The translations under genes and the position numbers were made by a program. From Parvularcula bermudensis HTCC2503 (GTDB taxonomy: Bacteria > Pseudomonadota > Alphaproteobacteria > Caulobacterales > Parvularculaceae), in contig NC_014414.1 of NCBI RefSeq assembly GCF_000152825.2, forward strand, positions 2,480,001-2,544,000: a DNA stretch of 64,000 nt, written 5' to 3'. Below the pieces are notes generated by a model. That model was not told where the DNA came from. It made no database searches and saw only the letters and a list, made by a program, of their open reading frames with translations. Position 1 is the stretch's first letter, and the number at the start of each line of letters is the position of its first letter. Below, one piece after another: positions 1 to 64,000 of this stretch.

Positions 1-119
1 ACATCGCCCCGATTACAGACATTCACCCAATGATATTCATTCGACTGGGCAGACGCGCTTTGGACACCACCCGCAAAGCAGGCCAAAGCGCTCAACACAA
101 ACAGCAAACCACGGATCAT
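1..119 (-). CDS. Secreted protein, N-terminal part only (3' end outside window)
   Basis: Reading leftwards from ATG at 119-117 gives a typical signal peptide (residues 1 to about 24: basic start, hydrophobic core, SASAQS cleavage region) followed by the start of a mature protein containing WVNVCNRGD. The start overlaps the stop of the upstream gene as ATGA, so it looks translationally coupled and last in a minus-strand operon. The opening of the mature part (aromatic, VCN) recalls DUF1036 proteins, which begin with a conserved CN motif, but only about 15 mature residues are visible and this is a weak guess. Role unknown; export to the periplasm is the only firm inference. Confidence 0.6.
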   Translation of the reverse strand, partial: MIRGLLFVLSALACFAGGVQSASAQSNEYHWVNVCNRGD

Positions 120-343
120 GTCTCTTTCCCTCCATCACGCAGGGACTCAGCTCCGATGGATTGATAGAGAACGAAGAGTGCTTGATGGGCTTTTTCAGCC
201 AGCGTGGACCAGTCCTCATTCTCCTGGATCGCCGGATGTTCCAGTAACTCGGCATCTACGCTTCGCATCAGAAACGAGGCCATGTGCAAAGCTTCATGCG
301 TGAGTAGCGGATCAGTTGCTTTTGGGGGTGTCGTCTTCGTCAT
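116..343 (-). CDS. Small hypothetical protein (75 aa)
   Basis: A short cytosolic-looking protein with no signal peptide or membrane segment and a largely helical, acidic composition (for example AIQENEDWSTLAEKAHQALF). Its stop overlaps the start of the secreted protein at 119 (ATGA), and its first 28 bases overlap the end of the gene at 312-542, so it sits inside a tightly packed minus-strand series. I do not recognise the family. Gene status rests on the overlapping start/stop arrangement and the coding-like composition. Confidence 0.55.
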   Translation of the reverse strand: MTKTTPPKATDPLLTHEALHMASFLMRSVDAELLEHPAIQENEDWSTLAEKAHQALFVLYQSIGAESLRDGGKET

Positions 344-542
344 CGGATTTGTTGTCGTCTTGTTGATCTGAGTTTTGTCCGTTTGTCGCTGTGCAGGCTA
401 TCGGCGCACTGCCATCAGGATTTTCATCGAATGGCAGTTCAAAACATCCACTCGGCCAGTCCACGGTTTGAGGCGCAGGCTGATCGGTTGAAGCATAGGC
501 ACTAAGCAAGTGCATCAAGCCGAGATACACCGAGCGCGTCAT
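312..542 (-). CDS. Small hypothetical protein with acidic tail (76 aa)
   Basis: The start overlaps the stop of the preceding gene (539) as ATGA. The protein has a short N-terminal helix, two cysteines (in SGCFE and IACTA) and a strongly acidic, low-complexity C-terminus rich in D, Q, N and S. No family is recognised. The 32-base overlap with the next gene makes either this end or the next gene's start uncertain. It could be a minor translated product rather than a conserved gene. Confidence 0.4.
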   Translation of the reverse strand: MTRSVYLGLMHLLSAYASTDQPAPQTVDWPSGCFELPFDENPDGSAPIACTATNGQNSDQQDDNKSDDEDDTPKSN

Positions 543-883
543 TTAGCATCCATTGTTTCGTTAATGTACGCGCGGCGGGACTCGCAGCGCCGGGAGCTCG
601 TAAGAAAGAACGCATAGGTTGCATCTCTAATATTGGAGTCTACAACATTCAGCCCCGAATTCTGCAAACCTTTCAGGATGGCGATCACGTCGAGCCTCGA
701 ATTCGCGGCATATTGCTTCCCTGTGATTTGTGAATCCCAGAACGATGCGTGCGCTGTGTATTTTGCGATCAGCACATCGGCTGTGTCCTTTTCATGAGCT
801 GTGAAGATGTCCGGCGTCGCCTTCAAAACATCTACGGCCTTGGTCATCACGGCGCGGCACTCCGAAATATGCCTTATCGTCAA
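539..883 (-). CDS. Hypothetical protein, probable C-terminal half of a frameshifted gene
   Basis: This frame has only a TTG start, lying inside the gene at 792-1412, and no ribosome-binding site I can see. Its first residues (ISECRAVMTKAVDVL) continue smoothly from residue ~175 of the upstream gene (EAIIDDKAYF), whereas the last ~30 residues of the upstream frame look like out-of-frame sequence. The simplest reading is one protein of about 285 residues broken by a frameshift near 860-880. The C-terminal part is helical with one further cysteine near the end (SSRRCESRR). Function unknown. It could instead be a truly separate overlapping gene. Confidence 0.5.
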   Translation of the reverse strand: MTIRHISECRAVMTKAVDVLKATPDIFTAHEKDTADVLIAKYTAHASFWDSQITGKQYAANSRLDVIAILKGLQNSGLNVVDSNIRDATYAFFLTSSRRCESRRAYINETMDAK

Positions 884-1412
884 TAATCGCTTCCATATGC
901 CGTGTTAGAACCGCATCCCATTGCGGTACGTAGACAGACATGAGGAGACCGTTCATTCCCGGCAGGACCGTCTGAACCTCAGCTGCACAGGCGTCGTAGT
1001 CATCTTCGCCAAATTCCAGAACGAGTTCCATCGCAGTGGGATCTAGTTTCAGACCGGTTTGTCCTTGGTATCCGGCCCCAAACAAATCATAGCCATGCAG
1101 GACAGACATGAACTGTGCCGCCAGAAAGACACGACGCCAATCTTGTTGATAGGAAGTGAGATTGTCATCATTCCCCCAGTAATCGGCATCCGGATCAATC
1201 GCATAGCAGGATTGAGCACGCCGCATCAGCTTGAAAGGGTCAGGATATTCGGTGGAGAGCTTCTGAGAGAGCGGTTGCGGGGTGGCTTCAGCTTTCGTGA
1301 TATTAAATCCGATACTGATCATAACACCGATGATCAGAGAAATGATGATGACTCTAAAGAAGACGCGGTTAAAGCGTGCCGCGTGTTCCCTCAATCCATT
1401 CTGATCACTCAT
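792..1412 (-). CDS. Membrane-anchored hypothetical protein, probable N-terminal half of a frameshifted gene
   Basis: The 206-residue frame begins with a charged stretch and one membrane segment (about residues 18-38, VFFRVIIISLIIGVMISIGF), then an extracytoplasmic domain with cysteines in AQSCYAI and YDACAAEV. This looks like a signal anchor with a periplasmic domain. From about residue 175 the frame loses sense and ends in arginine/glycine-rich residues, while the overlapping frame (539-883) continues the domain; see the finding on this frameshift. It is the first gene of a minus-strand run that ends beyond the left edge, and is divergent from the bPH2-like gene at 1863. No family recognised. 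Confidence 0.55.
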   Translation of the reverse strand: MSDQNGLREHAARFNRVFFRVIIISLIIGVMISIGFNITKAEATPQPLSQKLSTEYPDPFKLMRRAQSCYAIDPDADYWGNDDNLTSYQQDWRRVFLAAQFMSVLHGYDLFGAGYQGQTGLKLDPTAMELVLEFGEDDYDACAAEVQTVLPGMNGLLMSVYVPQWDAVLTRHMEAIIDDKAYFGVPRRDDQGRRCFEGDAGHLHSS

Positions 1413-1862
1413 GAATTTAACTCCCCGACGACTGTATTCACCCAGTCTAATTTTCTTGGCCGCGAAGCTTGCCCGCCTTCACAGGGGTGAGGCAGTCTGT
1501 TGATGTTTGGGCAAGTCCCGGAAATCTGGACGAGGCGCCAAGACCTGGCCTGCCCCGAAGAATTCGCCGAAAATCTAACATCAAATCTGGACCACTTTCA
1601 CCCGGTCACGCCATTTTGATTTTGACCCCATGCCGCCTCCTCAAACCAAATCGAAAAAATGACATATCCAAACACGGCATTTCACGAAACCTGGCAACAA
1701 ACCAATATGGTTACTTTGCCGCTGCTGTAGTTCTGGTTTACCTTGCGGCCAGATATTCTGAATATTCCTGAGGTAAGCAAAAATGGCTCATCACAAGCAG
1801 GAAAAGCCGAAATTGGCGCGCGATGTAGCGGCAAATGACACAGAAAGGAAAAACTTGAGATC
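1413..1862. other. Intergenic region between divergent genes
   Basis: About 450 bases separate the membrane-anchored hypothetical (minus) from the bPH2-like gene (plus). It must hold both promoters, but I can pick no convincing -35/-10 pair. A short open frame from ATG 1783, preceded by GAGG, runs in a different frame into the start of the next gene and could be a leader peptide; evidence is thin. Confidence 0.4.
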
Positions 1863-3158
1863 ATGGACGGGAGCGATATCGCCACCTATCGGCCTGCATG
1901 GGCTTCATACTGGAAGGCATGGCTCGCGGTCGCCGCGCTAGCCGCAAGCGCATATGCTTTCCCGCAGGTCAGGGGTGCTTATCTGGAAACACCAGCACAA
2001 CTTCAGGAAATCGCGACGTTAGTAAGCCTTGCGCCAGCCTTGCTGATCATCGCGGGGATATTATTTCACCGCTACACGCGCGCTTACCAGATCGAAAGTG
2101 GGCGGCGGCTGCGCACGACCATCGGCTTTATCGCCCGCGACCGCCGCGAGTTTCTGATATCCGACAAAATCCAGACTGACCTGAAGCAGACCGTGCTCAG
2201 CCGCTTGCTTGGTTACGGCACCTTGCGTTTCTGGACTGGGGACGACCAAAGCGGCCAAAGCTGGGTGAACGTCGCCGCCCCGAACCGGCTGGAAGCCGAG
2301 ATCAAGGTACTGGCGCTGAATACAGACGACGCTGCGGGCAAGCCCTCGAGAAACGCCGTGAGCGCACGAACAGAAAAACCCAATTCACGGATAAATCCGC
2401 CCGATCCCGCCACCCCGCCGCTCCCCCATACGCCGGCAGGGACGATATTCGCCGATCGCGCGATCGTACTGACCCGTTTTCACCCCTCCCTCATGCGCCA
2501 CATCGGCGGTGAATTTAAATCCGCCGTTGAACCACAGCAATTTGTAGCCAAAGGCGAACCCTTGCTCACGCTGATACTGATGACGGAAGATGAAACGCTG
2601 TTTGGCAGCGGCAAGTTCGCCGATGTCGTCATTCCGGCCCCCGTATCCGGGCTCGTCCTGAGGCGAAGCCACGTCGCCAGGCCTTACTATGACCAGTCGC
2701 CGCCGGACCCGGCAGACGAGATGCGCACCACCTTATTGCCGGTCGAAGGCGAGCCAGTGGAGAACGGCGTCTTCATCTATGGTGCATTGTGCGATGCGAT
2801 ATGGAAACACCGCGATTTCCTATTCCGGCGCCAGAGAAAACTGAAGGAAATTGCAAAACACAGCCCTGGCTCTGCGCAATGGGTCGCCACATGGGCCGAC
2901 GATACAACCATACGCAAAGCCCTTGATGAATTACTGATCCAGCCTTGTGATGAAATTCCCGCACGCCCAGCATTTGACGACTATCTTTGCGAGGCGTGGA
3001 TCAAGCGACCGCATCTGCGCGATTTCCTTGCTCCTCTCGTCGATGAGACAACACTTAGAAAGGTGAATACCAACTACAAATTGGAGGAACAGCAGATGAT
3101 CGAAGAGGCGATCCGTACCCATCGCACGACACTCGAAAAGCTTGCCGAGAATGACTGA
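1863..3158 (+). CDS. bPH2-like membrane protein with lipoyl-like C-terminal domain
   Basis: The 431-residue protein has two membrane segments (about 17-35 and 50-70), then a region resembling a bacterial PH-like (bPH_2/YdbS-type) domain (about 72-140: RYTRAYQIESGRRLRT ... GYGTLRFWTGDD). The first 140 residues match the N-terminus of the protein at 6784-8091 in order and spacing (RPAWxSYW, HRYTxAYxIExGRxLR, GTxxFWTGDD). The rest differs: about residues 190-270 have a V-x-K-G-E-P-L-L ... APVSGLVL pattern that recalls a lipoyl/biotinyl hammerhead fold, without a clear modifiable lysine, then a helical charged tail. It is convergent with the VWA gene at 3206. Function unknown; a membrane-bound sensor or effector is inference. 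Confidence 0.7.
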   Translation: MDGSDIATYRPAWASYWKAWLAVAALAASAYAFPQVRGAYLETPAQLQEIATLVSLAPALLIIAGILFHRYTRAYQIESGRRLRTTIGFIARDRREFLISDKIQTDLKQTVLSRLLGYGTLRFWTGDDQSGQSWVNVAAPNRLEAEIKVLALNTDDAAGKPSRNAVSARTEKPNSRINPPDPATPPLPHTPAGTIFADRAIVLTRFHPSLMRHIGGEFKSAVEPQQFVAKGEPLLTLILMTEDETLFGSGKFADVVIPAPVSGLVLRRSHVARPYYDQSPPDPADEMRTTLLPVEGEPVENGVFIYGALCDAIWKHRDFLFRRQRKLKEIAKHSPGSAQWVATWADDTTIRKALDELLIQPCDEIPARPAFDDYLCEAWIKRPHLRDFLAPLVDETTLRKVNTNYKLEEQQMIEEAIRTHRTTLEKLAEND

Positions 3159-3205
3159 TTTCCGTCTGCCAGTCTGTGGACAATTGCGATAAGGCGCATC
3201 GACGC

Positions 3206-4552
3206 TCAGACATTGAGGATGATGAATGTGCCGTATTCCGGCGCAACTGGCGTCCCGTAGTGTTCCCGGATCGCGAACCAGACAACGTCATAAGGCGGCG
3301 GCTCGGCGGGATAGCGAATGGCCATGTCGGAGAGTACGATCACACGTTCGGTGTCCGGGTCTTCCGACAGCCGGTCGAAGGCGGCCGTGAGGTCGCTCCC
3401 GCCATATCCCCAGACTTCGAAACTTTCGAGTCCGTCAATATCAACAGTTTCGTCAGCGGCTACATCATCCGATGCCTGAATGATCCGCACCTGCGACACA
3501 CCGGCGGCCTTGGCCGATGCCTTGATCAGCGACAGGAGCCGCGGCAGCACCCCGGTCATCGAGCCCGATGTATCGAGGATCAGGTTGAGCGCCCATCCCT
3601 CGTGCCGCCGGCCCGGCAAGACAATATCCTGCCGCGTGCCCTGCCGGCGCGAGGCCCGGCGATAGGTCCTGACCTTCGGGGCGGTCATGTCGATCCCGCT
3701 CTGCAGGGCAAGTTCGACCGGTATCCGGTCATTCGTCGCGATAATATCAAGCGTCGCGGTCAAATGCGGATAGGTAAAATCCGGATGGCGGTACCGCAGG
3801 GCGGAGGTGACAACGGCATGCGTGCTGAGCGCGGCATCTGCTGCCAGCCGCAATGCCTCCGCACGAGCCGCGACGGCATCACCGGCCGATCCTCCATCTG
3901 AGATCAACGGGACCGCGATCACCGGCACAGTGATGGACAGGCGCCTGAGATCTTCTTCCGTCAGGATATCACCCGGGCAGTCCGCTGGCGCGTCATCGCC
4001 GGAGGAGGCCTCCACAGGGGCGAGATGGGTTCCGCGCAGCGCCTCTTCGAACGGTGTTGGCGTCCGCTGATCGGGTCTGCCGGCCTCGGCATCCCAGACC
4101 GACCGGCGCGCAGGCGAAAGGATGTTGCCATCCTTCAGCCACCGCACCAGCTCCTCGGCCGAGTGATTGTCAGCGTCGCCCAGCCACAGGCCATTCTTCG
4201 GCGGCATGATGCCCAGCTCATCCGTCAGTATCCTGTTGATGATCCAGTCATGCGCGACATTGACATGCCACGCATCATCCGCCCCCGCGCGCGCATGGCT
4301 TTGCAGGACGAGGTGCCACAATTCATGGGACATGACATAGATCGCCTCCGGCCCGGACAGCGACAGGAACCAGTCCGGATTAACGAACAGGCAGCCATCG
4401 GCGGTAATGCCGGCCGTCGGGATGCGGGGTTCGACATGGATCACCACTATATCGGCAAGGTCGCCCAGATAGGGCTGGAGATTGCGGACATTGTTCAGTG
4501 CGCGCTGCGCATACGCCTGTGCCAGCTTCAGAGTGTCCGCCGCCGCGTTCAT
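3206..4552 (-). CDS. Metallopeptidase-like/VWA domain protein (DUF2201 type)
   Basis: The 448-residue protein combines an N-terminal zinc-metallopeptidase-like region with HELWH at residues 76-80 and a C-terminal von Willebrand A-like domain with the MIDAS signature DTSGSM at 327-332. This is the layout of the DUF2201 (putative metallopeptidase/VWA-like) family, which is usually encoded beside a MoxR ATPase. Its ATG overlaps the MoxR stop by four bases (ATGA), so the two are translationally coupled. By analogy with other MoxR-VWA couples (RavA-ViaA, NorQ-NorD, CoxD-CoxE) it probably acts as the target-binding partner of the ATPase in remodelling or metal insertion. Whether HExxH is catalytic is unknown. 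Confidence 0.85.
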   Translation of the reverse strand: MNAAADTLKLAQAYAQRALNNVRNLQPYLGDLADIVVIHVEPRIPTAGITADGCLFVNPDWFLSLSGPEAIYVMSHELWHLVLQSHARAGADDAWHVNVAHDWIINRILTDELGIMPPKNGLWLGDADNHSAEELVRWLKDGNILSPARRSVWDAEAGRPDQRTPTPFEEALRGTHLAPVEASSGDDAPADCPGDILTEEDLRRLSITVPVIAVPLISDGGSAGDAVAARAEALRLAADAALSTHAVVTSALRYRHPDFTYPHLTATLDIIATNDRIPVELALQSGIDMTAPKVRTYRRASRRQGTRQDIVLPGRRHEGWALNLILDTSGSMTGVLPRLLSLIKASAKAAGVSQVRIIQASDDVAADETVDIDGLESFEVWGYGGSDLTAAFDRLSEDPDTERVIVLSDMAIRYPAEPPPYDVVWFAIREHYGTPVAPEYGTFIILNV

Positions 4553-5565
4553 CTCAGGCCCGTGGCCTCCTTGAGGGATGACAACAGGCTGTCGCTCGCG
4601 CCCAGATCCCCCCAGATGCGGACCAGGCCGACCAGCAGCGAGAACCTTACCTCGCCCGGTGCGGCGGACAGGAAGTGCTCGATCTCATCGGGAGAGAATT
4701 CGCTGAGGCCGCCTTCTGCTGCCATCTTCCGGATGATGCGGATGATGAACCATTTCTTCGCAGGCTCAACAGGCAAGAGCGACGGATCGCGGATATAGGC
4801 GGATGCGGGCTTCAGGTCTTCCATGCCGCTCTCCGCCAGCCCGCAAAACAGGCTCGCATCCCCGGCGCTGACCTTGCCATAAGCGAGCGCGCGGCGGGTC
4901 TGTTCCAGCGGCAGGCCTGCGCGTTCGGTAAGGTCCAGGCTGGCCGACAGCGACGCCCAGGCCCGCGGCGTGGAAAACGGAACAGGCTCGGTCGACGCCG
5001 GACGCATCAGCGCATCAGGCACTGCGGCGATAAAGGCAATAATCTCTGAACGGATATTGTTGGCACGCGCCCAGCTGATCCATTCCTCATTGTCTGCGCG
5101 CACATGCAGGATGAGGACGCGATTGACGAGCGCGGACGAGATGGTGCGCACCAGCGCACGGTCTTCCGCCCGGTTGCCGGCCGCGACAACCCATGTGCCT
5201 TTCGGCAGGTCGAACTCGCCGATCCGCCGCTCCAGCAGCAAGGCGTAGAATGCCTTCTGCACATCCGGGCCGGCGGCCGGCAATTCATCGAGAAAGAGAC
5301 AGAATGGCTCCCCGCTCTCAGGAAGCAGGATGCGCGGCGGGCAGAAGACGGAGCGCTCGCCATCGATCTTCGGAACCCCGCTGACATCTTCCGGCGCGAT
5401 CTGCGTGCCCAGAAGCGAGCGGCATTCGAGCCCCGCCTCTGCGGCGACGCTGCGCACGATGTCGGATTTTCCAAGGCCAGGCGATGACAGCAGGAGAACG
5501 CTTTCATCCGCCGCAAGCGCCTTGATGATGTCCTTGGCCTGAGAGAGCGTCACGGTCTCATTCAT
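4549..5565 (-). CDS. MoxR-family AAA+ ATPase
   Basis: The 338-residue AAA+ ATPase has Walker A SSPGLGKSD (27-35), Walker B CLFLDEL (89-95) and a sensor-1-like AAGN. Length and motifs fit the MoxR group of chaperone-like ATPases that work with VWA proteins. I place the start at ATG 5565 (MNETVTLSQ); the open frame extends far upstream, but that part is the shadow of the 364-residue gene. The start overlaps the end of that gene by 8 bases and the stop overlaps the VWA start by 4, giving a tightly coupled three-gene unit. Expected to hydrolyse ATP to remodel a target chosen by its VWA partner; the target is not known. Confidence 0.88.
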   Translation of the reverse strand: MNETVTLSQAKDIIKALAADESVLLLSSPGLGKSDIVRSVAAEAGLECRSLLGTQIAPEDVSGVPKIDGERSVFCPPRILLPESGEPFCLFLDELPAAGPDVQKAFYALLLERRIGEFDLPKGTWVVAAGNRAEDRALVRTISSALVNRVLILHVRADNEEWISWARANNIRSEIIAFIAAVPDALMRPASTEPVPFSTPRAWASLSASLDLTERAGLPLEQTRRALAYGKVSAGDASLFCGLAESGMEDLKPASAYIRDPSLLPVEPAKKWFIIRIIRKMAAEGGLSEFSPDEIEHFLSAAPGEVRFSLLVGLVRIWGDLGASDSLLSSLKEATGLR

Positions 5566-6652
5566 GGTTTCCCCCCTTGGATTTCCAGTCGTCGAAGACC
5601 TCCGGCGGACGGTAGGCCTTGTCCCATATATCAAGGGCGCTGAGCCCTCTGATTGTGTCGCGCTGGCGCGCGCGCAACGCGCTGATCGCCTCCTGTCCGC
5701 GAACAGGACGGGTGCCCTGAACCCTCGACAGAAAAAACGCCGCGACGGGATGAGAGGCATCTTCCAGAATCGTCGCCTTTCCATCGCCTTCGACGACGCC
5801 AAGCGCAAGATCAACCAGATGATACAAATCATCAAAACACGGCAAAGGGTGAGCGCGCGGCGCAATGATACCGGGCGGACAGCCCACGCGCTCGCCTGCT
5901 GCGCAAGTCGCCGTCAGAAGCAGGGACAGGAACCAGAAAGCGTCCGCATCGAACGGCATGATCGCACGCGCAACTGCCTTGTCACCAGTCGCCATGAGAT
6001 GACCAAGCGCCCGCGCCAGACGTGCCTGCGCGCAGGCGACCGCATAAGCAACGGCGATTTCCGGCTCTTTCAGTATCCAGCTGTATTTGCCAACGGCGCC
6101 GATGTCGCGCGCGGCGATTATTTTCCGGTAAGCCCGGCAAGCCGGCCCCGCACGTCCTTCCATGTTCACATGGATATAGTTGCAGGTGATGATCCGCGTG
6201 ATTACGGAAAGGCCTTCCTCTGAACTGTAGAGAACCTGCGAAACGGCGTCGATCACGGCTTCCGTATCTGCGCGTGCAAGACGGTTTGCAATTTCACCGA
6301 TTGTCTCCGGAGCGCCGTCGCTGGAAGAAAAGCGCCCAAACGCCTGCAACGCCCTAGAGGCATCCTCCCGCTGCGCAGCAAGACGCGCGACCAGATCATC
6401 AATAAGGTTGTTTTGCCCCGTAGGAATACCCGATTTCGGTCGAGGTTTACGCTTCTCAAATTCATCGATTTCGACGTCAACGTCTTCCTCGTTGTCCGAA
6501 GCGGCGTGATCGCGTTCCCAGTATTCATCATAGCCACTGTCGTAGAACTCGCTAACGTCGCAATAGTCATTATTAGACAGCCAGTAGATGTCCTCGTTAT
6601 TCAGCTTCTGGTTCCGCCACAGATAGCTGATGAGTTCATCGATCACGCGCAC
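5558..6652 (-). CDS. Hypothetical protein, first gene of the MoxR-VWA unit (364 aa)
   Basis: I do not recognise this family. The N-terminus (about residues 1-75) is acidic and rich in D, E, Y and N, including a run of SDNEEDVDVEIDEFEKR; the rest is helical with several cysteines. No signal peptide is seen; some hydrophobic stretches (WFLSLLLTATCAAG, about 245) are short. It ends 8 bases inside the MoxR gene, so its product is likely made in step with MoxR and the VWA protein and may be the third partner or the substrate adaptor of that pair. This is an inference from gene order only. Confidence 0.7.
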   Translation of the reverse strand: MRVIDELISYLWRNQKLNNEDIYWLSNNDYCDVSEFYDSGYDEYWERDHAASDNEEDVDVEIDEFEKRKPRPKSGIPTGQNNLIDDLVARLAAQREDASRALQAFGRFSSSDGAPETIGEIANRLARADTEAVIDAVSQVLYSSEEGLSVITRIITCNYIHVNMEGRAGPACRAYRKIIAARDIGAVGKYSWILKEPEIAVAYAVACAQARLARALGHLMATGDKAVARAIMPFDADAFWFLSLLLTATCAAGERVGCPPGIIAPRAHPLPCFDDLYHLVDLALGVVEGDGKATILEDASHPVAAFFLSRVQGTRPVRGQEAISALRARQRDTIRGLSALDIWDKAYRPPEVFDDWKSKGGNHE

Positions 6653-6783
6653 GGCAAAAATCTCCAGACTGGATGAATGCGGTCCAATCCTGCCCGCGGT
6701 AAGGCATACCTATTTCGTCAATACCGGATAAGTGAACTGACAAATCCTGTTATGACCTTCCGGAATCCTCTCGCACAGTTTCA

Positions 6784-8091
6784 TCAACTCACTTCCTCAT
6801 CGATTGTCTTTGGAGCATGAAGTTCACCTCCAGTCAGGCGACGGACGAACATCACACCCATCGCGCCTCCTGTCTTGTGGTCTCCGGCCGGCATGGAGCC
6901 ATCATAGGCCCAGGCAAGCCCGCCCCCTAGACCTGTCGCCGTCCACAACCGAACGCCAGTCCCGAACAGTTCGGGGTACAGGCGTTCGAAATGTGCCTTG
7001 CTTGCCCCGATTTTCCACCACCAGTCAGATTCCTCATCTGCGGGCAGTCTTGTTTCAAGATACGTATCCTCGCCAGCATGCTTATGAAGGAATGGGGCGA
7101 ACCTGCTGAGCTCTCCGGCTGTAGGCAGGCGCCAGTCCTTGTAGCCGGCCGCATCGATGATGCATTTGCCTTTTTTGTAACCGTTTTCGAATGCAGAAGC
7201 TGCGCGTTTTTCATGCCCCATATAGGCGAAAGTGCCGCCAATATTGTAACCGACAGCTTCCCCACACCCGAACAGGTCTACAGCGTCCCCCCAGCGCATG
7301 AGGATCGGCTCGCCTGAAAAACCTTGTCCTGTCCAGACCATGCCCCAAGGCGCTCGCAGCCACATGAGTCCGCTGGCACTATGAGAGACGGTCCCGTCAT
7401 CATTGTCTACATAATCACCAAATGGCGTCGTGATACGCTTGGCCACCATGTCCTTGAGTTCCTTGTACTCGGCTGCTCTCCCGAAATGCGTGTGGCGCGT
7501 TGACTTTGCTTCCTTCAGCGTTGGAGGAGCGGGCATGCGGGACACATCTTGAGACAGCGCATCGGAATGTGTCGTAGCGCGGTCACCGGACGCTTCCGAT
7601 ACACTGGATTTCAGCTCATCCAGAAAGGCAATAATGCGATCAGGATCGGGGGCGTTGCGCCATTCGAGCCGGCTGCGGTCATCGCCGGTCCAGAAAGCGA
7701 TCGTTCCATAGTTGAGGAGGCGTCCGGCAATTGTCTGCCCCATATCCGTCTGCACTTTGTCCGTCAGCGGAAATTCCCGTTTCACACGGGAAATGAAGCC
7801 GGCAAGCAGGCGCAGCTTGCGTCCATTCTCGATCTCATAGGCGTGAGTATAGCGGTGATAGGCGACGCCCGCGACGATCGGCAGTAGCGCGATGGCAAGC
7901 CCGAGGCCCGAAAGTTCCACAGGAATGCCAAGGCGCTGCGCCAGTCCATCGAACAGTTCACGCTGCACGAACCAGAGACCAGTCACCACCACAGCCGCAA
8001 GGCCGCTCCGCCAATAGCTGGTCCATGCGGGACGCATCCGAAGAACTGTCTGTCCCTTACGGGATAGCTGTTTGAACTGACCTCGCTGCAC
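6784..8091 (-). CDS. bPH2-like membrane protein with C-terminal DUF1566 (Lcl C-terminal) domain
   Basis: The N-terminal ~150 residues repeat the plan of the protein at 1863: RPAWTSYW, two membrane segments, then a bPH2-like stretch (HRYTHAYEIENGRKLR ... NYGTIAFWTGDD). After a linker, residues ~230-425 carry the marks of DUF1566: SHSASGLMWLRAP, WGDAVDLF, DWRLPTAGELSRFAP and a closing FVRRLTGG. DUF1566 is predicted to adopt a C-type-lectin/formylglycine-enzyme-like fold and is usually a surface or binding domain. The frame opens at GTG 8091, but ATG 8037 (MRPAWTSYW) is also possible. It lies between the histidine kinase and the MoxR unit on the same strand. Confidence 0.72.
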   Translation of the reverse strand: MQRGQFKQLSRKGQTVLRMRPAWTSYWRSGLAAVVVTGLWFVQRELFDGLAQRLGIPVELSGLGLAIALLPIVAGVAYHRYTHAYEIENGRKLRLLAGFISRVKREFPLTDKVQTDMGQTIAGRLLNYGTIAFWTGDDRSRLEWRNAPDPDRIIAFLDELKSSVSEASGDRATTHSDALSQDVSRMPAPPTLKEAKSTRHTHFGRAAEYKELKDMVAKRITTPFGDYVDNDDGTVSHSASGLMWLRAPWGMVWTGQGFSGEPILMRWGDAVDLFGCGEAVGYNIGGTFAYMGHEKRAASAFENGYKKGKCIIDAAGYKDWRLPTAGELSRFAPFLHKHAGEDTYLETRLPADEESDWWWKIGASKAHFERLYPELFGTGVRLWTATGLGGGLAWAYDGSMPAGDHKTGGAMGVMFVRRLTGGELHAPKTIDEEVS

Positions 8092-8198
8092 GTTACGATG
8101 CCCCCTTCACGCGAGAATACTAATATGCCGTGCGGAACTGTTTCCCCACGCTTTCCTGTATCGGCGGTTAGGCTGGATGACGCAACTTACCAGACGGG

Positions 8199-9542
8199 TT
8201 ATGACGGCCGCACGAAAGCGATGGACACTTTCAGGCCCGGATTCGTGTTGGCGAGCGTCAGCCGCGCCCCATGGCGGATCGCAACGGCCTGAACATGCCT
8301 CAGCCCGAATCCATGACTGCCGGGGCCAGCCTTGCGGCCCGCGCCGGCGAGTTCGGCAATGCTGGTCGTCGCAACGCCCGGCCCTTCATCCTGAACGATC
8401 ACGCTGAAATGCCGGTCAGTCGCGGCCAGCACCAGCGAAACCGCCGATCCTTCCGGGGCAAATTTCGCGGCATTGGACAGAAGATTCGTGATGGCACTGG
8501 CGAGCAGCGGCGCAGATGCTATGACTTCCATCCGGTCATCCGACGGCAGCTGCAATCCGAACCGGATATCCCGGTCTTCGAACGTATCGGCATAGAGCGT
8601 TGCCACCGAGGCCGCTGTTTCCGCGAGCGAAACGGGCTGCATGGCATAGCCCGGGGTCGCCTCGATCTTCGCCAGTTCCAGAATGTGCGAGACGAGGTCC
8701 AGCAATTGTTCAGCATCCTGCGCTGCGCCGGTATCGCCCGCAGCGAGGAACCGCTCCCGCATGATCGAGACGGCATGGTTTAGCTCGTGCGCTGCGACCT
8801 GGCTATAGGAATCCAGCCCCCGCATCAGGCGCGCCACTTCAGCCAGCGCCTCATTCACATTTGCCCCCAGAGTCGACAGCTCATCGCCTTCAGGGGTGAG
8901 GAAGCCGGGCTCCACACGCGCGGCAATCTCGCCGGTGCGGACGCGGTCGAAAACGCGGTTGAACGCCCGGACGCGGCGCTGGTAGCGGCGATTCAGGAAG
9001 ATGAAGAGCAATGTGCTGACGACACCAAGACACAGGACGGCCCCTACAAGGACCGGCACATAATTCTGAATCAGAGCCTGCCGCGCCGTCAGCCGGCGGC
9101 CGACGAGCAGGAAAAACCCATTATCGACAGCTTCTATCCGCGAGAGCATGGCCCCCTCGCCCAGGCCAAGCTCGGCAGCGTCCATTTCGGTCCATCCCTC
9201 TTCCAGGGGCGTCTCAGAGGGCCAGGACGTTGCATTTCCGGCAACAACACTCCGATCAGACCGGACGAGCATGTAGACGGACTGTGCATCCTCACCGCCA
9301 TCATCGAACAGGCGCTGGCCAAGCGATGCGGTCAGGCTTGCCACGGGCGGCAGGACATCCCGGTCCTGCATCCGCTCTGTCAGCAAGGCGATATCGCGTC
9401 GTATTTCCTCGCGGAGTGTCCGGTCGACCGCGCCATCAATTGCCGCCGTTGCCGCAAGGCCGGCAATCACGGCAAGGCCGAGTGTCACGACCAGATTGAT
9501 CAGAAGGGATATCTGGAAGGGGGACCGAAAACTCCGGATCAA
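8199..9542 (-). CDS. Sensor histidine kinase
   Basis: A 447-residue membrane histidine kinase. A first membrane segment (about 12-34) and a second (about 161-183) bracket a ~125-residue periplasmic sensor; a HAMP-like region follows, then the H-box with HELNHAV (His252), N-box NLLSNAAKF, G1 DEGPGV and G2 GSHGFGLRHV. The likely partner is the OmpR-type regulator encoded divergently at 10507. It follows the lipoprotein gene at 9638 on the same strand, so the lipoprotein could feed the sensor domain. The signal is unknown. Confidence 0.9.
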   Translation of the reverse strand: MIRSFRSPFQISLLINLVVTLGLAVIAGLAATAAIDGAVDRTLREEIRRDIALLTERMQDRDVLPPVASLTASLGQRLFDDGGEDAQSVYMLVRSDRSVVAGNATSWPSETPLEEGWTEMDAAELGLGEGAMLSRIEAVDNGFFLLVGRRLTARQALIQNYVPVLVGAVLCLGVVSTLLFIFLNRRYQRRVRAFNRVFDRVRTGEIAARVEPGFLTPEGDELSTLGANVNEALAEVARLMRGLDSYSQVAAHELNHAVSIMRERFLAAGDTGAAQDAEQLLDLVSHILELAKIEATPGYAMQPVSLAETAASVATLYADTFEDRDIRFGLQLPSDDRMEVIASAPLLASAITNLLSNAAKFAPEGSAVSLVLAATDRHFSVIVQDEGPGVATTSIAELAGAGRKAGPGSHGFGLRHVQAVAIRHGARLTLANTNPGLKVSIAFVRPS

Positions 9543-9637
9543 ATCTCAGCGCCTCATCATTCCGGCATTCATGCAACCATCTCGCCCATGTGTACCGGCC
9601 GAGCACATGCGTGTCACATAACCGTTCGGGTTGGCAT

Positions 9638-10423
9638 CTATTCGCTCGCGAGGGCCGTGCCAACGCTCCGCGCATCGCCGCTGACAAAGACGACGACGCT
9701 TACGCGTGATTCGCTCCGGTTGGTGATGACAAGATCGATCTCCGTATGCGTGCCCGCCGGCACAAAGCAGGCAAGGCGCCCGCCATCGGAAACCGTCTCG
9801 CAACCTTCAGCAGCCGTCCCGCCGGATGCCGCTACAGGCAGAACCGAGAGCGCGAGATCCGGCACAAAGCCGGCGAATTCCCGCGACGGTTCGACAAATA
9901 TTGTTGTTCCGGCATCCCTGACGACGGGCAGGCGCAATTCCTCAGTCATGCCGGCCGACAGAAAGATGTCCATCTCCATCCCGACTGTGACATCCACCTT
10001 GCGCAAGGACCTGACCACCCCATTACCGAATAGCCCGGAAAACACACCCTCCCCGGCTGGATTTTCCATCGCGAACATGCGTTCGATCCCGGCGAGGATC
10101 TCTGCATCGTCTGCTGCCATCTCCCGGGTTTCGTCCATCATTATCCGGGTCGATGCAAGGAATGCATCGCGTACTCTGGGGTGAATCCGACTGGATATAT
10201 CCAGGGCCGCCAACACAGTCATACGATCGCGTACCGCTTCGGCCATTCCCGCCGCATCGCTTTCGCTGCGGCGGGCACGGTAAGCTTCTTCGGCGCGGAA
10301 CAGTGACGAAGCGACAGAAGAATCAACAGGCGTATCCGCCATGTCCGGCGCTGGCGTGACAGCACATCCCGCCAGAAAAAGGCAGAGCATTGCCATCGCG
10401 CTGAAATCCCTGAACACCTGCAT
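9638..10423 (-). CDS. Lipoprotein of unknown function beside a two-component system
   Basis: Starting from ATG 10423 (MQVFRDFSAMAML) the protein has a lipoprotein signal with lipobox FLAGC, then about 240 mature residues with no recognised domain. The last ~100 residues look beta-rich with a cysteine pair (GCETV, ACFVP). A longer open frame reaches 10516 but would overlap the divergent regulator start at 10507. Its position directly before the kinase gene, on the same strand, suggests a role in the same envelope pathway. Confidence 0.7.
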   Translation of the reverse strand: MQVFRDFSAMAMLCLFLAGCAVTPAPDMADTPVDSSVASSLFRAEEAYRARRSESDAAGMAEAVRDRMTVLAALDISSRIHPRVRDAFLASTRIMMDETREMAADDAEILAGIERMFAMENPAGEGVFSGLFGNGVVRSLRKVDVTVGMEMDIFLSAGMTEELRLPVVRDAGTTIFVEPSREFAGFVPDLALSVLPVAASGGTAAEGCETVSDGGRLACFVPAGTHTEIDLVITNRSESRVSVVVFVSGDARSVGTALASE

Positions 10424-10506
10424 GCTTCTGCAAACCTCGTTTGTTAGGTGGAGAAACTCAATCGCAGTGCTAGGTAAAAGTGGCAATCCCATAGAGGCGG
10501 GAAAAC

Positions 10507-11214
10507 ATGGATACACGCAATCACGTGCTCGTTGTGGAAGATGATGCCGACATCGCAGGTCTCGTGGTGCACGAGGCCAGCCAGCTCGGATATGACGTCA
10601 CCACAGCTGACACGGTCGATGGCGCCAAGCGCCGGACATCCGAACAGATGCCCGACATCGTGATCCTTGACCGCATGCTGGCTGACGGGAGCGAAGGCCT
10701 CGATTATCTCGCCTGGCTGAATGCGCTGGAAGGCCCGCGCCCCGGAATCCTCGTTACCAGCCGGCTGACTAGCGTCAGCGATCATGTCGCGGGGCTTGAA
10801 GCGGGGGCTGACGACTATATCGACAAGCCCTTCCATCCGGAGGAACTGCGGGCACGCCTGCGTGCGGTTGCACGCCGTGCTTCGTCAAGCCGCGTTCCCA
10901 ACAGCGTTCTGTTCTTCGACACCCTCGAACTCAGGCAGTTGAGCACTACGGCCCTGGTTGGCGATACAAAGCTGGACTTACGCCCGCAAAGCTTTGCGCT
11001 TCTGAACGCCATCGCGACACGGCAGGGCGAATGGGTCAGCCGGAAGGCGCTCTGGCGCGAGGTCTGGACCGACTACCCGAACCTTCCCCCACAGGACACG
11101 GTCATTAACACGGCGGTCAGCCGTCTCCGCCGCGTCCTGTCCGCGGTTGGCGGCGCCCCCGGCCTCCTCAGCGAGGATCTCGGCTATCGTCTGGTGCCTG
11201 GCTCACAGGCTTAG
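10507..11214 (+). CDS. OmpR-family response regulator
   Basis: The 235-residue protein has a receiver domain with the acidic pocket EDD (11-13), phosphoacceptor Asp55 (IVILDRML), a T/S pair at 84-85 and Lys107 (YIDKPF), followed by a winged-helix DNA-binding domain (about 135-230: LDLRPQSFALLNAI ... DTVINTAVSRLRRVL). It is preceded by a purine-rich ribosome site (GAGGCGGGAAA). Encoded back to back with the lipoprotein/kinase genes, it probably controls them from the 84-bp divergent intergenic stretch. Confidence 0.92.
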   Translation: MDTRNHVLVVEDDADIAGLVVHEASQLGYDVTTADTVDGAKRRTSEQMPDIVILDRMLADGSEGLDYLAWLNALEGPRPGILVTSRLTSVSDHVAGLEAGADDYIDKPFHPEELRARLRAVARRASSSRVPNSVLFFDTLELRQLSTTALVGDTKLDLRPQSFALLNAIATRQGEWVSRKALWREVWTDYPNLPPQDTVINTAVSRLRRVLSAVGGAPGLLSEDLGYRLVPGSQA

Positions 11215-11271
11215 TGTGCCACCCGCCCCGAACGACCGAAAGCATCAAATCAATTACCGTGGAGACAGCAT

Positions 11272-11778
11272 ATGAGCGATGGCATCATCGGAAAATTCAA
11301 GCAATCACGCCCTCTTCAGGTCGGTCTTGCCCTTGCTATTGCGTACATCGTGCTGACTTGGGGATTGTATCAGAGCTGGCTGGGCTCGGTTGAGGACTTC
11401 CTGAATGGTGCGACGAGCGGGCTCTCACGGGACGATCCTGACCGTACACGGCGCATTATTGACGCAACCGGCAATGCACCGGAATGGCCGCTCATCCTGA
11501 AGATGCTGGCTTATCCGATTCCGGGTCCCGCGACCGTCGAGAATGGCGGCGCGATGCCCTTCTGGGCGGTCGCACTGCAGGGAATCTGGCTCGGCGTTGT
11601 TGGCTGGTCGGGCTTCAGCCGGACGAATGGCATGCTGCTCGTCCTTTCCGCATTTCCCTTTGCGGTCCTCGTGCTGATAAGCGGGAATGTATTTGCCAGC
11701 CTGTTTCTGGGCGCACTCGGCCCGGTCATCGTAAGCCTTGTCTGGTGGATACTCAGCCCCTTCGCCAAGCCCGCATAG
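11272..11778 (+). CDS. Integral membrane protein of unknown function (168 aa)
   Basis: Three to four hydrophobic segments are visible (about 17-37, 98-115, 120-138, 143-160), separated by a polar loop of about 60 residues. A good ribosome-binding site (GGAGA) precedes ATG 11272. No family is recognised. It follows the response regulator by 57 bases on the same strand and may be co-transcribed. Confidence 0.7.
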   Translation: MSDGIIGKFKQSRPLQVGLALAIAYIVLTWGLYQSWLGSVEDFLNGATSGLSRDDPDRTRRIIDATGNAPEWPLILKMLAYPIPGPATVENGGAMPFWAVALQGIWLGVVGWSGFSRTNGMLLVLSAFPFAVLVLISGNVFASLFLGALGPVIVSLVWWILSPFAKPA

Positions 11779-11810
11779 GAAAGCGCGTCAGACCGCGCGG
11801 GGGGCATATT

Positions 11811-12596
11811 TCAGTCCCCGTCATATGCGCCGCCCCGGTACGGAATGTGGCAATCGGACTCGACCGTCACGAAGTATCGCGGGCGACCCGGATTGAACAC
11901 GAGCGCGGTCAGTCCGCCACCATGCACGGCGCCGGTATCGATCCCCGTTGCGTGGGGGAATTCCGCCGGTCCATCCGGAAAGGGCTGGTGCCCGAAAACG
12001 ACATGCCCGAAACGCCCGTCATAGACTTCCGCCCAGAAGGGGTCTCCTTCGGCCTGCTTGCCAAGAGCGAGAAATTCCCCGGTGTCCGCATCGAGGTACC
12101 GCGTGCGCAGGATCTTCTGAAGCCGCTTTGATTCATGGCCGGCGAGCATGGACGCGGCTTCGAGAGAAGCCGGAAACTCCTGCATCGTTCCGGGGATGCC
12201 ACCATGGACGATCAGCACGCCATAGGCCGCGCAGCGGTGGAATGGCACGGACCAGTCCAGGAACGCCTGACCGCGATCGTCCAATTGTGACCTCAGGTCC
12301 GCAAGTTCGGGCGCGCGCTCGGCCTGTGCCTTTGCCACGGCAGGACGCACAACGAGGTTGCGAAGATAGCGGCGCATGCGGTCTTCATGGTTTCCCTCGA
12401 CGAGCACCACTTCGCAGCCCGCGCTGCGACGAAGGTCTTCGACATATGAAACCACGCCTGCCGGGTCCGGCCCCTTGTCGATCAGGTCGCCAACAAAGAC
12501 GACCTTGTCGGAAGGCTGAAGATCCAGCTCGCGGACAAGCAAACGCAGGGGCGCGAGCATCCCGTGTACATCGCCAATGATGCATAAGCGGCTCAT
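11811..12596 (-). CDS. Metallophosphoesterase (PrpA-like)
   Basis: The calcineurin-like phosphoesterase motifs are in order: IGDVHG (7-12), GDLIDKGPD (36-44), GNHEDR (about 68-73), a C-terminal VIVHGG-like element (LIVHGGIP) and FGHQPF. The 261-residue length fits bacterial serine/threonine or diadenosine-type phosphatases. It should bind two divalent metals and hydrolyse phosphoesters in the cytoplasm; the substrate cannot be read from sequence. It sits in a minus-strand stretch with the unknown gene at 12643, 46 bases away. Confidence 0.85.
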   Translation of the reverse strand: MSRLCIIGDVHGMLAPLRLLVRELDLQPSDKVVFVGDLIDKGPDPAGVVSYVEDLRRSAGCEVVLVEGNHEDRMRRYLRNLVVRPAVAKAQAERAPELADLRSQLDDRGQAFLDWSVPFHRCAAYGVLIVHGGIPGTMQEFPASLEAASMLAGHESKRLQKILRTRYLDADTGEFLALGKQAEGDPFWAEVYDGRFGHVVFGHQPFPDGPAEFPHATGIDTGAVHGGGLTALVFNPGRPRYFVTVESDCHIPYRGGAYDGD

Positions 12597-12642
12597 TCCC
12601 TAGCCTCACCCACATTCCAAACAGACCCGGCAATCCCGCAGC

Positions 12643-13653
12643 TCAACTGCCGGCACCCTTCACCTTTTCGAGCAGATCGCCAAGCCTGTCCTTCGATTTG
12701 ACGTATGCGCCCTTGCCGCGCAGCCCCTTGTAGGAAAGCCAATGCGGCTGCATCTCACTGAACAGTTCTTCGACAATAGCCTGACTCCCCTCCGGCCATT
12801 CGGATACCGGAATATCCTCAAGCATATAAGCTGCCTTCGCCGCCATGAACTTGTCGGCAGAGCGCAGTCCCCAGGCCATGAAATCACGCCGGTCCTGCGG
12901 ACTTCTGAGAATATGCACCCGTTCAGATATGACCACATCAAGGATCGCCTTCTGCGTCTTCGTGTACTCCTCTGTTCGCGAAAGCGGCCCGGAAAGCTGT
13001 TCGGGAGGCAAACAGCTCCGCGCCCATGCGATAAAGCGCTGGCATTGCTCATCACTCACGTTCAGCAGCCAATAGCGGGCGTTGGATAGCACGAGGTCAG
13101 GCCGGCGCGTGACGAAACTCATATACAGGTCGAATTCGTCCGCGCCGTAGAACCAGCCGGCAATGGATATGAGATAAACGAAATCCGCGCGGGATTTGTC
13201 GCCCAGTGCGTCCTCGATTGCCTTCCGGTACCTTTCTTCCTGGAAAAGGCCGGACAGCGCCTGAATGGACTGACGCAACCATGGGAGATGATCCGGACCT
13301 TCGCCCTCTTGCTCATAGTCGAAGAAGCCTTCGATAATGTCGAACACATAAAAGAGGTCATCGAGATCGAGATCCGTCTCCGCTATGCGGCCAACAAGGA
13401 CAGAAAACGCTCTCAGCGCCTCGTCATAATGGTCATCCTGCTTCCAGAAGAGAGTCTGAGCGGCATCGGCATAGAAGAGCAGGAGGTTGTAGACGACATC
13501 CCTGCCCGGATACTCTGCAGCGAGCCGTTCACAGAAGTCTTCTTTATACAGATCGTCCAGATAGATGCGAAGATCGTATTCGAACCCGGCGCCCGGCGTG
13601 CCCGAACTGAAAAACCGAGTGGCGAATGGGTGGGATGATTGCCCGGAAGGCAT
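12643..13653 (-). CDS. Hypothetical protein (336 aa) with a broken second copy at 21.6 kb
   Basis: A soluble, helical, acidic protein with no signal peptide. I recognise no family. The C-terminal third (HILRSPQDRRDFMAWGLRS, DKFMAAKAAYMLEDIPVSEW) is closely repeated in the fragment at 21596-22033, so this family has been duplicated nearby. Helical repeat character (alternating F/Y/L and D/E) suggests an alpha-solenoid-like or TPR-like fold, which is a guess. It lies upstream of the phosphoesterase on the same strand. Confidence 0.7.
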   Translation of the reverse strand: MPSGQSSHPFATRFFSSGTPGAGFEYDLRIYLDDLYKEDFCERLAAEYPGRDVVYNLLLFYADAAQTLFWKQDDHYDEALRAFSVLVGRIAETDLDLDDLFYVFDIIEGFFDYEQEGEGPDHLPWLRQSIQALSGLFQEERYRKAIEDALGDKSRADFVYLISIAGWFYGADEFDLYMSFVTRRPDLVLSNARYWLLNVSDEQCQRFIAWARSCLPPEQLSGPLSRTEEYTKTQKAILDVVISERVHILRSPQDRRDFMAWGLRSADKFMAAKAAYMLEDIPVSEWPEGSQAIVEELFSEMQPHWLSYKGLRGKGAYVKSKDRLGDLLEKVKGAGS

Positions 13654-13686
13654 TCTGACAGGTATCCTTTTACTTGTACTGGTTCT

Positions 13687-13935
13687 CTAGCTTGGCGAAC
13701 GCTCCGGAGCGTTGCAATCGCTCTCGGACTGTTCCGGTTCCGGATCGCGCTGAGGCTTCCTGTAGCAGACAAAAGGGCAGATAAGGACGGGCTGGCCCTC
13801 ATACTCCCTGTCACAACATGTGCGCACCTTCGACTCCCATGCGGCGGGCTCCTCCGATGAGGACGCTGTCGCACAGGCTGAAAGGCCAAGCAGCACCGGA
13901 AAAAGTATGCGCCGGTAATGTGAATCAGCTTTCAT
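13687..13935 (-). CDS. Small cysteine-rich lipoprotein (82 aa)
   Basis: A basic start and hydrophobic stretch end in a lipobox (LLGLSAC, Cys20). The mature 60-odd residues contain five further cysteines (TCCDRE, LICPFVCYR, SDCNA), suggesting disulfides or metal binding in the periplasm. It is the neighbour of other lipoprotein genes on this strand. No family recognised. Confidence 0.6.
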   Translation of the reverse strand: MKADSHYRRILFPVLLGLSACATASSSEEPAAWESKVRTCCDREYEGQPVLICPFVCYRKPQRDPEPEQSESDCNAPERSPS

Positions 13936-13981
13936 TCAGAATGCACGCCTTCTCGGCAATACGAGGGAACACGAAGCCTGA

Positions 13982-15439
13982 CTATTGGCTAAATAGGCAA
14001 GCCGCATGAAACCCTCCCAGCCCCTTTTCACTGGCTTCTGACCCAAAATCGCCCAGCATCACTGTCCGAACAGCGCCGTTTTGCCTGATGTCCGCGTAGA
14101 TCTTGATAGTCTTTGAGTGCATCGCATCTTCTAGTGAGAGAAAACTGATCCCCATTCTGGTCAACGCTTCTACGGATGTTCCAAAAAGTTCGGCCTGACG
14201 CCGCGTTCGCTCCAGCAACGCCGGATCCTGAATATATTTATTATCGAGTTTTGATGGGATCATATCTGCGAATATGATCCGCAGTGTGTTGGTATACCGA
14301 GTATTGTCGATGACTTCTAACGCGGCGTGGTGGGTAATGGTGCCGCGCTCCGTTTCTATTCGGACTGGCACATGATTGTTTCGCATAACCCAAGCGGCAT
14401 TTGTTCCCGGAGAAGCCGCGTGGGTGATTGTCACGTAAATCGACTGATAGCCCGATAGGTTGTGGCAAAGCATCTTGCTCTTGAAAAGAAGCCCACGGTC
14501 ACGGAAGCGTCGATCAACACCAAAGTACTTTCCGCTCACGCCTTCCAATGTCCCCCAACGCTCTCTGTCAATTAGAGCATTGATATCGTAGGCTTCGCGG
14601 TGCAAGTCGGACAGCTCTTGCTGCAATACGGCATATTGTTCGGCAGTTGAAACATTTGTCTCTTTAGGTGCCGCGTCATTTTGAGAGGCTTGTCGTGCAG
14701 CTCGCGCTTCAGCCAACTCTACCGCTTCGTTTCTCGCCTCAGCCGCAAGTTCCTCGGTTCGCGCCGTACGCAGGACGTCGCCAGCGCGAGCGGCCTCGAA
14801 TAGCTGAGCTCGTTCGTCCTTTGCATGAGCTTTTATTTTATATTCGTCGCACTCAAGTTCGCTGTGGCCCTTCGCTTCCGTTGCCTCGGCAAGGACCAGC
14901 ATGGCTATCCCGGCTTTTCTCGTGAAGGCGTGTCCGGAGGCGCGCATCGAAGCGAACTGCGAAAACTCATCATGCAAGCCCTTTCCTTGTTGAAGGAGAG
15001 TGGAGCAAATGCCGAAGACATCATTGGAGACAAAACTGGCAAACAGCAATTGGCCCGCCTGCCCCTCTTGTTCTGCAACAGACACGAACATGGTTGTGTC
15101 GCCATCTTCAAAAACCGATTTGGAGAAATTTCGATTTGCCTGCCAGTCTTCGTGCGGTTCTTTGTATGTCGCCATTCGGTCAATCGGTACCAGTCCTATA
15201 TTGAACACGCGAAACTTTTGCTCAAACGAGTTTGGTTCAGCATCCCGGAAGACGGGCCGATATTGGTTTTCAGAATTGATTTCGTAAATTCCGAGCGGCC
15301 CGAATTCATCACTTATCGATACAAGTTCGCTCTTAACCGGGATAAAATAATCCTCGGCCATGTAAATTCTGTCTTCCGATTGCCAGCAGCCCGCGAGCGC
15401 GAACGCAGAAATCAGTAATATCACTCGGCTCATAATCAT
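13982..15439 (-). CDS. Lipoprotein of unknown function with coiled-coil middle
   Basis: From ATG 15439 (or 15433) the protein starts MIMSRVILLISAFALAGCW, a lipoprotein signal with lipobox ALAGC. The open frame runs further upstream but without a signal-like start. About residues 215-300 form a charged, Ala/Glu/Arg-rich segment (AEARNEAVELAEARAARQA) likely to be coiled coil; the C-terminal ~170 residues look globular and beta-rich. Total about 485 residues. No known domain is recognised. It is one of a run of envelope proteins. Confidence 0.7.
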   Translation of the reverse strand: MIMSRVILLISAFALAGCWQSEDRIYMAEDYFIPVKSELVSISDEFGPLGIYEINSENQYRPVFRDAEPNSFEQKFRVFNIGLVPIDRMATYKEPHEDWQANRNFSKSVFEDGDTTMFVSVAEQEGQAGQLLFASFVSNDVFGICSTLLQQGKGLHDEFSQFASMRASGHAFTRKAGIAMLVLAEATEAKGHSELECDEYKIKAHAKDERAQLFEAARAGDVLRTARTEELAAEARNEAVELAEARAARQASQNDAAPKETNVSTAEQYAVLQQELSDLHREAYDINALIDRERWGTLEGVSGKYFGVDRRFRDRGLLFKSKMLCHNLSGYQSIYVTITHAASPGTNAAWVMRNNHVPVRIETERGTITHHAALEVIDNTRYTNTLRIIFADMIPSKLDNKYIQDPALLERTRRQAELFGTSVEALTRMGISFLSLEDAMHSKTIKIYADIRQNGAVRTVMLGDFGSEASEKGLGGFHAACLFSQ

Positions 15440-15658
15440 GATCTGATCAATCTTGTCTTTGGTGTTTCCAAGATATTCTCCCACATCGCCCGAAAGAGGC
15501 GGTGAAAAATGCGGCGCTTGAACTCGTAGATCTATCAAACCAATGCCTTGGCCCACATTGATTCTGGCATTGCAATTCCAGTAATCGGTGAGCGTATCGT
15601 CTTCGGCATTTTGACGCTTAATAGACGTGCGGCCTCATCTTTCTTTCGAAAAAAACTA

Positions 15659-15955
15659 CTATTCTTCCGATAACTTACTCACAAATATACTTGGAACTGG
15701 TTTCTTGCTCTCGCATGCTTCCTCATCGACGCAAGACAATGCCTTTGCGAGCAATCTATAGTCAGGGGTGAAACATCCCGTCGCAAAATTGTTGAACCAT
15801 ACCTCGTACTGCTCGGCTGGCGAGACCGCTCTAGGCGGCGCAACATCGGAGATTTCCGTCTCGCGCCCTGCCGGCCGATGAGCGCACGATGAGATGACCA
15901 TCGGCACCAATAGAAACGCAATAACGGCTTCGTATATGTTCCAACTGGGTATCAT
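15659..15955 (-). CDS. Small lipoprotein (98 aa)
   Basis: From ATG 15955 (MIPSWNIYEAVIAFLL) there is a hydrophobic signal ending in VISSCAHRP, a plausible lipobox. The mature part has three more cysteines (TGCFT, LSCVDEEACES). An upstream ATG at 16018 would add 21 residues that do not improve the signal. Between 15440 and 15658 I see no gene. Family unknown. Confidence 0.55.
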   Translation of the reverse strand: MIPSWNIYEAVIAFLLVPMVISSCAHRPAGRETEISDVAPPRAVSPAEQYEVWFNNFATGCFTPDYRLLAKALSCVDEEACESKKPVPSIFVSKLSEE

Positions 15956-16093
15956 TCCGTTCCATTTCGTTGCGTCCGCTAAGCCTCTAAGCTTTCTCCA
16001 AATTGACCATCTGAACAACTAACCATTCGGGTTACACGCCTGCGTGAGAGCCTCACAGTTCATCCTGCCTCCCACACCAATCGCTTCAGAAGC

Positions 16094-18403
16094 TCACCGG
16101 CGCCCCAGCCGGCGGCTGACATCTCCGTAATAGGTGATCATGCCCTGCTCCAGTTTCCTGACGGCGGGGCTGTCACAGCCATGCTGTTTCATCGCGCCAT
16201 CAAGACCGTCGACCAGCCCATTGGTTTTGCGGTCATTCAGCAGCCAATCCATGAAACGGGCGTCCGTCGTTCGGGGATCAGAGCGCCACAGGGTCTGGAA
16301 ATAGCCCGCAAGAGAGGCCGGCACCTTGTACTGATCTCGCGTCGTCCAATTGGTAACATGCGAGATCTCCTGACCAAATTCATCTCGCGTTACCGTCGAC
16401 TGGCTTTTTGTCACTTCGAACACCGGATCGCTGGCTTTCAGGCATTTCGGCCAGGCATCCTGATAATTCAGGAGATAAGCGCCAAACACGCCATGAATCG
16501 CAGACAGATTGGCCAGTTCCTTGTCCATGGCCGGCCCAGCCGCCGGGTTGAGCATCGACAGACTAGCCCCGGCGAGCGCGATCATCGGGCGATAGCCGCG
16601 CGTATAGTGGGCATCCAGTTCCCGCAAACGCGCAAAATCCTGATTGACCAGCGCATTGAGATAATCCCCGCCTTCCAGCCCCCGGAACGGGGCCTCATCA
16701 GCGAGGCGCTTGTCGAGGGTTGTGGCAATCTTTCGGACCCCCTTCTGGGCCAGATCATCGTTGAAGAAATAACGCCGCTCAAACCCGGTCAGCGCGTCAG
16801 CTCCTGAGAGACCATCAAGCTCTGCCTGCAACGGCTTTGCCAGGCGCTTCTGTAGCTGCTGGCGGGTACCCGTCACATCCGCCCAGCTATCCGTGAGTTT
16901 TCCAATCTCCAGAAGGTCGCCGTAGAGCATGTCCATATCCCCGGCGAATGTGACCTGCGTCGCCAGCTGTTCGAGTGACCGGTCATTCCTGTCAGTGCGC
17001 CGGGCTGCGGCCTGTTCGAGGGCATCGGCGAAGTCCTTTGCCATGTCGGTCACGCGGGCCTCGAACCGCTTGCCGATCCTGCGGCACGTGGCGGGCTTGC
17101 TCAGAGGGCACAGATCGGCGGTTCCGGCCTGCACAGCCCAGGCCAGCATGTATTCTGCTTCGCTGACATTGTTTGCGTCGCGGGCGTAGACCTCACTCGC
17201 GGGCTCAAGATAGGTATCCAGTTTGTCCTGCACCTCAGCCAGAAAATCCTCATCCTGATTTGCGTGATTGCGAGCGACTTCGATCAGCAGGTCAAACCGG
17301 TCCTTGTAGCGGTCATAGAACGCCAGCATGTCGGCGCGATTTTCTTCTGCCCGCAGGATCGCCTTGCGCCGTTCAATGTCCGCGTTCAAGTCACTGACAT
17401 TGTAGCCATACCGACCGATGCCGATCCCGCGCCACATCGTATCCAGCAAGTTAAGCTGTGCGGACGTCATCGGAGTATCGCTCTTCAGGACATCTGACCG
17501 TGTCTCGACCCACCGGCTGGCCGCTTCGCTTTCGAACCGCCACAGGAGATGATCCTGATGCGGCTGGCCCAGCCCTATCATATAGGCGAGCTGGTTCGTC
17601 TCGTTGCCCCGCACCCGGTCTTCCGGCCGGCAGGCGCCGCGCAACAAGCTGGCATTCTGCTTCAGCCGCTCCGGGTCGACGGTCTCATAGGGCGCACCAA
17701 AGGCTTTCCTGAACGCGTCTGTATAGAAGATATCATACTGTTCCACAGGGTCGCGGCGCGTCTCCTGGAACGCCAGCGCTTCATCGCGCCAAGCCGCCAG
17801 TGCGGCGGGGCAGCTTCCCTTCTCCATATCCGGGCGCCAGCCTTCGAAAGCCGCAGACAGAACCGCAATCCTCTCCAGCGTGGCCTTCTTGTCCCGGTCC
17901 GTCGCAAATACCGCACGTGCCCGCTGCGCACCGCGTCCATTGATATGGCGTTGTTCAGACGCGACAGCGACGGAACCGACATCGCTCACCGCAACATCAA
18001 AGATCAGTTCGCCACGGCGGTCTCCCGATTGCGTGGTCAGTGACAGAACTCCGACGGGGGGATCATATGTCCCTTCGACGGGGATATCCGCATCAGCCGT
18101 CGTCAGGCGTGGCACGGCGCCGTTGAGGGATTCAACCCTGAGGACACCCTGCACATCGGCTCCATCGACGTCCAGTCTGAGCGTCGCCGGATAGGGTTTG
18201 CGCGACTCGAGCACGAAGCCAGACCAGGATGCCGGCAATTCGGTAACCGCCGTCTTCGCATATGGCTCTGATCGCTCCTCAGCGGAGGAACTATCGCAGG
18301 CCGCGAGCACCATCAGCACGCCTGCACATATGACCTGCAGGACAGTCGCGTCCCGTACCTTGCCTTGCCTCACTTGCCCGACAGTCCCCCGGCAATTGCC
18401 CAT
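16094..18403 (-). CDS. Large lipoprotein of unknown function
   Basis: I start at ATG 18403 because GAGAGG lies about 6 bases upstream; the frame also opens at 18472. The protein (about 769 residues) has a lipoprotein signal ending LMVLAAC, a beta-rich first ~130 residues (SWSGFVLESRKPYPATLRL and following), then a long helical region. The last ~200 residues resemble the C-terminal domain of the divergent secreted protein at 18568 (aligned marks: AYLxxYxxxxxxC early, GCxSPxVR late). It probably acts on the outside of the inner membrane or at the outer membrane. No database family recognised. Confidence 0.75.
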   Translation of the reverse strand: MGNCRGTVGQVRQGKVRDATVLQVICAGVLMVLAACDSSSAEERSEPYAKTAVTELPASWSGFVLESRKPYPATLRLDVDGADVQGVLRVESLNGAVPRLTTADADIPVEGTYDPPVGVLSLTTQSGDRRGELIFDVAVSDVGSVAVASEQRHINGRGAQRARAVFATDRDKKATLERIAVLSAAFEGWRPDMEKGSCPAALAAWRDEALAFQETRRDPVEQYDIFYTDAFRKAFGAPYETVDPERLKQNASLLRGACRPEDRVRGNETNQLAYMIGLGQPHQDHLLWRFESEAASRWVETRSDVLKSDTPMTSAQLNLLDTMWRGIGIGRYGYNVSDLNADIERRKAILRAEENRADMLAFYDRYKDRFDLLIEVARNHANQDEDFLAEVQDKLDTYLEPASEVYARDANNVSEAEYMLAWAVQAGTADLCPLSKPATCRRIGKRFEARVTDMAKDFADALEQAAARRTDRNDRSLEQLATQVTFAGDMDMLYGDLLEIGKLTDSWADVTGTRQQLQKRLAKPLQAELDGLSGADALTGFERRYFFNDDLAQKGVRKIATTLDKRLADEAPFRGLEGGDYLNALVNQDFARLRELDAHYTRGYRPMIALAGASLSMLNPAAGPAMDKELANLSAIHGVFGAYLLNYQDAWPKCLKASDPVFEVTKSQSTVTRDEFGQEISHVTNWTTRDQYKVPASLAGYFQTLWRSDPRTTDARFMDWLLNDRKTNGLVDGLDGAMKQHGCDSPAVRKLEQGMITYYGDVSRRLGRR

Positions 18404-18567
18404 GACGTCCCTCTCAATGGCCTGTTTGCCATTCAAGCCCATGAGTGAGCCAGAGGAAAGGGACGTCCCCAATAACCGTTTTGGTGACTTTCCCTCTCTG
18501 GTACGCGTCGTATGCTGGCTGCCTTCCCAGATGACGGCTGCCTCGTCGTCACCAGAAAGGATATCAT

Positions 18568-20325
18568 ATGCCGAGAACCATCATCCTGCTTTTGATCTCG
18601 GCAATGCTGTCACTGCACACGGCGTTCGCACAGGGCTTGGAGGATCGCAAGATTCAGGGCGCCCGGCTTTTATACGAGGACGCAAGCGGAAAGTATTACG
18701 GGGCCATCGTCACGCATCGCAATGCCCGGCCGAACCAGGCCAACCTTTACGATCAGGAAATCAAGATCTTCGTCGAACGCATACCGGATGCAGACGGCGT
18801 GTTCTTCAATGCGACGCCGGCAAAAGTAAAGCCCCAAAAGGAGGCCCCCGCTCAGGACGGCCTGAACTATAGGGAAGATGAGATCGCCCGTATCGCTGAC
18901 CACGTCCTTCCCAATGTCGATCACGTTTTTCCGGAATGGCGCGCGCACCCGATGTGGAAACACTCCAGGGATCGCGTATTCGTCGAATTCTATATTCAGG
19001 ATCTGCACCTGAAAACGACCCGGGATTTCGACTATTCAGATACCGCCGAAGAATCCGTTTTCTGGATGTGGCTGAAACGCCAAGGGAGCGTCGGAGAATG
19101 GCGTCCGGCCTATGAGGTGGACGGCCTGCTCGGCCACCCCCAGACCGTTGATCGCCTTACTGTGGCAAGCGTTCTGGAACACCGCAAGCGCGTTGATGAC
19201 GGCGTGAGTGATGACCGGAAAATGATCCTCGCCATGTTTGACCGCCACAAGACAGCTGCCGCGAAAATGCAGACTGACCTGCAGAATGCTTACGCCCGCA
19301 GGCTCGTCTCAGATCGGCGTCCTGGAATCGTCTACAAGCCCGGTTCATATTGGAAACAGTACGCAAACTTCGACACGCCCCGCAATGTCATCGAAGGGAA
19401 CTTCCCCTTCATTGAACACCCCGCCGAGTTTGCTGCAGCCTACCTCACCTATGTCGATCAGTACTATCAGGTCTGCGAATCTTACTTGCCGCCAAACCCG
19501 GCAGACCGGGCATCCTACACCGCGACCTGGTTTGAAACACGTTATGGCATGACCTCACAGACCAGTTCGTATCACGTCGAAATGGCACCGCGGTTTGCGA
19601 CAGCCTATGAGAAAATGGCGGATATCAAATACAAGAAGGATGCTTCCGCTTTCCTGATGTCGATCGTGAACTCCATGGCTGAGGTTGAGGGTCGCACCCC
19701 CTTCTCTTTCGTTGGCGAAACGCTGACAGAGGTGGCGGGGGATCTCGTTACGGACCGGGAAACAGCCCGTTTCCTGCGTACGGAAGGCTGCACGTCTCCA
19801 ATCGTCCGGCAATATGGCGAAAACCTGTGGCGCGGGGCAAACGGGCTATCGCCGGCACAAAGGGCAGGTCTCTCGTTTCCGGGGGCTAACGCGGCCAGCG
19901 CCGACTATGAGCGCGACGACGCCCGCCGATTCATGGATGAGAACATCGCCGCGCGCGCCCGCAATCCCGGTCCCAAGGAACAGGGATATGTCTATTATGA
20001 CGAAGAACTCGTCGCCTACCGGACCGGCATGGGCATGGCGAATGATGGTCGGCGCCAGGTTCCCGCCATGCGTACGGTTGGCCTCGAACTGGAGAAGCGC
20101 GGCTATCCCGTACTCTACTGCAATTACGGCCCAACCGGATTCTACGACAATGGCGAGTACAAGACCCTGAGTTATGCGTTCTGGTACGAGCAGAAGCCGG
20201 CTGAACTGAACCGCCTGCTGGCCGCACGCACCAAAGAGACGGATGTCTACAAGGGAATGAAATACGCCATCTCCGCTTGTCCGACCAATAGCCTCGATGC
20301 GCTCGCTATCATCAATGGGAAGTAA
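18568..20325 (+). CDS. Secreted protein of unknown function
   Basis: A clear signal peptide (MPRTIILLLISAMLSL, cleaved near AFAQ, residue ~22) precedes about 560 residues. Two parts can be seen: a central helical domain (about 280-430) that resembles the end of the divergent lipoprotein (AAYLTYVDQYYQVC, GCTSPIVRQYG), and a C-terminal part (about 460-585) with PVLYCNYGP and SACPTN. No enzyme motif stands out. AAAGGA upstream of ATG serves as ribosome site. The gene shares a 164-bp divergent promoter region with the lipoprotein gene at 16094. Confidence 0.75.
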   Translation: MPRTIILLLISAMLSLHTAFAQGLEDRKIQGARLLYEDASGKYYGAIVTHRNARPNQANLYDQEIKIFVERIPDADGVFFNATPAKVKPQKEAPAQDGLNYREDEIARIADHVLPNVDHVFPEWRAHPMWKHSRDRVFVEFYIQDLHLKTTRDFDYSDTAEESVFWMWLKRQGSVGEWRPAYEVDGLLGHPQTVDRLTVASVLEHRKRVDDGVSDDRKMILAMFDRHKTAAAKMQTDLQNAYARRLVSDRRPGIVYKPGSYWKQYANFDTPRNVIEGNFPFIEHPAEFAAAYLTYVDQYYQVCESYLPPNPADRASYTATWFETRYGMTSQTSSYHVEMAPRFATAYEKMADIKYKKDASAFLMSIVNSMAEVEGRTPFSFVGETLTEVAGDLVTDRETARFLRTEGCTSPIVRQYGENLWRGANGLSPAQRAGLSFPGANAASADYERDDARRFMDENIAARARNPGPKEQGYVYYDEELVAYRTGMGMANDGRRQVPAMRTVGLELEKRGYPVLYCNYGPTGFYDNGEYKTLSYAFWYEQKPAELNRLLAARTKETDVYKGMKYAISACPTNSLDALAIINGK

Positions 20326-20469
20326 GTCTCGGCCCTGCTCCATTTCACGGGTCGAGGGCAGCCTGTTCGTCGAAGAAAGCTGCGATTGGCGAACGCGCGA
20401 TTTCGACCTTGAAGCTATCTAAAAACGTGCGTGCCCAGCGCGCTGAATCTTAAAGGGAATACAGACGTA

Positions 20470-21564
20470 ATGAAGCTACGAGCCTTATTTGCCATTATCT
20501 GCATGCTCACCGGTACGGGAGCAGTCCATGCGCAGGATGCACAGCAATGGAGCACCACTGGAGGCTGGCAGGTTCGTTATAACGCCTCCCCTGAATTCTG
20601 GCGGCTATATCACAATGATAGCGCCTGGAGAGATACGATCAGCGTACTCTGGGCAGATAGGCGGAAAGATATTTCTCTGGCGCAGGCTTTTGAAGAAGTA
20701 AAAGCAACACGGGCGGAGCTGGATTCGTGTCCCGCATTACTAACAGCCGAGACAAAAGCTGAATATGAACCCTTTGCTAAGGCTATGCTTGCTCTGACAA
20801 AAATCAAAGACCCCGAAGCCTATGCCGTAATGGATAAGAACATCCCCATCATTGGCTATGAGGCGGCGGATGATGTGACAAAGCCGCATTGCGTTTTGAT
20901 CGCACGCGAATTTTCTGGGGGTGCGATGCTGTATGCACTCATCAAAGAAGATACGGACAGTTTAAGCACACAGCTCGGGACGATCAGATTGGCTGTGCAT
21001 GATTTGATGGATGAGATTAACAAGCGTGAAGCTTCTATAACGTCGAGCACGCTGGCCACTCCGACAACATCAGGCAAGGACGTTCCGGTTCAATGTGACG
21101 GGCAGCGGGCCTATGAAAACTTTGTTGTTTCCTGGTCTGCCAAAAGCGCAATTGTGTATGTACGCAATCCGGCTTTCATTGACTCTGAACAACGTTCTTC
21201 GGATCAGTTTCGCCTTGGCGTGAGTGTTGGTGGCAAAATAGATGCGACACGCGGCAGAGAAGAGACTTATTACAGCATTATAATTTCTGCAAAAGAAAAT
21301 GGACAAAACACCATACCGGAAAAACGTACGCTGAGTGTTGATGGAGAAGTGGTCCAGGAGTGGGGTAAAGGCGGTGGTCAGTGGAAAGCTCTATCCGAAA
21401 GCGCCATGAGCGCACTCTATTCAGGTCAGGATGCTGAGCTAGATACGGGCGAGTTGGGACGCATTCGTTTCGACTTGGATCGGCTTGAGACGCACTTAAA
21501 ACGCGCCGATATCGCTCAACAAAAAGCTGTCATTCATAAAGCGCTTGGAGAGTGTTCGCAGTGA
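20470..21564 (+). CDS. Secreted protein of unknown function (364 aa)
   Basis: Starting at ATG 20470 (MKLRALFAIICMLTGTG) the protein has a signal peptide cleaved near VHAQD. The mature part has five cysteines and is mixed alpha/beta. AAAGGGA lies upstream. It follows the secreted protein at 18568 in the same direction, 144 bases away. Its sequence is less GC-rich than its neighbours, which may point to separate origin. No family recognised. Confidence 0.7.
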   Translation: MKLRALFAIICMLTGTGAVHAQDAQQWSTTGGWQVRYNASPEFWRLYHNDSAWRDTISVLWADRRKDISLAQAFEEVKATRAELDSCPALLTAETKAEYEPFAKAMLALTKIKDPEAYAVMDKNIPIIGYEAADDVTKPHCVLIAREFSGGAMLYALIKEDTDSLSTQLGTIRLAVHDLMDEINKREASITSSTLATPTTSGKDVPVQCDGQRAYENFVVSWSAKSAIVYVRNPAFIDSEQRSSDQFRLGVSVGGKIDATRGREETYYSIIISAKENGQNTIPEKRTLSVDGEVVQEWGKGGGQWKALSESAMSALYSGQDAELDTGELGRIRFDLDRLETHLKRADIAQQKAVIHKALGECSQ

Positions 21565-21595
21565 GTGATTGCCTCAAGATTCCCGATGGCGCGCT

Positions 21596-22033
21596 CTAAC
21601 TCTGGACGTCAGGTTTCGGTTTGTTCTGAGAATTCGTTTGTTTCAGCAAACCGCCAAGCCGTTCCTTTTGCGTTGTATAGCTGCCCTTTTTGCCCTGTCT
21701 TTTGAAGGTCACCCAATTCGGCTCCATCTCCTCGAACAGAGCGGTAATAACGTCCTTGCTATGTGTGCAAGGCCATTGACTGACGGGAAGCTCCTCCAGC
21801 AAGTAAGCGGCCTTCGCCGCCATGAATTTATCAGCGGAGCACAATCCCCAGATTGCAAAATCCTGACGGTCTCGCACCGACTTCAGCACATCCTCCGCCT
21901 TCCATATGATACGATCAAGAATACTGGTGACCGTTTCGGAATATTCTTGCGTCCGAAAAGGTGTCCTTGACAGTGCTCTGCCCCACTGAGGTGCTCCACC
22001 GGTTTTGTTGGTCCGGCGATTGCTGAATTATGG
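21596..22033 (-). pseudogene. Truncated second copy of the 12643-13653 gene
   Basis: The frame ending at 21596 encodes DFAIWGLCSADKFMAAKAAY and LEELPVSQWP, nearly the same as the C-terminus of the 336-residue protein at 12643. The open frame continues upstream through SRTPFRTQEYSETVTSILD, also alignable (SRTEEYTKTQKAILD), to a TAA near 22036, but no ATG start and no equivalent of the first ~190 residues are present. It is a 5'-truncated remnant, with the break near 21.98-22.03 kb next to hairpins and a tRNA-like scrap. Confidence 0.75.
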
Positions 22034-22048
22034 AGCATCATTCTGCGA

Positions 22049-22083
22049 TAGGTTCGTCCAGCGAACAGGATTTGAACCTACGA
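22049..22083 (-). other. tRNA T-arm-like scrap / possible attachment-site remnant
   Basis: On the minus strand CGTAGGTTCAAATCCTGTTC has the shape of a tRNA T-arm (TTCAAAT loop, 5-bp stem with two G-U pairs) followed by acceptor-like bases, but no D-arm or anticodon arm lies upstream. The same bases form a 7-bp inverted repeat TAGGTTC...GAACCTA. Elements that integrate into tRNA 3' ends leave such scraps; no matching second copy was found in the window. Confidence 0.3.
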
Positions 22084-22141
22084 ACTAATCCATTGATTTT
22101 ATTGAAGCACGACTAATGACACGCACTCAGTAAAAACAATA

Positions 22142-22172
22142 AGACCCTGAAATCGTTACGATTTCAGGGTCT
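22142..22172. terminator. Strong hairpin (14-bp perfect stem)
   Basis: Arms AGACCCTGAAATCG and CGATTTCAGGGTCT pair perfectly around a TTA loop. It lies between the truncated gene (ending leftwards) and the 3' end of the toxin gene. The stem is a candidate terminator, though it has no T-run on either side. Confidence 0.6.
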
Positions 22173-22176
22173 CTAT

Positions 22177-22196
22177 GGGTGCGGTAGGGCGCACCC
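22177..22196. terminator. Second hairpin (7-bp GC stem)
   Basis: GGGTGCG and CGCACCC pair around GTAGGG, four bases after the 14-bp hairpin. Together they form a tandem structure downstream of the toxin gene, which ends at 22266 on the minus strand. Confidence 0.5.
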
Positions 22197-22265
22197 AACA
22201 AAAGAGTAAGCTAGTAATTCCTTTTATTTTAGAGGGTTAGAGGTTTCCCTGCGAGCAACGATCAT

Positions 22266-23207
22266 TCAAAGTTCCGGCAGGCGCCGGCTGATGCGTGCCA
22301 GAATATCGTCAAAGAGTGCAGGCTCCCTGTAGTAAAGCGCTCGTGACTTCGCATAAGCGTCCGCGTACGCCTTTCGCGTTTCTGCGTCGCTCAACAGAAA
22401 GGCTTCGTTCCTGGTGAGGTCCGGTTCATCTGCCTTGCGGAACCTTTTGGCCTTGTGGTCCTTGTACGCGTCTGTTCCGATGAACTCTTTCACTGAGGCG
22501 TCAGCGAGCAGGCAGTACACGTCATAATAGTGGCGCATGAAATTGACAGGCATGTCGCCGTCCGCCTGCTGCTTTCGGAATTTCGTTGAGATGGTCTGGA
22601 GCTTTTCGACAAAAGTATAGCCCGGCTCATAGCAAGGCACATCGACCGCGCGGGTGTCGGTCAGGTCTGCAATCCCACTCTCGACTGCAAGTTCGTAAGC
22701 CCAGGACGAAATCGTACATGGCCGGTTCGGCGCCACCTGGTCGAACCCGACTTCGAGCAGGATGCCTGCCTTCAGCCCTTCTGGCAGTGGATTCACCGAC
22801 TCATACTTCAATCGAATGCCTGCGCCGCGATAGTGGCGTGTGTCGTCGAACTCTTCGTCGCGGACCACTTCGATAATGCCAGGAATTTTGATGGCTTCGG
22901 CCAGACCGTTGAAGAATTCGAGACGCGCCTTTACCTGCGCAGGCTTGTTGTGGTTTGGGCCATACTGGAGGTCGGTCTCTGGGTGGATCAGGATGTCGAT
23001 GTCTTCCGAAAAACGGTCGATGAGGCCGTATCCCTTTGACAGCGAAGTTCCGCCTTTCAGCTCAAACTTATAGTCAAGCTGCTGCAGTCCCCAGAGGCAG
23101 TGCATCAACCAGTAGTCTTTTTCGATGAGCCCCGGGTCGATGGTGTTGTTTCGCGCAGCAACAGCGATGAGGTCGGCAAAATCAGGCAGTGCGTGCAGGA
23201 GGGTCAC
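22266..23207 (-). CDS. AbiEii/AbiGii-type nucleotidyltransferase toxin
   Basis: The 313-residue protein shows the AbiEii marks: EKDYWLMHCL (29-38), GGTSLSKGYG (52-61) and the nucleotidyltransferase acidic pair in SEDIDILI (67-74). In type IV AbiE systems this NTP-transferase toxin is held in check by a separately folded antitoxin that does not bind it. The start overlaps the antitoxin stop as ATGA, so the two are coupled. The toxin frame is intact, although the upstream antitoxin gene is split. Likely role: phage defence by abortive infection or element maintenance. Confidence 0.88.
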   Translation of the reverse strand: MTLLHALPDFADLIAVAARNNTIDPGLIEKDYWLMHCLWGLQQLDYKFELKGGTSLSKGYGLIDRFSEDIDILIHPETDLQYGPNHNKPAQVKARLEFFNGLAEAIKIPGIIEVVRDEEFDDTRHYRGAGIRLKYESVNPLPEGLKAGILLEVGFDQVAPNRPCTISSWAYELAVESGIADLTDTRAVDVPCYEPGYTFVEKLQTISTKFRKQQADGDMPVNFMRHYYDVYCLLADASVKEFIGTDAYKDHKAKRFRKADEPDLTRNEAFLLSDAETRKAYADAYAKSRALYYREPALFDDILARISRRLPEL

Positions 23208-23647
23208 GCGGCGGTTGCCTGATCAGGGTTCAATACAGGCTTGAGGAGCCTTGCAGCCCGCGCCGATCCGAAATCCTTCACCGCACGTGACAGTCGCGCG
23301 CGGTCCATACGTCGCGCACGCCTAAGTGCCTTGGGAAGCACTGCTGCCTTTTCCTCGGGAAGCCGATCGAGGTTGTGCAACAGATCCACCAGGAGGAATT
23401 CTTCGCTGAGGTTTGAAGGAACAGAGGTCCGCATGCGGAAGTCATAGCGTCGGCCATCCAGCTCGAAATGGCCGTGCCGTTTGCGATTATAAACTACCGG
23501 CTCATTGTAGAGCTGCGTCGTTCCCAATTCGAGGCTGTTATAGGCGTTTGGCGAAACCATAAGAAACCGGTCATCCCCCAGGAATGACTCAACCAGCTTC
23601 TCCGGCTTGGCGGGTGCCTGCCCGAACCGAGTTTTCTTCGGAGCCAT
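23204..23647 (-). CDS. AbiEi-type antitoxin, C-terminal part (frameshifted from N-terminal part)
   Basis: This frame starts ATG GCT CCG AAG and encodes APKKTRFGQAP, the segment that in DUF6088/AbiEi-like antitoxins follows directly after GLYYR/GLYM of the winged-helix domain. The N-terminal part is in another frame (23494-23802), and deletion of one 5-bp repeat unit would fuse them as GLYMAPKKTR. The ATG lies within the repeat, so the antitoxin domain may still be made alone. AbiEi C-terminal domains are reported as the part needed for antitoxic action, so the toxin may still be controlled. The stop overlaps the toxin start. Confidence 0.75.
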   Translation of the reverse strand: MAPKKTRFGQAPAKPEKLVESFLGDDRFLMVSPNAYNSLELGTTQLYNEPVVYNRKRHGHFELDGRRYDFRMRTSVPSNLSEEFLLVDLLHNLDRLPEEKAAVLPKALRRARRMDRARLSRAVKDFGSARAARLLKPVLNPDQATAA

Positions 23648-23802
23648 ATCATATAGAGCCCTGCCCCAACCTTTTCGAGGCGTCCTTCGTCAAGCAGCTG
23701 TCCAACATGTCGATCGACAGCGTTTGACCAGGTCGCAAGCTCCTTGCGCCGGTACACCTGTCCGGGGCGCAATTTCCTTTTTAGTTTTGCAAGCGCTGTC
23801 AT
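23494..23802 (-). CDS. AbiEi-type antitoxin, N-terminal winged-helix part (out of frame)
   Basis: The first ~50 residues (MTALAKLKRKLRPGQVYRR ... GRLEKVGAGLYM) form the usual AbiEi/DUF6088 DNA-binding winged helix, ending with the GLY motif. After this the frame becomes out-of-frame sequence because of the 5-bp tandem repeat at 23645-23654. In intact systems this domain represses the operon. The truncated product may still bind DNA, or may be non-functional. Confidence 0.7.
   Translation of the reverse strand: MTALAKLKRKLRPGQVYRRKELATWSNAVDRHVGQLLDEGRLEKVGAGLYMIWLRRKLGSGRHPPSRRSWLSHSWGMTGFLWFRQTPITASNWERRSSTMSR
23645..23654. repeat. 5-bp tandem duplication (CATAT)2 breaking the antitoxin gene
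   Basis: The plus strand reads CATATCATAT (minus ATATGATATG). With one unit the antitoxin reads through in frame; with two it splits. Short tandem repeats of this kind arise and revert by slipped-strand mispairing. Confidence 0.75.
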
Positions 23803-24393
23803 GTTCTGTCTCCATCACCCGCAATATAGAGGTCATGCTCCATACTATGCAACATTTCTTATTAAAACGTCATGCACAACAAAGACAATAAATACTCTCG
23901 ACACAGGTGCAAGATATTGATTTTACGATGTTTTATAGAATGAGGAAGCAGGTCTCTTAATCACCGGAATGGCACAATCCGTACTAAACAAAAGGGTCTG
24001 GGGTCCAATTTATTTATGAATTGAAGCTCGTACGCAGCGAAACCAGGTTGCCCTTTCGCCAAGAGCCGACAATGGATTCCGAACCGCGAGTGACGCGCCC
24101 AGTAATCGTGCTTGAAATTAAATTAATTCAACGCACTATGGCACTCAAAACTTCGCTTGTTGTGCAGATTGTTTGCAATTTGTAGTGCAAACTGTGGTGC
24201 AGCCCTTTCGTGTTGTCAAAGTTCGACGCTGCCTATCAACGACATTCACATCGCTAACATGATTTGCTGGCCGTTCAAATTCGCGCTGGAGCGTAGCCAT
24301 GCAACTTTTCGCTCGGGACTGACCCGCGGGTCTGGGTTGATCCTGCTCCGTTACGACAAACCTTGAGTGCTCAGAGGTTCTTTCTTGATTTAA
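23803..24393. other. Intergenic stretch between toxin-antitoxin genes and copper island
   Basis: About 590 AT-richer bases with no credible gene. The promoter of the leftward antitoxin-toxin unit should lie at its left end. I see short repeats of TTTGCA/TGCAAA type near 24170-24200 but no clear site. Confidence 0.4.
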
Positions 24394-24406
24394 ACCCCTA
24401 TGGGGT
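24394..24406. promoter_or_regulatory. CsoR-type palindromic operator 1
   Basis: ACCCCTATGGGGT is a near-perfect palindrome of the G/C-tract type bound by copper-sensing CsoR/RcnR repressors. It lies 13 bases before the ATG at 24420 that opens the oxidase operon. Two similar sites are at 28680 and 35710, and csoR itself is in the island. Confidence 0.65.
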
Positions 24407-24419
24407 ATAAGTGGTAGTC

Positions 24420-24806
24420 ATGAACTTTGTTGTCGCAACTCTCGTGACGGTATTTTTCAGCCTGTCGCAGGTGCTCTGCGCGTGTCCCGTCGATATGTCG
24501 GCGACGAATAGCATGGCAACCGAGTTCACCGCTCATTCTCACCAGGCGCCCGCCGATGGGCCTGAGGCGCCCTGCAATGATGAGACTGATCACTGCAAGC
24601 TTCAGACAGCAACGGTCGCCCAAGCCGACAAGACGGCGAACCCGGTCCAGCACGTATTAGGCGATACGACGCCCATCGGGCTTGCTACACCCTCATGGCA
24701 ACACGCATGGAAGCGCGTCGTCAATGTCCGCACGCCCTGGCCTGAGGTCCGAAGTTACCTGCTGCAACAAACGCCAGTCACATTGAAGGTGCGTTCCCTG
24801 AGCTGA
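24420..24806 (+). CDS. Small secreted Cys/His protein of the copper island
   Basis: From ATG 24420 a signal peptide (MNFVVATLVTVFFSLSQ, ends near VLCAC) leads to a ~105-residue mature protein with cysteines and histidines (ACPVDM, TAHSHQ, APCNDETDHCKLQ), suitable for periplasmic copper binding. The ending TPVTLKVRSLS matches TPISLKQRFLN of the protein at 36062, with similar CP and Cys/His blocks, so they look like members of one small unnamed family. A start at GTG 24411 is possible but less likely. First gene of the oxidase operon behind operator 1. Confidence 0.65.
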   Translation: MNFVVATLVTVFFSLSQVLCACPVDMSATNSMATEFTAHSHQAPADGPEAPCNDETDHCKLQTATVAQADKTANPVQHVLGDTTPIGLATPSWQHAWKRVVNVRTPWPEVRSYLLQQTPVTLKVRSLS

Positions 24807-24864
24807 TTTCGTGCGTCGCTGCATTAGCAGCCCGATTGCATAAATTCACCTCATGGAGACGATT

Positions 24865-26706
24865 ATGTTGAACAGACGACGTATGTTGCAGACGGTGCTC
24901 GGCACCGGCGCAACCTTGGGGGCAAGCAGCCTCCTGCCCGCTTGGGCAAAATCTTCCAGCAACGGAAACCTTGGTGTGCCCTCACTTTCGGGCACGCGCT
25001 TCGACCTCGAAATCGGGCAGTTCCCGGTCAGGCTCAACGGCAAAGTCGGTATGGCAACCGGAATCAATGGCACACTTCCCGGTCCGCTCTTGCGGTTGCG
25101 CGAGGGCGATGACGTTACAATGAACGTCACCAACCGGCTTGCCGAAGACACTTCGATCCATTGGCACGGACTGCTTGTCCCCTTCCATATGGACGGCGTG
25201 CCGGGCGTCAGCTTCCCGGGCATCAAACCGGGCGAAACGTTCAAATATCAGTTCAAGGTGCCGCAAAATGGCACTTACTGGTATCACTCCCATTCTGGTC
25301 TGCAGGAACAACTCGGCCATTACGGTCCGATCGTCATAGATCCGGCAGGTACAGACCCAGTGGCTTATGACCGGGAATATGTGCTCGTCCTCAGCGACTG
25401 GAGTTTCACGCATCCGCACCGGATCTTCGACAAGCTCAAGAAGAATGCCGAGAGCCTGAATTTCAACCGCCCGACCCTGTCGAACCCAACCGGACTTGGC
25501 GGCATGTGGGGGCAGATGCGAATGAGCCCGCGCGATCTCGCAGACGTGACCGGCGAAACCTACACCTACCTGATCAATGGCCATTCGACGGCCGATAATT
25601 TCAATATGGTCTTCCAGCCGGGCGAGCGGGTTCGCCTGCGCATTATCAACGCCTCCGCCATGACCCTCTTCAATGTCCGCCTCCCGGGCTTGCCGATGAC
25701 GGTGGTCCAGGCCGACGGTCTGAATGTCCAGCCGGTTGAGACCGACGAGTTCCAGATGGGCGTGGCCGAGACGTATGATGTCATCATCGCGCCGACCGAA
25801 GCGCGCGCCTACGCCTTTGTTGCCGAATCGATCGACCGCTCCGGCCAGGCCGTCGCCACGCTCGGCCCGCGTGCCGGTATGCGGGTCGATGCGCCTGCGC
25901 TTCGAGCTGTGCCGATGCTGACCATGCGGGACATGGGAATGGCCCATGGAGACATGGCGGGCATGTCAGGCATGGGGAGAATGGATCATGGTCCGGACAC
26001 CGCGACGGCCGGGGACGACATGAAAGGCCACGACATGGGTGCCATGTCGATGATGCCCGATCCTCATGGTCCGGCGGTCCAGCCCGTCAAGATTGAAGCA
26101 GATATAGAGCGCGGCCCCGGTGTCGCAAAAGTATCAGGCATGACGATGAGCCGCTTGGGCGAACCCGGTCTCGGGCTTGATGATGTCCCCCACCGCACGC
26201 TCACCTACAACCAGCTTCGCGCGCTCGACATGAATGAGGACCATCGCCCGCCTGGCCGCGAAATTGTCATTCATCTGACGTCGAACATGGAACGCTACAT
26301 GTGGTCGTTCGACGGTGTAAAATTCTCCGAGGTAACCGAGTCAATCAAGTTCTACGAGGGTGAACGTGTTCGCCTGACGCTCGTAAACGATACAATGATG
26401 CCACACCCGATCCATTTGCACGGCATGTTTTTCGATCTCGTGAATGGCGGTGGTCATCACATGCCGCGCAAGCACACAGTAACGGTCAAGCCTGCAGACA
26501 GGGTCAGCGTCGACATCACCGCAGAACATGTCGGTGACTGGGCGTTCCACTGCCATCTGCTTTACCACATGCACGCTGGCATGATGCAGGTCGTCAGCGT
26601 CATTCCGCCAGCAGACGATACGACACCAGCTGAAAAAATGCCGGCAGGTCAGATGAATATGCCCATGGACCATCACGGCATGAACCATGGGGAGGGAAAA
26701 TCATGA
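24865..26706 (+). CDS. copA: Copper-resistance multicopper oxidase (CopA/PcoA type)
   Basis: A periplasmic oxidase thought to convert Cu(I) to less toxic Cu(II). I start at ATG 24865 because GGAGA lies just upstream; ATG 24853 has no such site. A twin-arginine signal (NRRRMLQTVLG) fits export of a folded copper enzyme. The copper motifs are in order: HWHG, WYHSHSG, HPIHLHGM and HCHLLYHMHAGM. A Met/His/Asp-rich insert (MGMAHGDMAGMSGMG and following, about residues 355-405) is typical of CopA copper loading. Its stop overlaps copB by four bases. Confidence 0.93.
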   Translation: MLNRRRMLQTVLGTGATLGASSLLPAWAKSSSNGNLGVPSLSGTRFDLEIGQFPVRLNGKVGMATGINGTLPGPLLRLREGDDVTMNVTNRLAEDTSIHWHGLLVPFHMDGVPGVSFPGIKPGETFKYQFKVPQNGTYWYHSHSGLQEQLGHYGPIVIDPAGTDPVAYDREYVLVLSDWSFTHPHRIFDKLKKNAESLNFNRPTLSNPTGLGGMWGQMRMSPRDLADVTGETYTYLINGHSTADNFNMVFQPGERVRLRIINASAMTLFNVRLPGLPMTVVQADGLNVQPVETDEFQMGVAETYDVIIAPTEARAYAFVAESIDRSGQAVATLGPRAGMRVDAPALRAVPMLTMRDMGMAHGDMAGMSGMGRMDHGPDTATAGDDMKGHDMGAMSMMPDPHGPAVQPVKIEADIERGPGVAKVSGMTMSRLGEPGLGLDDVPHRTLTYNQLRALDMNEDHRPPGREIVIHLTSNMERYMWSFDGVKFSEVTESIKFYEGERVRLTLVNDTMMPHPIHLHGMFFDLVNGGGHHMPRKHTVTVKPADRVSVDITAEHVGDWAFHCHLLYHMHAGMMQVVSVIPPADDTTPAEKMPAGQMNMPMDHHGMNHGEGKS

Positions 26707-27506
26707 TGAAACCGAATTTGGCAGCCCCTCTCCTCCTCGGCTTCGCGCTCTACGCGACCGGCAGCGCGTTCGCGGAAGACACAAATCAAACCCCGCCCTG
26801 GGATCAGGCCGACGCCATCTACGGCGAGGATGCAATGGCGGACGCTCGCCGGGACGTTCTTGCGGAAGGCGGAGACCAGAAGAGCTTCTACATCCTCTTC
26901 AACCAGCTCGAGGCTCAGATGTCTGACGAGGGCGACAGTTTGTACTGGAACGGACAGGCTTGGTATGGGGGCGATATCAACAAGCTCTGGTTCAAGAGCG
27001 AGGGCCGCGCCTCTCTGAATGGAGAGGGCGTGGATGATGCCGAGATCCAGGCGCTCTATTCCCGCGCGGTTGCGCCTTTCTGGAATGTTCAGGCGGGCGT
27101 TCGCTACGACATCGAACCGGATAGTCTCGCGCATGGGGTCGTCGCACTGAATGGTCTGGCGCCCTACTGGTTCGAAGTCGACGCTTCCGCCTTTCTCAGT
27201 GAAAAAGGCGATGTAACGGCCCGCATCGAGGCTGAATATGAGTTGCTCCTGACCCAGCGGTTGATCTTGCAGCCTCGGATCGAAGCAAATCTTTCCGCGC
27301 AGGACATACCGGAAAGGGAAACGGGCGCGGGACTTAGCACACTCGATGCCGGCTTGCGGCTTCGTTATGAAATCAGGAGGGAGTTTGCGCCTTATGTCGG
27401 CGTCGAATGGCAAAGCGCCTTCGGTGAGACACGCGACATGATCAAAGCCGCAGGCGGTGAAGGCGACGATATCGTCTTTCTCGTGGGCCTGCGGACCTGG
27501 TATTAG
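26703..27506 (+). CDS. copB: Copper resistance protein B (outer membrane)
   Basis: A 267-residue protein with signal peptide (cleaved near SAFAED) and the CopB beta-barrel features: YWNGQAWYGGDINKLWFKSE, repeated amphipathic strands, and a C-terminal aromatic end (LRTWY) usual for outer-membrane barrels. The Met-rich N-terminal repeats of some CopB proteins are absent. It overlaps copA (ATGATG), so the two are coupled. Probably binds or passes copper at the outer membrane together with the oxidase. Confidence 0.9.
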   Translation: MMKPNLAAPLLLGFALYATGSAFAEDTNQTPPWDQADAIYGEDAMADARRDVLAEGGDQKSFYILFNQLEAQMSDEGDSLYWNGQAWYGGDINKLWFKSEGRASLNGEGVDDAEIQALYSRAVAPFWNVQAGVRYDIEPDSLAHGVVALNGLAPYWFEVDASAFLSEKGDVTARIEAEYELLLTQRLILQPRIEANLSAQDIPERETGAGLSTLDAGLRLRYEIRREFAPYVGVEWQSAFGETRDMIKAAGGEGDDIVFLVGLRTWY

Positions 27507-27515
27507 GAGAACAAA

Positions 27516-28610
27516 ATGGGCGGTTTCATAGAACCCAATATTCACCCCGTGCTGGTGCATTTTACCTATGCCCTCGGCACATCTGCAGCCTTGGCATATG
27601 TGGCTGGCCTCCTCGTACCTGCAGGCCGCTGGCGCGACAGCCTTCGACCGGCCGCCGACTGGATGCTGGCATTGGCTGCCTTGGCGGTTCTGGCCACCAT
27701 CGCGGCCGGGTTTCAGGCCTATTACAGCGTTGCTCACGATGCGCCGTCCCATGAAGCGATGACAACCCATCGCAACTGGGCTGTTCCCACGGGCCTCGCA
27801 TTACTGGCCCTCGCCGGTTGGCGCTGGCTGAGAAGGGCCTCGTCGCCCGGCCCGGTATTTGCGATCAGTGCCCTGGCGGTGGCAGGTCTTTTGACGGTTA
27901 CAGCGTGGTGGGGAGGCACAATTGTCTACAAGTACGGACTTGGCGTGCAGACCCTTCCTGAAGCCAGCGGGCCAGGCCACGATCATGATCATGGCGGCGG
28001 AGCCGGTCATGGCGACCAAGGCACCGTAAATTCAACAGACGATCATCAAGACGCTCACGGAGCGCCTCCATCCGACACGATGGATGGATCATCGGCGAGC
28101 GGCGATGGACATGATCACGACCATACCGACGGTGCAGCTGATCGAGAAATGTCAGGCACGGTCCCCGCCGGACACGACAACTCCGACGGCCATCACGACA
28201 CCAAACCGGTCTCGACTGATGAACAGGCGATCCTGGATATCATGGCCGCGATCGAAACCGGTTGGGAGACCGGCGATGGCGAACTGTTCCGACAGAACTT
28301 TCTCGACTGGTCAGGCGCCCGGTACTTTGAGTCAGGCGGCGAGAATACTGGCCTGCTCGACCTTGTCGAAAATCATGTCGAGCCCGAAAAAGATACCATT
28401 CCGGATCTCGAACTCGACTTCTCGAATATAGACGTGCAATTCGAGGGAAGTGACTTTGCATGGGCTGTCGCGGACACAGCGATCAGTGGAACGTTCAGCT
28501 CCAGTGGCGAACGCCTGGAGCGTATCGGGAAACAAACGGTGCTGTTCCGCAAGGTCGCCGGCACCTGGCAGGTCATTCACACGCACTCGTCCTCCCGTGC
28601 GCCGCGATAA
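27516..28610 (+). CDS. DUF2231-type membrane protein fused to His-rich linker and NTF2-like domain
   Basis: Residues 1-150 form four membrane segments with DUF2231 marks (NIHPVLVHFTYALG, THRNWAVPTG, WWGGTIVYKYG). Residues ~150-235 are a low-complexity His/Asp/Gly-rich linker (GHDHDHGGGAGHGDQG and similar) likely to bind metal in the periplasm. Residues ~240-364 look like a SnoaL/NTF2-fold domain (ILDIMAAIETGWETGDGELF ... VLFRKVAGTWQVIHTHSS). Nine bases after copB with ribosome site AGGAG, so part of the same operon. The combination is unusual; a metal-handling membrane role is inferred from context. Confidence 0.75.
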   Translation: MGGFIEPNIHPVLVHFTYALGTSAALAYVAGLLVPAGRWRDSLRPAADWMLALAALAVLATIAAGFQAYYSVAHDAPSHEAMTTHRNWAVPTGLALLALAGWRWLRRASSPGPVFAISALAVAGLLTVTAWWGGTIVYKYGLGVQTLPEASGPGHDHDHGGGAGHGDQGTVNSTDDHQDAHGAPPSDTMDGSSASGDGHDHDHTDGAADREMSGTVPAGHDNSDGHHDTKPVSTDEQAILDIMAAIETGWETGDGELFRQNFLDWSGARYFESGGENTGLLDLVENHVEPEKDTIPDLELDFSNIDVQFEGSDFAWAVADTAISGTFSSSGERLERIGKQTVLFRKVAGTWQVIHTHSSSRAPR

Positions 28611-28679
28611 GGAGGAAATCCAACCTGCCGCTTGCCGGCCAAGTTGAAATGCAACCAGCAAGCGGCGATGATATTGAAT

Positions 28680-28696
28680 ATACCCCCTAGGGGTAT
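28680..28696. promoter_or_regulatory. CsoR-type palindromic operator 2
   Basis: ATACCCCCTAGGGGTAT is a perfect 17-base palindrome round CTA, ahead of the DUF5676/P-type ATPase transcription unit. It shares the ACCC...GGGGT core of the other two sites. Confidence 0.7.
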
Positions 28697-28745
28697 TATA
28701 CTATGACTATCCTACTTGCTCTTGCCTGGACCGCTGGAGGTCAGA

Positions 28746-29000
28746 ATGAAAATTATCGCCGTCGGACACTCGCTGTCTCTGTTCCTGCTCGTCAGTTATT
28801 TGCTGTGCGTCGGCTGGGGGAGTGTGACGCCGTCCAGCCTTCACATGCATCCAGCATGGCAGGATCTACTGCCCGGATTTGAGTTTGGAACGCTGACCGG
28901 TTTTCTGATCGGCCTTGTCGAGAGCTATCTCTATGGCTGGTACATCGCCCTTCTGTTCGTTCCCTTGTTCAACTTCTTCAACCGAAACAGCAGCGCATAA
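28746..29000 (+). CDS. DUF5676 family membrane protein
   Basis: An 84-residue protein with two membrane segments and DUF5676 features (SYLLCVGWGSVTP, HPAWQDLLPGFEF, GLVESYLYGWYIALLFVP). GGAGG lies 5 bases before ATG 28746, which fixes the start. The family is commonly found in metal-resistance clusters; its job is not known. It precedes the P-type ATPase by 53 bases and shares operator 2 with it. Confidence 0.8.
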   Translation: MKIIAVGHSLSLFLLVSYLLCVGWGSVTPSSLHMHPAWQDLLPGFEFGTLTGFLIGLVESYLYGWYIALLFVPLFNFFNRNSSA

Positions 29001-29053
29001 AAGTGATGCATACCCTCATCCTGTGAAGCACTCCTGCTGAAAGAGTCAGAGCC

Positions 29054-31279
29054 ATGACCAACGACACTTCTCACGCCCATTCCGGACATGCGTGCCATCA
29101 CAACGATCAGGCCGCTCCAGAGAAGCCCGATGATGCCTATGACAAGGTTCCGATCGGCTATGCCGGCACCGTCTGGACCTGTCCCATGCATCCGCAGGTA
29201 CGCGAAACTGCCAATACAGGCTGCCCGATCTGCGGCATGGCGCTCGAACCGGAAACGGTGACGGCCGAGCAGGATACCAGCGAACTGGATGACATGACGC
29301 GGCGCTTCTGGGTCGCCCTTGTCTTCTCGGCGCCACTGCTCGCCTTTGTCATGGGCGAAATGATTCCCGGCAGCCCGCTCAGGCACTGGATTGATCCGAC
29401 CTGGAGTGTCTGGCTTCAGGCCCTGATCGCGACTCCCGTTGTCGTTTGGGCCGGCTGGCCCTTCTTCGTGCGCGGCTGGCAATCCGTGAAGCGACGCAAC
29501 CTCAACATGTTCACCCTGATCGCGATGGGCGTCGGCGTGGCCTATATTTATTCCCTGGTCGCAACATTCGCGCCCGGCATATTTCCCGATTCATTCCGTG
29601 GGCATGGCGGCGCGGTAGCAGTCTACTACGAGGCGGCCGCCGTCATCGTTACGCTGGTTTTACTTGGCCAGGTGCTCGAACTGCGCGCGCGCAACGCCAC
29701 CTCAGGAGCCATTCGTGCACTGCTGGAGCTTGCCCCTGCTACTGCGCGCAGGATTGCTGACGATGGCAGCGAACAGGATGTCGATCTCGCGGATGTAAAG
29801 TCTGGCGACAAGCTGCGGGTCCGGCCAGGTGAGAAGATCCCGGTCGATGGCGAGGTCGTCGACGGCCATGGGTCGGTTGACGAGTCCATGGTCACCGGCG
29901 AGCCCCTGCCCGTCGAAAAAACTATTGGCGCACGTGTGACCGGAGGTACGGTCAACGGAACCGGTTCGCTGGTCATGAAGGCGACACATGTGGGCGAAGA
30001 CACGCTCTTGTCCCAGATTGTCCGAATGGTTGCCGCCGCTCAGCGGTCCCGAGCTCCAATCCAGCGGCTCGCTGATCTCGTCGCTGCCTGGTTCGTTCCG
30101 GCTGTTATTGGAATTGCAATCCTGACCTTTGTCGTGTGGGCCGTGTTCGGACCCGACCCGGCGATGGCTTTTGCGATCGTGAATGCCGTTGCCGTCCTGA
30201 TCATCGCATGTCCCTGTGCGCTAGGTCTGGCAACCCCGATGTCGATCATGGTCGGCACGGGCAAGGGCGCGTCCAACGGCATCCTGATCAAGAATGCTGA
30301 AGCGTTGGAGACGCTTGAGAAGGTCGATACGATCGTGGTCGACAAGACCGGGACGTTGACGCTCGGACGCCCCGAACTGGTACGCGTCCAGCCAGGCGAA
30401 GGCTTCGACGAAGCCTCGTTGCTTAGTCTCGTAGCCGCGGTGGAACGTTTGAGCGAGCACCCACTTGCCGACGCGATCGTGCGTGGCGCAAAAGGCAAGG
30501 GCGCGCCTCACAAGGATGCGCACGGATTTGAATCCGTCACTGGCGAAGGTGCGCAGGCAAGCGTCGACGGCCAAACCGTCGCCATCGGCAACAGAAAGAT
30601 GATGCAGCGGATCGGGGGCTGGTCTGACGACCTCGGGACACGCGCTGACCAGTACCGCACCGAAGGCCAGACGGTTATGTTCGCCGCCGTCGACGGAAAA
30701 CCGGCAGGCATTGTCTCTGTGGCGGACCCGATCAAGGAGACGACACCGGAAGCCATCAGACGTCTTCATGCCGAAGGGTTGAAGATTGTGATGTTGACAG
30801 GTGACAATGAGACGACAGCACGCGCGGTCGCCGACAAGGTCGGCATCGATGAGGTTCACGCCGACGTCTCGCCTGAAGACAAGCATCGGATCGTGTCCGA
30901 ACTCCAGAAGAACGGTGCCCGCGTGGCCATGTGCGGTGACGGCATAAATGATGCGCCCGCGCTCGCGCAGGCGGATGTCGGAATCGCGATGGGAACCGGA
31001 ACCGATGTGGCCATGGAGAGTGCCGGTGTGACGCTTGTGAAAGGCGATCTGATCGGGGTTGCAAAGGCCCGGGAGCTCAGCCACGCCACGATGCGCAACA
31101 TCCGCCAGAACCTGTTCTTCGCGTTCTTCTACAATACGCTTGGCGTGCCGGTTGCCGCTGGCATTCTGTATCCCTTCTTCGGCTTGTTACTGAGCCCGAT
31201 GATCGCGGCGGCCGCCATGAGTTTCAGCTCCGTATCTGTTATCGGTAACGCCTTGCGGCTGAGAACCCTTAAACTCTAA
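29054..31279 (+). CDS. Copper/heavy-metal translocating P1B-type ATPase
   Basis: The pump expels Cu(I) (or Ag(I)) from the cytoplasm to the periplasm using ATP. The 741 residues hold a His-rich start, a heavy-metal-binding domain with CPMHPQV ... CPICGM (about 41-65) in place of the usual ferredoxin-like HMA, an actuator TGEP loop, the CPC metal site (386-388), the phosphorylation motif DKTGT (Asp430), the HP motif (SEHPLAD) and [10 protein letters not shown]. Eight membrane helices fit the pattern. It is downstream of DUF5676 under operator 2. The same CPMHP/CPICGM domain occurs in the CusB-like adaptor at 37765. Confidence 0.94.
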
Positions 31280-31296
31280 TTTTCCGGAGCACAGAC

Positions 31297-31797
31297 ATGT
31301 CCAGACCACTTGCTATGAGCGCGCTCGGTGCGCTGATGATTGCAGCCCTGATAGCGGGCGTGATGCTCTTCTCCGCGTCACCCGCAGCCAACGCGCAAAC
31401 GGTCACTGTACACAAGACGCCATGGTGCGGTTGCTGCGCGGCTTGGGTGGACCACCTGCATGACGAGGGTTTCGAGGTCATCGTGAAAGAGGAAGAGGAC
31501 CTGACACCCATTCGGTCACGGCTTGGTGTTCGGGATGAACTGATGAGTTGCCATACCGCAGAAGTCGCCGGATATATCGTTGAAGGTCACGTTCCCGCTC
31601 GGGAAATACGACGCTTGCTCGAAGAAAAGCCTGACGTCAACGGCCTCTCGGTCCCCGGCATGCCGCAAGGCTCTCCCGGCATGGAAACACCGAACGCGCC
31701 AGATCGGTATGATGTCATCATCTTCTCCGGAGAGGATGCCAGGACATATGCCTCCTATCGGGGAACGCAATTGGTCTCCGAACCGGCAAGACCATGA
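31297..31797 (+). CDS. DUF411 domain protein (periplasmic metal-binding)
   Basis: A signal peptide (cleaved near ANAQ) is followed by the DUF411 pattern: VHKTPWCGCCAAWVDHL, DELMSCHTAEV, YIVEGHVPAREI, and GMPQGSPGME. The CGCC pair and the later Cys/His/Met residues suit copper binding. Proteins of this family are regular partners of copper ATPases and CopAB. Located 17 bases after the ATPase; its stop overlaps the next gene's start. Confidence 0.88.
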   Translation: MSRPLAMSALGALMIAALIAGVMLFSASPAANAQTVTVHKTPWCGCCAAWVDHLHDEGFEVIVKEEEDLTPIRSRLGVRDELMSCHTAEVAGYIVEGHVPAREIRRLLEEKPDVNGLSVPGMPQGSPGMETPNAPDRYDVIIFSGEDARTYASYRGTQLVSEPARP

Positions 31798-33137
31798 GTG
31801 AGGATGACTACAAGCAAGGGTCACTGACGCTGGCGGGCACCGTCGCCATGGGGACGGGCGTGATGATCGGTGCCGGCATCTTTGCCCTGACCGGTCAGGT
31901 CGCTGAATTTGCAGGCGACCTGTTTCCGCTCGCCTTCCTCACGGCAGCCATCATCAGCGGCTTCAGCGCCTATTCCTATATCAAGGTCTCCAACAAGTAT
32001 CCTAGCGCCGGCGGCATCGCGATGATACTCCAACGCGCTTACGGCCCGTCTACCGTGACCGGAAGCGCCGCCCTGCTGATGGCGTTCTCGATGATCATCA
32101 ATGAAAGCCTGGTCGCCCGCACGTTCGGTACGTACACGCTGCAGCTGTTTGGCGTCGAGGGCGGCATATTCGTCCCCTTGCTGGCAATCGGACTGATTAT
32201 CCTGGCTTTCGTAATAAATATTGCCGGTAATCAGGTGATCGGCGGCGTATCGAAGGTCACGGCTATTCTCAAGATTGGTGGCATACTGATTTTCGCGCTT
32301 ATTGCGATCTGGGCTGCCGGATTCAGCTTCCAGCCAGCAGCAGACGGTTTCGCTGACAGCGCATCTGCCGGTGGGTTCCTGGCCGGCGTCGCGCTCGCCA
32401 TCCTGGCCTATAAGGGATTCACCACCATCACGAACAGTGGCGACGAGGTGAAGCAACCGACCCGCAATGTCGGGCGGGCCATCATGATCTCACTTGCGAT
32501 CTGCACTTTCATCTATCTCCTTGTCTGTTTCGCTGTCGGATCAACCCTCACTGTCTCGGAGATTGTTGCGGCGAAGGACTATGCCCTCGCCGAAGCGGCC
32601 CGGCCAGCACTTGGAAACTATGGATTGTGGTTCACCGTAACGATTGCGATCATCGCGACAGCTTCAGGCCTGCTTGCCAGCTTGTTTGCCGTCTCCCGAA
32701 TGCTCGCCATGCTGACCGACATGAACCTGATTCCGCATAGACATTTCGGCATGCCAGGAACGGTACAGCGTCATACGCTCGTCTATACGGTTGTGGCTGC
32801 CGGATTGCTCGCGGCTTTCTTCGATCTCAGTCGCATCGCTTCGCTTGGCGCAATCTTCTATCTGGTCATGGATATCATCATCCATTGGGGCGTCTTCCGG
32901 CATTTGAGAAAGGATGTCGGCGCCGCACCTGCAATCCTTATCTGTGCGATAGCGCTCGATGCCGTCGTCCTGATCGCCTTCCTCCTCCTGAAGTGGCAAG
33001 CCGATCCAGTCATCATCCTGATCGCGGCTTTCGGCATGGTTGTAGTCTTTTCATTCGAGCATTTCTTTCTGAAACGTCTCCGCGACAATCCTCCCGGAGA
33101 GGAGTCCGGAAACGACCAGCACAAAGCCCATTCATGA
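31794..33137 (+). CDS. APC-family amino acid permease
   Basis: The 447-residue protein has about 12 membrane segments and the APC opening GTGVMIGAGIFALTGQ. It should be an inner-membrane amino acid or polyamine transporter; substrate unknown. The start overlaps the DUF411 stop (ATGA), and its end overlaps the ion channel gene in the same way, so it is a true part of the copper operon rather than an insertion. Why an amino acid permease is kept with copper efflux is unclear; uptake of a copper-chelating amino acid precursor is one speculation. Confidence 0.88.
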   Translation: MSEDDYKQGSLTLAGTVAMGTGVMIGAGIFALTGQVAEFAGDLFPLAFLTAAIISGFSAYSYIKVSNKYPSAGGIAMILQRAYGPSTVTGSAALLMAFSMIINESLVARTFGTYTLQLFGVEGGIFVPLLAIGLIILAFVINIAGNQVIGGVSKVTAILKIGGILIFALIAIWAAGFSFQPAADGFADSASAGGFLAGVALAILAYKGFTTITNSGDEVKQPTRNVGRAIMISLAICTFIYLLVCFAVGSTLTVSEIVAAKDYALAEAARPALGNYGLWFTVTIAIIATASGLLASLFAVSRMLAMLTDMNLIPHRHFGMPGTVQRHTLVYTVVAAGLLAAFFDLSRIASLGAIFYLVMDIIIHWGVFRHLRKDVGAAPAILICAIALDAVVLIAFLLLKWQADPVIILIAAFGMVVVFSFEHFFLKRLRDNPPGEESGNDQHKAHS

Positions 33138-33583
33138 TCATTGCAACCTTGATCGGACTGCTCACTTTTGTGCTGGCAAGCACGGTGCATTATCTCGCAC
33201 TGGCGCATCTGCACCGACGCCTGAACCATGAAGCGCGTTCAGGTCTCCCGATCGTTGTTTCGGGTATCGTAGGTGCAGGCCTGGCGCACCTCGCTGAGGC
33301 AGCGCTCTATGCAACCAGCTTTACGCTACTGGATGCCTTTGACTTGGGTGGTTTCAAGGGCGGGCAAGCGGACGGGTTCATGGACATATTCTATTTCTCC
33401 CTCGTCAACTACACATCGCTTGGGCTGGGCGATATCTATCCAACCGGACATTCGCGGTTCCTGGCGGGACTGGAATCACTCAATGGTTTCCTGCTGATTT
33501 CGTGCTCGGCATCCTTCATTTTCCTCCTGATGCGAAACCAAATGGATGGTCCAACTTCAGGCGGAATTCAAGCATCGGATTAA
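33134..33583 (+). CDS. Two-TM ion channel (potassium-channel-like) protein
   Basis: The start at ATG 33134 overlaps the permease stop (ATGA). The 149-residue protein has two to three membrane helices and a pore loop YFSLVNYTSLGLGDIYP resembling the potassium-channel filter, with LGLGD in place of the usual VGYGD. No cytoplasmic regulatory domain is present. Likely a small cation channel of the Ion_trans_2 type. Position in a copper operon suggests adjustment of membrane potential or cation balance, which is inference. Confidence 0.8.
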   Translation: MIIATLIGLLTFVLASTVHYLALAHLHRRLNHEARSGLPIVVSGIVGAGLAHLAEAALYATSFTLLDAFDLGGFKGGQADGFMDIFYFSLVNYTSLGLGDIYPTGHSRFLAGLESLNGFLLISCSASFIFLLMRNQMDGPTSGGIQASD

Positions 33584-33661
33584 CTCGGAACCTGTTCACA
33601 CACTTCTCCGTTAGTCGTGGAAATACCCCACCACTGTATAAGGAGGATGTTGAAAGTGGAT

Positions 33662-34216
33662 ATGAAGAACAGTTATTGGCGGTTTGGCGCAATGATCATC
33701 ACATCGATGATCGTGATGTTTGGGCTGATGTACCTCAACACCTATGCGTGGGAGCATGTTCGCTGGAGCGAGACACGCTTCTACATGGCCTTCATCATGG
33801 GCGCCGCGATGGCCGTCGTGATGCTGAGCTTCATGCTCAACATGTACAAGGACAGCCGGATCAATTTCGGCATTTTCGTTGGCGCTGCGGTCGTGTTCGT
33901 CCTGGCCCTCTGGCTGGTGCGCAGCCAGAGCACCGTCGACGACCGGTCCTACATGAAAGCGATGATCCCCCACCACTCCATTGCCATCATGACAAGTGAA
34001 CGCGCCGGCATCGAGGATGTCCGTGTGCGCGAGCTTGCCGACGAGATCATCACGGCGCAGCGCCGCGAGATCAAGGAAATGGAATGGCTGATTTCCGACA
34101 TCGCGGAGAATGGCCCGGCATCGACGGAAAGGGAGGCGGCGAGCCGCCCCGTTCCCCCCTTTGAAGGCACGCTCAATCCAGACGACGCTGCCGGGGCAGC
34201 CATCGCGGAGGACTAA
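33662..34216 (+). CDS. DUF305 domain protein, membrane-anchored
   Basis: Three or four N-terminal membrane segments (AMIITSMIVMFGLMYL and following) precede a C-terminal DUF305-like part with MIPHHSIAIMTSERA, the family's conserved HH motif. AGGAGG at 33641 lies 15 bases before ATG 33662; GTG 33656 (9 bases) is an equally good start. The family is frequent in copper clusters and likely binds metal through His/Met residues on the periplasmic side. Confidence 0.85.
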   Translation: MKNSYWRFGAMIITSMIVMFGLMYLNTYAWEHVRWSETRFYMAFIMGAAMAVVMLSFMLNMYKDSRINFGIFVGAAVVFVLALWLVRSQSTVDDRSYMKAMIPHHSIAIMTSERAGIEDVRVRELADEIITAQRREIKEMEWLISDIAENGPASTEREAASRPVPPFEGTLNPDDAAGAAIAED

Positions 34217-34270
34217 CGCGCCTTCCACGTCCAGTCAGACCCGTTCGATCCCGAAAAGGAGCGAAACAGA

Positions 34271-35626
34271 ATGAGACTTGAAAAGATCAAGACACAGGGC
34301 CTTGCCCACCTTTCCTATTTCCTGAGCGCCGATGGCGAAGCTGCGGTCATCGATCCGCGGCGTGACATCGACATCTATCTGGACCTCGCCCGTGAGGAAG
34401 GCTCTGTCATCAAGCACGTCTTCGAAACCCACCGGAACGAGGACCTGCTCTCAGGCGCCCCTGTCCTGAAGGAAGAGACTGGCGCAAAGGTCTGGCACGG
34501 GCCGAACCCTGAAAAGCCGATCCAGTATGCAGCCGAGACGCGGGAAGGCGACACGTTCGAGATTGGCGGCGCGCTCCTGAAGGTGCTTGAAACGCCCGGG
34601 CACACCGAGGACAGCCTGTCCTACGTGCTTTATGACAAGAGCTTTGAGGAAGGCCCGGTTGGCGTGTTCACGGGCGATGCCCTGTTCATTGGCGATGTCG
34701 GGCGCACGGACTTCTATCCCGACCGCAAACGCGAAGTCGCCGGCCTGCTCTATGACAGCCTGGAGAAACTGTTGGGGCTCGGCGACCAGTGCCTCGTCTA
34801 TCCCGCGCATGGCGCCGGTTCGGTCTGCGGCTCCGGCATGGCCGACCGGGAGTTCTCCTCCATCGGTCACGAGAAGCTCAACAATCCACGCCTGCAGATC
34901 GGCGACCGGGAAGCTTTCATCGACGCCAAGGTGGCCGAGAACCATTACATACCGCCCTATTTCCGGCGCATGGAAGAGGGCAATATGGAAGGCACCGAAG
35001 CCGCGCCGCCGGCGCCCCGGCCCGCCTCCCCGGCCAGGTTGCTCGATCCGGGCGATGCGGTCTGCCTCGATGTTCGCGGCATTTTCGACTTTGCCGGCGG
35101 ACACCGCACGGGCTCGCTCTGCATCCCGGATGACATGCTTGCCGCCTTCGCGGGCTGGTTGCTGCCAGGCGACAAACCGGTGCTGCTGGTGGCGCGCGAT
35201 GACGACCAGGCGGTCGATGCGGCCACCACTCTTCAGCGGATCGGCTTCGACAATGTGAGCGGATTTGTCAGCGGCGCCATGCCCGTGGCGGTCCAGAACG
35301 GCCCGCTCGACACACTCGACTTCGTCGATACCGAAACCGTCGCCGCGCGCGTAGACAACCCGCCGGCTGGCTGGACCCTGCTCGATGTCCGGGCCATCGA
35401 CGAATATGAGAGCGGCCATATCAAGGACAGCAAGCACGCTTATGTCGGCAAGCTGCCTGACGCGGCCAGTGACCTCGACCCGGACAAACCGGTCACGACC
35501 ATGTGCGGGAGCGGTGCACGTGCCACGATTGCCGCCTCGCAGCTCATGCGGAAGGGGTTCTCGAACGTCGATGTCTATATCGGCTCGATGAAGGCGTGGA
35601 GCGCGGCGGGAAATGCCATTGAGTGA
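34271..35626 (+). CDS. MBL-fold hydrolase fused to two rhodanese domains
   Basis: Residues 1-250 form a metallo-beta-lactamase domain of the persulfide-dioxygenase-like group: HRNED (54-58) where the fold usually has HxHxDH, then TPGHTEDSLSY, FTGDALFIGDVGRTDF and YPAHGAGSVC. Two rhodanese domains follow: the first (about 258-340) lacks a cysteine in its active loop, the second has MCGSGAR with Cys412. The layout resembles CstB-type sulfur enzymes that act on low-molecular-weight persulfides. The altered metal motif is a recurring variant but its chemistry is uncertain. It may protect thiols or clear sulfane sulfur under copper stress. Confidence 0.85.
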   Translation: MRLEKIKTQGLAHLSYFLSADGEAAVIDPRRDIDIYLDLAREEGSVIKHVFETHRNEDLLSGAPVLKEETGAKVWHGPNPEKPIQYAAETREGDTFEIGGALLKVLETPGHTEDSLSYVLYDKSFEEGPVGVFTGDALFIGDVGRTDFYPDRKREVAGLLYDSLEKLLGLGDQCLVYPAHGAGSVCGSGMADREFSSIGHEKLNNPRLQIGDREAFIDAKVAENHYIPPYFRRMEEGNMEGTEAAPPAPRPASPARLLDPGDAVCLDVRGIFDFAGGHRTGSLCIPDDMLAAFAGWLLPGDKPVLLVARDDDQAVDAATTLQRIGFDNVSGFVSGAMPVAVQNGPLDTLDFVDTETVAARVDNPPAGWTLLDVRAIDEYESGHIKDSKHAYVGKLPDAASDLDPDKPVTTMCGSGARATIAASQLMRKGFSNVDVYIGSMKAWSAAGNAIE

Positions 35627-35709
35627 TGACTGTCAGTCCATCTTGGGCAGAACCTTTCGTTTCTGACGCATAAAGAGACTGGAAATTGCTTCACGAGGTC
35701 CCCATATGG

Positions 35710-35727
35710 ATACCCTGTATGGGGTAT
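35710..35727. promoter_or_regulatory. CsoR-type operator 3, at the csoR start
   Basis: ATACCCTGTATGGGGTAT lies 5 bases before the preferred csoR start, so binding would block transcription of csoR itself. The match to operators 1 and 2 is strong in both arms. Confidence 0.7.
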
Positions 35728-35732
35728 TTGCC

Positions 35733-36008
35733 ATGAAGACTGAAACCAAAGAGGCCGCGACCCGGAGGCTTGCCCGCATCGAGGGACAAGTGCGCGGCAT
35801 CACGAAGATGGTGTCCGACGATCGGTATTGTATTGATGTCATTCGTCAGGTGCAGGCTGTGAAGGCCGCGCTTGTCGGCCTCGAGGCCGTTATCCTGGAT
35901 GACCATATCGCAACGTGTGTGGATCATGCCCTGACCGGAAGCAATGTCGATGACCGGCGTGAAAAGGTCGAGGAACTTGTTGCTGTGCTTGGTGGCCGCA
36001 AGAAGTAG
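35733..36008 (+). CDS. csoR: Copper-sensing repressor CsoR
   Basis: A 91-residue all-helical repressor with the CsoR Cu(I) triad Cys33, His58, Cys62 (YCIDVIRQ, DDHIATCVDH) and the family's RIEGQVRG motif. Copper binding should release DNA. The open frame begins at ATG 35706, but that would place the operator inside the gene, so I prefer ATG 35733. It likely controls the three operator sites in the island. A hairpin (GGCCGC ... GCGGCC) spans the stop codon. Confidence 0.92.
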   Translation: MKTETKEAATRRLARIEGQVRGITKMVSDDRYCIDVIRQVQAVKAALVGLEAVILDDHIATCVDHALTGSNVDDRREKVEELVAVLGGRKK

Positions 36009-36061
36009 CGGCCTCACAGTTTGTTGAAATGAAAGTTTTAATCTTTTCACGTATTTGAACA

Positions 36062-36481
36062 ATGATGCAGTTTGTGACCCGCCTCCTGACACTGTTTGCC
36101 GCTGCCTTCATGGCGGCTCATCCGGTCATGGCGTGTCCATTGATGGTCGGGACCTCCGAAACCGCGCCGACTGAAATGAGCAGCAATCACCCCTGTCATG
36201 ACATGGCGATGGAAGCCATGGCCGACACCGGGCATACAGATCAGGCATCATCGTCTGATTGTCCCGCGGGATACGACTGTGCACCCATGCTTATCCAGGC
36301 GCACAGTGACGCCAATCCAGTTGCACCTGTTGCGAATGTAGACGCAGAATTTGCTGCGGTTCTCGCTAACCCACCAAAGGCATTCCTGCCAGAGCGCGAA
36401 ACGCTAAAGACCGGGCCTCCACCTCCGCTGGATATCGTCCAGCACACGCCAATATCGCTAAAGCAGCGCTTCCTGAATTGA
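36062..36481 (+). CDS. Small secreted Cys/His/Met protein, relative of the protein at 24420
   Basis: A signal peptide (cleaved near PVMACP) leads to a ~115-residue mature part with metal-type residues (NHPCHDMAMEAMAD, SDCPAGYDCAPM) and a Pro-rich tail ending TPISLKQRFLN, which matches TPVTLKVRSLS of the protein at 24420. It opens the CusCBA cluster. Probably a periplasmic copper-binding accessory; family not recognised. Confidence 0.65.
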   Translation: MMQFVTRLLTLFAAAFMAAHPVMACPLMVGTSETAPTEMSSNHPCHDMAMEAMADTGHTDQASSSDCPAGYDCAPMLIQAHSDANPVAPVANVDAEFAAVLANPPKAFLPERETLKTGPPPPLDIVQHTPISLKQRFLN

Positions 36482-36553
36482 GAGCGATGACCTGCGGCTG
36501 CCACAGCAGCCCGTCGTCATCGTCTCACACAATTCAGAAGAGCCCGTTTTATC

Positions 36554-37768
36554 ATGCCCCACATTTCAAGAATGCTGCTGGTCGCAGCGTTTGCCGCTGT
36601 GCCCCTGGCGGCGGTTGCCAACGCTCAGAGATTTGCCGAGCTTGAAGCCCGTCTCGAGGCCCATCCAAGCCTCTCCGCTCTCGGTTACGATGCCGAGGCC
36701 GACCGGGAGCGTGCTGTCGCCTCAACCGCACTCCCGGACCCCGTCGTATCCCTCGGGATCAACAACTTTCCGATTTTCGATCCCTCGTTCGACAGTTACT
36801 TGCCGACCAATAAAGCCGTTGGTATTCGGCAACAATTTCCGAGCTTCGCGGGCCGTGAAGCCCGCGCCGGTGAAGCCCGGGCTATGTCAGCACAGACCGA
36901 GGCGGTTCGCGATGCCCGTTATGCGGCCTTGCGCGCCGAACTCATCGCTCTTCTCGCTGACAAGACTAGACTGACCAGGCAGAGATCCCTAGCCGAAGCG
37001 CGAAACGCCAAATACGACGAGCTTGTCGACATTGTCGAGGCCGAGATCGACGCGGGCCGCCCGGCCGTCTATCGCCTTGCCGAAATTGAAAGCGAACGGG
37101 CAGAAGTTTCCCGGACGCTTGTTGATCTTGATCGGCAGGAAGCCGAGACCGATGCGCGCCTGATCGACCTCGTCGGACTGGTCCCTTCAACCGGCCTCCC
37201 TCCCCTGACTGAAAGAGACTGGTCCGGCGCAGCGCTTGAGTTCCATACCGTACGCATTGCCGACGCGGCCGTCCGCGTTACCGATTACGGTATCGACGAG
37301 GCCCGCGCGGCCTGGAAGCCAGAATGGGGGGCCCAGCTCACTTATCAACAGCGCGATGAAGGCGCGATGTTCGCGGGGGATGACTGGGTCTCCGGTATGG
37401 TGACTTTTACGGTTCCGCTCTGGGCCGAAAGGAAGCAGGCACCGAACTTGCGCGCCGCAAAGGCTGAGCGGGCCGGCGCCGAGCAACGCTACCAGGCTGC
37501 CGCACGGAATGCGGCGGCCCAGTATGCGTCCCGGGACGCCATTATACGCGCGGCCGATGCCAGTATCGACGTGCTGCAGGTCAAGATTGCTGCCGTCGAA
37601 GACGAAGTCGAGGCCCAGCTGATTACTTATGAATCCGGTGTTGGCGGTTATGCGCCGATCATCGACGGCGAGATCGCCATTCTCAAACTCCGGGCGGAAA
37701 TCGACGCTGAAACGGCCCGCAAGGCCGCTGCGATCGCACGCCTGAATGCCCTCCTGGTGACACAATGA
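36554..37768 (+). CDS. cusC: TolC-family outer membrane efflux protein (CusC-like)
   Basis: A signal peptide (cleaved near VANAQ) and a long helical-repeat protein of 404 residues with the TolC/OEP pattern (FAELEARLEAHPSLSAL, LRAELIALLADKTRL, AEIDAGRPAVYRLAEIESE). It should form the outer-membrane channel of the pump encoded next. Its last bases overlap the adaptor start (ATGA). Confidence 0.88.
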   Translation: MPHISRMLLVAAFAAVPLAAVANAQRFAELEARLEAHPSLSALGYDAEADRERAVASTALPDPVVSLGINNFPIFDPSFDSYLPTNKAVGIRQQFPSFAGREARAGEARAMSAQTEAVRDARYAALRAELIALLADKTRLTRQRSLAEARNAKYDELVDIVEAEIDAGRPAVYRLAEIESERAEVSRTLVDLDRQEAETDARLIDLVGLVPSTGLPPLTERDWSGAALEFHTVRIADAAVRVTDYGIDEARAAWKPEWGAQLTYQQRDEGAMFAGDDWVSGMVTFTVPLWAERKQAPNLRAAKAERAGAEQRYQAAARNAAAQYASRDAIIRAADASIDVLQVKIAAVEDEVEAQLITYESGVGGYAPIIDGEIAILKLRAEIDAETARKAAAIARLNALLVTQ

Positions 37769-39627
37769 AAAAGACATTCCTGATAATGGGCACCGCATCT
37801 GCCGCCCTCTTGCTCGCCGCATGCGGCGCACCGGGCGGATCACCGGGCGGCCAGGGTGAAAAACCGAACGCCTCGAGCGAGACGCAACGATACACCTGCC
37901 CCATGCACCCTCACTATATTTCGACCGATCCGGACGGCACCTGCCCGATCTGTGGCATGGACCTGGTGCCTGCCGACAAGACCCAGGAACCAACGAGCTC
38001 AGCAGGCGAAATCCTTTACTACAAGCATCCCATGGGCAAGCCGGACACCTCGCCCGTTCCGAAAAAGGATTCCATGGGCATGGATTACATCCCGGTTTAT
38101 GCCGATGACACCGGATCGGGCGTGGCCGTCTCGCCGGAAATGATCCAGACCATGGGGATCCGGACAGCACCTGCCGAGACCAGGGATTTCAGCCGTGTAC
38201 TGAGAGCCTTCGGCACGGTCGAGACCAATGAACGGCTCGAAAATGTTACCGTCTCGCGGCTAGAAGGCTGGATTGAGAACCTGGCGGTCAATGCCGAGGG
38301 CGACACCGTCCGCCCCGGCAGTCTCCTCTACCGGATCTACAGTCCGGACCTGATCGCCGCGCAGAAAGATTATCTGAACTCGTTCAGGATCGGCAACGAA
38401 GCGCGCATCGCGTCGGTTCGCCAGCGCCTGCGCTCCCTTGGCATGCAGAATGCGGCCATCGACCGGCTGACCGAAACCCGCCAGGTCATTGAACGTGTTC
38501 CGGTTTACGCAGAAGCCGGCGGCACGGTTGCCGAGCTTCAGGTCCGCAATGGCGACTATGTCAAACCCGGTACACCCATACTGCGCCTGCAATCCTATGC
38601 CGATGTCTGGGTCATTGCCTCTGTGCCGGAGAGCGACCTGCCGCTAGTGCAGGCAGGCATGCCGGCCGAACTCGATTTTCCGAGCGCGCCCGATGCCCCC
38701 GGTAAAGGCCAGGTCGACTATATCTATCCGACAATCGACCCGAAAACCCGTACAGCCGACGTCCGGATCGAAGTGGACAATGTGTCGGGCTATCTTCGCC
38801 CGGGCGCCTATGCGGACATAAGGCTGAATATCGGCGGCCGACCGCGTCTTTCGGTTCCGAGTGAAGCCATTCTGCTTGGTAGCGAGGGCGCCCGTGTCGT
38901 CATCGCCGAGGGCAATGGCCGCTTCTCCGGACGCGCCGTGCAAACCGGCATTTCGGCCAATGGCCGGACCGAAATCCTGTCGGGTCTGGAAAGCGGCGAC
39001 ATGGTCGTCGCCAGCGGGCAGTTCCTGCTCGATAGCGAAGCCAACCTGAAAGAAGGCCTTGCCAAGCTGGAAGCTCCAGATGCGAGTGCGGCCAGTCCGG
39101 AAACACCGCTCTCCGATATACCGGTGGACAGTAAAGCCCTCGCCGAAATCGATCACTTCACTGACATGGCGCTCTACTTCCACGAGGCCCTGAGAGACGG
39201 GTATGACATCGATCCGCTATTCGTGGACCCGGCGCTCGCCCTGGTGCCAGTGCTGCGGGACCGTTACGCGAACACGAAACTGGCACCGGTCATGGATGCT
39301 ACGCAAACCGCTCTCGCCGCCGCGCAGGACGCCACGGACCGCGAAGACCTTGCCACACAACTCTCAGACCTGGTCGAGGCCTTGAAACCCTGGCTGCTGG
39401 AAGGCGCACCTCAGCATTACAGCGAGGCTGGTCTGGTGCTCTACCGGGACACCGCAACGGGCCGGTACTGGCTGCAGGAAGAAGCGAAACCAGCCAATCC
39501 GTACAGCGCAGATGGAGCCGAACGGATTGACTGGCTCAACCCGATGGCCGGCATGTCGATGACGACCAATGACGGCGAGACTGGCGCTGACCAGGCCCCT
39601 GGGCATTCGGGGGACAGTCATGACTGA
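37765..39627 (+). CDS. cusB: CusB-like RND adaptor with heavy-metal-binding domain
   Basis: A lipoprotein signal (LLLAACG) anchors the 620-residue adaptor. A heavy-metal-binding domain (CPMHPHY ... CPICGMDLVP, about residues 45-72) is followed by a second short YYKHPMGKPD/MGMDYIP motif like that of CusB, then the usual hairpin, lipoyl and beta-barrel parts. A C-terminal ~160-residue extension (from about residue 455, LAEIDHFTDMALYFHEAL) is a helical DUF3347-like domain found in some copper adaptors. It overlaps both neighbours. Likely hands Cu(I)/Ag(I) to CusA. Confidence 0.92.
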   Translation: MKKTFLIMGTASAALLLAACGAPGGSPGGQGEKPNASSETQRYTCPMHPHYISTDPDGTCPICGMDLVPADKTQEPTSSAGEILYYKHPMGKPDTSPVPKKDSMGMDYIPVYADDTGSGVAVSPEMIQTMGIRTAPAETRDFSRVLRAFGTVETNERLENVTVSRLEGWIENLAVNAEGDTVRPGSLLYRIYSPDLIAAQKDYLNSFRIGNEARIASVRQRLRSLGMQNAAIDRLTETRQVIERVPVYAEAGGTVAELQVRNGDYVKPGTPILRLQSYADVWVIASVPESDLPLVQAGMPAELDFPSAPDAPGKGQVDYIYPTIDPKTRTADVRIEVDNVSGYLRPGAYADIRLNIGGRPRLSVPSEAILLGSEGARVVIAEGNGRFSGRAVQTGISANGRTEILSGLESGDMVVASGQFLLDSEANLKEGLAKLEAPDASAASPETPLSDIPVDSKALAEIDHFTDMALYFHEALRDGYDIDPLFVDPALALVPVLRDRYANTKLAPVMDATQTALAAAQDATDREDLATQLSDLVEALKPWLLEGAPQHYSEAGLVLYRDTATGRYWLQEEAKPANPYSADGAERIDWLNPMAGMSMTTNDGETGADQAPGHSGDSHD

Positions 39628-42600
39628 ACGAAACGACAGAAACCTCGCGGGGCAAGACCCCTCCAAATCATGGGTGGCAAAGCTGATCTCCTGGTCGGTT
39701 TCCAACCAGCTCATCGTCCTCATGCTCGCCGCTGCACTGGCTGTGACCGGGTGGATGGCGATCCAGCGCACGCCGCTCGATGCAGTGCCGGACCTGACAG
39801 ATACCCAGGTCATCATTCGCACCGATTTTCCTGGCCAGAGCCCGCAGATTGTCGAGGACCTCGTCACCTATCCACTATCGACGAACCTTCTCGGTCTGCC
39901 GAAGACGAAGGACGTGCGCGGCTCCTCAATGTTCGGCACCAGTTTTGTGTATGTCATATTTGACGATGATGTTGACCTCTACTGGGCCCGCTCGCGCGTT
40001 CTCGAAGCCTTGTCCCGGCTGGGGTCCGAACTCCCGGAAGGCGCCGTACCCCAGATCGGACCGGATGCGACCGGCGTTGGCTGGGTCTATCAGTATGCCT
40101 TGGTCGACAAGACCGGCAAGACCGATCTCGCCGAGCTGCGTTCACTCCAGGACTGGTTCCTGAAACTTGAACTCGCCGGAGTGGAAGGGGTCTCTGAAGT
40201 CGCTTCGGTCGGCGGTTTTGTCCGGGAATACCAGGTGCTACTCGATCCCAATCGCCTGAGAAGTTACGACCTGTCGATCACCCGTATCCGTGACGCGGTC
40301 CGCGCCGCCTCGAGCGAGGTCGGTGGCCGCGTGCTCGAACAGGGCGAAACGGAATATGTCATCCGCTCATCAGGCTATGTCGATGAGAAACTTGATCTCG
40401 AACAGGTCGTGGTCAAGGCAGAGGATGGCACCCCCGTCCAGCTGAGCCATGTCGCCCGGATTGTCGAAGGCCCGGCCCTCCGGCGCGGCATTGTCGAACT
40501 CAATGGCGAAGGCGAAACGGTGTCCGGCATCGTGGTGATGCGCGATGGCGAGAATGCGCTGTCGGTGATCGAACGTGTGAAGGAGAAACTTGATAGTCTC
40601 CAGCGCGGCCTGCCGGAAGGTGTCGAGATTGTCACTGTGTATGACCGCGCGCCACTCATCGAGGGTTCGGTCGATTATCTGAAAGACAAGCTGATCGAGG
40701 AAGGCATCGCGGTTGCGCTCGTCATCCTGATCTTCCTCCTCCATGTAAGGTCGTCTCTGGTTGCCATCATCACCTTGCCGCTCGGAGTGCTCGGCGCGTT
40801 CCTGATCATGTCCTGGCAAGGTGTCACAGCGAACATCATGTCACTTGGCGGGATCGCCATCGCGATCGGCGCCATGGTCGACGCCTCGATTGTGCTTGTT
40901 GAGAATGCCAGCCGGAAACTGGCGGATCTGGGACCGAAACCCGATCCGAGCGTGCGCCGCCAGGCGCTGGTCGAGTCGGCTCAGGAAGTCGGCCCCGGCA
41001 TATTCTTTTCACTCCTCATCATCACGGTCTCCTTCCTGCCGGTCTTTGCCCTGACCGGTCAGAGCTTCAGGCTCTTCAGTCCTCTCGCCTATACCAAGAC
41101 CTATGCGATGGCCTTCGCGGCCATTCTGTCGGTGACACTTGTCCCGGTTCTGATGCTGTACCTGATGCGGGGTCGGTTCCGGCGCGAGGAAGCCAATCCC
41201 CTGAACGCCTTCTTCGTCTGGGCCTACAAACCGCTGCTCCATCTAGCCCTGAGGTTCAAATGGATCACGGTCGCCCTTGCGCTCGCGCTGACGGCCAGTG
41301 TCATCGTGCCGGTCCAGAGGATCGGCTCCGAATTCATGCCGGCCCTTTATGAAGGCGAGCTCCTCTACATGCCGACCACCCTGCCCGGCGTGTCATCCAC
41401 CAAGATGCGGGAGATTCTTGGCCAGACAAACCGCGTCATCAAGACCGTGCCAGAAGTCGATCGTGTCTTCGGCAAGGCCGGGCGCGCCGATACCGCAACC
41501 GATCCAGCGCCACTCACCATGATCGAAACATGGATCAAGCTGAAACCGAAGGAGGATTGGCGGCCAGGTGTGACGGTCGAGGACATCACCGATGAGCTCG
41601 ATGCCAAGCTGCAAATGCCCGGCCTCGTGAATTCATGGGGCTATCCGATCAAGATTCGCATGGACATGGTTTCAACAGGTGTGCGCACGCCCATTGGCAT
41701 CAAGGTTACGGGCGATGATCTGACAGAGATTGAGACCATTGCCCGGGACATAGAAGCGGCCATTTCGGACGTACCCGGAACGCGCTCGGCCTTCGCCGAC
41801 AGGGTCATGGGCGGAAAATATCTCGAGATCACGCCGGATAGGGGCGAACTCGCCCGGCGGAATATCGACATGGCAGCCTTCCAGTCCGTGATCCAAACCG
41901 CCCTGGGCGGCATGACGCTCTCCCAGTCTGTCGAGGGCCGGGAACGCTATGACATCATCCTGCGCTATGATCGGCCATTTCGTGAGAGTGCCACAGACCT
42001 GGAAGAGATACTCGTGCCTGCCCCGTCCGGCGCCCATATCCCTCTCAGCGAACTGGCGGACATTTCCTATGCGGAAGGCCCGCCAATGATCCGATCGGAA
42101 AATGCCAGGCTGACTGGCTGGGTTTTCGTCGACATCGCGGACCGGGACATGGGCAGCTATGTTGCAGACGCCAGACAGGTGATTGCCAACGCCGTCGACC
42201 TGCCTGCGGGATATGCGGTGGAGTTCTCCGGACAGTATGAACAGATGCAGGAAGCGAATGCGCGGCTGAAAATCGCCATTCCAGCTGCGATTGCACTGAT
42301 CTTCCTGCTGCTGATGCTACATTTCGGCCGGCTCGACCGGACCCTGATCATCATGGCCAGCCTGCCATTCGGCCTGGTCGGCGGAATGTGGGCCGTCTGG
42401 CTGGCAGGCTACAATCTGTCAGTTGCCGTCGCGGTCGGTTTCATCGCCCTGGGCGGCATCGCTGTCGAGACGGCCGTCGTGATGCTGCTCTATATCGACG
42501 CGGAAGTCCGAAAGGCGAACCCGTCTGACAGGAGCCAGCTTTTCGCAGCTGTCAGCAAGGGCGCGGCCATGCGCGTCAGGCCGAAGTTGATGACGGTCAC

Positions 42601-42835
42601 GACCATTTTTGCAGGTCTTGCCCCGATCTTCCTGACCGACGGCCTCGGATCGGACGTCATGCGCCGGATTGCCCTGCCCATGCTTGGCGGCATGGCCTCA
42701 ACCCTCATCCTCTCCCTGATCGTGATCCCGGCCATCTACTACATCCGGGTCGGGCTGCAGATTCCATCAGATTTACCCCGGGCCGAACCGGATAACCGGG
42801 CCGGCTCATTCACCCCCGAAGGAGAAAAACCATGA
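39620..42835 (+). CDS. cusA: CusA-type heavy-metal RND pump
   Basis: A 1071-residue inner-membrane RND transporter. I start at ATG 39620, inside the end of cusB, rather than the longer frame at 39569. The three methionines that bind Cu(I)/Ag(I) in E. coli CusA are matched by the M in LLYMPTTLPG, LTMIETWIKLKP and RMDMVSTGVRTP, so the substrate is probably Cu(I)/Ag(I). The proton-relay helix has AIGAMVDASIVLVENA. Works with CusB and CusC to move copper out of the cell across the outer membrane. Confidence 0.94.
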   Translation: MTERNDRNLAGQDPSKSWVAKLISWSVSNQLIVLMLAAALAVTGWMAIQRTPLDAVPDLTDTQVIIRTDFPGQSPQIVEDLVTYPLSTNLLGLPKTKDVRGSSMFGTSFVYVIFDDDVDLYWARSRVLEALSRLGSELPEGAVPQIGPDATGVGWVYQYALVDKTGKTDLAELRSLQDWFLKLELAGVEGVSEVASVGGFVREYQVLLDPNRLRSYDLSITRIRDAVRAASSEVGGRVLEQGETEYVIRSSGYVDEKLDLEQVVVKAEDGTPVQLSHVARIVEGPALRRGIVELNGEGETVSGIVVMRDGENALSVIERVKEKLDSLQRGLPEGVEIVTVYDRAPLIEGSVDYLKDKLIEEGIAVALVILIFLLHVRSSLVAIITLPLGVLGAFLIMSWQGVTANIMSLGGIAIAIGAMVDASIVLVENASRKLADLGPKPDPSVRRQALVESAQEVGPGIFFSLLIITVSFLPVFALTGQSFRLFSPLAYTKTYAMAFAAILSVTLVPVLMLYLMRGRFRREEANPLNAFFVWAYKPLLHLALRFKWITVALALALTASVIVPVQRIGSEFMPALYEGELLYMPTTLPGVSSTKMREILGQTNRVIKTVPEVDRVFGKAGRADTATDPAPLTMIETWIKLKPKEDWRPGVTVEDITDELDAKLQMPGLVNSWGYPIKIRMDMVSTGVRTPIGIKVTGDDLTEIETIARDIEAAISDVPGTRSAFADRVMGGKYLEITPDRGELARRNIDMAAFQSVIQTALGGMTLSQSVEGRERYDIILRYDRPFRESATDLEEILVPAPSGAHIPLSELADISYAEGPPMIRSENARLTGWVFVDIADRDMGSYVADARQVIANAVDLPAGYAVEFSGQYEQMQEANARLKIAIPAAIALIFLLLMLHFGRLDRTLIIMASLPFGLVGGMWAVWLAGYNLSVAVAVGFIALGGIAVETAVVMLLYIDAEVRKANPSDRSQLFAAVSKGAAMRVRPKLMTVTTIFAGLAPIFLTDGLGSDVMRRIALPMLGGMASTLILSLIVIPAIYYIRVGLQIPSDLPRAEPDNRAGSFTPEGEKP

Positions 42836-43047
42836 CGAGACACCTGTTGAAAATTCCGCTTTTGTTTCCACTGCTTCTGAGTAGCGCCATGCTGCCGGCG
42901 GCCGCGCAGGATCGCTCATCAGGCAGAATGATGATCGACGGCGGCATGATGGGTGGCGGCCTGTTCGGCACGGTGTTCATGCTGCTTGCTGTGCTCCTCC
43001 TCCTGCTCGGGATCGCTGCCCTCATCAAATATCTGAGGTCGAAATAA
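42832..43047 (+). CDS. Small membrane protein with Met/Gly-rich segment (71 aa)
   Basis: It overlaps the cusA stop (ATGA). A signal-like segment (cleaved near AAAQD) is followed by MMIDGGMMGGGLFG, then a second hydrophobic helix and a basic end (KYLRSK). The Met residues suggest copper contact. Related small proteins occur beside Cus-type pumps; no named family is claimed. Confidence 0.65.
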   Translation: MTRHLLKIPLLFPLLLSSAMLPAAAQDRSSGRMMIDGGMMGGGLFGTVFMLLAVLLLLLGIAALIKYLRSK

Positions 43048-43141
43048 TAGTCCCGTGTCCATCCACCCTATTCCCCCGTCCCGGCGCGCATCGGGGGCCT
43101 CTGTTGAAAGCCGCGCCTGACAATCAAAAAGGAAGAAAACG

Positions 43142-43642
43142 ATGAAAACCCTCGTCAGAAAGACAGCAGTCACAGGCGCAATCCTCGGACTGGCCCTGAT
43201 TGGTCCGGCGCTCGCCCAGGAGGCCGGCATGAAAATGGACAGCATGAAAGACATGGACATGTCCGGCATGAGCTGCTGCGGCGACATGGCGCCCGGCTTT
43301 GGCGTCATTAACGGCGTCGATCTGGATGCCCGAACCGTCAATATTTCACACGATCCGATCAAGAAGATCGGCTGGGGTGAAATGACAATGGACTTCGAGG
43401 TCGGCGGAATGGTTGCGCTCGACAAATTCGAGAATGGCGACAACGTCCATTTCATGCTCAAGCAGGACGACAGCGACAATTATGATATCGCCATGATGAT
43501 GCCGATCGGCGGCGATCCGGATGCTTTCAAGCTATCCATGATGTCGATGATGAAAGGCAAAGGCATGATGGACTGCAACATGGGCGGACACGGATCCATG
43601 TCCGGCATGTCAGGCAAGGATCATGACGACACCGATCACTAG
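43142..43642 (+). CDS. cusF: CusF-type periplasmic copper chaperone
   Basis: After a signal peptide (cleaved near ALAQE) and a Met-rich spacer (MKMDSMKDMDMSGMSCC), the CusF beta-barrel carries the Cu(I)/Ag(I) site His70, Trp78, Met81, Met83 with the same spacing as E. coli CusF (H36, W44, M47, M49). The Met-rich tail (MSMMKGKGMMDC) is an extension. It should deliver Cu(I) to CusB. GGAAGAAAAC precedes the ATG. Confidence 0.92.
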   Translation: MKTLVRKTAVTGAILGLALIGPALAQEAGMKMDSMKDMDMSGMSCCGDMAPGFGVINGVDLDARTVNISHDPIKKIGWGEMTMDFEVGGMVALDKFENGDNVHFMLKQDDSDNYDIAMMMPIGGDPDAFKLSMMSMMKGKGMMDCNMGGHGSMSGMSGKDHDDTDH

Positions 43643-43680
43643 CCGGTCCTCTGTTTCAAGCAAAAAATTCGTAAATCAGG

Positions 43681-43705
43681 TTCCGGCCGCGTTCCGCGGC
43701 CGGAA
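43681..43705. terminator. Perfect 11-bp GC hairpin after cusF
   Basis: TTCCGGCCGCG and CGCGGCCGGAA pair around a TTC loop, 38 bases after the cusF stop. It has no T-run, so it could end or attenuate transcription before the next gene. Confidence 0.55.
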
Positions 43706-43742
43706 TGCCTGCGTCTCCCGATTAGTTCACCAGGAAATCCCA

Positions 43743-44186
43743 ATGACTCAAAGAATTCTGATTACCGCCTTCTTGTTAGGTTCCGTTTCCCTGACAGCCT
43801 GCAGTGACCCCGAAAGCCGAACGCCGCCAGCATCCGGCCCTGCGGACCAGACCAGGCCTGAACCGTTCGAACAGGCAGATGAAGCTATGCCCGGCGATAC
43901 TGGACGGGCCACGGGCAGGATCACATCCCTTGATCGCGACGACGGCCGGGTCACCATCGACCATGGCCCTTTCGAAGGCATCGCCATGGGCGCGATGACC
44001 ATGAGTTTCGCTTTAATGGGCGATCTTGAGCTGACTGACCTCTCTGAAGGCGATGACGTGATCTTCCAGGTCAAACGGGGCCGGGACGGTTCTCATCGCA
44101 TCATGGAAATTTGCAGCATTCCCGCGAATGGCCGCGACTGCCCGGACCAAGAAACGGTCTATCCGCACAACCCTCCAGATCAGTAA
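43743..44186 (+). CDS. CusF-like lipoprotein with altered copper site
   Basis: The start at ATG 43743 gives a lipoprotein signal with lipobox SLTAC (Cys20). The C-terminal domain (RVTIDHGPFEGI ... AMTMSFAL) aligns with CusF, with His74, Met85 and Met87 kept but Met82 at the place of the capping tryptophan. The linker is Pro/acid-rich. It may bind Cu(I) through His and three Met residues while fixed to a membrane. Located about 100 bases after cusF, past a hairpin. Confidence 0.8.
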   Translation: MTQRILITAFLLGSVSLTACSDPESRTPPASGPADQTRPEPFEQADEAMPGDTGRATGRITSLDRDDGRVTIDHGPFEGIAMGAMTMSFALMGDLELTDLSEGDDVIFQVKRGRDGSHRIMEICSIPANGRDCPDQETVYPHNPPDQ

Positions 44187-44256
44187 GGCGGCATACTCCG
44201 GCACTGTCCCCGATCGAGCTAAAGGGAAGACGATAAAGACCCGTTTCGCCATAGCG

Positions 44257-44595
44257 TCAAACTGGCATGCGCGGACCAAAAAGAATAACCGCAGCCCCGA
44301 TCAGACAGGTTACAACCCCTATCAGATCCCAGCGGTCGGGACGAATCCCCTCAATGGTCCATAGCCAGATGAGCGAGGAAGTTATGTAAACCCCACCATA
44401 GGCGGCATAGGCGCGCCCGGCTGCAGACGCTTCCACCAGTGTCAGCAGCCAAGCGAATACAACAAGGGATATCATCCCCGGAACCAGCCAGAAAGCGGAC
44501 TTTCCAAGCCGCAGCCAGGCCCAGAATGCAAAACAACCGGCAATTTCGGCGGTTGCCGCGCCAGCATAGATCAACAACGTCGCGCGAATATCCAT
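44257..44595 (-). CDS. YnfA family membrane protein
   Basis: Four membrane helices in 112 residues with YnfA features ([48 protein letters not shown]). The family belongs to the small drug/metabolite transporter group; some members affect drug or superoxide-generator resistance. It is the last gene of the minus-strand mer series, 60 bases after merA, and may be transcribed with it. Confidence 0.9.
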
Positions 44596-44655
44596 GGCTG
44601 GGGCATTACCTGATCTGGCTGGACTGGCGAGGCCCCGTTGCGGTTAAAATTGGTT

Positions 44656-46107
44656 TCAGCCTGCGCAGCATGAAAGCTTCGCCACGTCCTTGTCGAACGT
44701 CTGTGCCGCCAATTTTAACCCTTCAACAGTTGTCAGGTATGGAAAAATTGTCTCGCCAAGCGCCTTGCTCGTCATGCCGAACTTCAACGCCATAGCCAGC
44801 GTCTGAATCGCATCAGACCCTTCGGGCGCCGCGATCTGTCCGCCCAGGAGGCGGTCGGTCTTCGCATCCGCGACCAGCTTGATGACGCCGCGGGTATCGC
44901 GGGCGGCGGCGGCGCGTGCCACGTGGTCCAGCGTCAGCACGCTGGTCTTGACGTCATGACCGGCTGCCTTCGCCTGCACCTCGGAAAGGCCGACGCCGGC
45001 GACCTGCGGATCGGTGAACACGACCCAGGGCATGGCCGCATTGTCATAGCGCAAATCCTGAAGCCCGAGCGCATTGTTGACCGCCACCTTGGCCCCATAA
45101 GCGGCCATGTAGACGAACTGGTCGCGATCGGTGACATCACCCGCTGCCCAGACGCCAGGCCGCGTTGTGGCCATGTCGGCTCCGACCTTGATCGATCCAC
45201 GCGCATCGGTCTCGATGCCGAACTCGCGCAAGCCGAGGTCTTCGGAATTGGCCACCCGGCCAGTGGTGGCCACAAGCCGCTGCGCGGAGAGGGTCACGGG
45301 CTTTCCACCCCGTTCGATTGTCAGCGTGACGCCGCCGTCACTCCGTCTCACCGATCGGTAGGACAGGCCGGTCTCGACCGCGACACCCTCAGCCTTCAAC
45401 GCGTCGGTCAACGCCTTGGCCACTTCCGGTTCCACGCCGGGCAGAAGGCGCGAACGCGTGACCAGTGTAACCTTGACGCCCAGCCGCGACGCCATCTGCG
45501 CCAGTTCACAGCCAATATAGCCGCCGCCCAGTACCAGGATGCTTTCGGGCTGATCGGGCAGGCTGAGAAGGTCCCAGGAATCGAGCGCCTCCACGGTCTC
45601 GATCCCGTCAATTTCCGGCAAGAAAGGGCGCGAGCCGGTGGCGATCAGAACCTTCGGTGCAGCGATGATCCGCCCGCCGACTTCGATGCCGCCTTCGACC
45701 AGGCGTGCGGCACCTTCCTCGATATAGGTGACATACTCATAGGAAGGCAGCAGGTCGATGTATTTTTTCTGGCGCATCTCGTCGACCAGATCGGCCGTGC
45801 CCTTGACGACCGCCGACCAGTCCACGCTGTGCGCACAGGGCTCAATGCCCGGAAACCGTGCCGCCGCTGTACCAGCATGCACCGCTTCACCGGCCCGTAT
45901 CATCGCCTTGGACGGCACGCAGCCGACATTGACGCAGGTGCCGCCGATGGTGCCATGCCCAACCATGGCCACGCGCCTGCCGGCCTCGGCCGCGCTAATC
46001 GAAGCCGAAAACCCGGCCGAGCCAGCACCTATGACGATGAGGTCATAGCTGTCGTCGCCGTTTTTATTGACGGAGCAGCAATCGCCTGTCTTTACGGTTT
46101 GATTCAT
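44656..46107 (-). CDS. merA: Mercury(II) reductase
   Basis: A flavin disulfide reductase that reduces Hg(II) to volatile Hg(0) with NADPH. FAD motif IGAGSAGFSAS near residue 27, redox pair GGTCVNVGCVPSK, NAD-binding GGGYIGCE, and the C-terminal vicinal pair LSCCAG are all present. The usual N-terminal NmerA mercury-binding domain (GMTCxxC) is missing; instead there is a short tail with a Cys-Cys pair (DCCSV, residues 10-11). 483 residues. Last mer gene of the operon driven from 48.77 kb. Confidence 0.93.
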   Translation of the reverse strand: MNQTVKTGDCCSVNKNGDDSYDLIVIGAGSAGFSASISAAEAGRRVAMVGHGTIGGTCVNVGCVPSKAMIRAGEAVHAGTAAARFPGIEPCAHSVDWSAVVKGTADLVDEMRQKKYIDLLPSYEYVTYIEEGAARLVEGGIEVGGRIIAAPKVLIATGSRPFLPEIDGIETVEALDSWDLLSLPDQPESILVLGGGYIGCELAQMASRLGVKVTLVTRSRLLPGVEPEVAKALTDALKAEGVAVETGLSYRSVRRSDGGVTLTIERGGKPVTLSAQRLVATTGRVANSEDLGLREFGIETDARGSIKVGADMATTRPGVWAAGDVTDRDQFVYMAAYGAKVAVNNALGLQDLRYDNAAMPWVVFTDPQVAGVGLSEVQAKAAGHDVKTSVLTLDHVARAAAARDTRGVIKLVADAKTDRLLGGQIAAPEGSDAIQTLAMALKFGMTSKALGETIFPYLTTVEGLKLAAQTFDKDVAKLSCCAG

Positions 46108-46166
46108 TATTTCTTCCTTGGCTTGTGACCAGACATGGCGACGCGGCCTCGATCAAGTATTCAAAA

Positions 46167-47516
46167 TCACACCATCGACCCGATGTCGGAGGCGTAGCTG
46201 GGATAGGCGAAGATCATCGCCTTGATCTGATTGGCGGTCTGCCCGGCGCGCATGGCCATGGCGAAAAGGTTGATCTGTTCCTCAGCCCCCGGTCCGATCA
46301 GATGTGCGCCCAGGATCTTTCCGGTGTCCTGTTCGACCAGCACCTTGTACGCGGTTCGCTTCGCGCCGACGCGCATTGACGAATACCAGTCATGGGTCTT
46401 CTCAAAATGGATATCGAACTTCAGACCCTGTTTCCTGGCCGCCGCCTCTGACAAGCCAACGGTGGCAACCATTGGCAAAGTGAAAACCACTGAGGGAATC
46501 GGCGGGTATTTGACTTGTCGCTCGTCCTTTCCGGCCAGCAGGTTCTTGCCCGCCACACGCCCCTCGAAGGCAGATACCGGGGTCAGGTTGGGGCCGCTGT
46601 CGGCGCAATCGCCGGCGGCGAAGACCGCGGGATTGCTCGTGCGCATCGAGGCGTTCACCTGAATGCCCCGGCGGGTGTACTCGACGCCGGCAGCCTCAAG
46701 GTTCAGCCCGTCAATATTTGGCACCCGGCCCGTGCCATGCACCACTAGGTCGCAGGTCAAGGTTTCGGCACCACCCGCGCCTTCCACAGTGACGATAAAT
46801 TCTTCGCCCTGTTTCTCGATCGCCAGCACTTTCGCCTTGGTGCGCAAGTCGATGCCAAGCTCTTCCGTGCCCTCCACAAGTATCTCAACCAGGTCGTCAT
46901 CGAAGGTGCCCAGGGGGCGCTCGGCCATTTCGAGTACAGTAACTTCGCTGGCCCCGGCGCGCCTGGCAATATGAGCGAACTCCATGGCGATGAAGCCACC
47001 GCCGACAAAAGCGATCCGGTCTGGCCGCTCGGTTAGTTCGAGAAACTCGGTGCTGGTGGTCAGATACGCCTCGCCAGGAATGTTCAGCGTTATCGGCCGT
47101 GCGCCGGTGGCGATGTGGAAATGTTTCGCGCGCAGGATTTCGCCATTCAGCTCGATACTGTCCGCGCCTGTGAACCGCGCTTCACCATGCAATACATCAA
47201 TGCCTGCCTTTTCCATTCCCGCCTCGATACGCGGCGGCATGGCGTCGGTGAATGTTCTCTTGAAGGCGATCATCTCCGGCCAGTCGACGGAAGGCTGCAT
47301 CTTCAGCCCATTGCCCTTCATCCTGTCTGCCCAATCGACGCCTTCTGTGACCGCAACCAGCATCTTCTTTGGATCACAGCCGCGCAGGGCGCAGGTTCCA
47401 CCATAAGGCAGGCTATCGATGCTCGCCACATTCCAGCCCGCCTTTGCGGCCATCCGGGCGACACCATTGCCACCGGTTCCACCGCCAATCACGATAAGGT
47501 CATATGCGTCTTTCAT
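46167..47516 (-). CDS. FAD-dependent disulfide oxidoreductase in the mer operon
   Basis: From ATG 47516 (MKDAYDLIVIGGGTGGNG) the 449-residue protein has FAD and NAD Rossmann motifs and a redox-active pair in GGTCALRGCDPKK. The C-terminal end is AYPSYASDIGSMV, without the His-Glu pair (HPTxSE) of dihydrolipoamide and glutathione reductases and without the Cys-Cys of MerA. Proteins of this type appear in some alphaproteobacterial mer operons; the substrate is unknown (a thiol or disulfide linked to Hg handling is inference). The longer frame to 47621 lacks support. Confidence 0.85.
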   Translation of the reverse strand: MKDAYDLIVIGGGTGGNGVARMAAKAGWNVASIDSLPYGGTCALRGCDPKKMLVAVTEGVDWADRMKGNGLKMQPSVDWPEMIAFKRTFTDAMPPRIEAGMEKAGIDVLHGEARFTGADSIELNGEILRAKHFHIATGARPITLNIPGEAYLTTSTEFLELTERPDRIAFVGGGFIAMEFAHIARRAGASEVTVLEMAERPLGTFDDDLVEILVEGTEELGIDLRTKAKVLAIEKQGEEFIVTVEGAGGAETLTCDLVVHGTGRVPNIDGLNLEAAGVEYTRRGIQVNASMRTSNPAVFAAGDCADSGPNLTPVSAFEGRVAGKNLLAGKDERQVKYPPIPSVVFTLPMVATVGLSEAAARKQGLKFDIHFEKTHDWYSSMRVGAKRTAYKVLVEQDTGKILGAHLIGPGAEEQINLFAMAMRAGQTANQIKAMIFAYPSYASDIGSMV

Positions 47517-47660
47517 GGCATGTCTCCATTGGTTGCGCTGATTGCCCTGCGCGGAAGATCCCGAGACCCGTTCAAAAAGATCCAGCCCCCTTCCACAATC
47601 GGCACCTGCCTGCTGCTCCACCCGGAAGCGATCCTGCTCATCGCGGCACGTATTGAGCCA

Positions 47661-47900
47661 TCATGATTGGTTTCCGTCAGGGCTGCATGGCCGCTTCTGC
47701 CTGCGCCAGACAGCATAGACCGTCAGCGCAATGAACAGGGCAAGCGCGGGCAATAGCACATAGTCGATCCAGCCCAGCACTGCCGACAGGCCCACAGCGC
47801 CAAGCAGCACCACGAGTATCGGTGTGAAACAGCAAAGTGCCGCAATGACGGTACCGGCCAGACCCGTTATCAGCAGTTTTCGGTCAGTCCATTTTGACAT
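47661..47900 (-). CDS. merF: Mercury transport protein MerF
   Basis: A 79-residue inner-membrane protein with two helices and the MerF motif VIAALCCFTPILVVLLGAVG; the CC pair passes Hg(II) across the membrane. ATG 47900 is chosen; the longer frame to 47945 adds no feature. Between merP and the oxidoreductase gene. Confidence 0.9.
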   Translation of the reverse strand: MSKWTDRKLLITGLAGTVIAALCCFTPILVVLLGAVGLSAVLGWIDYVLLPALALFIALTVYAVWRRQKRPCSPDGNQS

Positions 47901-47988
47901 CAAAGTGAAAGCCTTGTGTGAAGATCTGACGATGTATGCGAACATCGACTGGCAGGTGCCTCATCAGGATATTCCAGATGCTGCGTGT

Positions 47989-48312
47989 TCAACCGTCCGT
48001 AACGCTTGCCGGGTATCCTACATCGGTTGAAGCCGCAGCGATCAGCACAGGCGTTGTCGCCGCCGTATCGTAAACCACCTCTGCGGTCCTGGCCGCATAA
48101 TCGATATCGACAGATTTAACGCCCTCGACACGCATCATCGCTTTCCTGACAGCAATCGGACATGTCGCGCAGGTCATGTTTCCGATCGTAAAACGGGCTG
48201 TCGCCTGTTCGACCTCCACCGAGGCATCCGGAGCATTCTGCGCGCCGGCGACTGCGAGCCCCCCCGCGAGTGCCAGACCTGCCAGTCCGGCGATCATCCA
48301 TGTGCGTTTCAT
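47989..48312 (-). CDS. merP: Periplasmic mercury-binding protein MerP
   Basis: A signal peptide (cleaved near VAGAQ) precedes an HMA domain with GNMTCATCPIAV, the Hg(II)-binding MTCxxC motif, and a GYPAS ending. From ATG 48312 it is 107 residues. It collects Hg(II) for MerT. It lies 14 bases after merT. Confidence 0.93.
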   Translation of the reverse strand: MKRTWMIAGLAGLALAGGLAVAGAQNAPDASVEVEQATARFTIGNMTCATCPIAVRKAMMRVEGVKSVDIDYAARTAEVVYDTAATTPVLIAAASTDVGYPASVTDG

Positions 48313-48326
48313 ACTTGTCTCCCTGG

Positions 48327-48701
48327 CTAGTAAAATAACGGTGCCCATACATCGATGGTCAAGGCCGCCAGCACGACAAGCGCGCCGCTCCACAGGGCGA
48401 CCTGCTTGACGACTGACGACTGCGGACGGGCGCAATAGCTACCATCCTCGCAGACACTGGTTTTTCGAAAATAGACATCCCAGAACCCAGCCGCGAGAAA
48501 TCCGATCGCGACCAGAAGAAAAAGGGGCTTGTAGGGTTCCAGCGCCGTCAACTGGCCAATCCACGCTCCGGAAACACCGAGACTGATCAGCACAAGCGGC
48601 ACGATGCAGCAGGATGATGCAAGGAATGCCCCCAGCATGCCACCGGCAACAAGCCACCTTGAACGACGCTCATTTGCTGGGCTGTTTTCCGTATCTGCCA
48701 T
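48327..48701 (-). CDS. merT: Mercury transporter MerT
   Basis: Three membrane helices, the first-helix pair SSCCIVPLVL, and a cytoplasmic loop with two cysteines (SVCEDGSYCARP) as in MerT. From ATG 48701 it is 124 residues. Takes Hg(II) from MerP into the cell for MerA. First gene of the operon, behind the MerR-controlled promoter. Confidence 0.93.
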   Translation of the reverse strand: MADTENSPANERRSRWLVAGGMLGAFLASSCCIVPLVLISLGVSGAWIGQLTALEPYKPLFLLVAIGFLAAGFWDVYFRKTSVCEDGSYCARPQSSVVKQVALWSGALVVLAALTIDVWAPLFY

Positions 48702-48736
48702 GACCAGCTGTTCCCATTGCATTATTGATCATGATC

Positions 48737-48767
48737 ACGTTACGCTCTGTAGTTGGTACAGACACAA
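48737..48767 (-). promoter_or_regulatory. MerR-type promoter/operator for merT
   Basis: On the minus strand TTGTGT (48767-48762) and TAACGT (48742-48737) are separated by 19 bases, the over-long spacer that MerR activators need. The spacer holds the inverted repeat CTGTA-CCAAC-TACAG (48747-48761). Transcription would start near 48730 and reach merT; the divergent merR start is 15 bases away, so MerR can also repress itself. Confidence 0.75.
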
Positions 48768-48781
48768 GCGGGTATTTCATC

Positions 48782-49198
48782 ATGGCCATCACATCGCCGC
48801 GAGCAGCACTCAAACGGGCTGAACTGGCCGGGCGGCTCGGCTGCAATCTTGAAACGATCCGCTATTATGAAAAGATCGGCCTTCTGCCCGAACCGGCCCG
48901 CACGGCCAGTGGCCACCGGCTGTATTCAAATGAAGATCAGGTACGACTGCGTTTCATATTGCGAGCCCGCAGCCTCGGCTTCTCCGTGGAAGATGTACGC
49001 TCGCTACTTGGCATCAATGATGGCAGGCCGAGCTGCGCGGAGGTCAGGGCGCTGGCAGAAGCACATCGGGGCGATATCCGTAAACGCATCGCCGATCTGA
49101 AGCAGATGGATCGACGGCTCGGCGAGATCATGGCTGGTTGCACCGGCGCTGAAACACCCGATTGCGCACTCACCGACAAACTGTTCGAAGATAGCTGA
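48782..49198 (+). CDS. merR: Mercury-responsive regulator MerR
   Basis: From ATG 48782 the 138-residue protein has the MerR winged-helix start (LAGRLGCNLETIRYYEKIGLL is split by the helix-turn), dimer helix, and three cysteines Cys85, Cys120 and Cys128 placed like the Hg(II) ligands C82, C117 and C126 of Tn501 MerR. Divergent from merT. It should hold the promoter closed without Hg and twist it open with Hg. Confidence 0.93.
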   Translation: MAITSPRAALKRAELAGRLGCNLETIRYYEKIGLLPEPARTASGHRLYSNEDQVRLRFILRARSLGFSVEDVRSLLGINDGRPSCAEVRALAEAHRGDIRKRIADLKQMDRRLGEIMAGCTGAETPDCALTDKLFEDS

Positions 49199-49199
49199 C

Positions 49200-49705
49200 A
49201 AAAGGGGCTCCTGCATCTGCCAGAGATGAAAATGATGGACACCCACGACACCATCACCGCTCCGCATCGCCTCAATGACGGCACCGTTGTCAATGTCCGG
49301 CGGACTACCTAGCCACAACATGTGGATCGGCCCGCCGATTTCGCGGAACGACAGGCAGAGAATGTTACCGCGACACCAATCGTCACGAACGGATCGAACA
49401 GTTTTCAGTCATAGATGAGGATGAGCGCGTCGCCCGCAACCACGGCTACAGATGCGAGTGCGTCGGACAGATTGTGAAGGAGGAGCGCCCGGATATTCAC
49501 GCTCCCATTCTGCACCGAATAGATCAGGAGGGCTGTAAGCTCGGCAATGACCAGCGCAACACCGCCACGAATAACGATCATCCAGCCACAAACGGCGGGC
49601 GGATCAGTGATTCGTATGACACTCTTATTGACCAGATAGCAATGGAGACCCGACGATCATCGCTCGCGGGATCAAGATCGTCATGATCATGTGCGTGGCT
49701 CAGGA
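49200..49705 (-). pseudogene. Cation diffusion facilitator (CzcD-like) remnant
   Basis: Read on the minus strand, pieces of a CDF transporter appear in several frames: a His/Asp start (SHAHDHDDLDPASDD), SVNIRALLLHNLSDALAS, VVAGDALILIYD, and the C-terminal LGSPPDIDNGAVIEAMR and HHFHLWQMQE. The Trp codon expected in IYDW is TGA at 49407-49405. Part of the early membrane region is missing near 49600-49650 and the frame changes at least twice. It is convergent with merR and no longer codes for a transporter. Confidence 0.75.
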
Positions 49706-49935
49706 TCGGCCTCCTCTTCCAGCACCTTGCGCTTGCACTCGAGATACGCGCGTCGCCGCGAGTGCACCGCGTTTTTGACACGACTCTTTGGTGGTATCAG
49801 GCCGCATTCCTCCTGCACCTTGGCCGCCTGCTCACTCGAAAGGGCCCCCATCACGTTGTCGAGACTCTCGCAGCCGGCCAGGGCTGCGAGAGAAACGGAC
49901 ATGACCGCGAAGCGAAGTTCACGATGGATGAACAT
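49687..49935 (-). CDS. Small lipoprotein (82 aa)
   Basis: From ATG 49935 (MFIHRELRFAVMSVSLAALAG) the protein has a lipoprotein signal with lipobox LAGC and a short basic/acidic mature part with two more cysteines (EECGLIP, LECKRK). It overlaps the end of the czcA-like gene by 17 bases and so is likely translated from the same message. No family recognised. Confidence 0.55.
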   Translation of the reverse strand: MFIHRELRFAVMSVSLAALAGCESLDNVMGALSSEQAAKVQEECGLIPPKSRVKNAVHSRRRAYLECKRKVLEEEADPEPRT

Positions 49936-52900
49936 GCTCGGCCTCCAACAAGGAATGGTGCGCGTCGGGCTTTGGTGCGAACCAGCGGTGAAGGGCGGGT
50001 AGCACCAGCAAAGTGAGCACGGTCGAGGAGACCAGCCCGCCCATGACCACCGTGGCCAGTGGCCGCTGCACTTCAGCACCGACACCACTTGCGAAGAGCA
50101 GCGGCGCAAGGCCGAGCGCCGTCGTAAGGGCGGTCATCAGCACAGGACGTGCCCGCAAGCCTGCCGCCTCGACGGCAAGTTCATCGCGACCACGGCCCTC
50201 CCTGGCAAAATCATCCATGAAACTGACCAGCACCATGCCATTGCCGAGCGCGATACCGAACAGGGCAATGAAGCCGACCGTGGCGGGCACCGAGATCGGC
50301 AGGCCAGCAAGCCAGAGCGCCATCGCCCCGCCGGTCAGCGCCAGCGGAATGTTGAGCAGGATCAGGATGGCCGATTTCATCCGCCCGAACGTCAATAGCA
50401 GGATCAGGAACACGATACCGAGCGTGATCGGAATCACGACGGCGAACCGCGCATTCGCTTCCTGCTGGAGTTCGAACTGTCCGCCCCATTCGACGCGATA
50501 ACCAGCCGGCAGGTCGAGCTGACTGGCGACCGATTGCTGCGCATCAGCGACATAGCTGCCAATGTCGCGTCCTCTCACATTGAGCTGAACGGTGATGAAT
50601 CGCTCACCATTCTCGCGCGTGATCTGACGTGGACCGACAATCTCCCTGATGTTTGCCACGCTTTCGAGTGGAACCCGTGCGCCGCTGGACGATTCCAGAA
50701 TAATCCGTCCAATGGCCTCCGGCGTGTCCCGGTCCTCTTCGGCATAGCGCACGATGACGGGAAACTGGCGCACTCCCTCGAAAACGGCACCAGCCTCTGC
50801 CCCGCCGACGCCGGAACGCAAGGCATCGAGCGCCTCCTCCACGCTCAGTCCATACCGGCCGAGCGCAGGACGGTTGAGCGAGACCACAAGCTGCGGCGCG
50901 CCGGTGATCTGATCGGCCTGGACGTCGGTCGCCCCAGGAACCTCCTGAAGAATGGACTGCAAGTCCTGCGAGCCTTCCAGCAGGACCGCCGTATCCGGAC
51001 CGAAGATCTTGACCGCCAGTTGCGCCTTTGTGCCGGTCAGGAGCTCATCAACAGACATGGCGATCGGCTGGCCAACATTGACCCTGACGCCTGGAAAGCC
51101 GCCGAGATTCTCGGAGATCGACGCCCGGAGTTCATCCGGGCTGATGCCATTGCGCCATTCGCTTCGGGGTTTGAGCGCCACGAAGGCCTCGATACTGTTG
51201 ACCGGGTCGGCATGCGCGCCGACTTCCCCACGACCGATCCGGCTGACAATGGAACTGATCTCGGGGAAGGCTTCAAGCAGTCTTGTCTCGATGCGGGTCG
51301 ACGTTTCCTTTGCTTCGGTTAGTGAGATGGACGGCGCCATCGTCACACGCAACAGGACATCGCCTTCCTCCAGCGCAGGCGTGAACTCCGAGCCAAGGCG
51401 TGTCGCAGAGAGCCCCCCAACCAGAAGCAGGACGCCTGCTAGCCCGACCGCCGCGAGACGTCGCCGGACGAAGAAGGCCGCAAGCGGCTTGATCAGCGAA
51501 ACAAGCCGGCTGTCGCTCTCCTGGCTATTGCTCTTGGGCGGACGCATGAGGCCGAGCGCCATCGCCGGAGCGATGAGCGCGGCATAGATCAGCGACCCTG
51601 TCATGGCGAGCGCGGCAGAAGCGGCGAGCGGCCGAAACGTCTTGCCTTCAGTGCCCTGTAGCGAAAAGAGCGGCAGGAAGACGATGACCACCACGGCGAC
51701 GGCAGCAATTAGCGGCGCGATCACTTCGGCGCTCGCTCGCGCGACCGTCGTGCGGCTATCTTCACCCTCGCGTCGTTCGCGCAAGCCGCGATCCACGTTC
51801 TCGGCGATGACGATGGCGCCGTCGACCATCATCCCGATGGCGATCGCTACCCCGCCCAGCGTCATCAGATTGGCCCCGATGCCGAGGGCCTTCATCGCGA
51901 TGAAGGCAAAGCCGACCGAGAAGGGAATAGCCATGACGACAACAAGACTTGGCCGCCAGCCGCCGAGGAACAGGAAGACGATGACGGCGACCAGGAGCGC
52001 GCCCTGCCAGAGCGCGGTCGTCACGGTCGCAGCCGCCTTTTTCACCAGCGTGCCCTGATCATAATACGGGACGGCTTTGACACCGTCGGGAAGCGACAGG
52101 TTGATCTCTTCGAAGCGCGCCTGAGCGTTCTCGATCACCTCAGACGTGTTGGTGCCATAAAGTTTCAGGACGAGACCGGCCACGGTCTCACCTTCGCCAT
52201 TGGCAGTTGCGAGCCCCTGCCGGACGCCGCCACCTATCGCGACTTCACCGAGGTCGCTGACGCGGACGGTTCGTCCATCCACGGTCTTGACCGGCGTTTC
52301 ACGCAGATCATCGAGAGATCGAGCGAGCCCGACCCCGCGCACCGTGTACTGTTCGGCGCCAATTTCGATGAATTGCGCGCCGGCCGTCCGATTGGCGCTT
52401 TCCAGGGCGGCAATCACCTCGCCGACGCTGAGGTCATAGGATGTCAGCTGATCGGGATCGAGGCGGACCTGGTACTGCTTCTCGAAACCCCCTAGTGACA
52501 GAACCTCCGTCACCCCTTCAACCGACTGAAGCGGATACTTGATCATCCAGTCGGCAATCTCGCGCAGCTCAACCAGCGACCGCTCGCCGGTCTCATCGAC
52601 GAGCCGGTAGTACATGATGATACCAAGGCCGGTCGAAATCGGCCCCATCTTGGGTGTGCCGAAGCCGTCGGGAATGGCGTCGGCGGCCTCGCCGAGGCGC
52701 TCGCCGACGACTTGGCGGGCGAAATAGACGTCCGTGCCATCCTCGAAATAGATATTGATGACGGACAGGCCAAAATTGGATGTCGAGCGGATCTCGTCGA
52801 CCTTGGGGAGGCCGGACATGGCCGTCTCGATCGGATAGGTGACATAGCGTTCGACCTCTTCGGGCGACAGGCCTTCAGTTTCGGTGAAGACTTGGACCAG

Positions 52901-53032
52901 AGAAGGTGAGGGATCGGGAAAAGCGTCGACAGGCAGGCTGCGAAAGGCAAACAGCCCCCCGATCGACAGGGCGAGTGCGGCCATGGCGGCAAGCAGCCGG
53001 CCACCCGCAAGGCGGTGCATCAAATTGATCAT
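49919..53032 (-). CDS. czcA: CzcA-type heavy-metal RND pump
   Basis: A complete 1037-residue RND transporter with the HME opening (PVDAFPDPSPSLVQV, YVTYPIETAMSGLP) and proton-relay helix IAIGMMVDGAIVIAEN. The methionine trio of CusA is not present, so divalent ions (Co, Zn, Cd or Ni) are more likely than Cu(I); I cannot choose among them. Related marks include QPIAMSVDELLTGTKAQLAV. It is 12 bases after the czcB-like gene, which is damaged, and no czcC-like gene is present in the window. Confidence 0.92.
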   Translation of the reverse strand: MINLMHRLAGGRLLAAMAALALSIGGLFAFRSLPVDAFPDPSPSLVQVFTETEGLSPEEVERYVTYPIETAMSGLPKVDEIRSTSNFGLSVINIYFEDGTDVYFARQVVGERLGEAADAIPDGFGTPKMGPISTGLGIIMYYRLVDETGERSLVELREIADWMIKYPLQSVEGVTEVLSLGGFEKQYQVRLDPDQLTSYDLSVGEVIAALESANRTAGAQFIEIGAEQYTVRGVGLARSLDDLRETPVKTVDGRTVRVSDLGEVAIGGGVRQGLATANGEGETVAGLVLKLYGTNTSEVIENAQARFEEINLSLPDGVKAVPYYDQGTLVKKAAATVTTALWQGALLVAVIVFLFLGGWRPSLVVVMAIPFSVGFAFIAMKALGIGANLMTLGGVAIAIGMMVDGAIVIAENVDRGLRERREGEDSRTTVARASAEVIAPLIAAVAVVVIVFLPLFSLQGTEGKTFRPLAASAALAMTGSLIYAALIAPAMALGLMRPPKSNSQESDSRLVSLIKPLAAFFVRRRLAAVGLAGVLLLVGGLSATRLGSEFTPALEEGDVLLRVTMAPSISLTEAKETSTRIETRLLEAFPEISSIVSRIGRGEVGAHADPVNSIEAFVALKPRSEWRNGISPDELRASISENLGGFPGVRVNVGQPIAMSVDELLTGTKAQLAVKIFGPDTAVLLEGSQDLQSILQEVPGATDVQADQITGAPQLVVSLNRPALGRYGLSVEEALDALRSGVGGAEAGAVFEGVRQFPVIVRYAEEDRDTPEAIGRIILESSSGARVPLESVANIREIVGPRQITRENGERFITVQLNVRGRDIGSYVADAQQSVASQLDLPAGYRVEWGGQFELQQEANARFAVVIPITLGIVFLILLLTFGRMKSAILILLNIPLALTGGAMALWLAGLPISVPATVGFIALFGIALGNGMVLVSFMDDFAREGRGRDELAVEAAGLRARPVLMTALTTALGLAPLLFASGVGAEVQRPLATVVMGGLVSSTVLTLLVLPALHRWFAPKPDAHHSLLEAEHVHPS

Positions 53033-53044
53033 TTTGCGGGTCTC

Positions 53045-54254
53045 CTAGTGTGCGTGGCCGTCGCCGAAAGCGTCTTTTTCAAGCTGCGCTTTCAGGGTGA
53101 AGGCGCCCTCGGCAACGAATGCTTCGTCGGCCTCGAGCCCGGAAATGATCTCGGTATAGCTGCCTGCACTCTCTCCTGTCCGGACCTCGCGCGGTTCGAA
53201 CCCGTCATCCGTCGGGACGAAGACCGACATCCTGTCTTCAACACTGACAATCGCATCGGAGGGAACGCGCACGACGGAGCGCCCCTCTCCCGTGTCGATC
53301 CGCGCCGTTACGAACTGACCGGGCTTCAGCCTGTGTTCGGCATTGTCGACAATGACCCGCGCGGTCGCGGTGCGGGATGCCTCATTGATGACAGGCAGGA
53401 CATTTGAAATTGTCCCTTCGGCCAGGACGCGGCCATCTTCCTGCTGGAAGGTCACGGTCTGGCCTTCGCTGACCTTGCCGAGATCTTCCTTGTAGACGGC
53501 GATGTCGGCCCAGACGACGCTATCATCGATGATGACAAAGATGGGCGCGCCGCCAGCCGATACGGTTTCTCCAAGAGAAACGCTCCGCTGAATCACCTCT
53601 CCGGCAAGGGGAGCCGTCACATAGGCTTGTGCAAGCGACCCATCCGCAGCCTCATTAAGCTTGTCCAGTGTGCCATGACCAATGCCGATCGCATGAAGCC
53701 TGTTTTCAGCAGCTTCCCGGCCGGCATTGGCTGCGGCGAATGCCGCACGCGCCGACTGCAGATCGGCCTCGGCGGTGATTTTCTGCTCCCAGAGGTTTTC
53801 CTCACGCTCAAGCTCGGCTTGCGCGAGGCGCTCGGCGCTCAGGGCATTCAGATAATCGGCCTTTAGGCCGGCGAGTTCACGACTGGTCAGCCGGGCAAGC
53901 GTGGCGCCGGCTTTCACGATATCGCCTTCGCCTGCATAAAGTTGGGCAACGGTGCCCTCGACCTGTGGCGAGACCCTTGCGACACGGTCCGCATCGAAAC
54001 GGATCTCGGCCGGCAGTTCCAGCTGGCCCGAAACCGCTCCGGTCTGGGCTCGCCCGGTCCGGATACCGGCAGCTTCCGCCTCCTCGGCGGTCAGCTCGAC
54101 ATGATCGCCGCCTTCACCTTCGTGTTCGGTATGACCGCCTCCTTCTTCATGTCCCTCATGATCGTCGCCATCGGCCTCATCATGGCTTTCATGCTCCTCA
54201 TCACTACCGTCTTCGTGGTCGTCATGGCCATCTTCGGCTTGTGGGGGCGTGGTC
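53045..54254 (-). pseudogene. czcB: CzcB-like RND adaptor, N-terminus lost at an IS3 insertion
   Basis: The frame gives all adaptor core parts: a His/Asp/Glu-rich metal-binding stretch (EDGHDDHEDGSDEEHESH and following), ELTAEEAEAAGIRTG, lipoyl half-motifs round VAQLYAGEGDIVKAGATL, the hairpin, and a beta-barrel ending near 53045. But the signal peptide and first residues are replaced by the IS end near 54255. Starts available inside the gene (for example GTG 53917) would make a non-exported product. The pump CzcA behind it is intact, so the tripartite system is probably dead unless a remote adaptor is used. Confidence 0.75.
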
Positions 54255-54315
54255 TGCCTCCCGAAAAGTGGTCCGGTTGATGTGTTAGACTTGGCTCCAT
54301 GGAAGGAGCTGAGGA

Positions 54316-54594
54316 ATGGGACGGAAGAGACGAACGGCCGAGGAGATCATCGGTCATTTGCGAGAGGTCGAGGTGCGCCTGGCGAAGGGCGAGACCATCG
54401 GGATTGCCTGCCGGGCGATCGGTGTGACCGAGCAGACGTACTATAGGTGGCGACGGGAGTATGGCGGTCTGAAGGTCGATCAGGCGAAGCGGCTTAAAGA
54501 GCTTGAGAAAGAGAACCAACGCCTACGGAAGGCTGTGTCGGATCTCACGCTGGACAAGCTCATTCTTTCTGAGGCCGCAAAGGGAAACTTCTGA
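54316..54594 (+). CDS. IS3-family transposase OrfA
   Basis: A 92-residue helix-turn-helix protein (KRRTAEEIIGHLREVEVRL, GIACRAIGVTEQTYYRWRR) with a C-terminal leucine-zipper-like helix, as in IS3 OrfA. It binds the IS ends. It ends at TGA 54592-54594 just after a G GGA AAC slippery site where -1 frameshifting would join it to OrfB. Confidence 0.93.
   Translation: MGRKRRTAEEIIGHLREVEVRLAKGETIGIACRAIGVTEQTYYRWRREYGGLKVDQAKRLKELEKENQRLRKAVSDLTLDKLILSEAAKGNF
54582..54588 (+). promoter_or_regulatory. Programmed -1 frameshift site G_GGA_AAC
   Basis: In the OrfA frame the codons are AAG GGA AAC, giving the canonical X_XXY_YYZ heptamer. OrfB lies in the -1 frame and lacks an obvious start close by, so the active transposase is the OrfAB fusion. 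Confidence 0.75.
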
Positions 54595-55457
54595 GCCCCG
54601 ACCGCCGTCGGAAATGCGTCGATCACGTCACGAAGGAGCATGGCGTCTCAGAGCGCCGTGCCTGCGAGGTGGTGGGTCAGCACCGTTCGACCCAGAGGAA
54701 GCGTCCTTCGGGCCGTCCTGGCGAGAAGGCGCTGACCGGTGCCATCATTCAGCTAGCTGAGCAGTATGGCCGCTATGGCTATCGCCGGGTGACTGCATTG
54801 CTCCGGCGCGACGGATGGCACGTGAACCAGAAGCGGGTCTATCGCATCTGGCGGCGGGAGGGGCTTAAAGTACCGCAGAAACAACCGAAACGCGGGCGCC
54901 TATGGCTGAACGATGGGTCGTGCGTGCGGCTTCGGCCGGAGCGCCCGAACCACGTCTGGAGCTACGACTTCGTCCAGGACCGGACCCATGATGGAAGGGT
55001 CTATCGGATGCTCTGCATCATCGACGAGTTCACGAGAGAGTGCCTCTCGATTCGCGTCGAGCGAAGGCTCAACTCGCAAAACGTGCTCGAAGAGCTCTCT
55101 CAGCTGTTCCTCATCCACGGGCCACCGGAGAACATTCGCTCCGACAACGGACCAGAGTTCATCGCTACGGCTGTCCGGGGATGGCTCGGCAGGCTGGGCG
55201 TGACGACACTGTATATCGAGCCTGGCTCACCATGGGAGAACGGCTATTGCGAGAGCTTCAACTCGAAACTCAGGGACGAGTTCCTGGACCGGGAAATCGT
55301 CTATACACTGAAGGAAGCGAAGGCCCTCATCGAGTGGTGGAGGCGCCACTACAATCAGCTGCGGCCACACTCATCGCTGGGGTACAACCCGCCCGCACCG
55401 AAGACCATCTTGCCCGCGGGGCTCCCGCCGCCTTACTATGAAGGTGCGGCGGCATGA
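54588..55457 (+). CDS. IS3-family transposase OrfB (rve integrase core)
   Basis: The -1 frame after the slip site encodes the catalytic part: an HTH_21-like region (YGYRRVTALLRRDGWHVN) and a DDE core with Asp in WSYDFVQD, Asp in SDNGPEF and Glu in WENGYCESF (spacing normal for IS3). The frame is intact to TGA 55457. Free-standing OrfB might start at 54669. The element looks functional. Confidence 0.92.
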   Translation, partial: LLSPDRRRKCVDHVTKEHGVSERRACEVVGQHRSTQRKRPSGRPGEKALTGAIIQLAEQYGRYGYRRVTALLRRDGWHVNQKRVYRIWRREGLKVPQKQPKRGRLWLNDGSCVRLRPERPNHVWSYDFVQDRTHDGRVYRMLCIIDEFTRECLSIRVERRLNSQNVLEELSQLFLIHGPPENIRSDNGPEFIATAVRGWLGRLGVTTLYIEPGSPWENGYCESFNSKLRDEFLDREIVYTLKEAKALIEWWRRHYNQLRPHSSLGYNPPAPKTILPAGLPPPYYEGAAA

Positions 55458-55510
55458 GCCCCGCTAACCTGCCAGGTCTAACGCTACCGTTGGACCACCT
55501 CGTGGGGTCA

Positions 55511-55940
55511 GGCCACCACAGGTGGCGCAGTTGCTGTGATTCCTATTTGGTCTGCAGCCTTCCCCGCGCAGAGAATTTGGCTCCCGCAGCGTTATTCGCG
55601 TTTCGTGGCACCAATCATCTGGAAGGGTACGATCACGAATTTCGGAGCGGCGCTGTCGATTGGGGCTTCAGGTAGGGCAACCGCTCCCGTACCCTGCTGG
55701 GCGATATTCGGCCTCGGGTTTGCCCCTCTCATCATCGCGAATATGGTGGTTTGGCGCGCAGATTTCCGGTTCGGTTTCGACGAGACACCAGGAGCCAAGG
55801 GCACACTTGCCACCACAGGGCCCTACCGCTACTCCAGCTATCCTCAATACGCTCGCAATACAAAGCTTTCTAACGGAGACGCTTCGATAAAATTCTTACG
55901 GTGCATCTCCCCTCACAGACAACGCATGGTAAAATCATAG
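55511..55940 (+). pseudogene. Isoprenylcysteine-methyltransferase-like (ICMT) remnant
   Basis: The frame reads out of the IS end (GGAVAVIPIWSAAFPA) without a proper start, has two hydrophobic segments, and contains RADFRFGFDETPGAKGTL and TGPYRYSSYPQY, which match the TGPxRYxRxPxY motif of membrane methyltransferases of the ICMT group. After YPQY the sequence loses similarity and stops at 55940, so both ends are broken. ICMT-like genes often sit beside CDF transporters. Confidence 0.6.
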
Positions 55941-55941
55941 G

Positions 55942-56541
55942 ATGGGTAGCGAAGACTTGAAAATCGAGACGTCAGACGAGCGCCGAACTCTTCAAATTGT
56001 ACTATGGCTAAACATACTCATAGCCATTGGCTTTTTTGTCACAGGCTGGTTCGGCGACTCCAATGCCCTCCTGGCGAACGGGCTGGATAATTCCTCGGAC
56101 GCGATTGTGTATGGCTTGAGCCTGCTTGCACTTACACGTTCGCAGATCTGGAAACGCAACGCCGCTCGACTGTCAGGTGGAATGCTTCTTGTATTTGCCG
56201 TCGGCGTCGCCGGCGACGCAATCCGTCGATACTTTGAAGGATCTGAACCCCTCGGTCTCATCATGCTGGCAATGGCCGCGATTGCAGGTGTTGTAAATCT
56301 GATCTGTCTCTGGCTTTTGAAAAAAATAGAAAAGAAGGATGTAAACCTGCGAGCCGCTACAACATTTAGTTTCAATGACTTCATCTCGAATGGGGGGATC
56401 ATTCTCGCGGGCGTAATCGTACTGTGGACTGGGTCCAACTGGCCAGATCTGCTTGTCGGATTGGGAGTCGCGGCGATTGCGGTATATGGTGGAATCGATA
56501 TTCTGCGCGATGCGCATGCTGATAAGCATCAGTCAGGATGA
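55942..56541 (+). CDS. Cation efflux (CDF-type) transporter, short form
   Basis: The 199-residue protein has about six membrane helices with the CDF pattern: a first metal motif NGLDNSSDAIVYG, and a second FSFNDFISNGGIILAG in helix 5. The usual cytoplasmic dimerisation domain is absent, as in other short CDF-like proteins of metal islands. Presumed exporter of divalent metal. The start ATG 55942 has a weak ribosome site and is 2 bases after the broken gene's stop. Confidence 0.82.
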   Translation: MGSEDLKIETSDERRTLQIVLWLNILIAIGFFVTGWFGDSNALLANGLDNSSDAIVYGLSLLALTRSQIWKRNAARLSGGMLLVFAVGVAGDAIRRYFEGSEPLGLIMLAMAAIAGVVNLICLWLLKKIEKKDVNLRAATTFSFNDFISNGGIILAGVIVLWTGSNWPDLLVGLGVAAIAVYGGIDILRDAHADKHQSG

Positions 56542-56726
56542 TGCCCCAAACCCGGAATGAAACAAGTGCGTAAAATTCTCAAAATGGTGCGCGCGCAGCG
56601 TCACTGGGCCTCGCATGATGGGTTCCCAAGCGTTACCGTAACAAATATTTACTCGATCAACTTTCTATTCCGGCATTGAATTTGCTTTCCCTGTTGAGTT
56701 GAATCTCTCTTGGGAAACGAGGACAA

Positions 56727-57554
56727 ATGTCCCGGCTGGCAGATCATATAAGTGCCTATGACTACACATGGTTGTTGTCAGACAGCAGATGGGCCTGGGA
56801 GTTCCTGCGCCGAAACCGCCGGTTTCTTGAGGACTCGTCGCTTCCTTCCGCGAGTGAGCTTAGTTTCGCTCCCGCCTGCCATCAGATCACCCTCGTGCGC
56901 CCTAGAGCCTCTCAGGCGCTTGCTGAGCGATGGGGGCTCGCCTTCTTCCCGGATCCAGAGGATAGCGGCCTTGAAGCCGACGCGTTCTGGTCGGGAGGTC
57001 TCTATCCGAGGCGGGTTCACATGCAAGTTTCTCCGAGTGGTCCTAATGAATCCTGTGAATTCTATGATCGCACTGTTGGCATCTGCAGGATCACGCACTT
57101 CACCGACCTCGCCGGCCGCGAACAATTTCTTCTCAAGGGAAATGGCTGCGTCATTCAGGTATTCTGCACGGGCATGTCACTTCTGGCCCGCGAACCTGTC
57201 AAGCTCAGCTTCATCATCGACAGTCTCGACGAATTCCAGGCCAAGCTGAAAACGCTCCAGCGCGCCCAGCGTGTCTATGACCCGCAAGCAGAGGCGGATA
57301 TCCCGGAATGGACTCGCCATTCCTTGGCCCTTCGCAATGCACTGGTCGCACTCGATTGTCATGATGCCAAACTCTCATATTTTGAGACGGCGGGGTTCAT
57401 ATATGGCGAAGAACGGGCCCGCGAAGCCTGGGACAGCCCAAGCCGAGCGATGAAAGACGAGATGAGACGTGCCCTTGCCCGCGGCCGGGACCTGCGGGAC
57501 GGCGGTTATGCAACGCTTCTCGGACCCGTCGAAAACGCGCTTCTTTTAGCCTGA
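56727..57554 (+). CDS. DUF6499/DUF2285 protein, first paralogue
   Basis: The N-terminus has the DUF6499-like motif YDYTWLLSDSRWAWEFLRRN; the C-terminal ~80 residues form a DUF2285 helix-turn-helix-like part (EAWDSPSRAMKDEMRRAL, GRDLRDGGYATLL). Such proteins control excision and transfer genes of alphaproteobacterial conjugative elements; in ICEMlSym R7A two DUF2285 parts make the activator FseA. It is followed 52 bases later by a paralogue with the same plan. 275 residues. GAGGAC precedes the ATG. Confidence 0.85.
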   Translation: MSRLADHISAYDYTWLLSDSRWAWEFLRRNRRFLEDSSLPSASELSFAPACHQITLVRPRASQALAERWGLAFFPDPEDSGLEADAFWSGGLYPRRVHMQVSPSGPNESCEFYDRTVGICRITHFTDLAGREQFLLKGNGCVIQVFCTGMSLLAREPVKLSFIIDSLDEFQAKLKTLQRAQRVYDPQAEADIPEWTRHSLALRNALVALDCHDAKLSYFETAGFIYGEERAREAWDSPSRAMKDEMRRALARGRDLRDGGYATLLGPVENALLLA

Positions 57555-57606
57555 AGTAGAATTTTGGCACCTCTTTTGCAGCACCCGCTTGTGAAGGAGG
57601 CACCTG

Positions 57607-58431
57607 ATGAGTCCCGCCGACACACCCTCGGTCCGTATTGATCTGGATGACTACGCCTATACTTGCCGACTCTCCAGAAGTCGCTGGGCTTGGGAATTTC
57701 TTCGGCGAAATAGCGAATTCAGGCAAGCCGCCCTGCGGGCTGGCGACTCACAGATATCTGAAAAGCCAGCCTGTCATGGCATCCGGCTGCTCCGGCCGCT
57801 ATGCGACCAGATCGACGCTGAGAAATTCGGCTTGGTTTTCTTTCCCGACATAGACGCGAATGGCTATGAGGCCGACGTCTTCTGGATCCCTGCCCTCTAT
57901 GCTCGCGCCCTGACCATGCAGGTCGTACCGCGTCATCCGAGCGAGCGCGACGATATTTTCGATCAGACGATCAATGTGTGTGAAGTCACCCACCTCACAG
58001 ATCGCGTCGGCCGGGAATACCTGATGATCCGTGGGCACGGCCACAGCATCCAGGTCGCTTGTTCTGGTCTGTCACTACTCAGCGTCGAACCCGTCCGCAT
58101 GAAACTGATCATCGATAATGTGTCGAGCATGGACGAAACACTTAAAGTCATCGGCAAGGCTCAGCGTATTCTTGGCAAGGACGATTCGAGTTTCAACGAC
58201 ACCTGGACACGCTCATCGCTTGCGTTTCGCAATGCGCTCATTGCGCTCGATGCGTATGAGACCGGTCTAACTTATTTTGAAACCGCTGCCATCATCTATG
58301 GCGAGGATCGCGCCACCGAAGCCTGGCAGAGCCCCAGCCGGGCCATGAAAGACGAAATGCGCCGCGCCCTCGTGCGAGGACGTGAACTCCGGGATGGCGG
58401 ATACAGGGACCTCCTGACTGCACAGACCTGA
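57607..58431 (+). CDS. DUF6499/DUF2285 protein, second paralogue
   Basis: Same layout as the gene before it: YAYTCRLSRSRWAWEFLRRN at the start and EAWQSPSRAMKDEMRRAL, GRELRDGGYRDLL at the end; the middle (VFFPDIDANGYEADVFW, HLTDRVGREYLMIRGHGHSIQV) is also alignable. 274 residues, with GAAGGAGG upstream of ATG. A strong hairpin at 58471 ends the unit. Probably a DNA-binding regulator of the mobile element. Confidence 0.85.
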   Translation: MSPADTPSVRIDLDDYAYTCRLSRSRWAWEFLRRNSEFRQAALRAGDSQISEKPACHGIRLLRPLCDQIDAEKFGLVFFPDIDANGYEADVFWIPALYARALTMQVVPRHPSERDDIFDQTINVCEVTHLTDRVGREYLMIRGHGHSIQVACSGLSLLSVEPVRMKLIIDNVSSMDETLKVIGKAQRILGKDDSSFNDTWTRSSLAFRNALIALDAYETGLTYFETAAIIYGEDRATEAWQSPSRAMKDEMRRALVRGRELRDGGYRDLLTAQT

Positions 58432-58470
58432 GCAGATCCAATTTGGCATCAGACCTTGATCCGGCGATCA

Positions 58471-58490
58471 CCCCTCGCTGACGCGAGGGG
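58471..58490 (+). terminator. Terminator hairpin after the DUF2285 pair
   Basis: CCCCTCGC and GCGAGGGG pair perfectly round TGAC, 40 bases after the stop, followed by GGCTGTTT. Likely rho-independent terminator. Confidence 0.7.
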
Positions 58491-58958
58491 GCTGTTTCGC
58501 GGGCGGCACGCCGCCAGCGGCCCGGCTCGTCTCCGGACCTCTGGCCTGCCCTTCCGGGCAGCCCAGCGGCATGCGGGTGTCTCGCCGGTGATCGCGCCAG
58601 CCTGCGCTTCCCACTGCAATGCAGAGGGGTCACAGGCTGCGTGGCCTTTGAAAGCGGACCTATGACGTTTTCGATGATCGTCTGACGGTGAAAGCTGAAG
58701 CGCATTGCAGCCTGGTCCGCATCGGTCTTCCTGGCGTCCATGACAATCTCCCTCTCAGACGGAGGTGGGCGAACGACCGGTCTGCCCGGACCCGCCGCTT
58801 GCGCAAGGCGCCGGGACTGAAGGTGTCTGGAAGCGGTCGCAGCGTCCTACCTTTCCGCCTTGCCCAACCGGCTAATGGGTCCGGCCTGCCGGCCTTCTCG
58901 CCGCCCACCCCCGCCTGATGCGGGAGGGACATTTGGGCGGGGAGACGAGACTGACGCC
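58491..58958. other. GC-rich non-coding stretch before ardA
   Basis: About 470 bases with no gene I can support. The upstream region of ardA genes in mobile elements often carries single-strand-active promoters; this stretch has several GC-rich inverted repeats but no site I can name. A minus-strand open frame here overlaps the terminator and the DUF2285 gene and is not accepted. Confidence 0.4.
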
Positions 58959-59522
58959 ATGACCGCACCGCAACCTTCAGCCCCCCTTGCGGCAGACGCT
59001 GCACCCACACCTGAAACCCGCCCCCGTATCTATGTGGCCTGTCTTGCCGCCTACAATAATGGCTGCCTGCACGGGCGCTGGATCGACGCGACGACGCCTG
59101 ATGAGGTGATGGCCGAGGTCTGCGCTATGTTGGCGGCGTCGCCGCTGCCGGACGCCGAAGAATGGGCAATCCATGACTATGAAGGCTTCGAAGGCGCGCA
59201 CCTGTCGGAATATGCGAGCTTCGAGACGGTCTGCAATCTGGCCGACTTCATTGCCGAACATGGCAGGCTCGGCGCGCTGGTCCATCGCCATTTTGGCGAC
59301 GACCTTGAGCAGGCCGAAGCGTCCTTCGACGATTATGCAGGCACCTATGCGAGCCGGGCAGACTTCGCCGAGGACCTGCACCGCGACACCGGCACCGAAA
59401 TTCCCGCAGCCCTCGAATACTATATCGACTGGTCGGCGCTCGCCCGCGACATGGAGCTGGGTGGCGACATCATGGTGTTCGAGACAGGGTTCGAAGTCGT
59501 TCACGTCTTCTGGACGCGGTGA
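58959..59522 (+). CDS. ardA: Antirestriction protein ArdA
   Basis: From ATG 58959 a 187-residue acidic protein with ArdA features: RIYVACLAAYNNGCLHGRWID, WAIHDYEGF, GTEIPAALEYYIDWSALARDM split in two conserved blocks. ArdA mimics bent DNA and blocks type I restriction enzymes when the element enters a new host. Its stop overlaps the next start (GTGA). A marker of conjugative elements. Confidence 0.93.
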   Translation: MTAPQPSAPLAADAAPTPETRPRIYVACLAAYNNGCLHGRWIDATTPDEVMAEVCAMLAASPLPDAEEWAIHDYEGFEGAHLSEYASFETVCNLADFIAEHGRLGALVHRHFGDDLEQAEASFDDYAGTYASRADFAEDLHRDTGTEIPAALEYYIDWSALARDMELGGDIMVFETGFEVVHVFWTR

Positions 59523-59722
59523 GCGCCATGGCGAGATTTCAGGCAAGACCGCGCGAAGATGGCCTTGGCCCCTATCGCTGGGCGCATGTCGTGAAGACCC
59601 CGCAAGGGTTCGCGCAGGGCACGATCTATCACCAGTCCGGTGACGAGTTCGACGAGGCAGAGGCGCGCGAGCTGCGCGCACTCTGCGACCGGATGGGATT
59701 CGAGCTTCGGAGGGCGTCATGA
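59519..59722 (+). CDS. Small hypothetical protein of the mobile element (67 aa)
   Basis: GTG 59519 overlaps the ardA stop (GTGA); ATG 59528 is an alternative start. A basic, compact protein (GPYRWAHVVKTPQGFAQG, EAEARELRALCDRMGFEL). Its own stop overlaps the next gene (ATGA), so the series is translationally coupled. Family unknown. Confidence 0.65.
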   Translation: MSAMARFQARPREDGLGPYRWAHVVKTPQGFAQGTIYHQSGDEFDEAEARELRALCDRMGFELRRAS

Positions 59723-60192
59723 GCTTTACCGAGCACTTCGATGCCTACGCCTGCGAAGGCGATGCGATCAGTTGCGAGGCAAAGGGCTTCATTGTCACGG
59801 CCCGGATTGTTGCCGATGACTGCCTCGATGCGCCGGACCAGCGGCAGGATGGGTTCTGGCCGTCGCTCTACAAGGATGCGCCCGGCTTCATCGGGCCGGG
59901 CAACAGCTTCCGCCAGCGCTTCGCCGTGGCGCAGGCCAAGGCGGAAGCCGTCATGGAAGCATGGCGCAAGAGCGAGTGGTTCTATTGCGGGATCGTGCTT
60001 TCGGTCGAGCGCGACGGCATTGAACTGGACCGTCATGCCGCCAGCCTCTGGGGCGTCGAATGCAACTATCCCGGCACGGATAACAGCTATCTCACCACGG
60101 TTGCGAACGAGCTGCTGCCGGAGGCGCTGGACGCAGGGCGTGCCGCAGCCTCGCGGCTTGCGGCGACCGTGACAGGCTGGGCCGCGACATGA
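59719..60192 (+). CDS. Hypothetical protein of the mobile element (157 aa)
   Basis: An acidic soluble protein (EHFDAYACEGDAISCEAKG, WFYCGIVLSVERDGIELD, WGVECNYPG) of a type commonly seen between ardA and parB-like genes in conjugative elements. Overlaps both neighbours by four bases. Function unknown. Confidence 0.75.
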   Translation: MSFTEHFDAYACEGDAISCEAKGFIVTARIVADDCLDAPDQRQDGFWPSLYKDAPGFIGPGNSFRQRFAVAQAKAEAVMEAWRKSEWFYCGIVLSVERDGIELDRHAASLWGVECNYPGTDNSYLTTVANELLPEALDAGRAAASRLAATVTGWAAT

Positions 60193-62213
60193 GCGCGGCC
60201 CGCACCCTCACTGAATTGCTCGGCCCACGGCCCCGTATGACGCTTGTCGTTGCCGAGGCCCAAGTCGCCGAAATCTGGGTCGAGGGCCGCGCGCCGCTGA
60301 TCACGATCCGCGATTATGACTGGGGCGAGACCGACCCCCAACCAAGCCGGGACGCGGACGGCTTTCCCTTCACCAAGATCAACTGGAGAGGCCCCGCGTG
60401 GGCGCTGGGTCTCGCGCTTTACCCGCCAGAAAAGGAGACCTCCATGGCACAGCCCGACCTCAAACACATCCCGCTCGACGAGCTTCGGATTTCCAAACTC
60501 AATATGCGGCATGGGCGCAAGAAGCCGGACGTATCCGACATTCTGCCGTCCATCCGGGAGAGCGGATTGCGTCAGACTTTGCTCGTTCGCCGCGAAGGCA
60601 AATATTATGGCGTCATCGCCGGACGCCGCCGTTTTTTTGCGCTCAAAGAAATCGCGAAGGAGACGGGCGAGGTGCCGTTCGTTCCATGCGCGATCATGAC
60701 TGAAAAGGATGCGGCCTCCGCGATTGCGGCATCTGTCATCGAAAATGTCGGACGCCTGCCTGCGACAGAAATGGAGCAATATGAGGCGTTCAAGCGCCTC
60801 AACGATGAAGGCAAGGCGCTGGAGGATATCGCCAGCTTCTTCGGAGTGACTGAGCTTCTGGTGCGCCGTGTGCTCGCGCTTGCTTCGCTCGACGAACCGA
60901 TACGGAAACTCTACGCCGAAGACGAACTGGACCGCGAAACGATCCGCGCGCTTACGCTTGCGACGCCAGAACAGCAGGCCGAATGGTTCCGTCTCTTCCA
61001 GAGCGAAACCGAACGCGCCCCGATGGGGCGGTCGTGCAAGGCTTGGATCACGGGCGGAACGACGATCACGACCGACAAGGCCTTGTTCGATCTTGATGCC
61101 TATGAGGGACAGGTCACTGCCGACCTCTTTGGCGAGCATGGCGTCTTTGCGGATGCGGATCAGTTCTGGAAGGCACAATCCGCCGCGATTGCCGAGCGGG
61201 TCGAGGCCCACAGGGCCGACGGCTGGAGCGATGTTATCTGCCTTGAGCGCGGGGCGTATTTCCACCGCTGGGAGTATGTCCAGTGCGCCAAGGAAGATGG
61301 CGGGAAGGTCTTCATCGAAATCCGCCATGACGGGACGGTCCAGTTCCACGAGGGACAAGTAACCTCGGCCGAGGCCCGCAAGCGGCAACAGGGTTCGAAG
61401 GGTGAAGGCGATGCCGTTCCGGCAGCCGTTCGGCCAGAAATGTCCGGCCCGCTCGCGGAATACATCCTGCTTCATCGCCACGCAGCTGCTCAGGCGAGTT
61501 TGGCCACATCCCCCGCGATTGCTCTCCGCTTGATGGTGGCGCATGCCATGGCGGGGAGCGCGCTTTGGGATGTCCGGCCTTTCGAACTTCGCGCCCGCAA
61601 GGATGAGACGCAGGCGAGTGTGGAAAGCGGGGTATCTGTAGCTGCACTGGCCGAAGCGACGGCGCAGATCGACGCCCTGTTCAAGGCGCTCAACGTCAGT
61701 CCAGCGCTTCGCCGGAACGGCGATGACTACCGCTTGTGCGAGCTTTTCTCCGCGCTGCTCGCCATGTCGGACGGGGAAGTGTTGCAGGTGCTTGCGACGG
61801 TGATGGCCCGCACACTCGAGGCCGGAAATGGCATCGTGGAAGCCGTCCTGCATGTCTGCGGCACCGATCTTTCGGCGGCTTGGAAACCAGACGAGGCCTT
61901 CTTCGATCTCACCAAGGACAAGCGCGCCATCAATGCGATGATTGGCGATATTGCAACCCTGTCGCTCGCGGACTCCTGCCGCGCCGAGACGGGCAAGGCG
62001 CAGAAGCAGGTGCTTGCGAACCGGATCAGCGGGGAGGGTTGCGAGGCCAATCCTGACTGGCGACCGAGCTGGATGCAGGTGCCGCCGACACGCCTTGTTG
62101 AAGGGGCCGGGTCACCACCTGCCGATGCATGGACACGGATCGCGGGACTATTCGAAGCGGAGGCAGCAGCCACGCCCGATGAGACACCTGAGACGCGACA
62201 GGACGCTGCCTGA
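60189..62213 (+). CDS. parB: ParB/RepB/Spo0J-type protein, fused in frame to a small upstream protein
   Basis: The frame from ATG 60189 encodes 674 residues. Residues 1-85 (LTELLGPRPRMTLVVAEAQ, ITIRDYDWGETDPQP, INWRGPAWALGL) look like a separate small protein; residues 86-674, from ATG 60444, are a ParB-like protein with the N-terminal box (IPLDELRISKLNMRHG, LVRREGKYYGVIAGRRRFFA), an HTH region (DIASFFGVTELLVRRVLALA) and a long C-terminal part. AAAGGAG lies just before ATG 60444, so ParB alone can also be made from there. Likely role in partition or element regulation; a terminator hairpin follows. Confidence 0.88.
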   Translation: MSAARTLTELLGPRPRMTLVVAEAQVAEIWVEGRAPLITIRDYDWGETDPQPSRDADGFPFTKINWRGPAWALGLALYPPEKETSMAQPDLKHIPLDELRISKLNMRHGRKKPDVSDILPSIRESGLRQTLLVRREGKYYGVIAGRRRFFALKEIAKETGEVPFVPCAIMTEKDAASAIAASVIENVGRLPATEMEQYEAFKRLNDEGKALEDIASFFGVTELLVRRVLALASLDEPIRKLYAEDELDRETIRALTLATPEQQAEWFRLFQSETERAPMGRSCKAWITGGTTITTDKALFDLDAYEGQVTADLFGEHGVFADADQFWKAQSAAIAERVEAHRADGWSDVICLERGAYFHRWEYVQCAKEDGGKVFIEIRHDGTVQFHEGQVTSAEARKRQQGSKGEGDAVPAAVRPEMSGPLAEYILLHRHAAAQASLATSPAIALRLMVAHAMAGSALWDVRPFELRARKDETQASVESGVSVAALAEATAQIDALFKALNVSPALRRNGDDYRLCELFSALLAMSDGEVLQVLATVMARTLEAGNGIVEAVLHVCGTDLSAAWKPDEAFFDLTKDKRAINAMIGDIATLSLADSCRAETGKAQKQVLANRISGEGCEANPDWRPSWMQVPPTRLVEGAGSPPADAWTRIAGLFEAEAAATPDETPETRQDAA

Positions 62214-62244
62214 ATAATCGTCTCCTGTTCAGCCAGCTTGAGGA

Positions 62245-62271
62245 GCCGTCCGGTGGGTATCACCGGGCGGC
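62245..62271 (+). terminator. Terminator hairpin after parB
   Basis: GCCGTCCGGTG and CACCGGGCGGC pair (11 bp, one G-T) around GGTAT, followed by TTTCC, 31 bases after the stop. Confidence 0.65.
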
Positions 62272-62669
62272 TTTCCGCTTTCTGGGACTGGGGATTGTGG
62301 CTCCAAAACCTGGGCGACCCATGAAATGCCTTCACAAAAATCGCGCGTCTTGAGGTCTCGATGGACAATCGAGATGCGCATGAGGAGGAGCCTGAATTCT
62401 TCCCGCAAAGCATTTCACGGACCCCTTGCTCCCGTCTTTGCCTTGAAGACCTGGACGTGGACTGAGCGGCCATGAAACCGCCCGAGGCAAAGAAATTTCC
62501 CCGCCGCTTTGCGGCTCCTCGCGCAGCAAATTTCATCGCCCCAGGCGGTGCTCCGCATGCGCTTCGCCCCTATCGGGTTCTAGCCGCTCAGCCCCCGTCC
62601 GGGCGGTCCGGCGTCGACGGGGACAAGGGGTCCCCGGGAGACACGCCAAGGAAAGAAAAGGAGACCCCT
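62272..62669. other. Non-coding stretch before DUF736 gene
   Basis: About 400 bases without a supported gene. An in-frame extension of DUF736 reaches ATG 62472, but it is low-complexity and the strong ribosome site is at 62656-62661. Promoter of the DUF736 gene presumably lies here. Confidence 0.4.
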
Positions 62670-62993
62670 ATGGCAAACGCACTCGGATATGTCAGCGAGA
62701 CCAAGTCCGGCTTTGAAGGCACCCTCGCAATGATGAACCTCTCTGCCGCAATCCGCATCGAGAAGAATGCAGAAAAGACCGAAGAAGGACATCCGGACTA
62801 CCGCATCTATGCCGGTGAAACCTCGACCGAAATCGGCGGCGGCTGGATGCGCAAGTCGAAGGCATCGGGACGCGACTATGTCTCGCTGACGCTGGCAGAC
62901 CCGCAGATCGGACCGCGCCGGATTTTCGCAAACCTCGCCCCGGTCAAGGGCAAGAAAGGCCGGCACGTCATTCTCTGGAACGCGCGCGACTAG
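62670..62993 (+). CDS. DUF736 family protein
   Basis: From ATG 62670, preceded by AAAAGGAG, a 107-residue protein with DUF736 features (GYVSETKSGFEGTLAM, YRIYAGETSTEIGGGW, DYVSLTLADPQIGPRR). These small proteins are near-constant members of alphaproteobacterial plasmids and conjugative elements; function not established. A strong terminator follows. Confidence 0.9.
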   Translation: MANALGYVSETKSGFEGTLAMMNLSAAIRIEKNAEKTEEGHPDYRIYAGETSTEIGGGWMRKSKASGRDYVSLTLADPQIGPRRIFANLAPVKGKKGRHVILWNARD

Positions 62994-63015
62994 GGTAGAT
63001 CACAGCCTTGCCAAG

Positions 63016-63041
63016 CCGCTCCGGAGACACCTCCGGAGCGG
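63016..63041 (+). terminator. Strong terminator after DUF736 gene
   Basis: CCGCTCCGGAG and CTCCGGAGCGG pair perfectly (11 bp) around ACAC, followed by TCTTCTTT. Confidence 0.85.
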
Positions 63042-63233
63042 TCTTCTTTCATGCCGAAAGGGTCTGCAACGAAGGTGCTGATACGCCTATCAGCGCTGCA
63101 TTCTAACGTGAGGGTTCTTTGGGGATTCAAGGGTGTCGCGAGCGTGTGGTGCAAGTTAGACACTCTTAATCTGAGGATGAGTTGGCAGTCTGTCAGGGCT
63201 TCGAGTTGCGTAGAGGAAAGGAGAAGCAACGCT

Positions 63234-63488
63234 ATGACAGAGACAAATAGAAGTGGAGAGGAGCTTCGACCCAAATCAAACCTCCCAACCCCGACCGAAT
63301 GGATGAACACGGATGAAACCGCTGACCATCTCGGCCTCAAACCGAAGACCCTGGTCAATATGCGTTCGCTGGGAACAGGCCCGGTTTATCACAAGATCGG
63401 CGCCAAGGTCTGGTATCGCGGCAAGGACATCATCGCTTACACCAATGGACGTAGGTTCATGGGGACAGGCCTTCGCGATGAGTCGTAG
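63234..63488 (+). CDS. Excisionase-like helix-turn-helix protein
   Basis: From ATG 63234 (GGAAAGGAG upstream) an 84-residue protein with the MerR/Xis-like HTH_17 pattern: WMNTDETADHLGLKPKTLVN, then the wing with VWYRGKDIIAYTN. AlpA/Xis-type proteins of this size sit beside traF in conjugative elements and may steer excision or transcription. The next gene starts inside its last codons. Confidence 0.85.
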   Translation: MTETNRSGEELRPKSNLPTPTEWMNTDETADHLGLKPKTLVNMRSLGTGPVYHKIGAKVWYRGKDIIAYTNGRRFMGTGLRDES

Positions 63489-64000
63489 AATCGCGTTGTT
63501 AGGCATGGGATGCGGGCTAGGCCTCATGGTCTCCGCCAGCATTATCAACCGGTCCGACTTCATCTGGAACCGGACGGAAAGCATGCCCAAGGGCCTTTAC
63601 TTTGTTGACCGGTCGGCGCGAATTTCGACAGGCGATCTGGTAGCGTTTGCGCCCTCGGATGAGGTTCGACATTGGCTGAACGATGAGGGAATTGTTGGCT
63701 CCGACTGGCCCTTGTTGAAGCATGTTGCGGGCCTATCCGGTGACGAGATTTGCAGATGCGATACGCAGGTCTCCATCAACGGGATCACATCTGTTGATGC
63801 GCTCAAAGTAACCGAGTCCGGCAGCGCCCTTCCCGTCTGGCAGGGCTGTCAGACCCTCAAAGCCGGCGACGTTTTCCTGCTCAACTCTCATCCCCTGTCA
63901 GTCGATGGACGATACTTCGGCGTTCAGGACGGCGCGCGCATCATTGGCGTCGCCAGGTCCATATGGACTTATGGCAACCGGTCGGCTGAGGATCAGGCGA
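63478..64000 (+). CDS. traF: Conjugative transfer signal peptidase TraF (3' end outside window)
   Basis: ATG 63478 overlaps the end of the HTH gene by 11 bases. The 174 residues seen include one membrane helix, then S26-family motifs: ESMPKGLY with catalytic Ser35 and LLKHVAGLSGD with Lys81, plus the later LNSHPLSVDGRYFG block. TraF processes and cyclises the conjugative pilin in RP4-type systems. Its presence marks the start of a transfer region continuing to the right. Confidence 0.9.
   Translation, partial: MSRRIALLGMGCGLGLMVSASIINRSDFIWNRTESMPKGLYFVDRSARISTGDLVAFAPSDEVRHWLNDEGIVGSDWPLLKHVAGLSGDEICRCDTQVSINGITSVDALKVTESGSALPVWQGCQTLKAGDVFLLNSHPLSVDGRYFGVQDGARIIGVARSIWTYGNRSAEDQA

Follow-up and report, generated by a model that had tools for sequence, protein, structure and literature searches.

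In the AbiE systems that have been studied, antitoxin and toxin act without binding each other (PMC3985639). For AbiE of S. agalactiae, the C-terminal domain of the antitoxin alone was found to neutralise the toxin, and the full-length protein was needed for repression (PMC3985639). The operon described here lies on the minus strand of a 64,000-nucleotide stretch of the Parvularcula bermudensis HTCC2503 genome (referred to as the window). It shares with S. agalactiae AbiE the order of antitoxin then toxin, the 4-nt overlap of the two genes, a DUF1814/AbiEii nucleotidyltransferase toxin and an operator-like inverted element at the promoter. An N-terminal winged HTH followed by a C-terminal antitoxin domain is also shared, but only by the intact copies of the operon. 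Unlike in S. agalactiae, the antitoxin reading frame is broken in the window copy, the antitoxin is a divergent, DUF6088-like protein with 10–12% identity to 6Y8Q, and the inverted element does not have the 23-3-23 layout. Judged from its sequence, the window operon belongs to the type IV (AbiE-like) toxin-antitoxin operons, but as a broken copy.

The toxin gene (22266–23207, minus strand) is intact. It starts with GTG and encodes a 313-aa AbiEii nucleotidyltransferase with matches to Pfam AbiEii PF08843 (E=9e-36) and PADLOC AbiEii (E=1e-69). The GTG start and the antitoxin stop share 4 nt (GTGA, 23204–23207). Both the AbiEii/DUF1814 toxin and the bicistronic antitoxin-toxin order with overlap that define AbiE operons are present. 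The toxin protein is 100% identical to the toxins of nine other genomes. Directly past the toxin gene a terminator-like hairpin is found on the same strand (22141–22173), and no tRNA or Rfam family was detected in the region. The upstream region (23825–23880, minus strand) was read by eye and contains the operator-like element TGCATGAnTTTTTAATnAGAAnnnTTGCATA. This element overlaps a -35-like TTGCAT, which is followed by a -10-like TATATT (both by eye); a consensus promoter scan of the upstream region reported no promoter. The element is common to the window copy and an intact paralogous operon in the same genome, and it is recognisable in relatives with 65–79% antitoxin identity. The paralog's version is an inverted repeat with 18-nt arms that are 83% complementary. 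AbiE systems are further marked by AbiEi-bound operator repeats in the promoter and by a bacteriostatic toxin; we regard this conserved inverted element as a putative operator.

The antitoxin gene is frameshifted by a 5-bp tandem duplication at 23645–23654, where the minus strand reads GGGCTCTATATGATATGGCTCC, an ATATG/CATAT doublet. Two ATATG units are present in the window and one in the relatives. As a result the gene falls into two open reading frames, both on the minus strand: a 102-aa ORF1 (23494–23802) with the start of the antitoxin gene and a 147-aa ORF2 (23204–23647) with the remainder. The first ~50 codons of ORF1 are in the native frame and cover most of the winged HTH; ~52 out-of-frame residues follow before the stop at 23494. 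ORF2 covers what remains of the wing and, in full, the C-terminal (antitoxin) domain. Both halves match the PADLOC AbiEi model PDLC02234, ORF1 with residues 1–73 (model positions 1–71) and ORF2 with residues 1–139 (positions 51–189). Since two halves in different frames match one AbiEi model, the window copy has to be read as a broken and not as a complete AbiE operon: winged HTH and C-terminal domain are not part of one protein here, as they are in the paralog and in the relatives. The initial annotation had described an AbiE-type antitoxin split by a 5-bp tandem duplication beside an intact toxin, and the open reading frames and the PADLOC and Pfam matches agree with this. Its statement that a single unit gives a single frame is borne out by the relatives, in which one unit goes with an open 197-aa frame. 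As it had also pointed out, the second ATG lies within the repeat; ORF2 starts at this ATG (23647).

For the DUF6088-like branch, sequence searches of Pfam, NCBIfam and PDB gave no antitoxin family; an assignment came from PADLOC and from fold comparison. An AlphaFold2 model of an intact relative (mean pLDDT 85, pTM 0.70) consists of an N-terminal winged HTH and a subsequent C-terminal domain. In the fold comparison AbiEi 6Y8Q ranked first (Z 8.7, rmsd 6.6, 161 aligned residues), followed by Rv2827c (1ZEL, Z 7.1); the other fold matches, which mainly reflect coverage of the winged helix, were left out. On these matches we assign the antitoxin to the AbiEi type. The last strand of the wing is formed by residues 49–51 of the model, and the break falls inside this strand. 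According to the model, ORF1 lacks the end of the wing and the whole C-terminal domain, whereas ORF2 keeps all of the C-terminal domain.

The operon occurs in Henriciella, Hyphomonas, Aquisalinus and others, with 11 species at 99.0–99.2% DNA identity and further copies at 97.9–98.0% and 94.7%. Aquisalinus luteolus is a member of the same family as the window genome, which is thereby placed in or near Parvularculaceae. The initial annotation had named a two-unit arrangement in all relatives as evidence against its reading; in every relative checked at the duplication site there is just one unit and the antitoxin frame is open. A search of 398 genomes of the order gave 34 toxins at E<=1e-30, and by comparison of hit coordinates each of the 33 other than the window toxin has an intact adjacent antitoxin frame. 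A pattern search of 385 genomes of the class and 62 of the family found the two-unit form in the window only, and it was not found in viral contigs. A truncated relative in Brevundimonas vesicularis (L063) has lost the end of the antitoxin together with the toxin and so is no parallel. Apart from the insertion, the window differs from the common allele by eight bases, two of which were not found in any of nine relatives. One of them (23830) matches one of the two AbiE copies, the left one, in the genome G125, which leaves 23868 and the insertion as private to the window. Every codon of ORF2 is the same as in an intact relative (L036). This identity, together with that of the toxin in nine genomes, indicates that no decay has taken place since the break. 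With one unit and an open frame in all relatives checked, the duplication is, on sequence comparison, private to this genome and very recent.

The intact paralogous operon (G000:C1:2476809-2478340, L003) is located 25.5 kb from the window copy, ~1.5 kb beyond the window and so out of sight for the initial annotation. It has one repeat unit and a single open 197-aa antitoxin frame. Its toxin is 97% identical to that of the window copy and the C-terminal part of its antitoxin ~94%. Operon layout and operator-like element are shared between the two copies, but only the paralog has the single unit and the open frame. A third, distant AbiEii-like stretch lies in a 401-aa frame at G000:C1:1135282-1135461 (L068; 49% over 57 aa).

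Both operons belong to an island of which a 32-kb copy is present in G125 (JAAEZZ010000003.1), with two AbiE copies at equal spacing, both open. The alignment of the two islands comprises 31,982 columns at 99.5% identity and has two gaps only, one of which is the 5-bp duplication. Beside the operon (window 24853–31279) lies a copper-resistance cluster with a multicopper oxidase, CopB and a metal P-type ATPase. Over the operon and the adjacent copper genes, the G125 island and Henriciella, Hyphomonas and Aquisalinus show ~98–99% DNA identity, each with one unit and an intact antitoxin. The partly ~99% identity across genera indicates a recent transfer of the copper cluster, and the operon sits on a mobile, horizontally spread copper-resistance island. 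The 3' end of the toxin gene (window 22134–22177) is a recurrent homology edge in Henriciella, Hyphomonas and Aquisalinus, where the copper-gene side is common and the side past the toxin is not. This suggests that the edge is the end of a mobile module. The genes between the AbiE copies (window 1863–9542) have bPH_2, MoxR-like AAA, DUF2201/VWA-like and HATPase domains and possibly form a MoxR-VWA type conflict module.

Divergence within the island is concentrated at the AbiE copies; ~70% of the mismatches over the 32 kb fall in or adjoin the two AbiE operons. For a comparison of the copies we used L070 and L071 of G125, window 22185–23900 and L003 (6724–8440). The left and right copies of G125 do not differ over 535 bp at the 3' end of the toxin gene (100% identity), but across the upstream region and the early part of the antitoxin gene their identity is only 84.5–89.8%. 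This difference points to gene conversion between the copies; over time, such exchange could repair the broken allele or spread it.

A private mutation in otherwise undecayed surroundings is also what a sequencing or assembly error would look like, in which case the strain would truly have one unit and an intact gene, and a near-identical paralog in the same genome could confuse assembly. The genome, however, is a single contig of 2,902,643 bp with 99.99% completeness. Only two gaps in 32 kb relative to an independent assembly mean that indel errors are rare, which argues against an indel-rich assembly. Moreover, slippage typically produces mutations such as a 5-bp tandem duplication, which would be unusual as a base-calling error. 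Nor would a mix-up of the two copies generate two units, since the paralog differs in local sequence and has only one unit. We consider an error unlikely.

The initial annotation had further proposed that slippage of the CATAT repeat could act as a phase-variable on/off switch. A change in unit number does open or close the frame. Known pentamer switches, however, have many units, whereas there are just two here and no relative has more than one. A phase-variable repeat should stand out above chance and vary in unit number between strains; all relatives have one unit, and the 61 two-copy 5-bp tandems counted within the window compare with 60.6 expected, with no three-copy 5-bp tandem in the window. 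The repeat per se is thus unremarkable, and the actual finding is the frameshift relative to all relatives. We regard a switch as highly improbable; the locus is probably an ordinary recent mutation.

A different question is whether ORF2 would be translated. If ribosomes started at the second ATG, a C-terminal antitoxin alone would be made, so that antitoxicity would be kept and self-repression from the window copy lost. Because the gene is interrupted within the last wing strand of the DNA-binding domain and ORF2 contains the whole C-terminal domain, a stand-alone antitoxin domain is possible. In S. agalactiae AbiE such a domain is enough for antitoxicity, but isolated truncations were unstable there (PMC3985639). 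An SD-like stretch, GGGGCAGGG, precedes the ATGs of the repeat; its pairing with the anti-SD, at -8.1 kcal/mol, ranks among the operon's strongest. The stretch is positioned 6 nt before the first ATG, which is in the ORF1 frame, but 11 nt before the second. Some translation of ORF2 from the second ATG is possible. Across the family, however, SD-likeness before Met51 does not exceed the synonymous-codon null, and several relatives lack Met51, so the internal start is not a kept feature; the synonymous-codon test rules out a conserved internal start. Termination-coupled restart is unavailable, as the ORF1 stop (23494) is not near the second ATG, and no classical slippery heptamer for a -1 slip was seen at the junction. 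Of the earlier suggestion that the antitoxin domain is made without its DNA-binding part, the separation of the two domains by the break is retained and a conserved internal initiation is not. A functional split of this kind seems improbable to us. Its extension to a separation-of-function allele, with the window operon supplying a stand-alone antitoxin domain and the paralog repressing both operons in trans, is likewise improbable; if true, it would constitute a two-operon circuit with one repressor.

Based on these results we favor, with a probability of roughly 70%, a recent private loss of the full-length antitoxin/repressor that is probably tolerated through the intact paralog and a weaker coupling of the toxin. 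This reading builds on what is directly established: the frame is shifted, the change is recent and confined to this genome, the paralog is intact, both copies have the upstream element in common, and the antitoxin and toxin genes overlap. We propose the following course of events. Slippage would have doubled a 5-bp unit very recently and thereby cost the window copy its full-length antitoxin/repressor. Given the intact paralog and its matching operator-like upstream sequence, the window copy probably still receives repression and antitoxicity in trans: the near-identical antitoxin of the paralog would neutralise the window toxin, and by binding to the shared operator-like element it would repress the window operon. 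In addition, ribosomes that are out of frame would stop at 23494, 287 nt upstream. As the toxin start overlaps the antitoxin stop, these early-stopping ribosomes should give little coupled toxin translation, and less toxin would be delivered.

The finding leaves the knowledge of AbiE systems unchanged. Where a genome has two copies of a toxin-antitoxin operon, it may be less necessary for every antitoxin to stay intact, and the locus is a naturally occurring case in which cross-neutralisation between near-identical type IV pairs can be tested.

Follow-up and report, generated by a model that had tools for sequence, protein, structure and literature searches.

The closest described relative of the locus analyzed here is FseA of ICEMlSym(R7A), in which msi172 encodes a DUF6499 domain, msi171 encodes a DUF2285 domain, and a +1 frameshift joins both into one FseA (PMC10359603). 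The gate on this system combines quorum sensing, the +1 frameshift, and the antiactivator QseM, a lone DUF2285 domain (PMC10359603). About 61% of the 4709 FseA homologues catalogued in the same work are split by a frameshift site (PMC10359603), making unsplit FseA, which accounts for the remaining ~39%, an ordinary form. In R7A, rdfS precedes traF and the relaxase gene (PMC11963761). Conjugative elements must select the few cells and occasions in which transfer takes place, and most of one FseA clade appears to use for this a lock other than that of R7A, namely a predicted sigma-54 promoter that would stay off unless a host activator burns ATP.

Two intact FseA-type genes in tandem

The window is a 64,000-nucleotide stretch (bases 2480001-2544000) of the 2.90-Mb single-contig genome of Parvularcula bermudensis HTCC2503. 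It contains two genes on the forward strand, copy 1 (P1; 56727..57554, 275 aa) and copy 2 (P2; 57607..58431, 274 aa), separated by 52 bp and each predicted to encode a single-ORF FseA-type activator. Copy 1 runs from DUF6499 through a middle part to DUF2285. In a Pfam profile search, both copies score above the gathering threshold for PF20109 (Trans_reg_dom), which we take to be the DUF6499 region renamed, and for PF10074 (RovC_DNA-bd), presumably the former DUF2285. The N-terminal AWEFLRRN motif is exact in both, and the C-terminal recognition-helix stretch, SPSRAMKDEMRRAL.RGR.LRDGGY, is common to both with two differences between the copies. These results bear out the sequence-only reading, which had described two intact genes of this length and spacing with common terminal motifs. 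An AlphaFold model of copy 1, built on 12 alignment rows, has a mean pLDDT of 49, too low for structure-based searching, with only the C-terminal helices mostly above 70.

The copies are 53% identical over 255 amino acids by BLASTP (E 7e-99). Identity is unevenly spread, at 53% in DUF6499, 39% in the middle part, and 70% in DUF2285, and DNA identity is 55% across the whole genes and 65% within DUF2285. Such values, together with synonymous sites that are saturated or have dS above 2, rule out a recent duplication as well as gene conversion. Compared with L026, the most diverged pair among other genomes (82% identical to the window's in copy 1 and 90% in copy 2), NG86 estimates are dN 0.14 with saturated dS for copy 1, and dN 0.066 with dS 0.713 for copy 2. 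Both copies thus look to be under purifying selection in this comparison.

Because the frameshift in R7A yields one FseA from its two domains, a 275-aa copy is the equivalent of the whole R7A fusion. The earlier statement that R7A joins a DUF2285 pair was wrong on this point, since Msi172 (DUF6499) and Msi171 (DUF2285) are two parts of one protein (PMC10359603). Reading the window's pair as a split or frameshifted FseA is likewise ruled out, each copy being one complete ORF. The unusual feature is the tandem duplication rather than the single-ORF FseA.

Ten residues of R7A FseA, taken from the list in PMC10359603, were checked in the two copies: Trp32, Glu33, Phe34, Arg36, Arg37, Asp210, Trp235, Arg243, Arg247, and Arg248. 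Nine are kept in the two copies, including the residues of the Arg-Asp contact, Trp235, and the Arg247/Arg248 pair for DNA binding, and the tenth, Arg243, is Lys in each. A QseM-like identity for either copy is ruled out by the presence of DUF6499 and DUF2285 in both. The suggestion of an activator/antagonist pair of the QseM kind finds no support in proteins that keep DUF6499 together with the contact, tryptophan, and arginine pair named above.

Antagonism could take another form, in which one full-length copy forms inactive mixed dimers and so restrains the other in place of the missing QseM. The genome contains four DUF2285 proteins at E up to 0.1, all FseA-like, and a search with the same model at the same threshold found no QseM-like protein in it, although the model finds one elsewhere; restraint might therefore come from another source. 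The middle domain has also diverged most, at 39% identity against 70% in DUF2285. The net charge of DUF2285, near zero in both copies (-1 to +2) compared with +7 in R7A FseA (PMC10359603), might seem to point the same way, but 47 full-length clusters span -3 to +10 and values near zero are common among relatives, which rules out charge as a sign of an antagonist. With all checked activation and DNA-binding residues kept in both copies, Lys standing for Arg243, we consider this form of antagonism distinctly unlikely and favor two activators.

Distribution and phylogeny of the pair

A profile scan of genome contigs returned 21 loci. Twelve (L016-L027) hold the pair, eight (L028-L035) have a single copy in the fetched stretch with 50-60% identity to copy 1, and the last (L036) has a distant, split FseA. 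An order-wide search matched 65 of 299 genomes and added two pair carriers (G490 and G586), bringing the pair to 15 genomes including the window's; the named ones are Hyphomonas, Henriciella, and relatives. Its presence in 14 genomes besides the window's indicates that the pair is not a chance arrangement. At the family level, 17 of 62 genomes have a match. An even sample of the class (387 genomes) yielded 32 with a PF20109 match, and in this sample no genome other than the window's has two such matches close together on one contig.

In a tree of 47 clusters, the two copies group with the single copies of Hyphomonas (support 88/83). The sequences show no sign of an inactive copy or of a split between unrelated clades, the outcomes that the earlier reading had set against itself: both ORFs are intact and both belong to this group. 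Joining copy 1 and copy 2 as a clade is not rejected by the data (p-AU 0.316), and the placement of copy 1 with the single copies has a support of only 72/73. The single-copy element at L033 has the same backbone order as the window's element, at the same place, which fits duplication of fseA within this element lineage.

A second tandem pair is found in two of the 17 family genomes with a match (G020 and G043; loci L094 and L095), where two full-length FseA frames lie 1723 bp apart and are sisters in the tree (100/100). At L094, two coding stretches match with 68-75% DNA likeness, about 87 nt of upstream sequence are also duplicated, and the pair precedes ardA, encoded by the same strand, by ~6.4 kb. 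Both this pair and the window's consist of tandem full-length genes, and the L094/L095 duplication arose independently, indicating that fseA has been duplicated in tandem at least two times.

This recurrence bears on whether the copies are redundant, with copy 2 adding product under a stronger promoter and having no separate role. Independent duplication in the L094/L095 lineage fits selection for dosage, the DNA-reading helices are near-identical, and the copy 2 promoter looks the stronger. Copy 1 is full length in all 15 pair genomes and copy 2 in 13: in L024 copy 2 is altered after residue 266, and in L023, a MAG, it is frameshifted inside the DNA-reading helix, suggesting that copy 2 may be dispensable or that the assembly is in error. 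Weighing against redundancy, about half of all residues differ between the copies, and copy-specific sequence has been kept between the window and L026 (82% and 90% by orthologue). Redundancy is possible, though somewhat unlikely.

Plasmids were searched twice. One search gave five records with distant FseA relatives, and the other gave 11 records whose listed best places all fall within an IS3 stretch. An IS3-family element occurs twice in the DNA studied, at window positions 54091-55457, upstream of the pair, and at 11513-12825 of L005, in the transfer region before traG.

Predicted sigma-54 promoters upstream of fseA genes

Each copy is preceded by a sequence with the layout of a sigma-54 promoter, in which GG and GC are separated by the spacing of TGGCAC-N5-TTGCW. 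The copy 2 site (57565..57580, forward strand) is a perfect TGGCAC-CTCTT-TTGCA inside the 52-bp gap, a feature that the sequence-only reading had overlooked. From the -12 geometry, transcription of copy 2 would start at about 57591, just ahead of a Shine-Dalgarno-like AAGGAGG read at 57594..57600 on the same strand. The copy 1 site (56671..56686, forward strand) reads CGGCAT-TGAAT-TTGCT; it has GG and GC and five of seven scored positions, departing from the consensus at the other two. The two sites lie 26 nt (copy 2) and 40 nt (copy 1) before the start codons. In L026, copy 1 has TGGCAT-AAACC-TTGC at nearly the same place, and copy 2 has TGGCAC-CCTGC-TTGCA, with changed spacer and flanks. The layout matches that of E. 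coli sigma-54 sites such as those of prpB and glnK (PMC4591121).

Exact TGGCAC-N5-TTGC occurs once on the two strands of the window, at the copy 2 site. The 2.9-Mb genome has two occurrences of the full pattern TGGCACNNNNNTTGCW (TGGCACN5TTGCW), each directly upstream of an fseA gene; a reversed control pattern also occurs twice, so the count is chance-like and only the placement is informative. The second exact site, TGGCACGCATTTTGCT (G000:C1:1064696-1064711), belongs to the fseA ORF at 1064656-1065585 of another element in the same genome, and the true start of that gene must be downstream of the listed ORF start. There, an HTH gene that is rdfS-like by place directly follows fseA, and a single sigma-54 operon may comprise the entire run.

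The pattern was then followed across FseA relatives. Of 205 frames matching the profile, 161 have an AWEF-like motif, which reduce to 90 distinct proteins or, at 85% identity, to 58 clusters; the 37 clusters scoring at least 200 bits are taken as the FseA clade, leaving 21 others. With a site defined by fixed GG and GC plus at least four of seven further positions, 31 of the 37 clade clusters have one at -118 to -125 from the AWEF codon, against a background of ~0.15 per 340 nt in 200 kb of the window's genome. Within 330 nt, the spacer of 5 is found in 32 clusters, whereas spacers of 2, 3, 4, 6, 7, and 8 are found in 5, 2, 7, 8, 7, and 8. At six or more of seven positions, the contrast is 17 of 37 for spacer 5 against 0-1 for the other spacers, and the antisense strand has a site in one of the 37. 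Spacer letters vary among the 32 sites. Because the scan required GG and GC, their constancy proves nothing alone, and the evidence lies in the common place and the spacer control. Counted by distinct proteins, 58 of 66 have the site; the 37 clusters are related and so represent fewer than 37 independent events.

The six clade clusters without such a site are u48, u57, u60, u62 (which has a five-of-seven site at -159), and the two that make up the second tandem pair, u23 and u24. The upstream scan found no sigma-54 site at either copy of the L094/L095 pair. Among the 21 other clusters, six have a spacer-5 site, three of them at six or more of seven positions (u63, u66, and u87), suggesting that the trait may extend to some relatives beyond the clade. 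When sites at -128 to -98 are counted, its distribution on the tree requires four changes in total.

An alternative is that TGGCAC-N5-TTGC is the site of another protein and no sigma-54 promoter. Consistent with this, no conserved enhancer palindrome was found in the upstream sequences of the clade (n = 31), where palindromes are not above shuffles. Some 7- and 8-base words do exceed shuffles, for example GAGTTGGA in 7 of the 31 sequences, and in u22, u30, and u32 this word can be read as the beginning of a divergent gene encoded by the opposite strand. The exact -24/-12 spacing in the spacer control, the near-fixed place before the two start codons here, and a host equipped with RpoN and a GAFTGA activator all speak against another protein, making this alternative highly improbable and leaving a sigma-54 promoter as the preferred interpretation.

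Two further features were noted in these upstream regions. The word GGGAGTTGGAGCGC(G/A)GGCC is common upstream of several fseA genes, including those of u22, u30, and u32 (L040, L161, and L163), and on the opposite strand it resembles a gene start (ATG/TTG GCC ...). Such a start suggests that fseA may be divergent from its neighbor, which is trbB in L097-L099. In several single-copy relatives, the -12 element is directly followed by GAATTC or GAATTT, which may be an overlapping repressor site.

Element backbone and a candidate FseA box

Downstream of the pair, genes follow in the order ardA, ParB-like, DUF736, HTH_17, S26 peptidase (traF), and relaxase with DUF3363, and then TraG/VirD4, TrbB, TrbE, TrbL, TrbI, and a large serine recombinase, as in a Trb-type conjugative element. 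The earlier description of full-length paralogues in a layout unlike that of R7A holds, and these paralogues are FseA-related and lie on a conjugative element. The next gene after the pair is an ardA-like antirestriction gene (58959..59522, forward strand; PF07275, E 5e-46), followed by the ParB-like gene of the backbone (60189..62213, forward strand; PF02195). The HTH_17 gene (63234..63488, forward strand) is the first before traF and the relaxase gene and so occupies the rdfS place; it is the putative target of the pair. The traF frame (63313..64000, forward strand; PF10502) passes the window end, and its true start lies further in. The nearest recombinase is the large serine recombinase, and no tyrosine integrase was found within ~98 kb of it, so the product of the rdfS-like gene may not act in excision in this element. 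Two further FseA-like genes lie in the genome, on two other conjugative-looking loci.

To the left of the pair, the cargo at window positions ~29000-56541 resembles metal-resistance genes by reading of the translations, with a P-type ATPase, RND efflux, a MerR-like protein, and a short CDF transporter just before copy 1.

A candidate FseA box, GTGTCG-N19-(A)GACAC, lies at 63133..63163, 101 bp before the rdfS-like start. The 1.59 Mb of fetched DNA contain 26 occurrences of the repeat GTGTCG-N19-CGACAC with up to one mismatch, and 20 of them lie 100-101 bp before an rdfS-like start in this element family (13 distinct loci, the rest being the same genome fetched twice). It is present in all 20 fetched family loci where the rdfS-like gene was found. 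Of the remaining repeats, one at L214 precedes a distant rdfS-like match by 141 nt, and the other five are unrelated. The window's repeat has one mismatch, the half-site AGACAC at 63158-63163, which is also seen in several carriers; the rest have CGACAC. At L033, where a single FseA has SRAMKDEMRRA of the recognition helix in common, the repeat is exact although the spacer letters differ. The published FseA box has inverted hexamers with a spacer of 15-16 bp (PMC10359603), compared here by geometry only with half-sites 19 bp apart when counted as GTGTCG/CGACAC.

Outside the family, the Mesorhizobium plasmid L251 has an exact GGTGCG-N19-CGCACC before an rdfS-like gene, and L250, also a Mesorhizobium plasmid, has only one-mismatch repeats with other letters and spacings. 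Among six distant rdfS-like loci, L214 has the exact repeat, L217 and L036 have a two-mismatch form at the same spacing, and L192, L096, and L215 have two-mismatch matches at other spacings only, indicating that such weak matches arise by chance.

The number of repeats matters for a division of labor, in which the copies would switch on different promoters and one alone would act on rdfS. Their separate promoters and diverged middle domains would suit such an arrangement. Nearly identical recognition helices argue against it, as does the finding of one repeat only (up to one mismatch) in the 100 kb scanned. A division of labor is thus very unlikely, and action of both copies on one repeat is favored.

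Host regulators

The host genome has an rpoN gene. A search for the sigma-54 activator domain gave two proteins with E of 1e-10 or below, both encoded outside the element. The first is NtrX, scoring above its NCBIfam cut-off and lacking GAFTGA by reading of the sequence. The second, L106, has GAFTGA and falls below every NCBIfam cut-off among those listed, with a score of 327 against 750 for FlbD. An L106-type protein, 55-72% identical, is present in all 25 further hosts (24 with FseA genes of the 37-cluster clade, plus G051 with the FseA type of the second element of the window's genome), with GAFTGA in 21 and GSFTGA in four. Being common to every sampled host, it offers no specific evidence. 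A search of the genome for LuxR-type autoinducer-binding domains found none.

TacA drives stalk genes in Caulobacter. Four such activators are described there, NtrC, NtrX, FlbD, and TacA, with GAFTGA only in FlbD and TacA (PMC10274813), and TacA is activated by phosphotransfer from the c-di-GMP-stimulated kinase ShkA (PMC7885107). As a lead, L106 may be TacA-like by elimination, its FlbD score being low, rather than by comparison to the Caulobacter protein.

A model for the tandem pair

Opening of a sigma-54 promoter requires an activated, ATP-driven enhancer-binding protein, which would place the gate at transcription start. It is on balance probable that both copies are FseA-type activators, separately gated by sigma-54 and acting on one repeat before rdfS, traF, and the relaxase gene. 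The two genes are tandem paralogues of the activator that starts excision and transfer, and each would have its own -24/-12 promoter, that of copy 2 being perfect and that of copy 1 looking weak. Once a host activator fires, both FseA copies would be made. As homodimers or mixed dimers, they would bind one shared inverted repeat upstream of rdfS and switch on rdfS, traF, and the relaxase gene. Binding to the same repeat is expected from the almost identical DNA-reading helices. In RovC, one dimer interface lies within residues 231-246 (PMC7535981), and the conservation of the C-terminal part between the copies makes mixed dimers plausible; a heterodimer of copy 1 and copy 2, as the sequence-only reading had proposed, is possible. 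The pair thus offers a natural test of whether FseA dimers can mix. No report of sigma-54 control of FseA was found in the accessible parts of the open-access literature, including PMC10359603, PMC11963761, and PMC12316311, and a subscription paper could exist.

A bolder proposal, which we consider unlikely as a whole, is that host sigma-54 controls the master transfer switch in an element clade of this order, probably via a TacA-like activator, that the pair functions only as a heteromeric activator with its composition determined by two unequal sigma-54 promoters, and that transfer is tied to differentiation. If transcription is gated as proposed, the trigger would be a host signal, perhaps a developmental one.

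Comparison with known systems

RovC of Yersinia (PDB 6XZ5) matches the N-terminal part of the window's proteins (E 3e-4), and the C-terminal Pfam domain is the same by its name, RovC_DNA-bd. Unlike the predicted activators described here, RovC is hexameric, activates a type VI secretion cluster (PMC7535981), and lacks helix alpha1 (PMC10359603). QseM shares DUF2285 with both copies, but it has ~80 aa and no DUF6499, whereas the copies have both domains.

FseA of ICEMlSym(R7A) differs in several respects. The window has a single ORF without a frameshift in each of two tandem copies, predicted sigma-54-type promoters in place of the TraR-driven promoter of R7A, a serine recombinase nearby, and a genome in which neither a LuxR-type receptor nor QseM was found. 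The two systems are nevertheless alike in DUF6499 with AWEFLRRN, the middle domain, DUF2285, and the equivalents of the Arg-Asp contact, Trp235, and Arg247/Arg248, and both belong to conjugative elements with an rdfS-like gene before traF and the relaxase gene.
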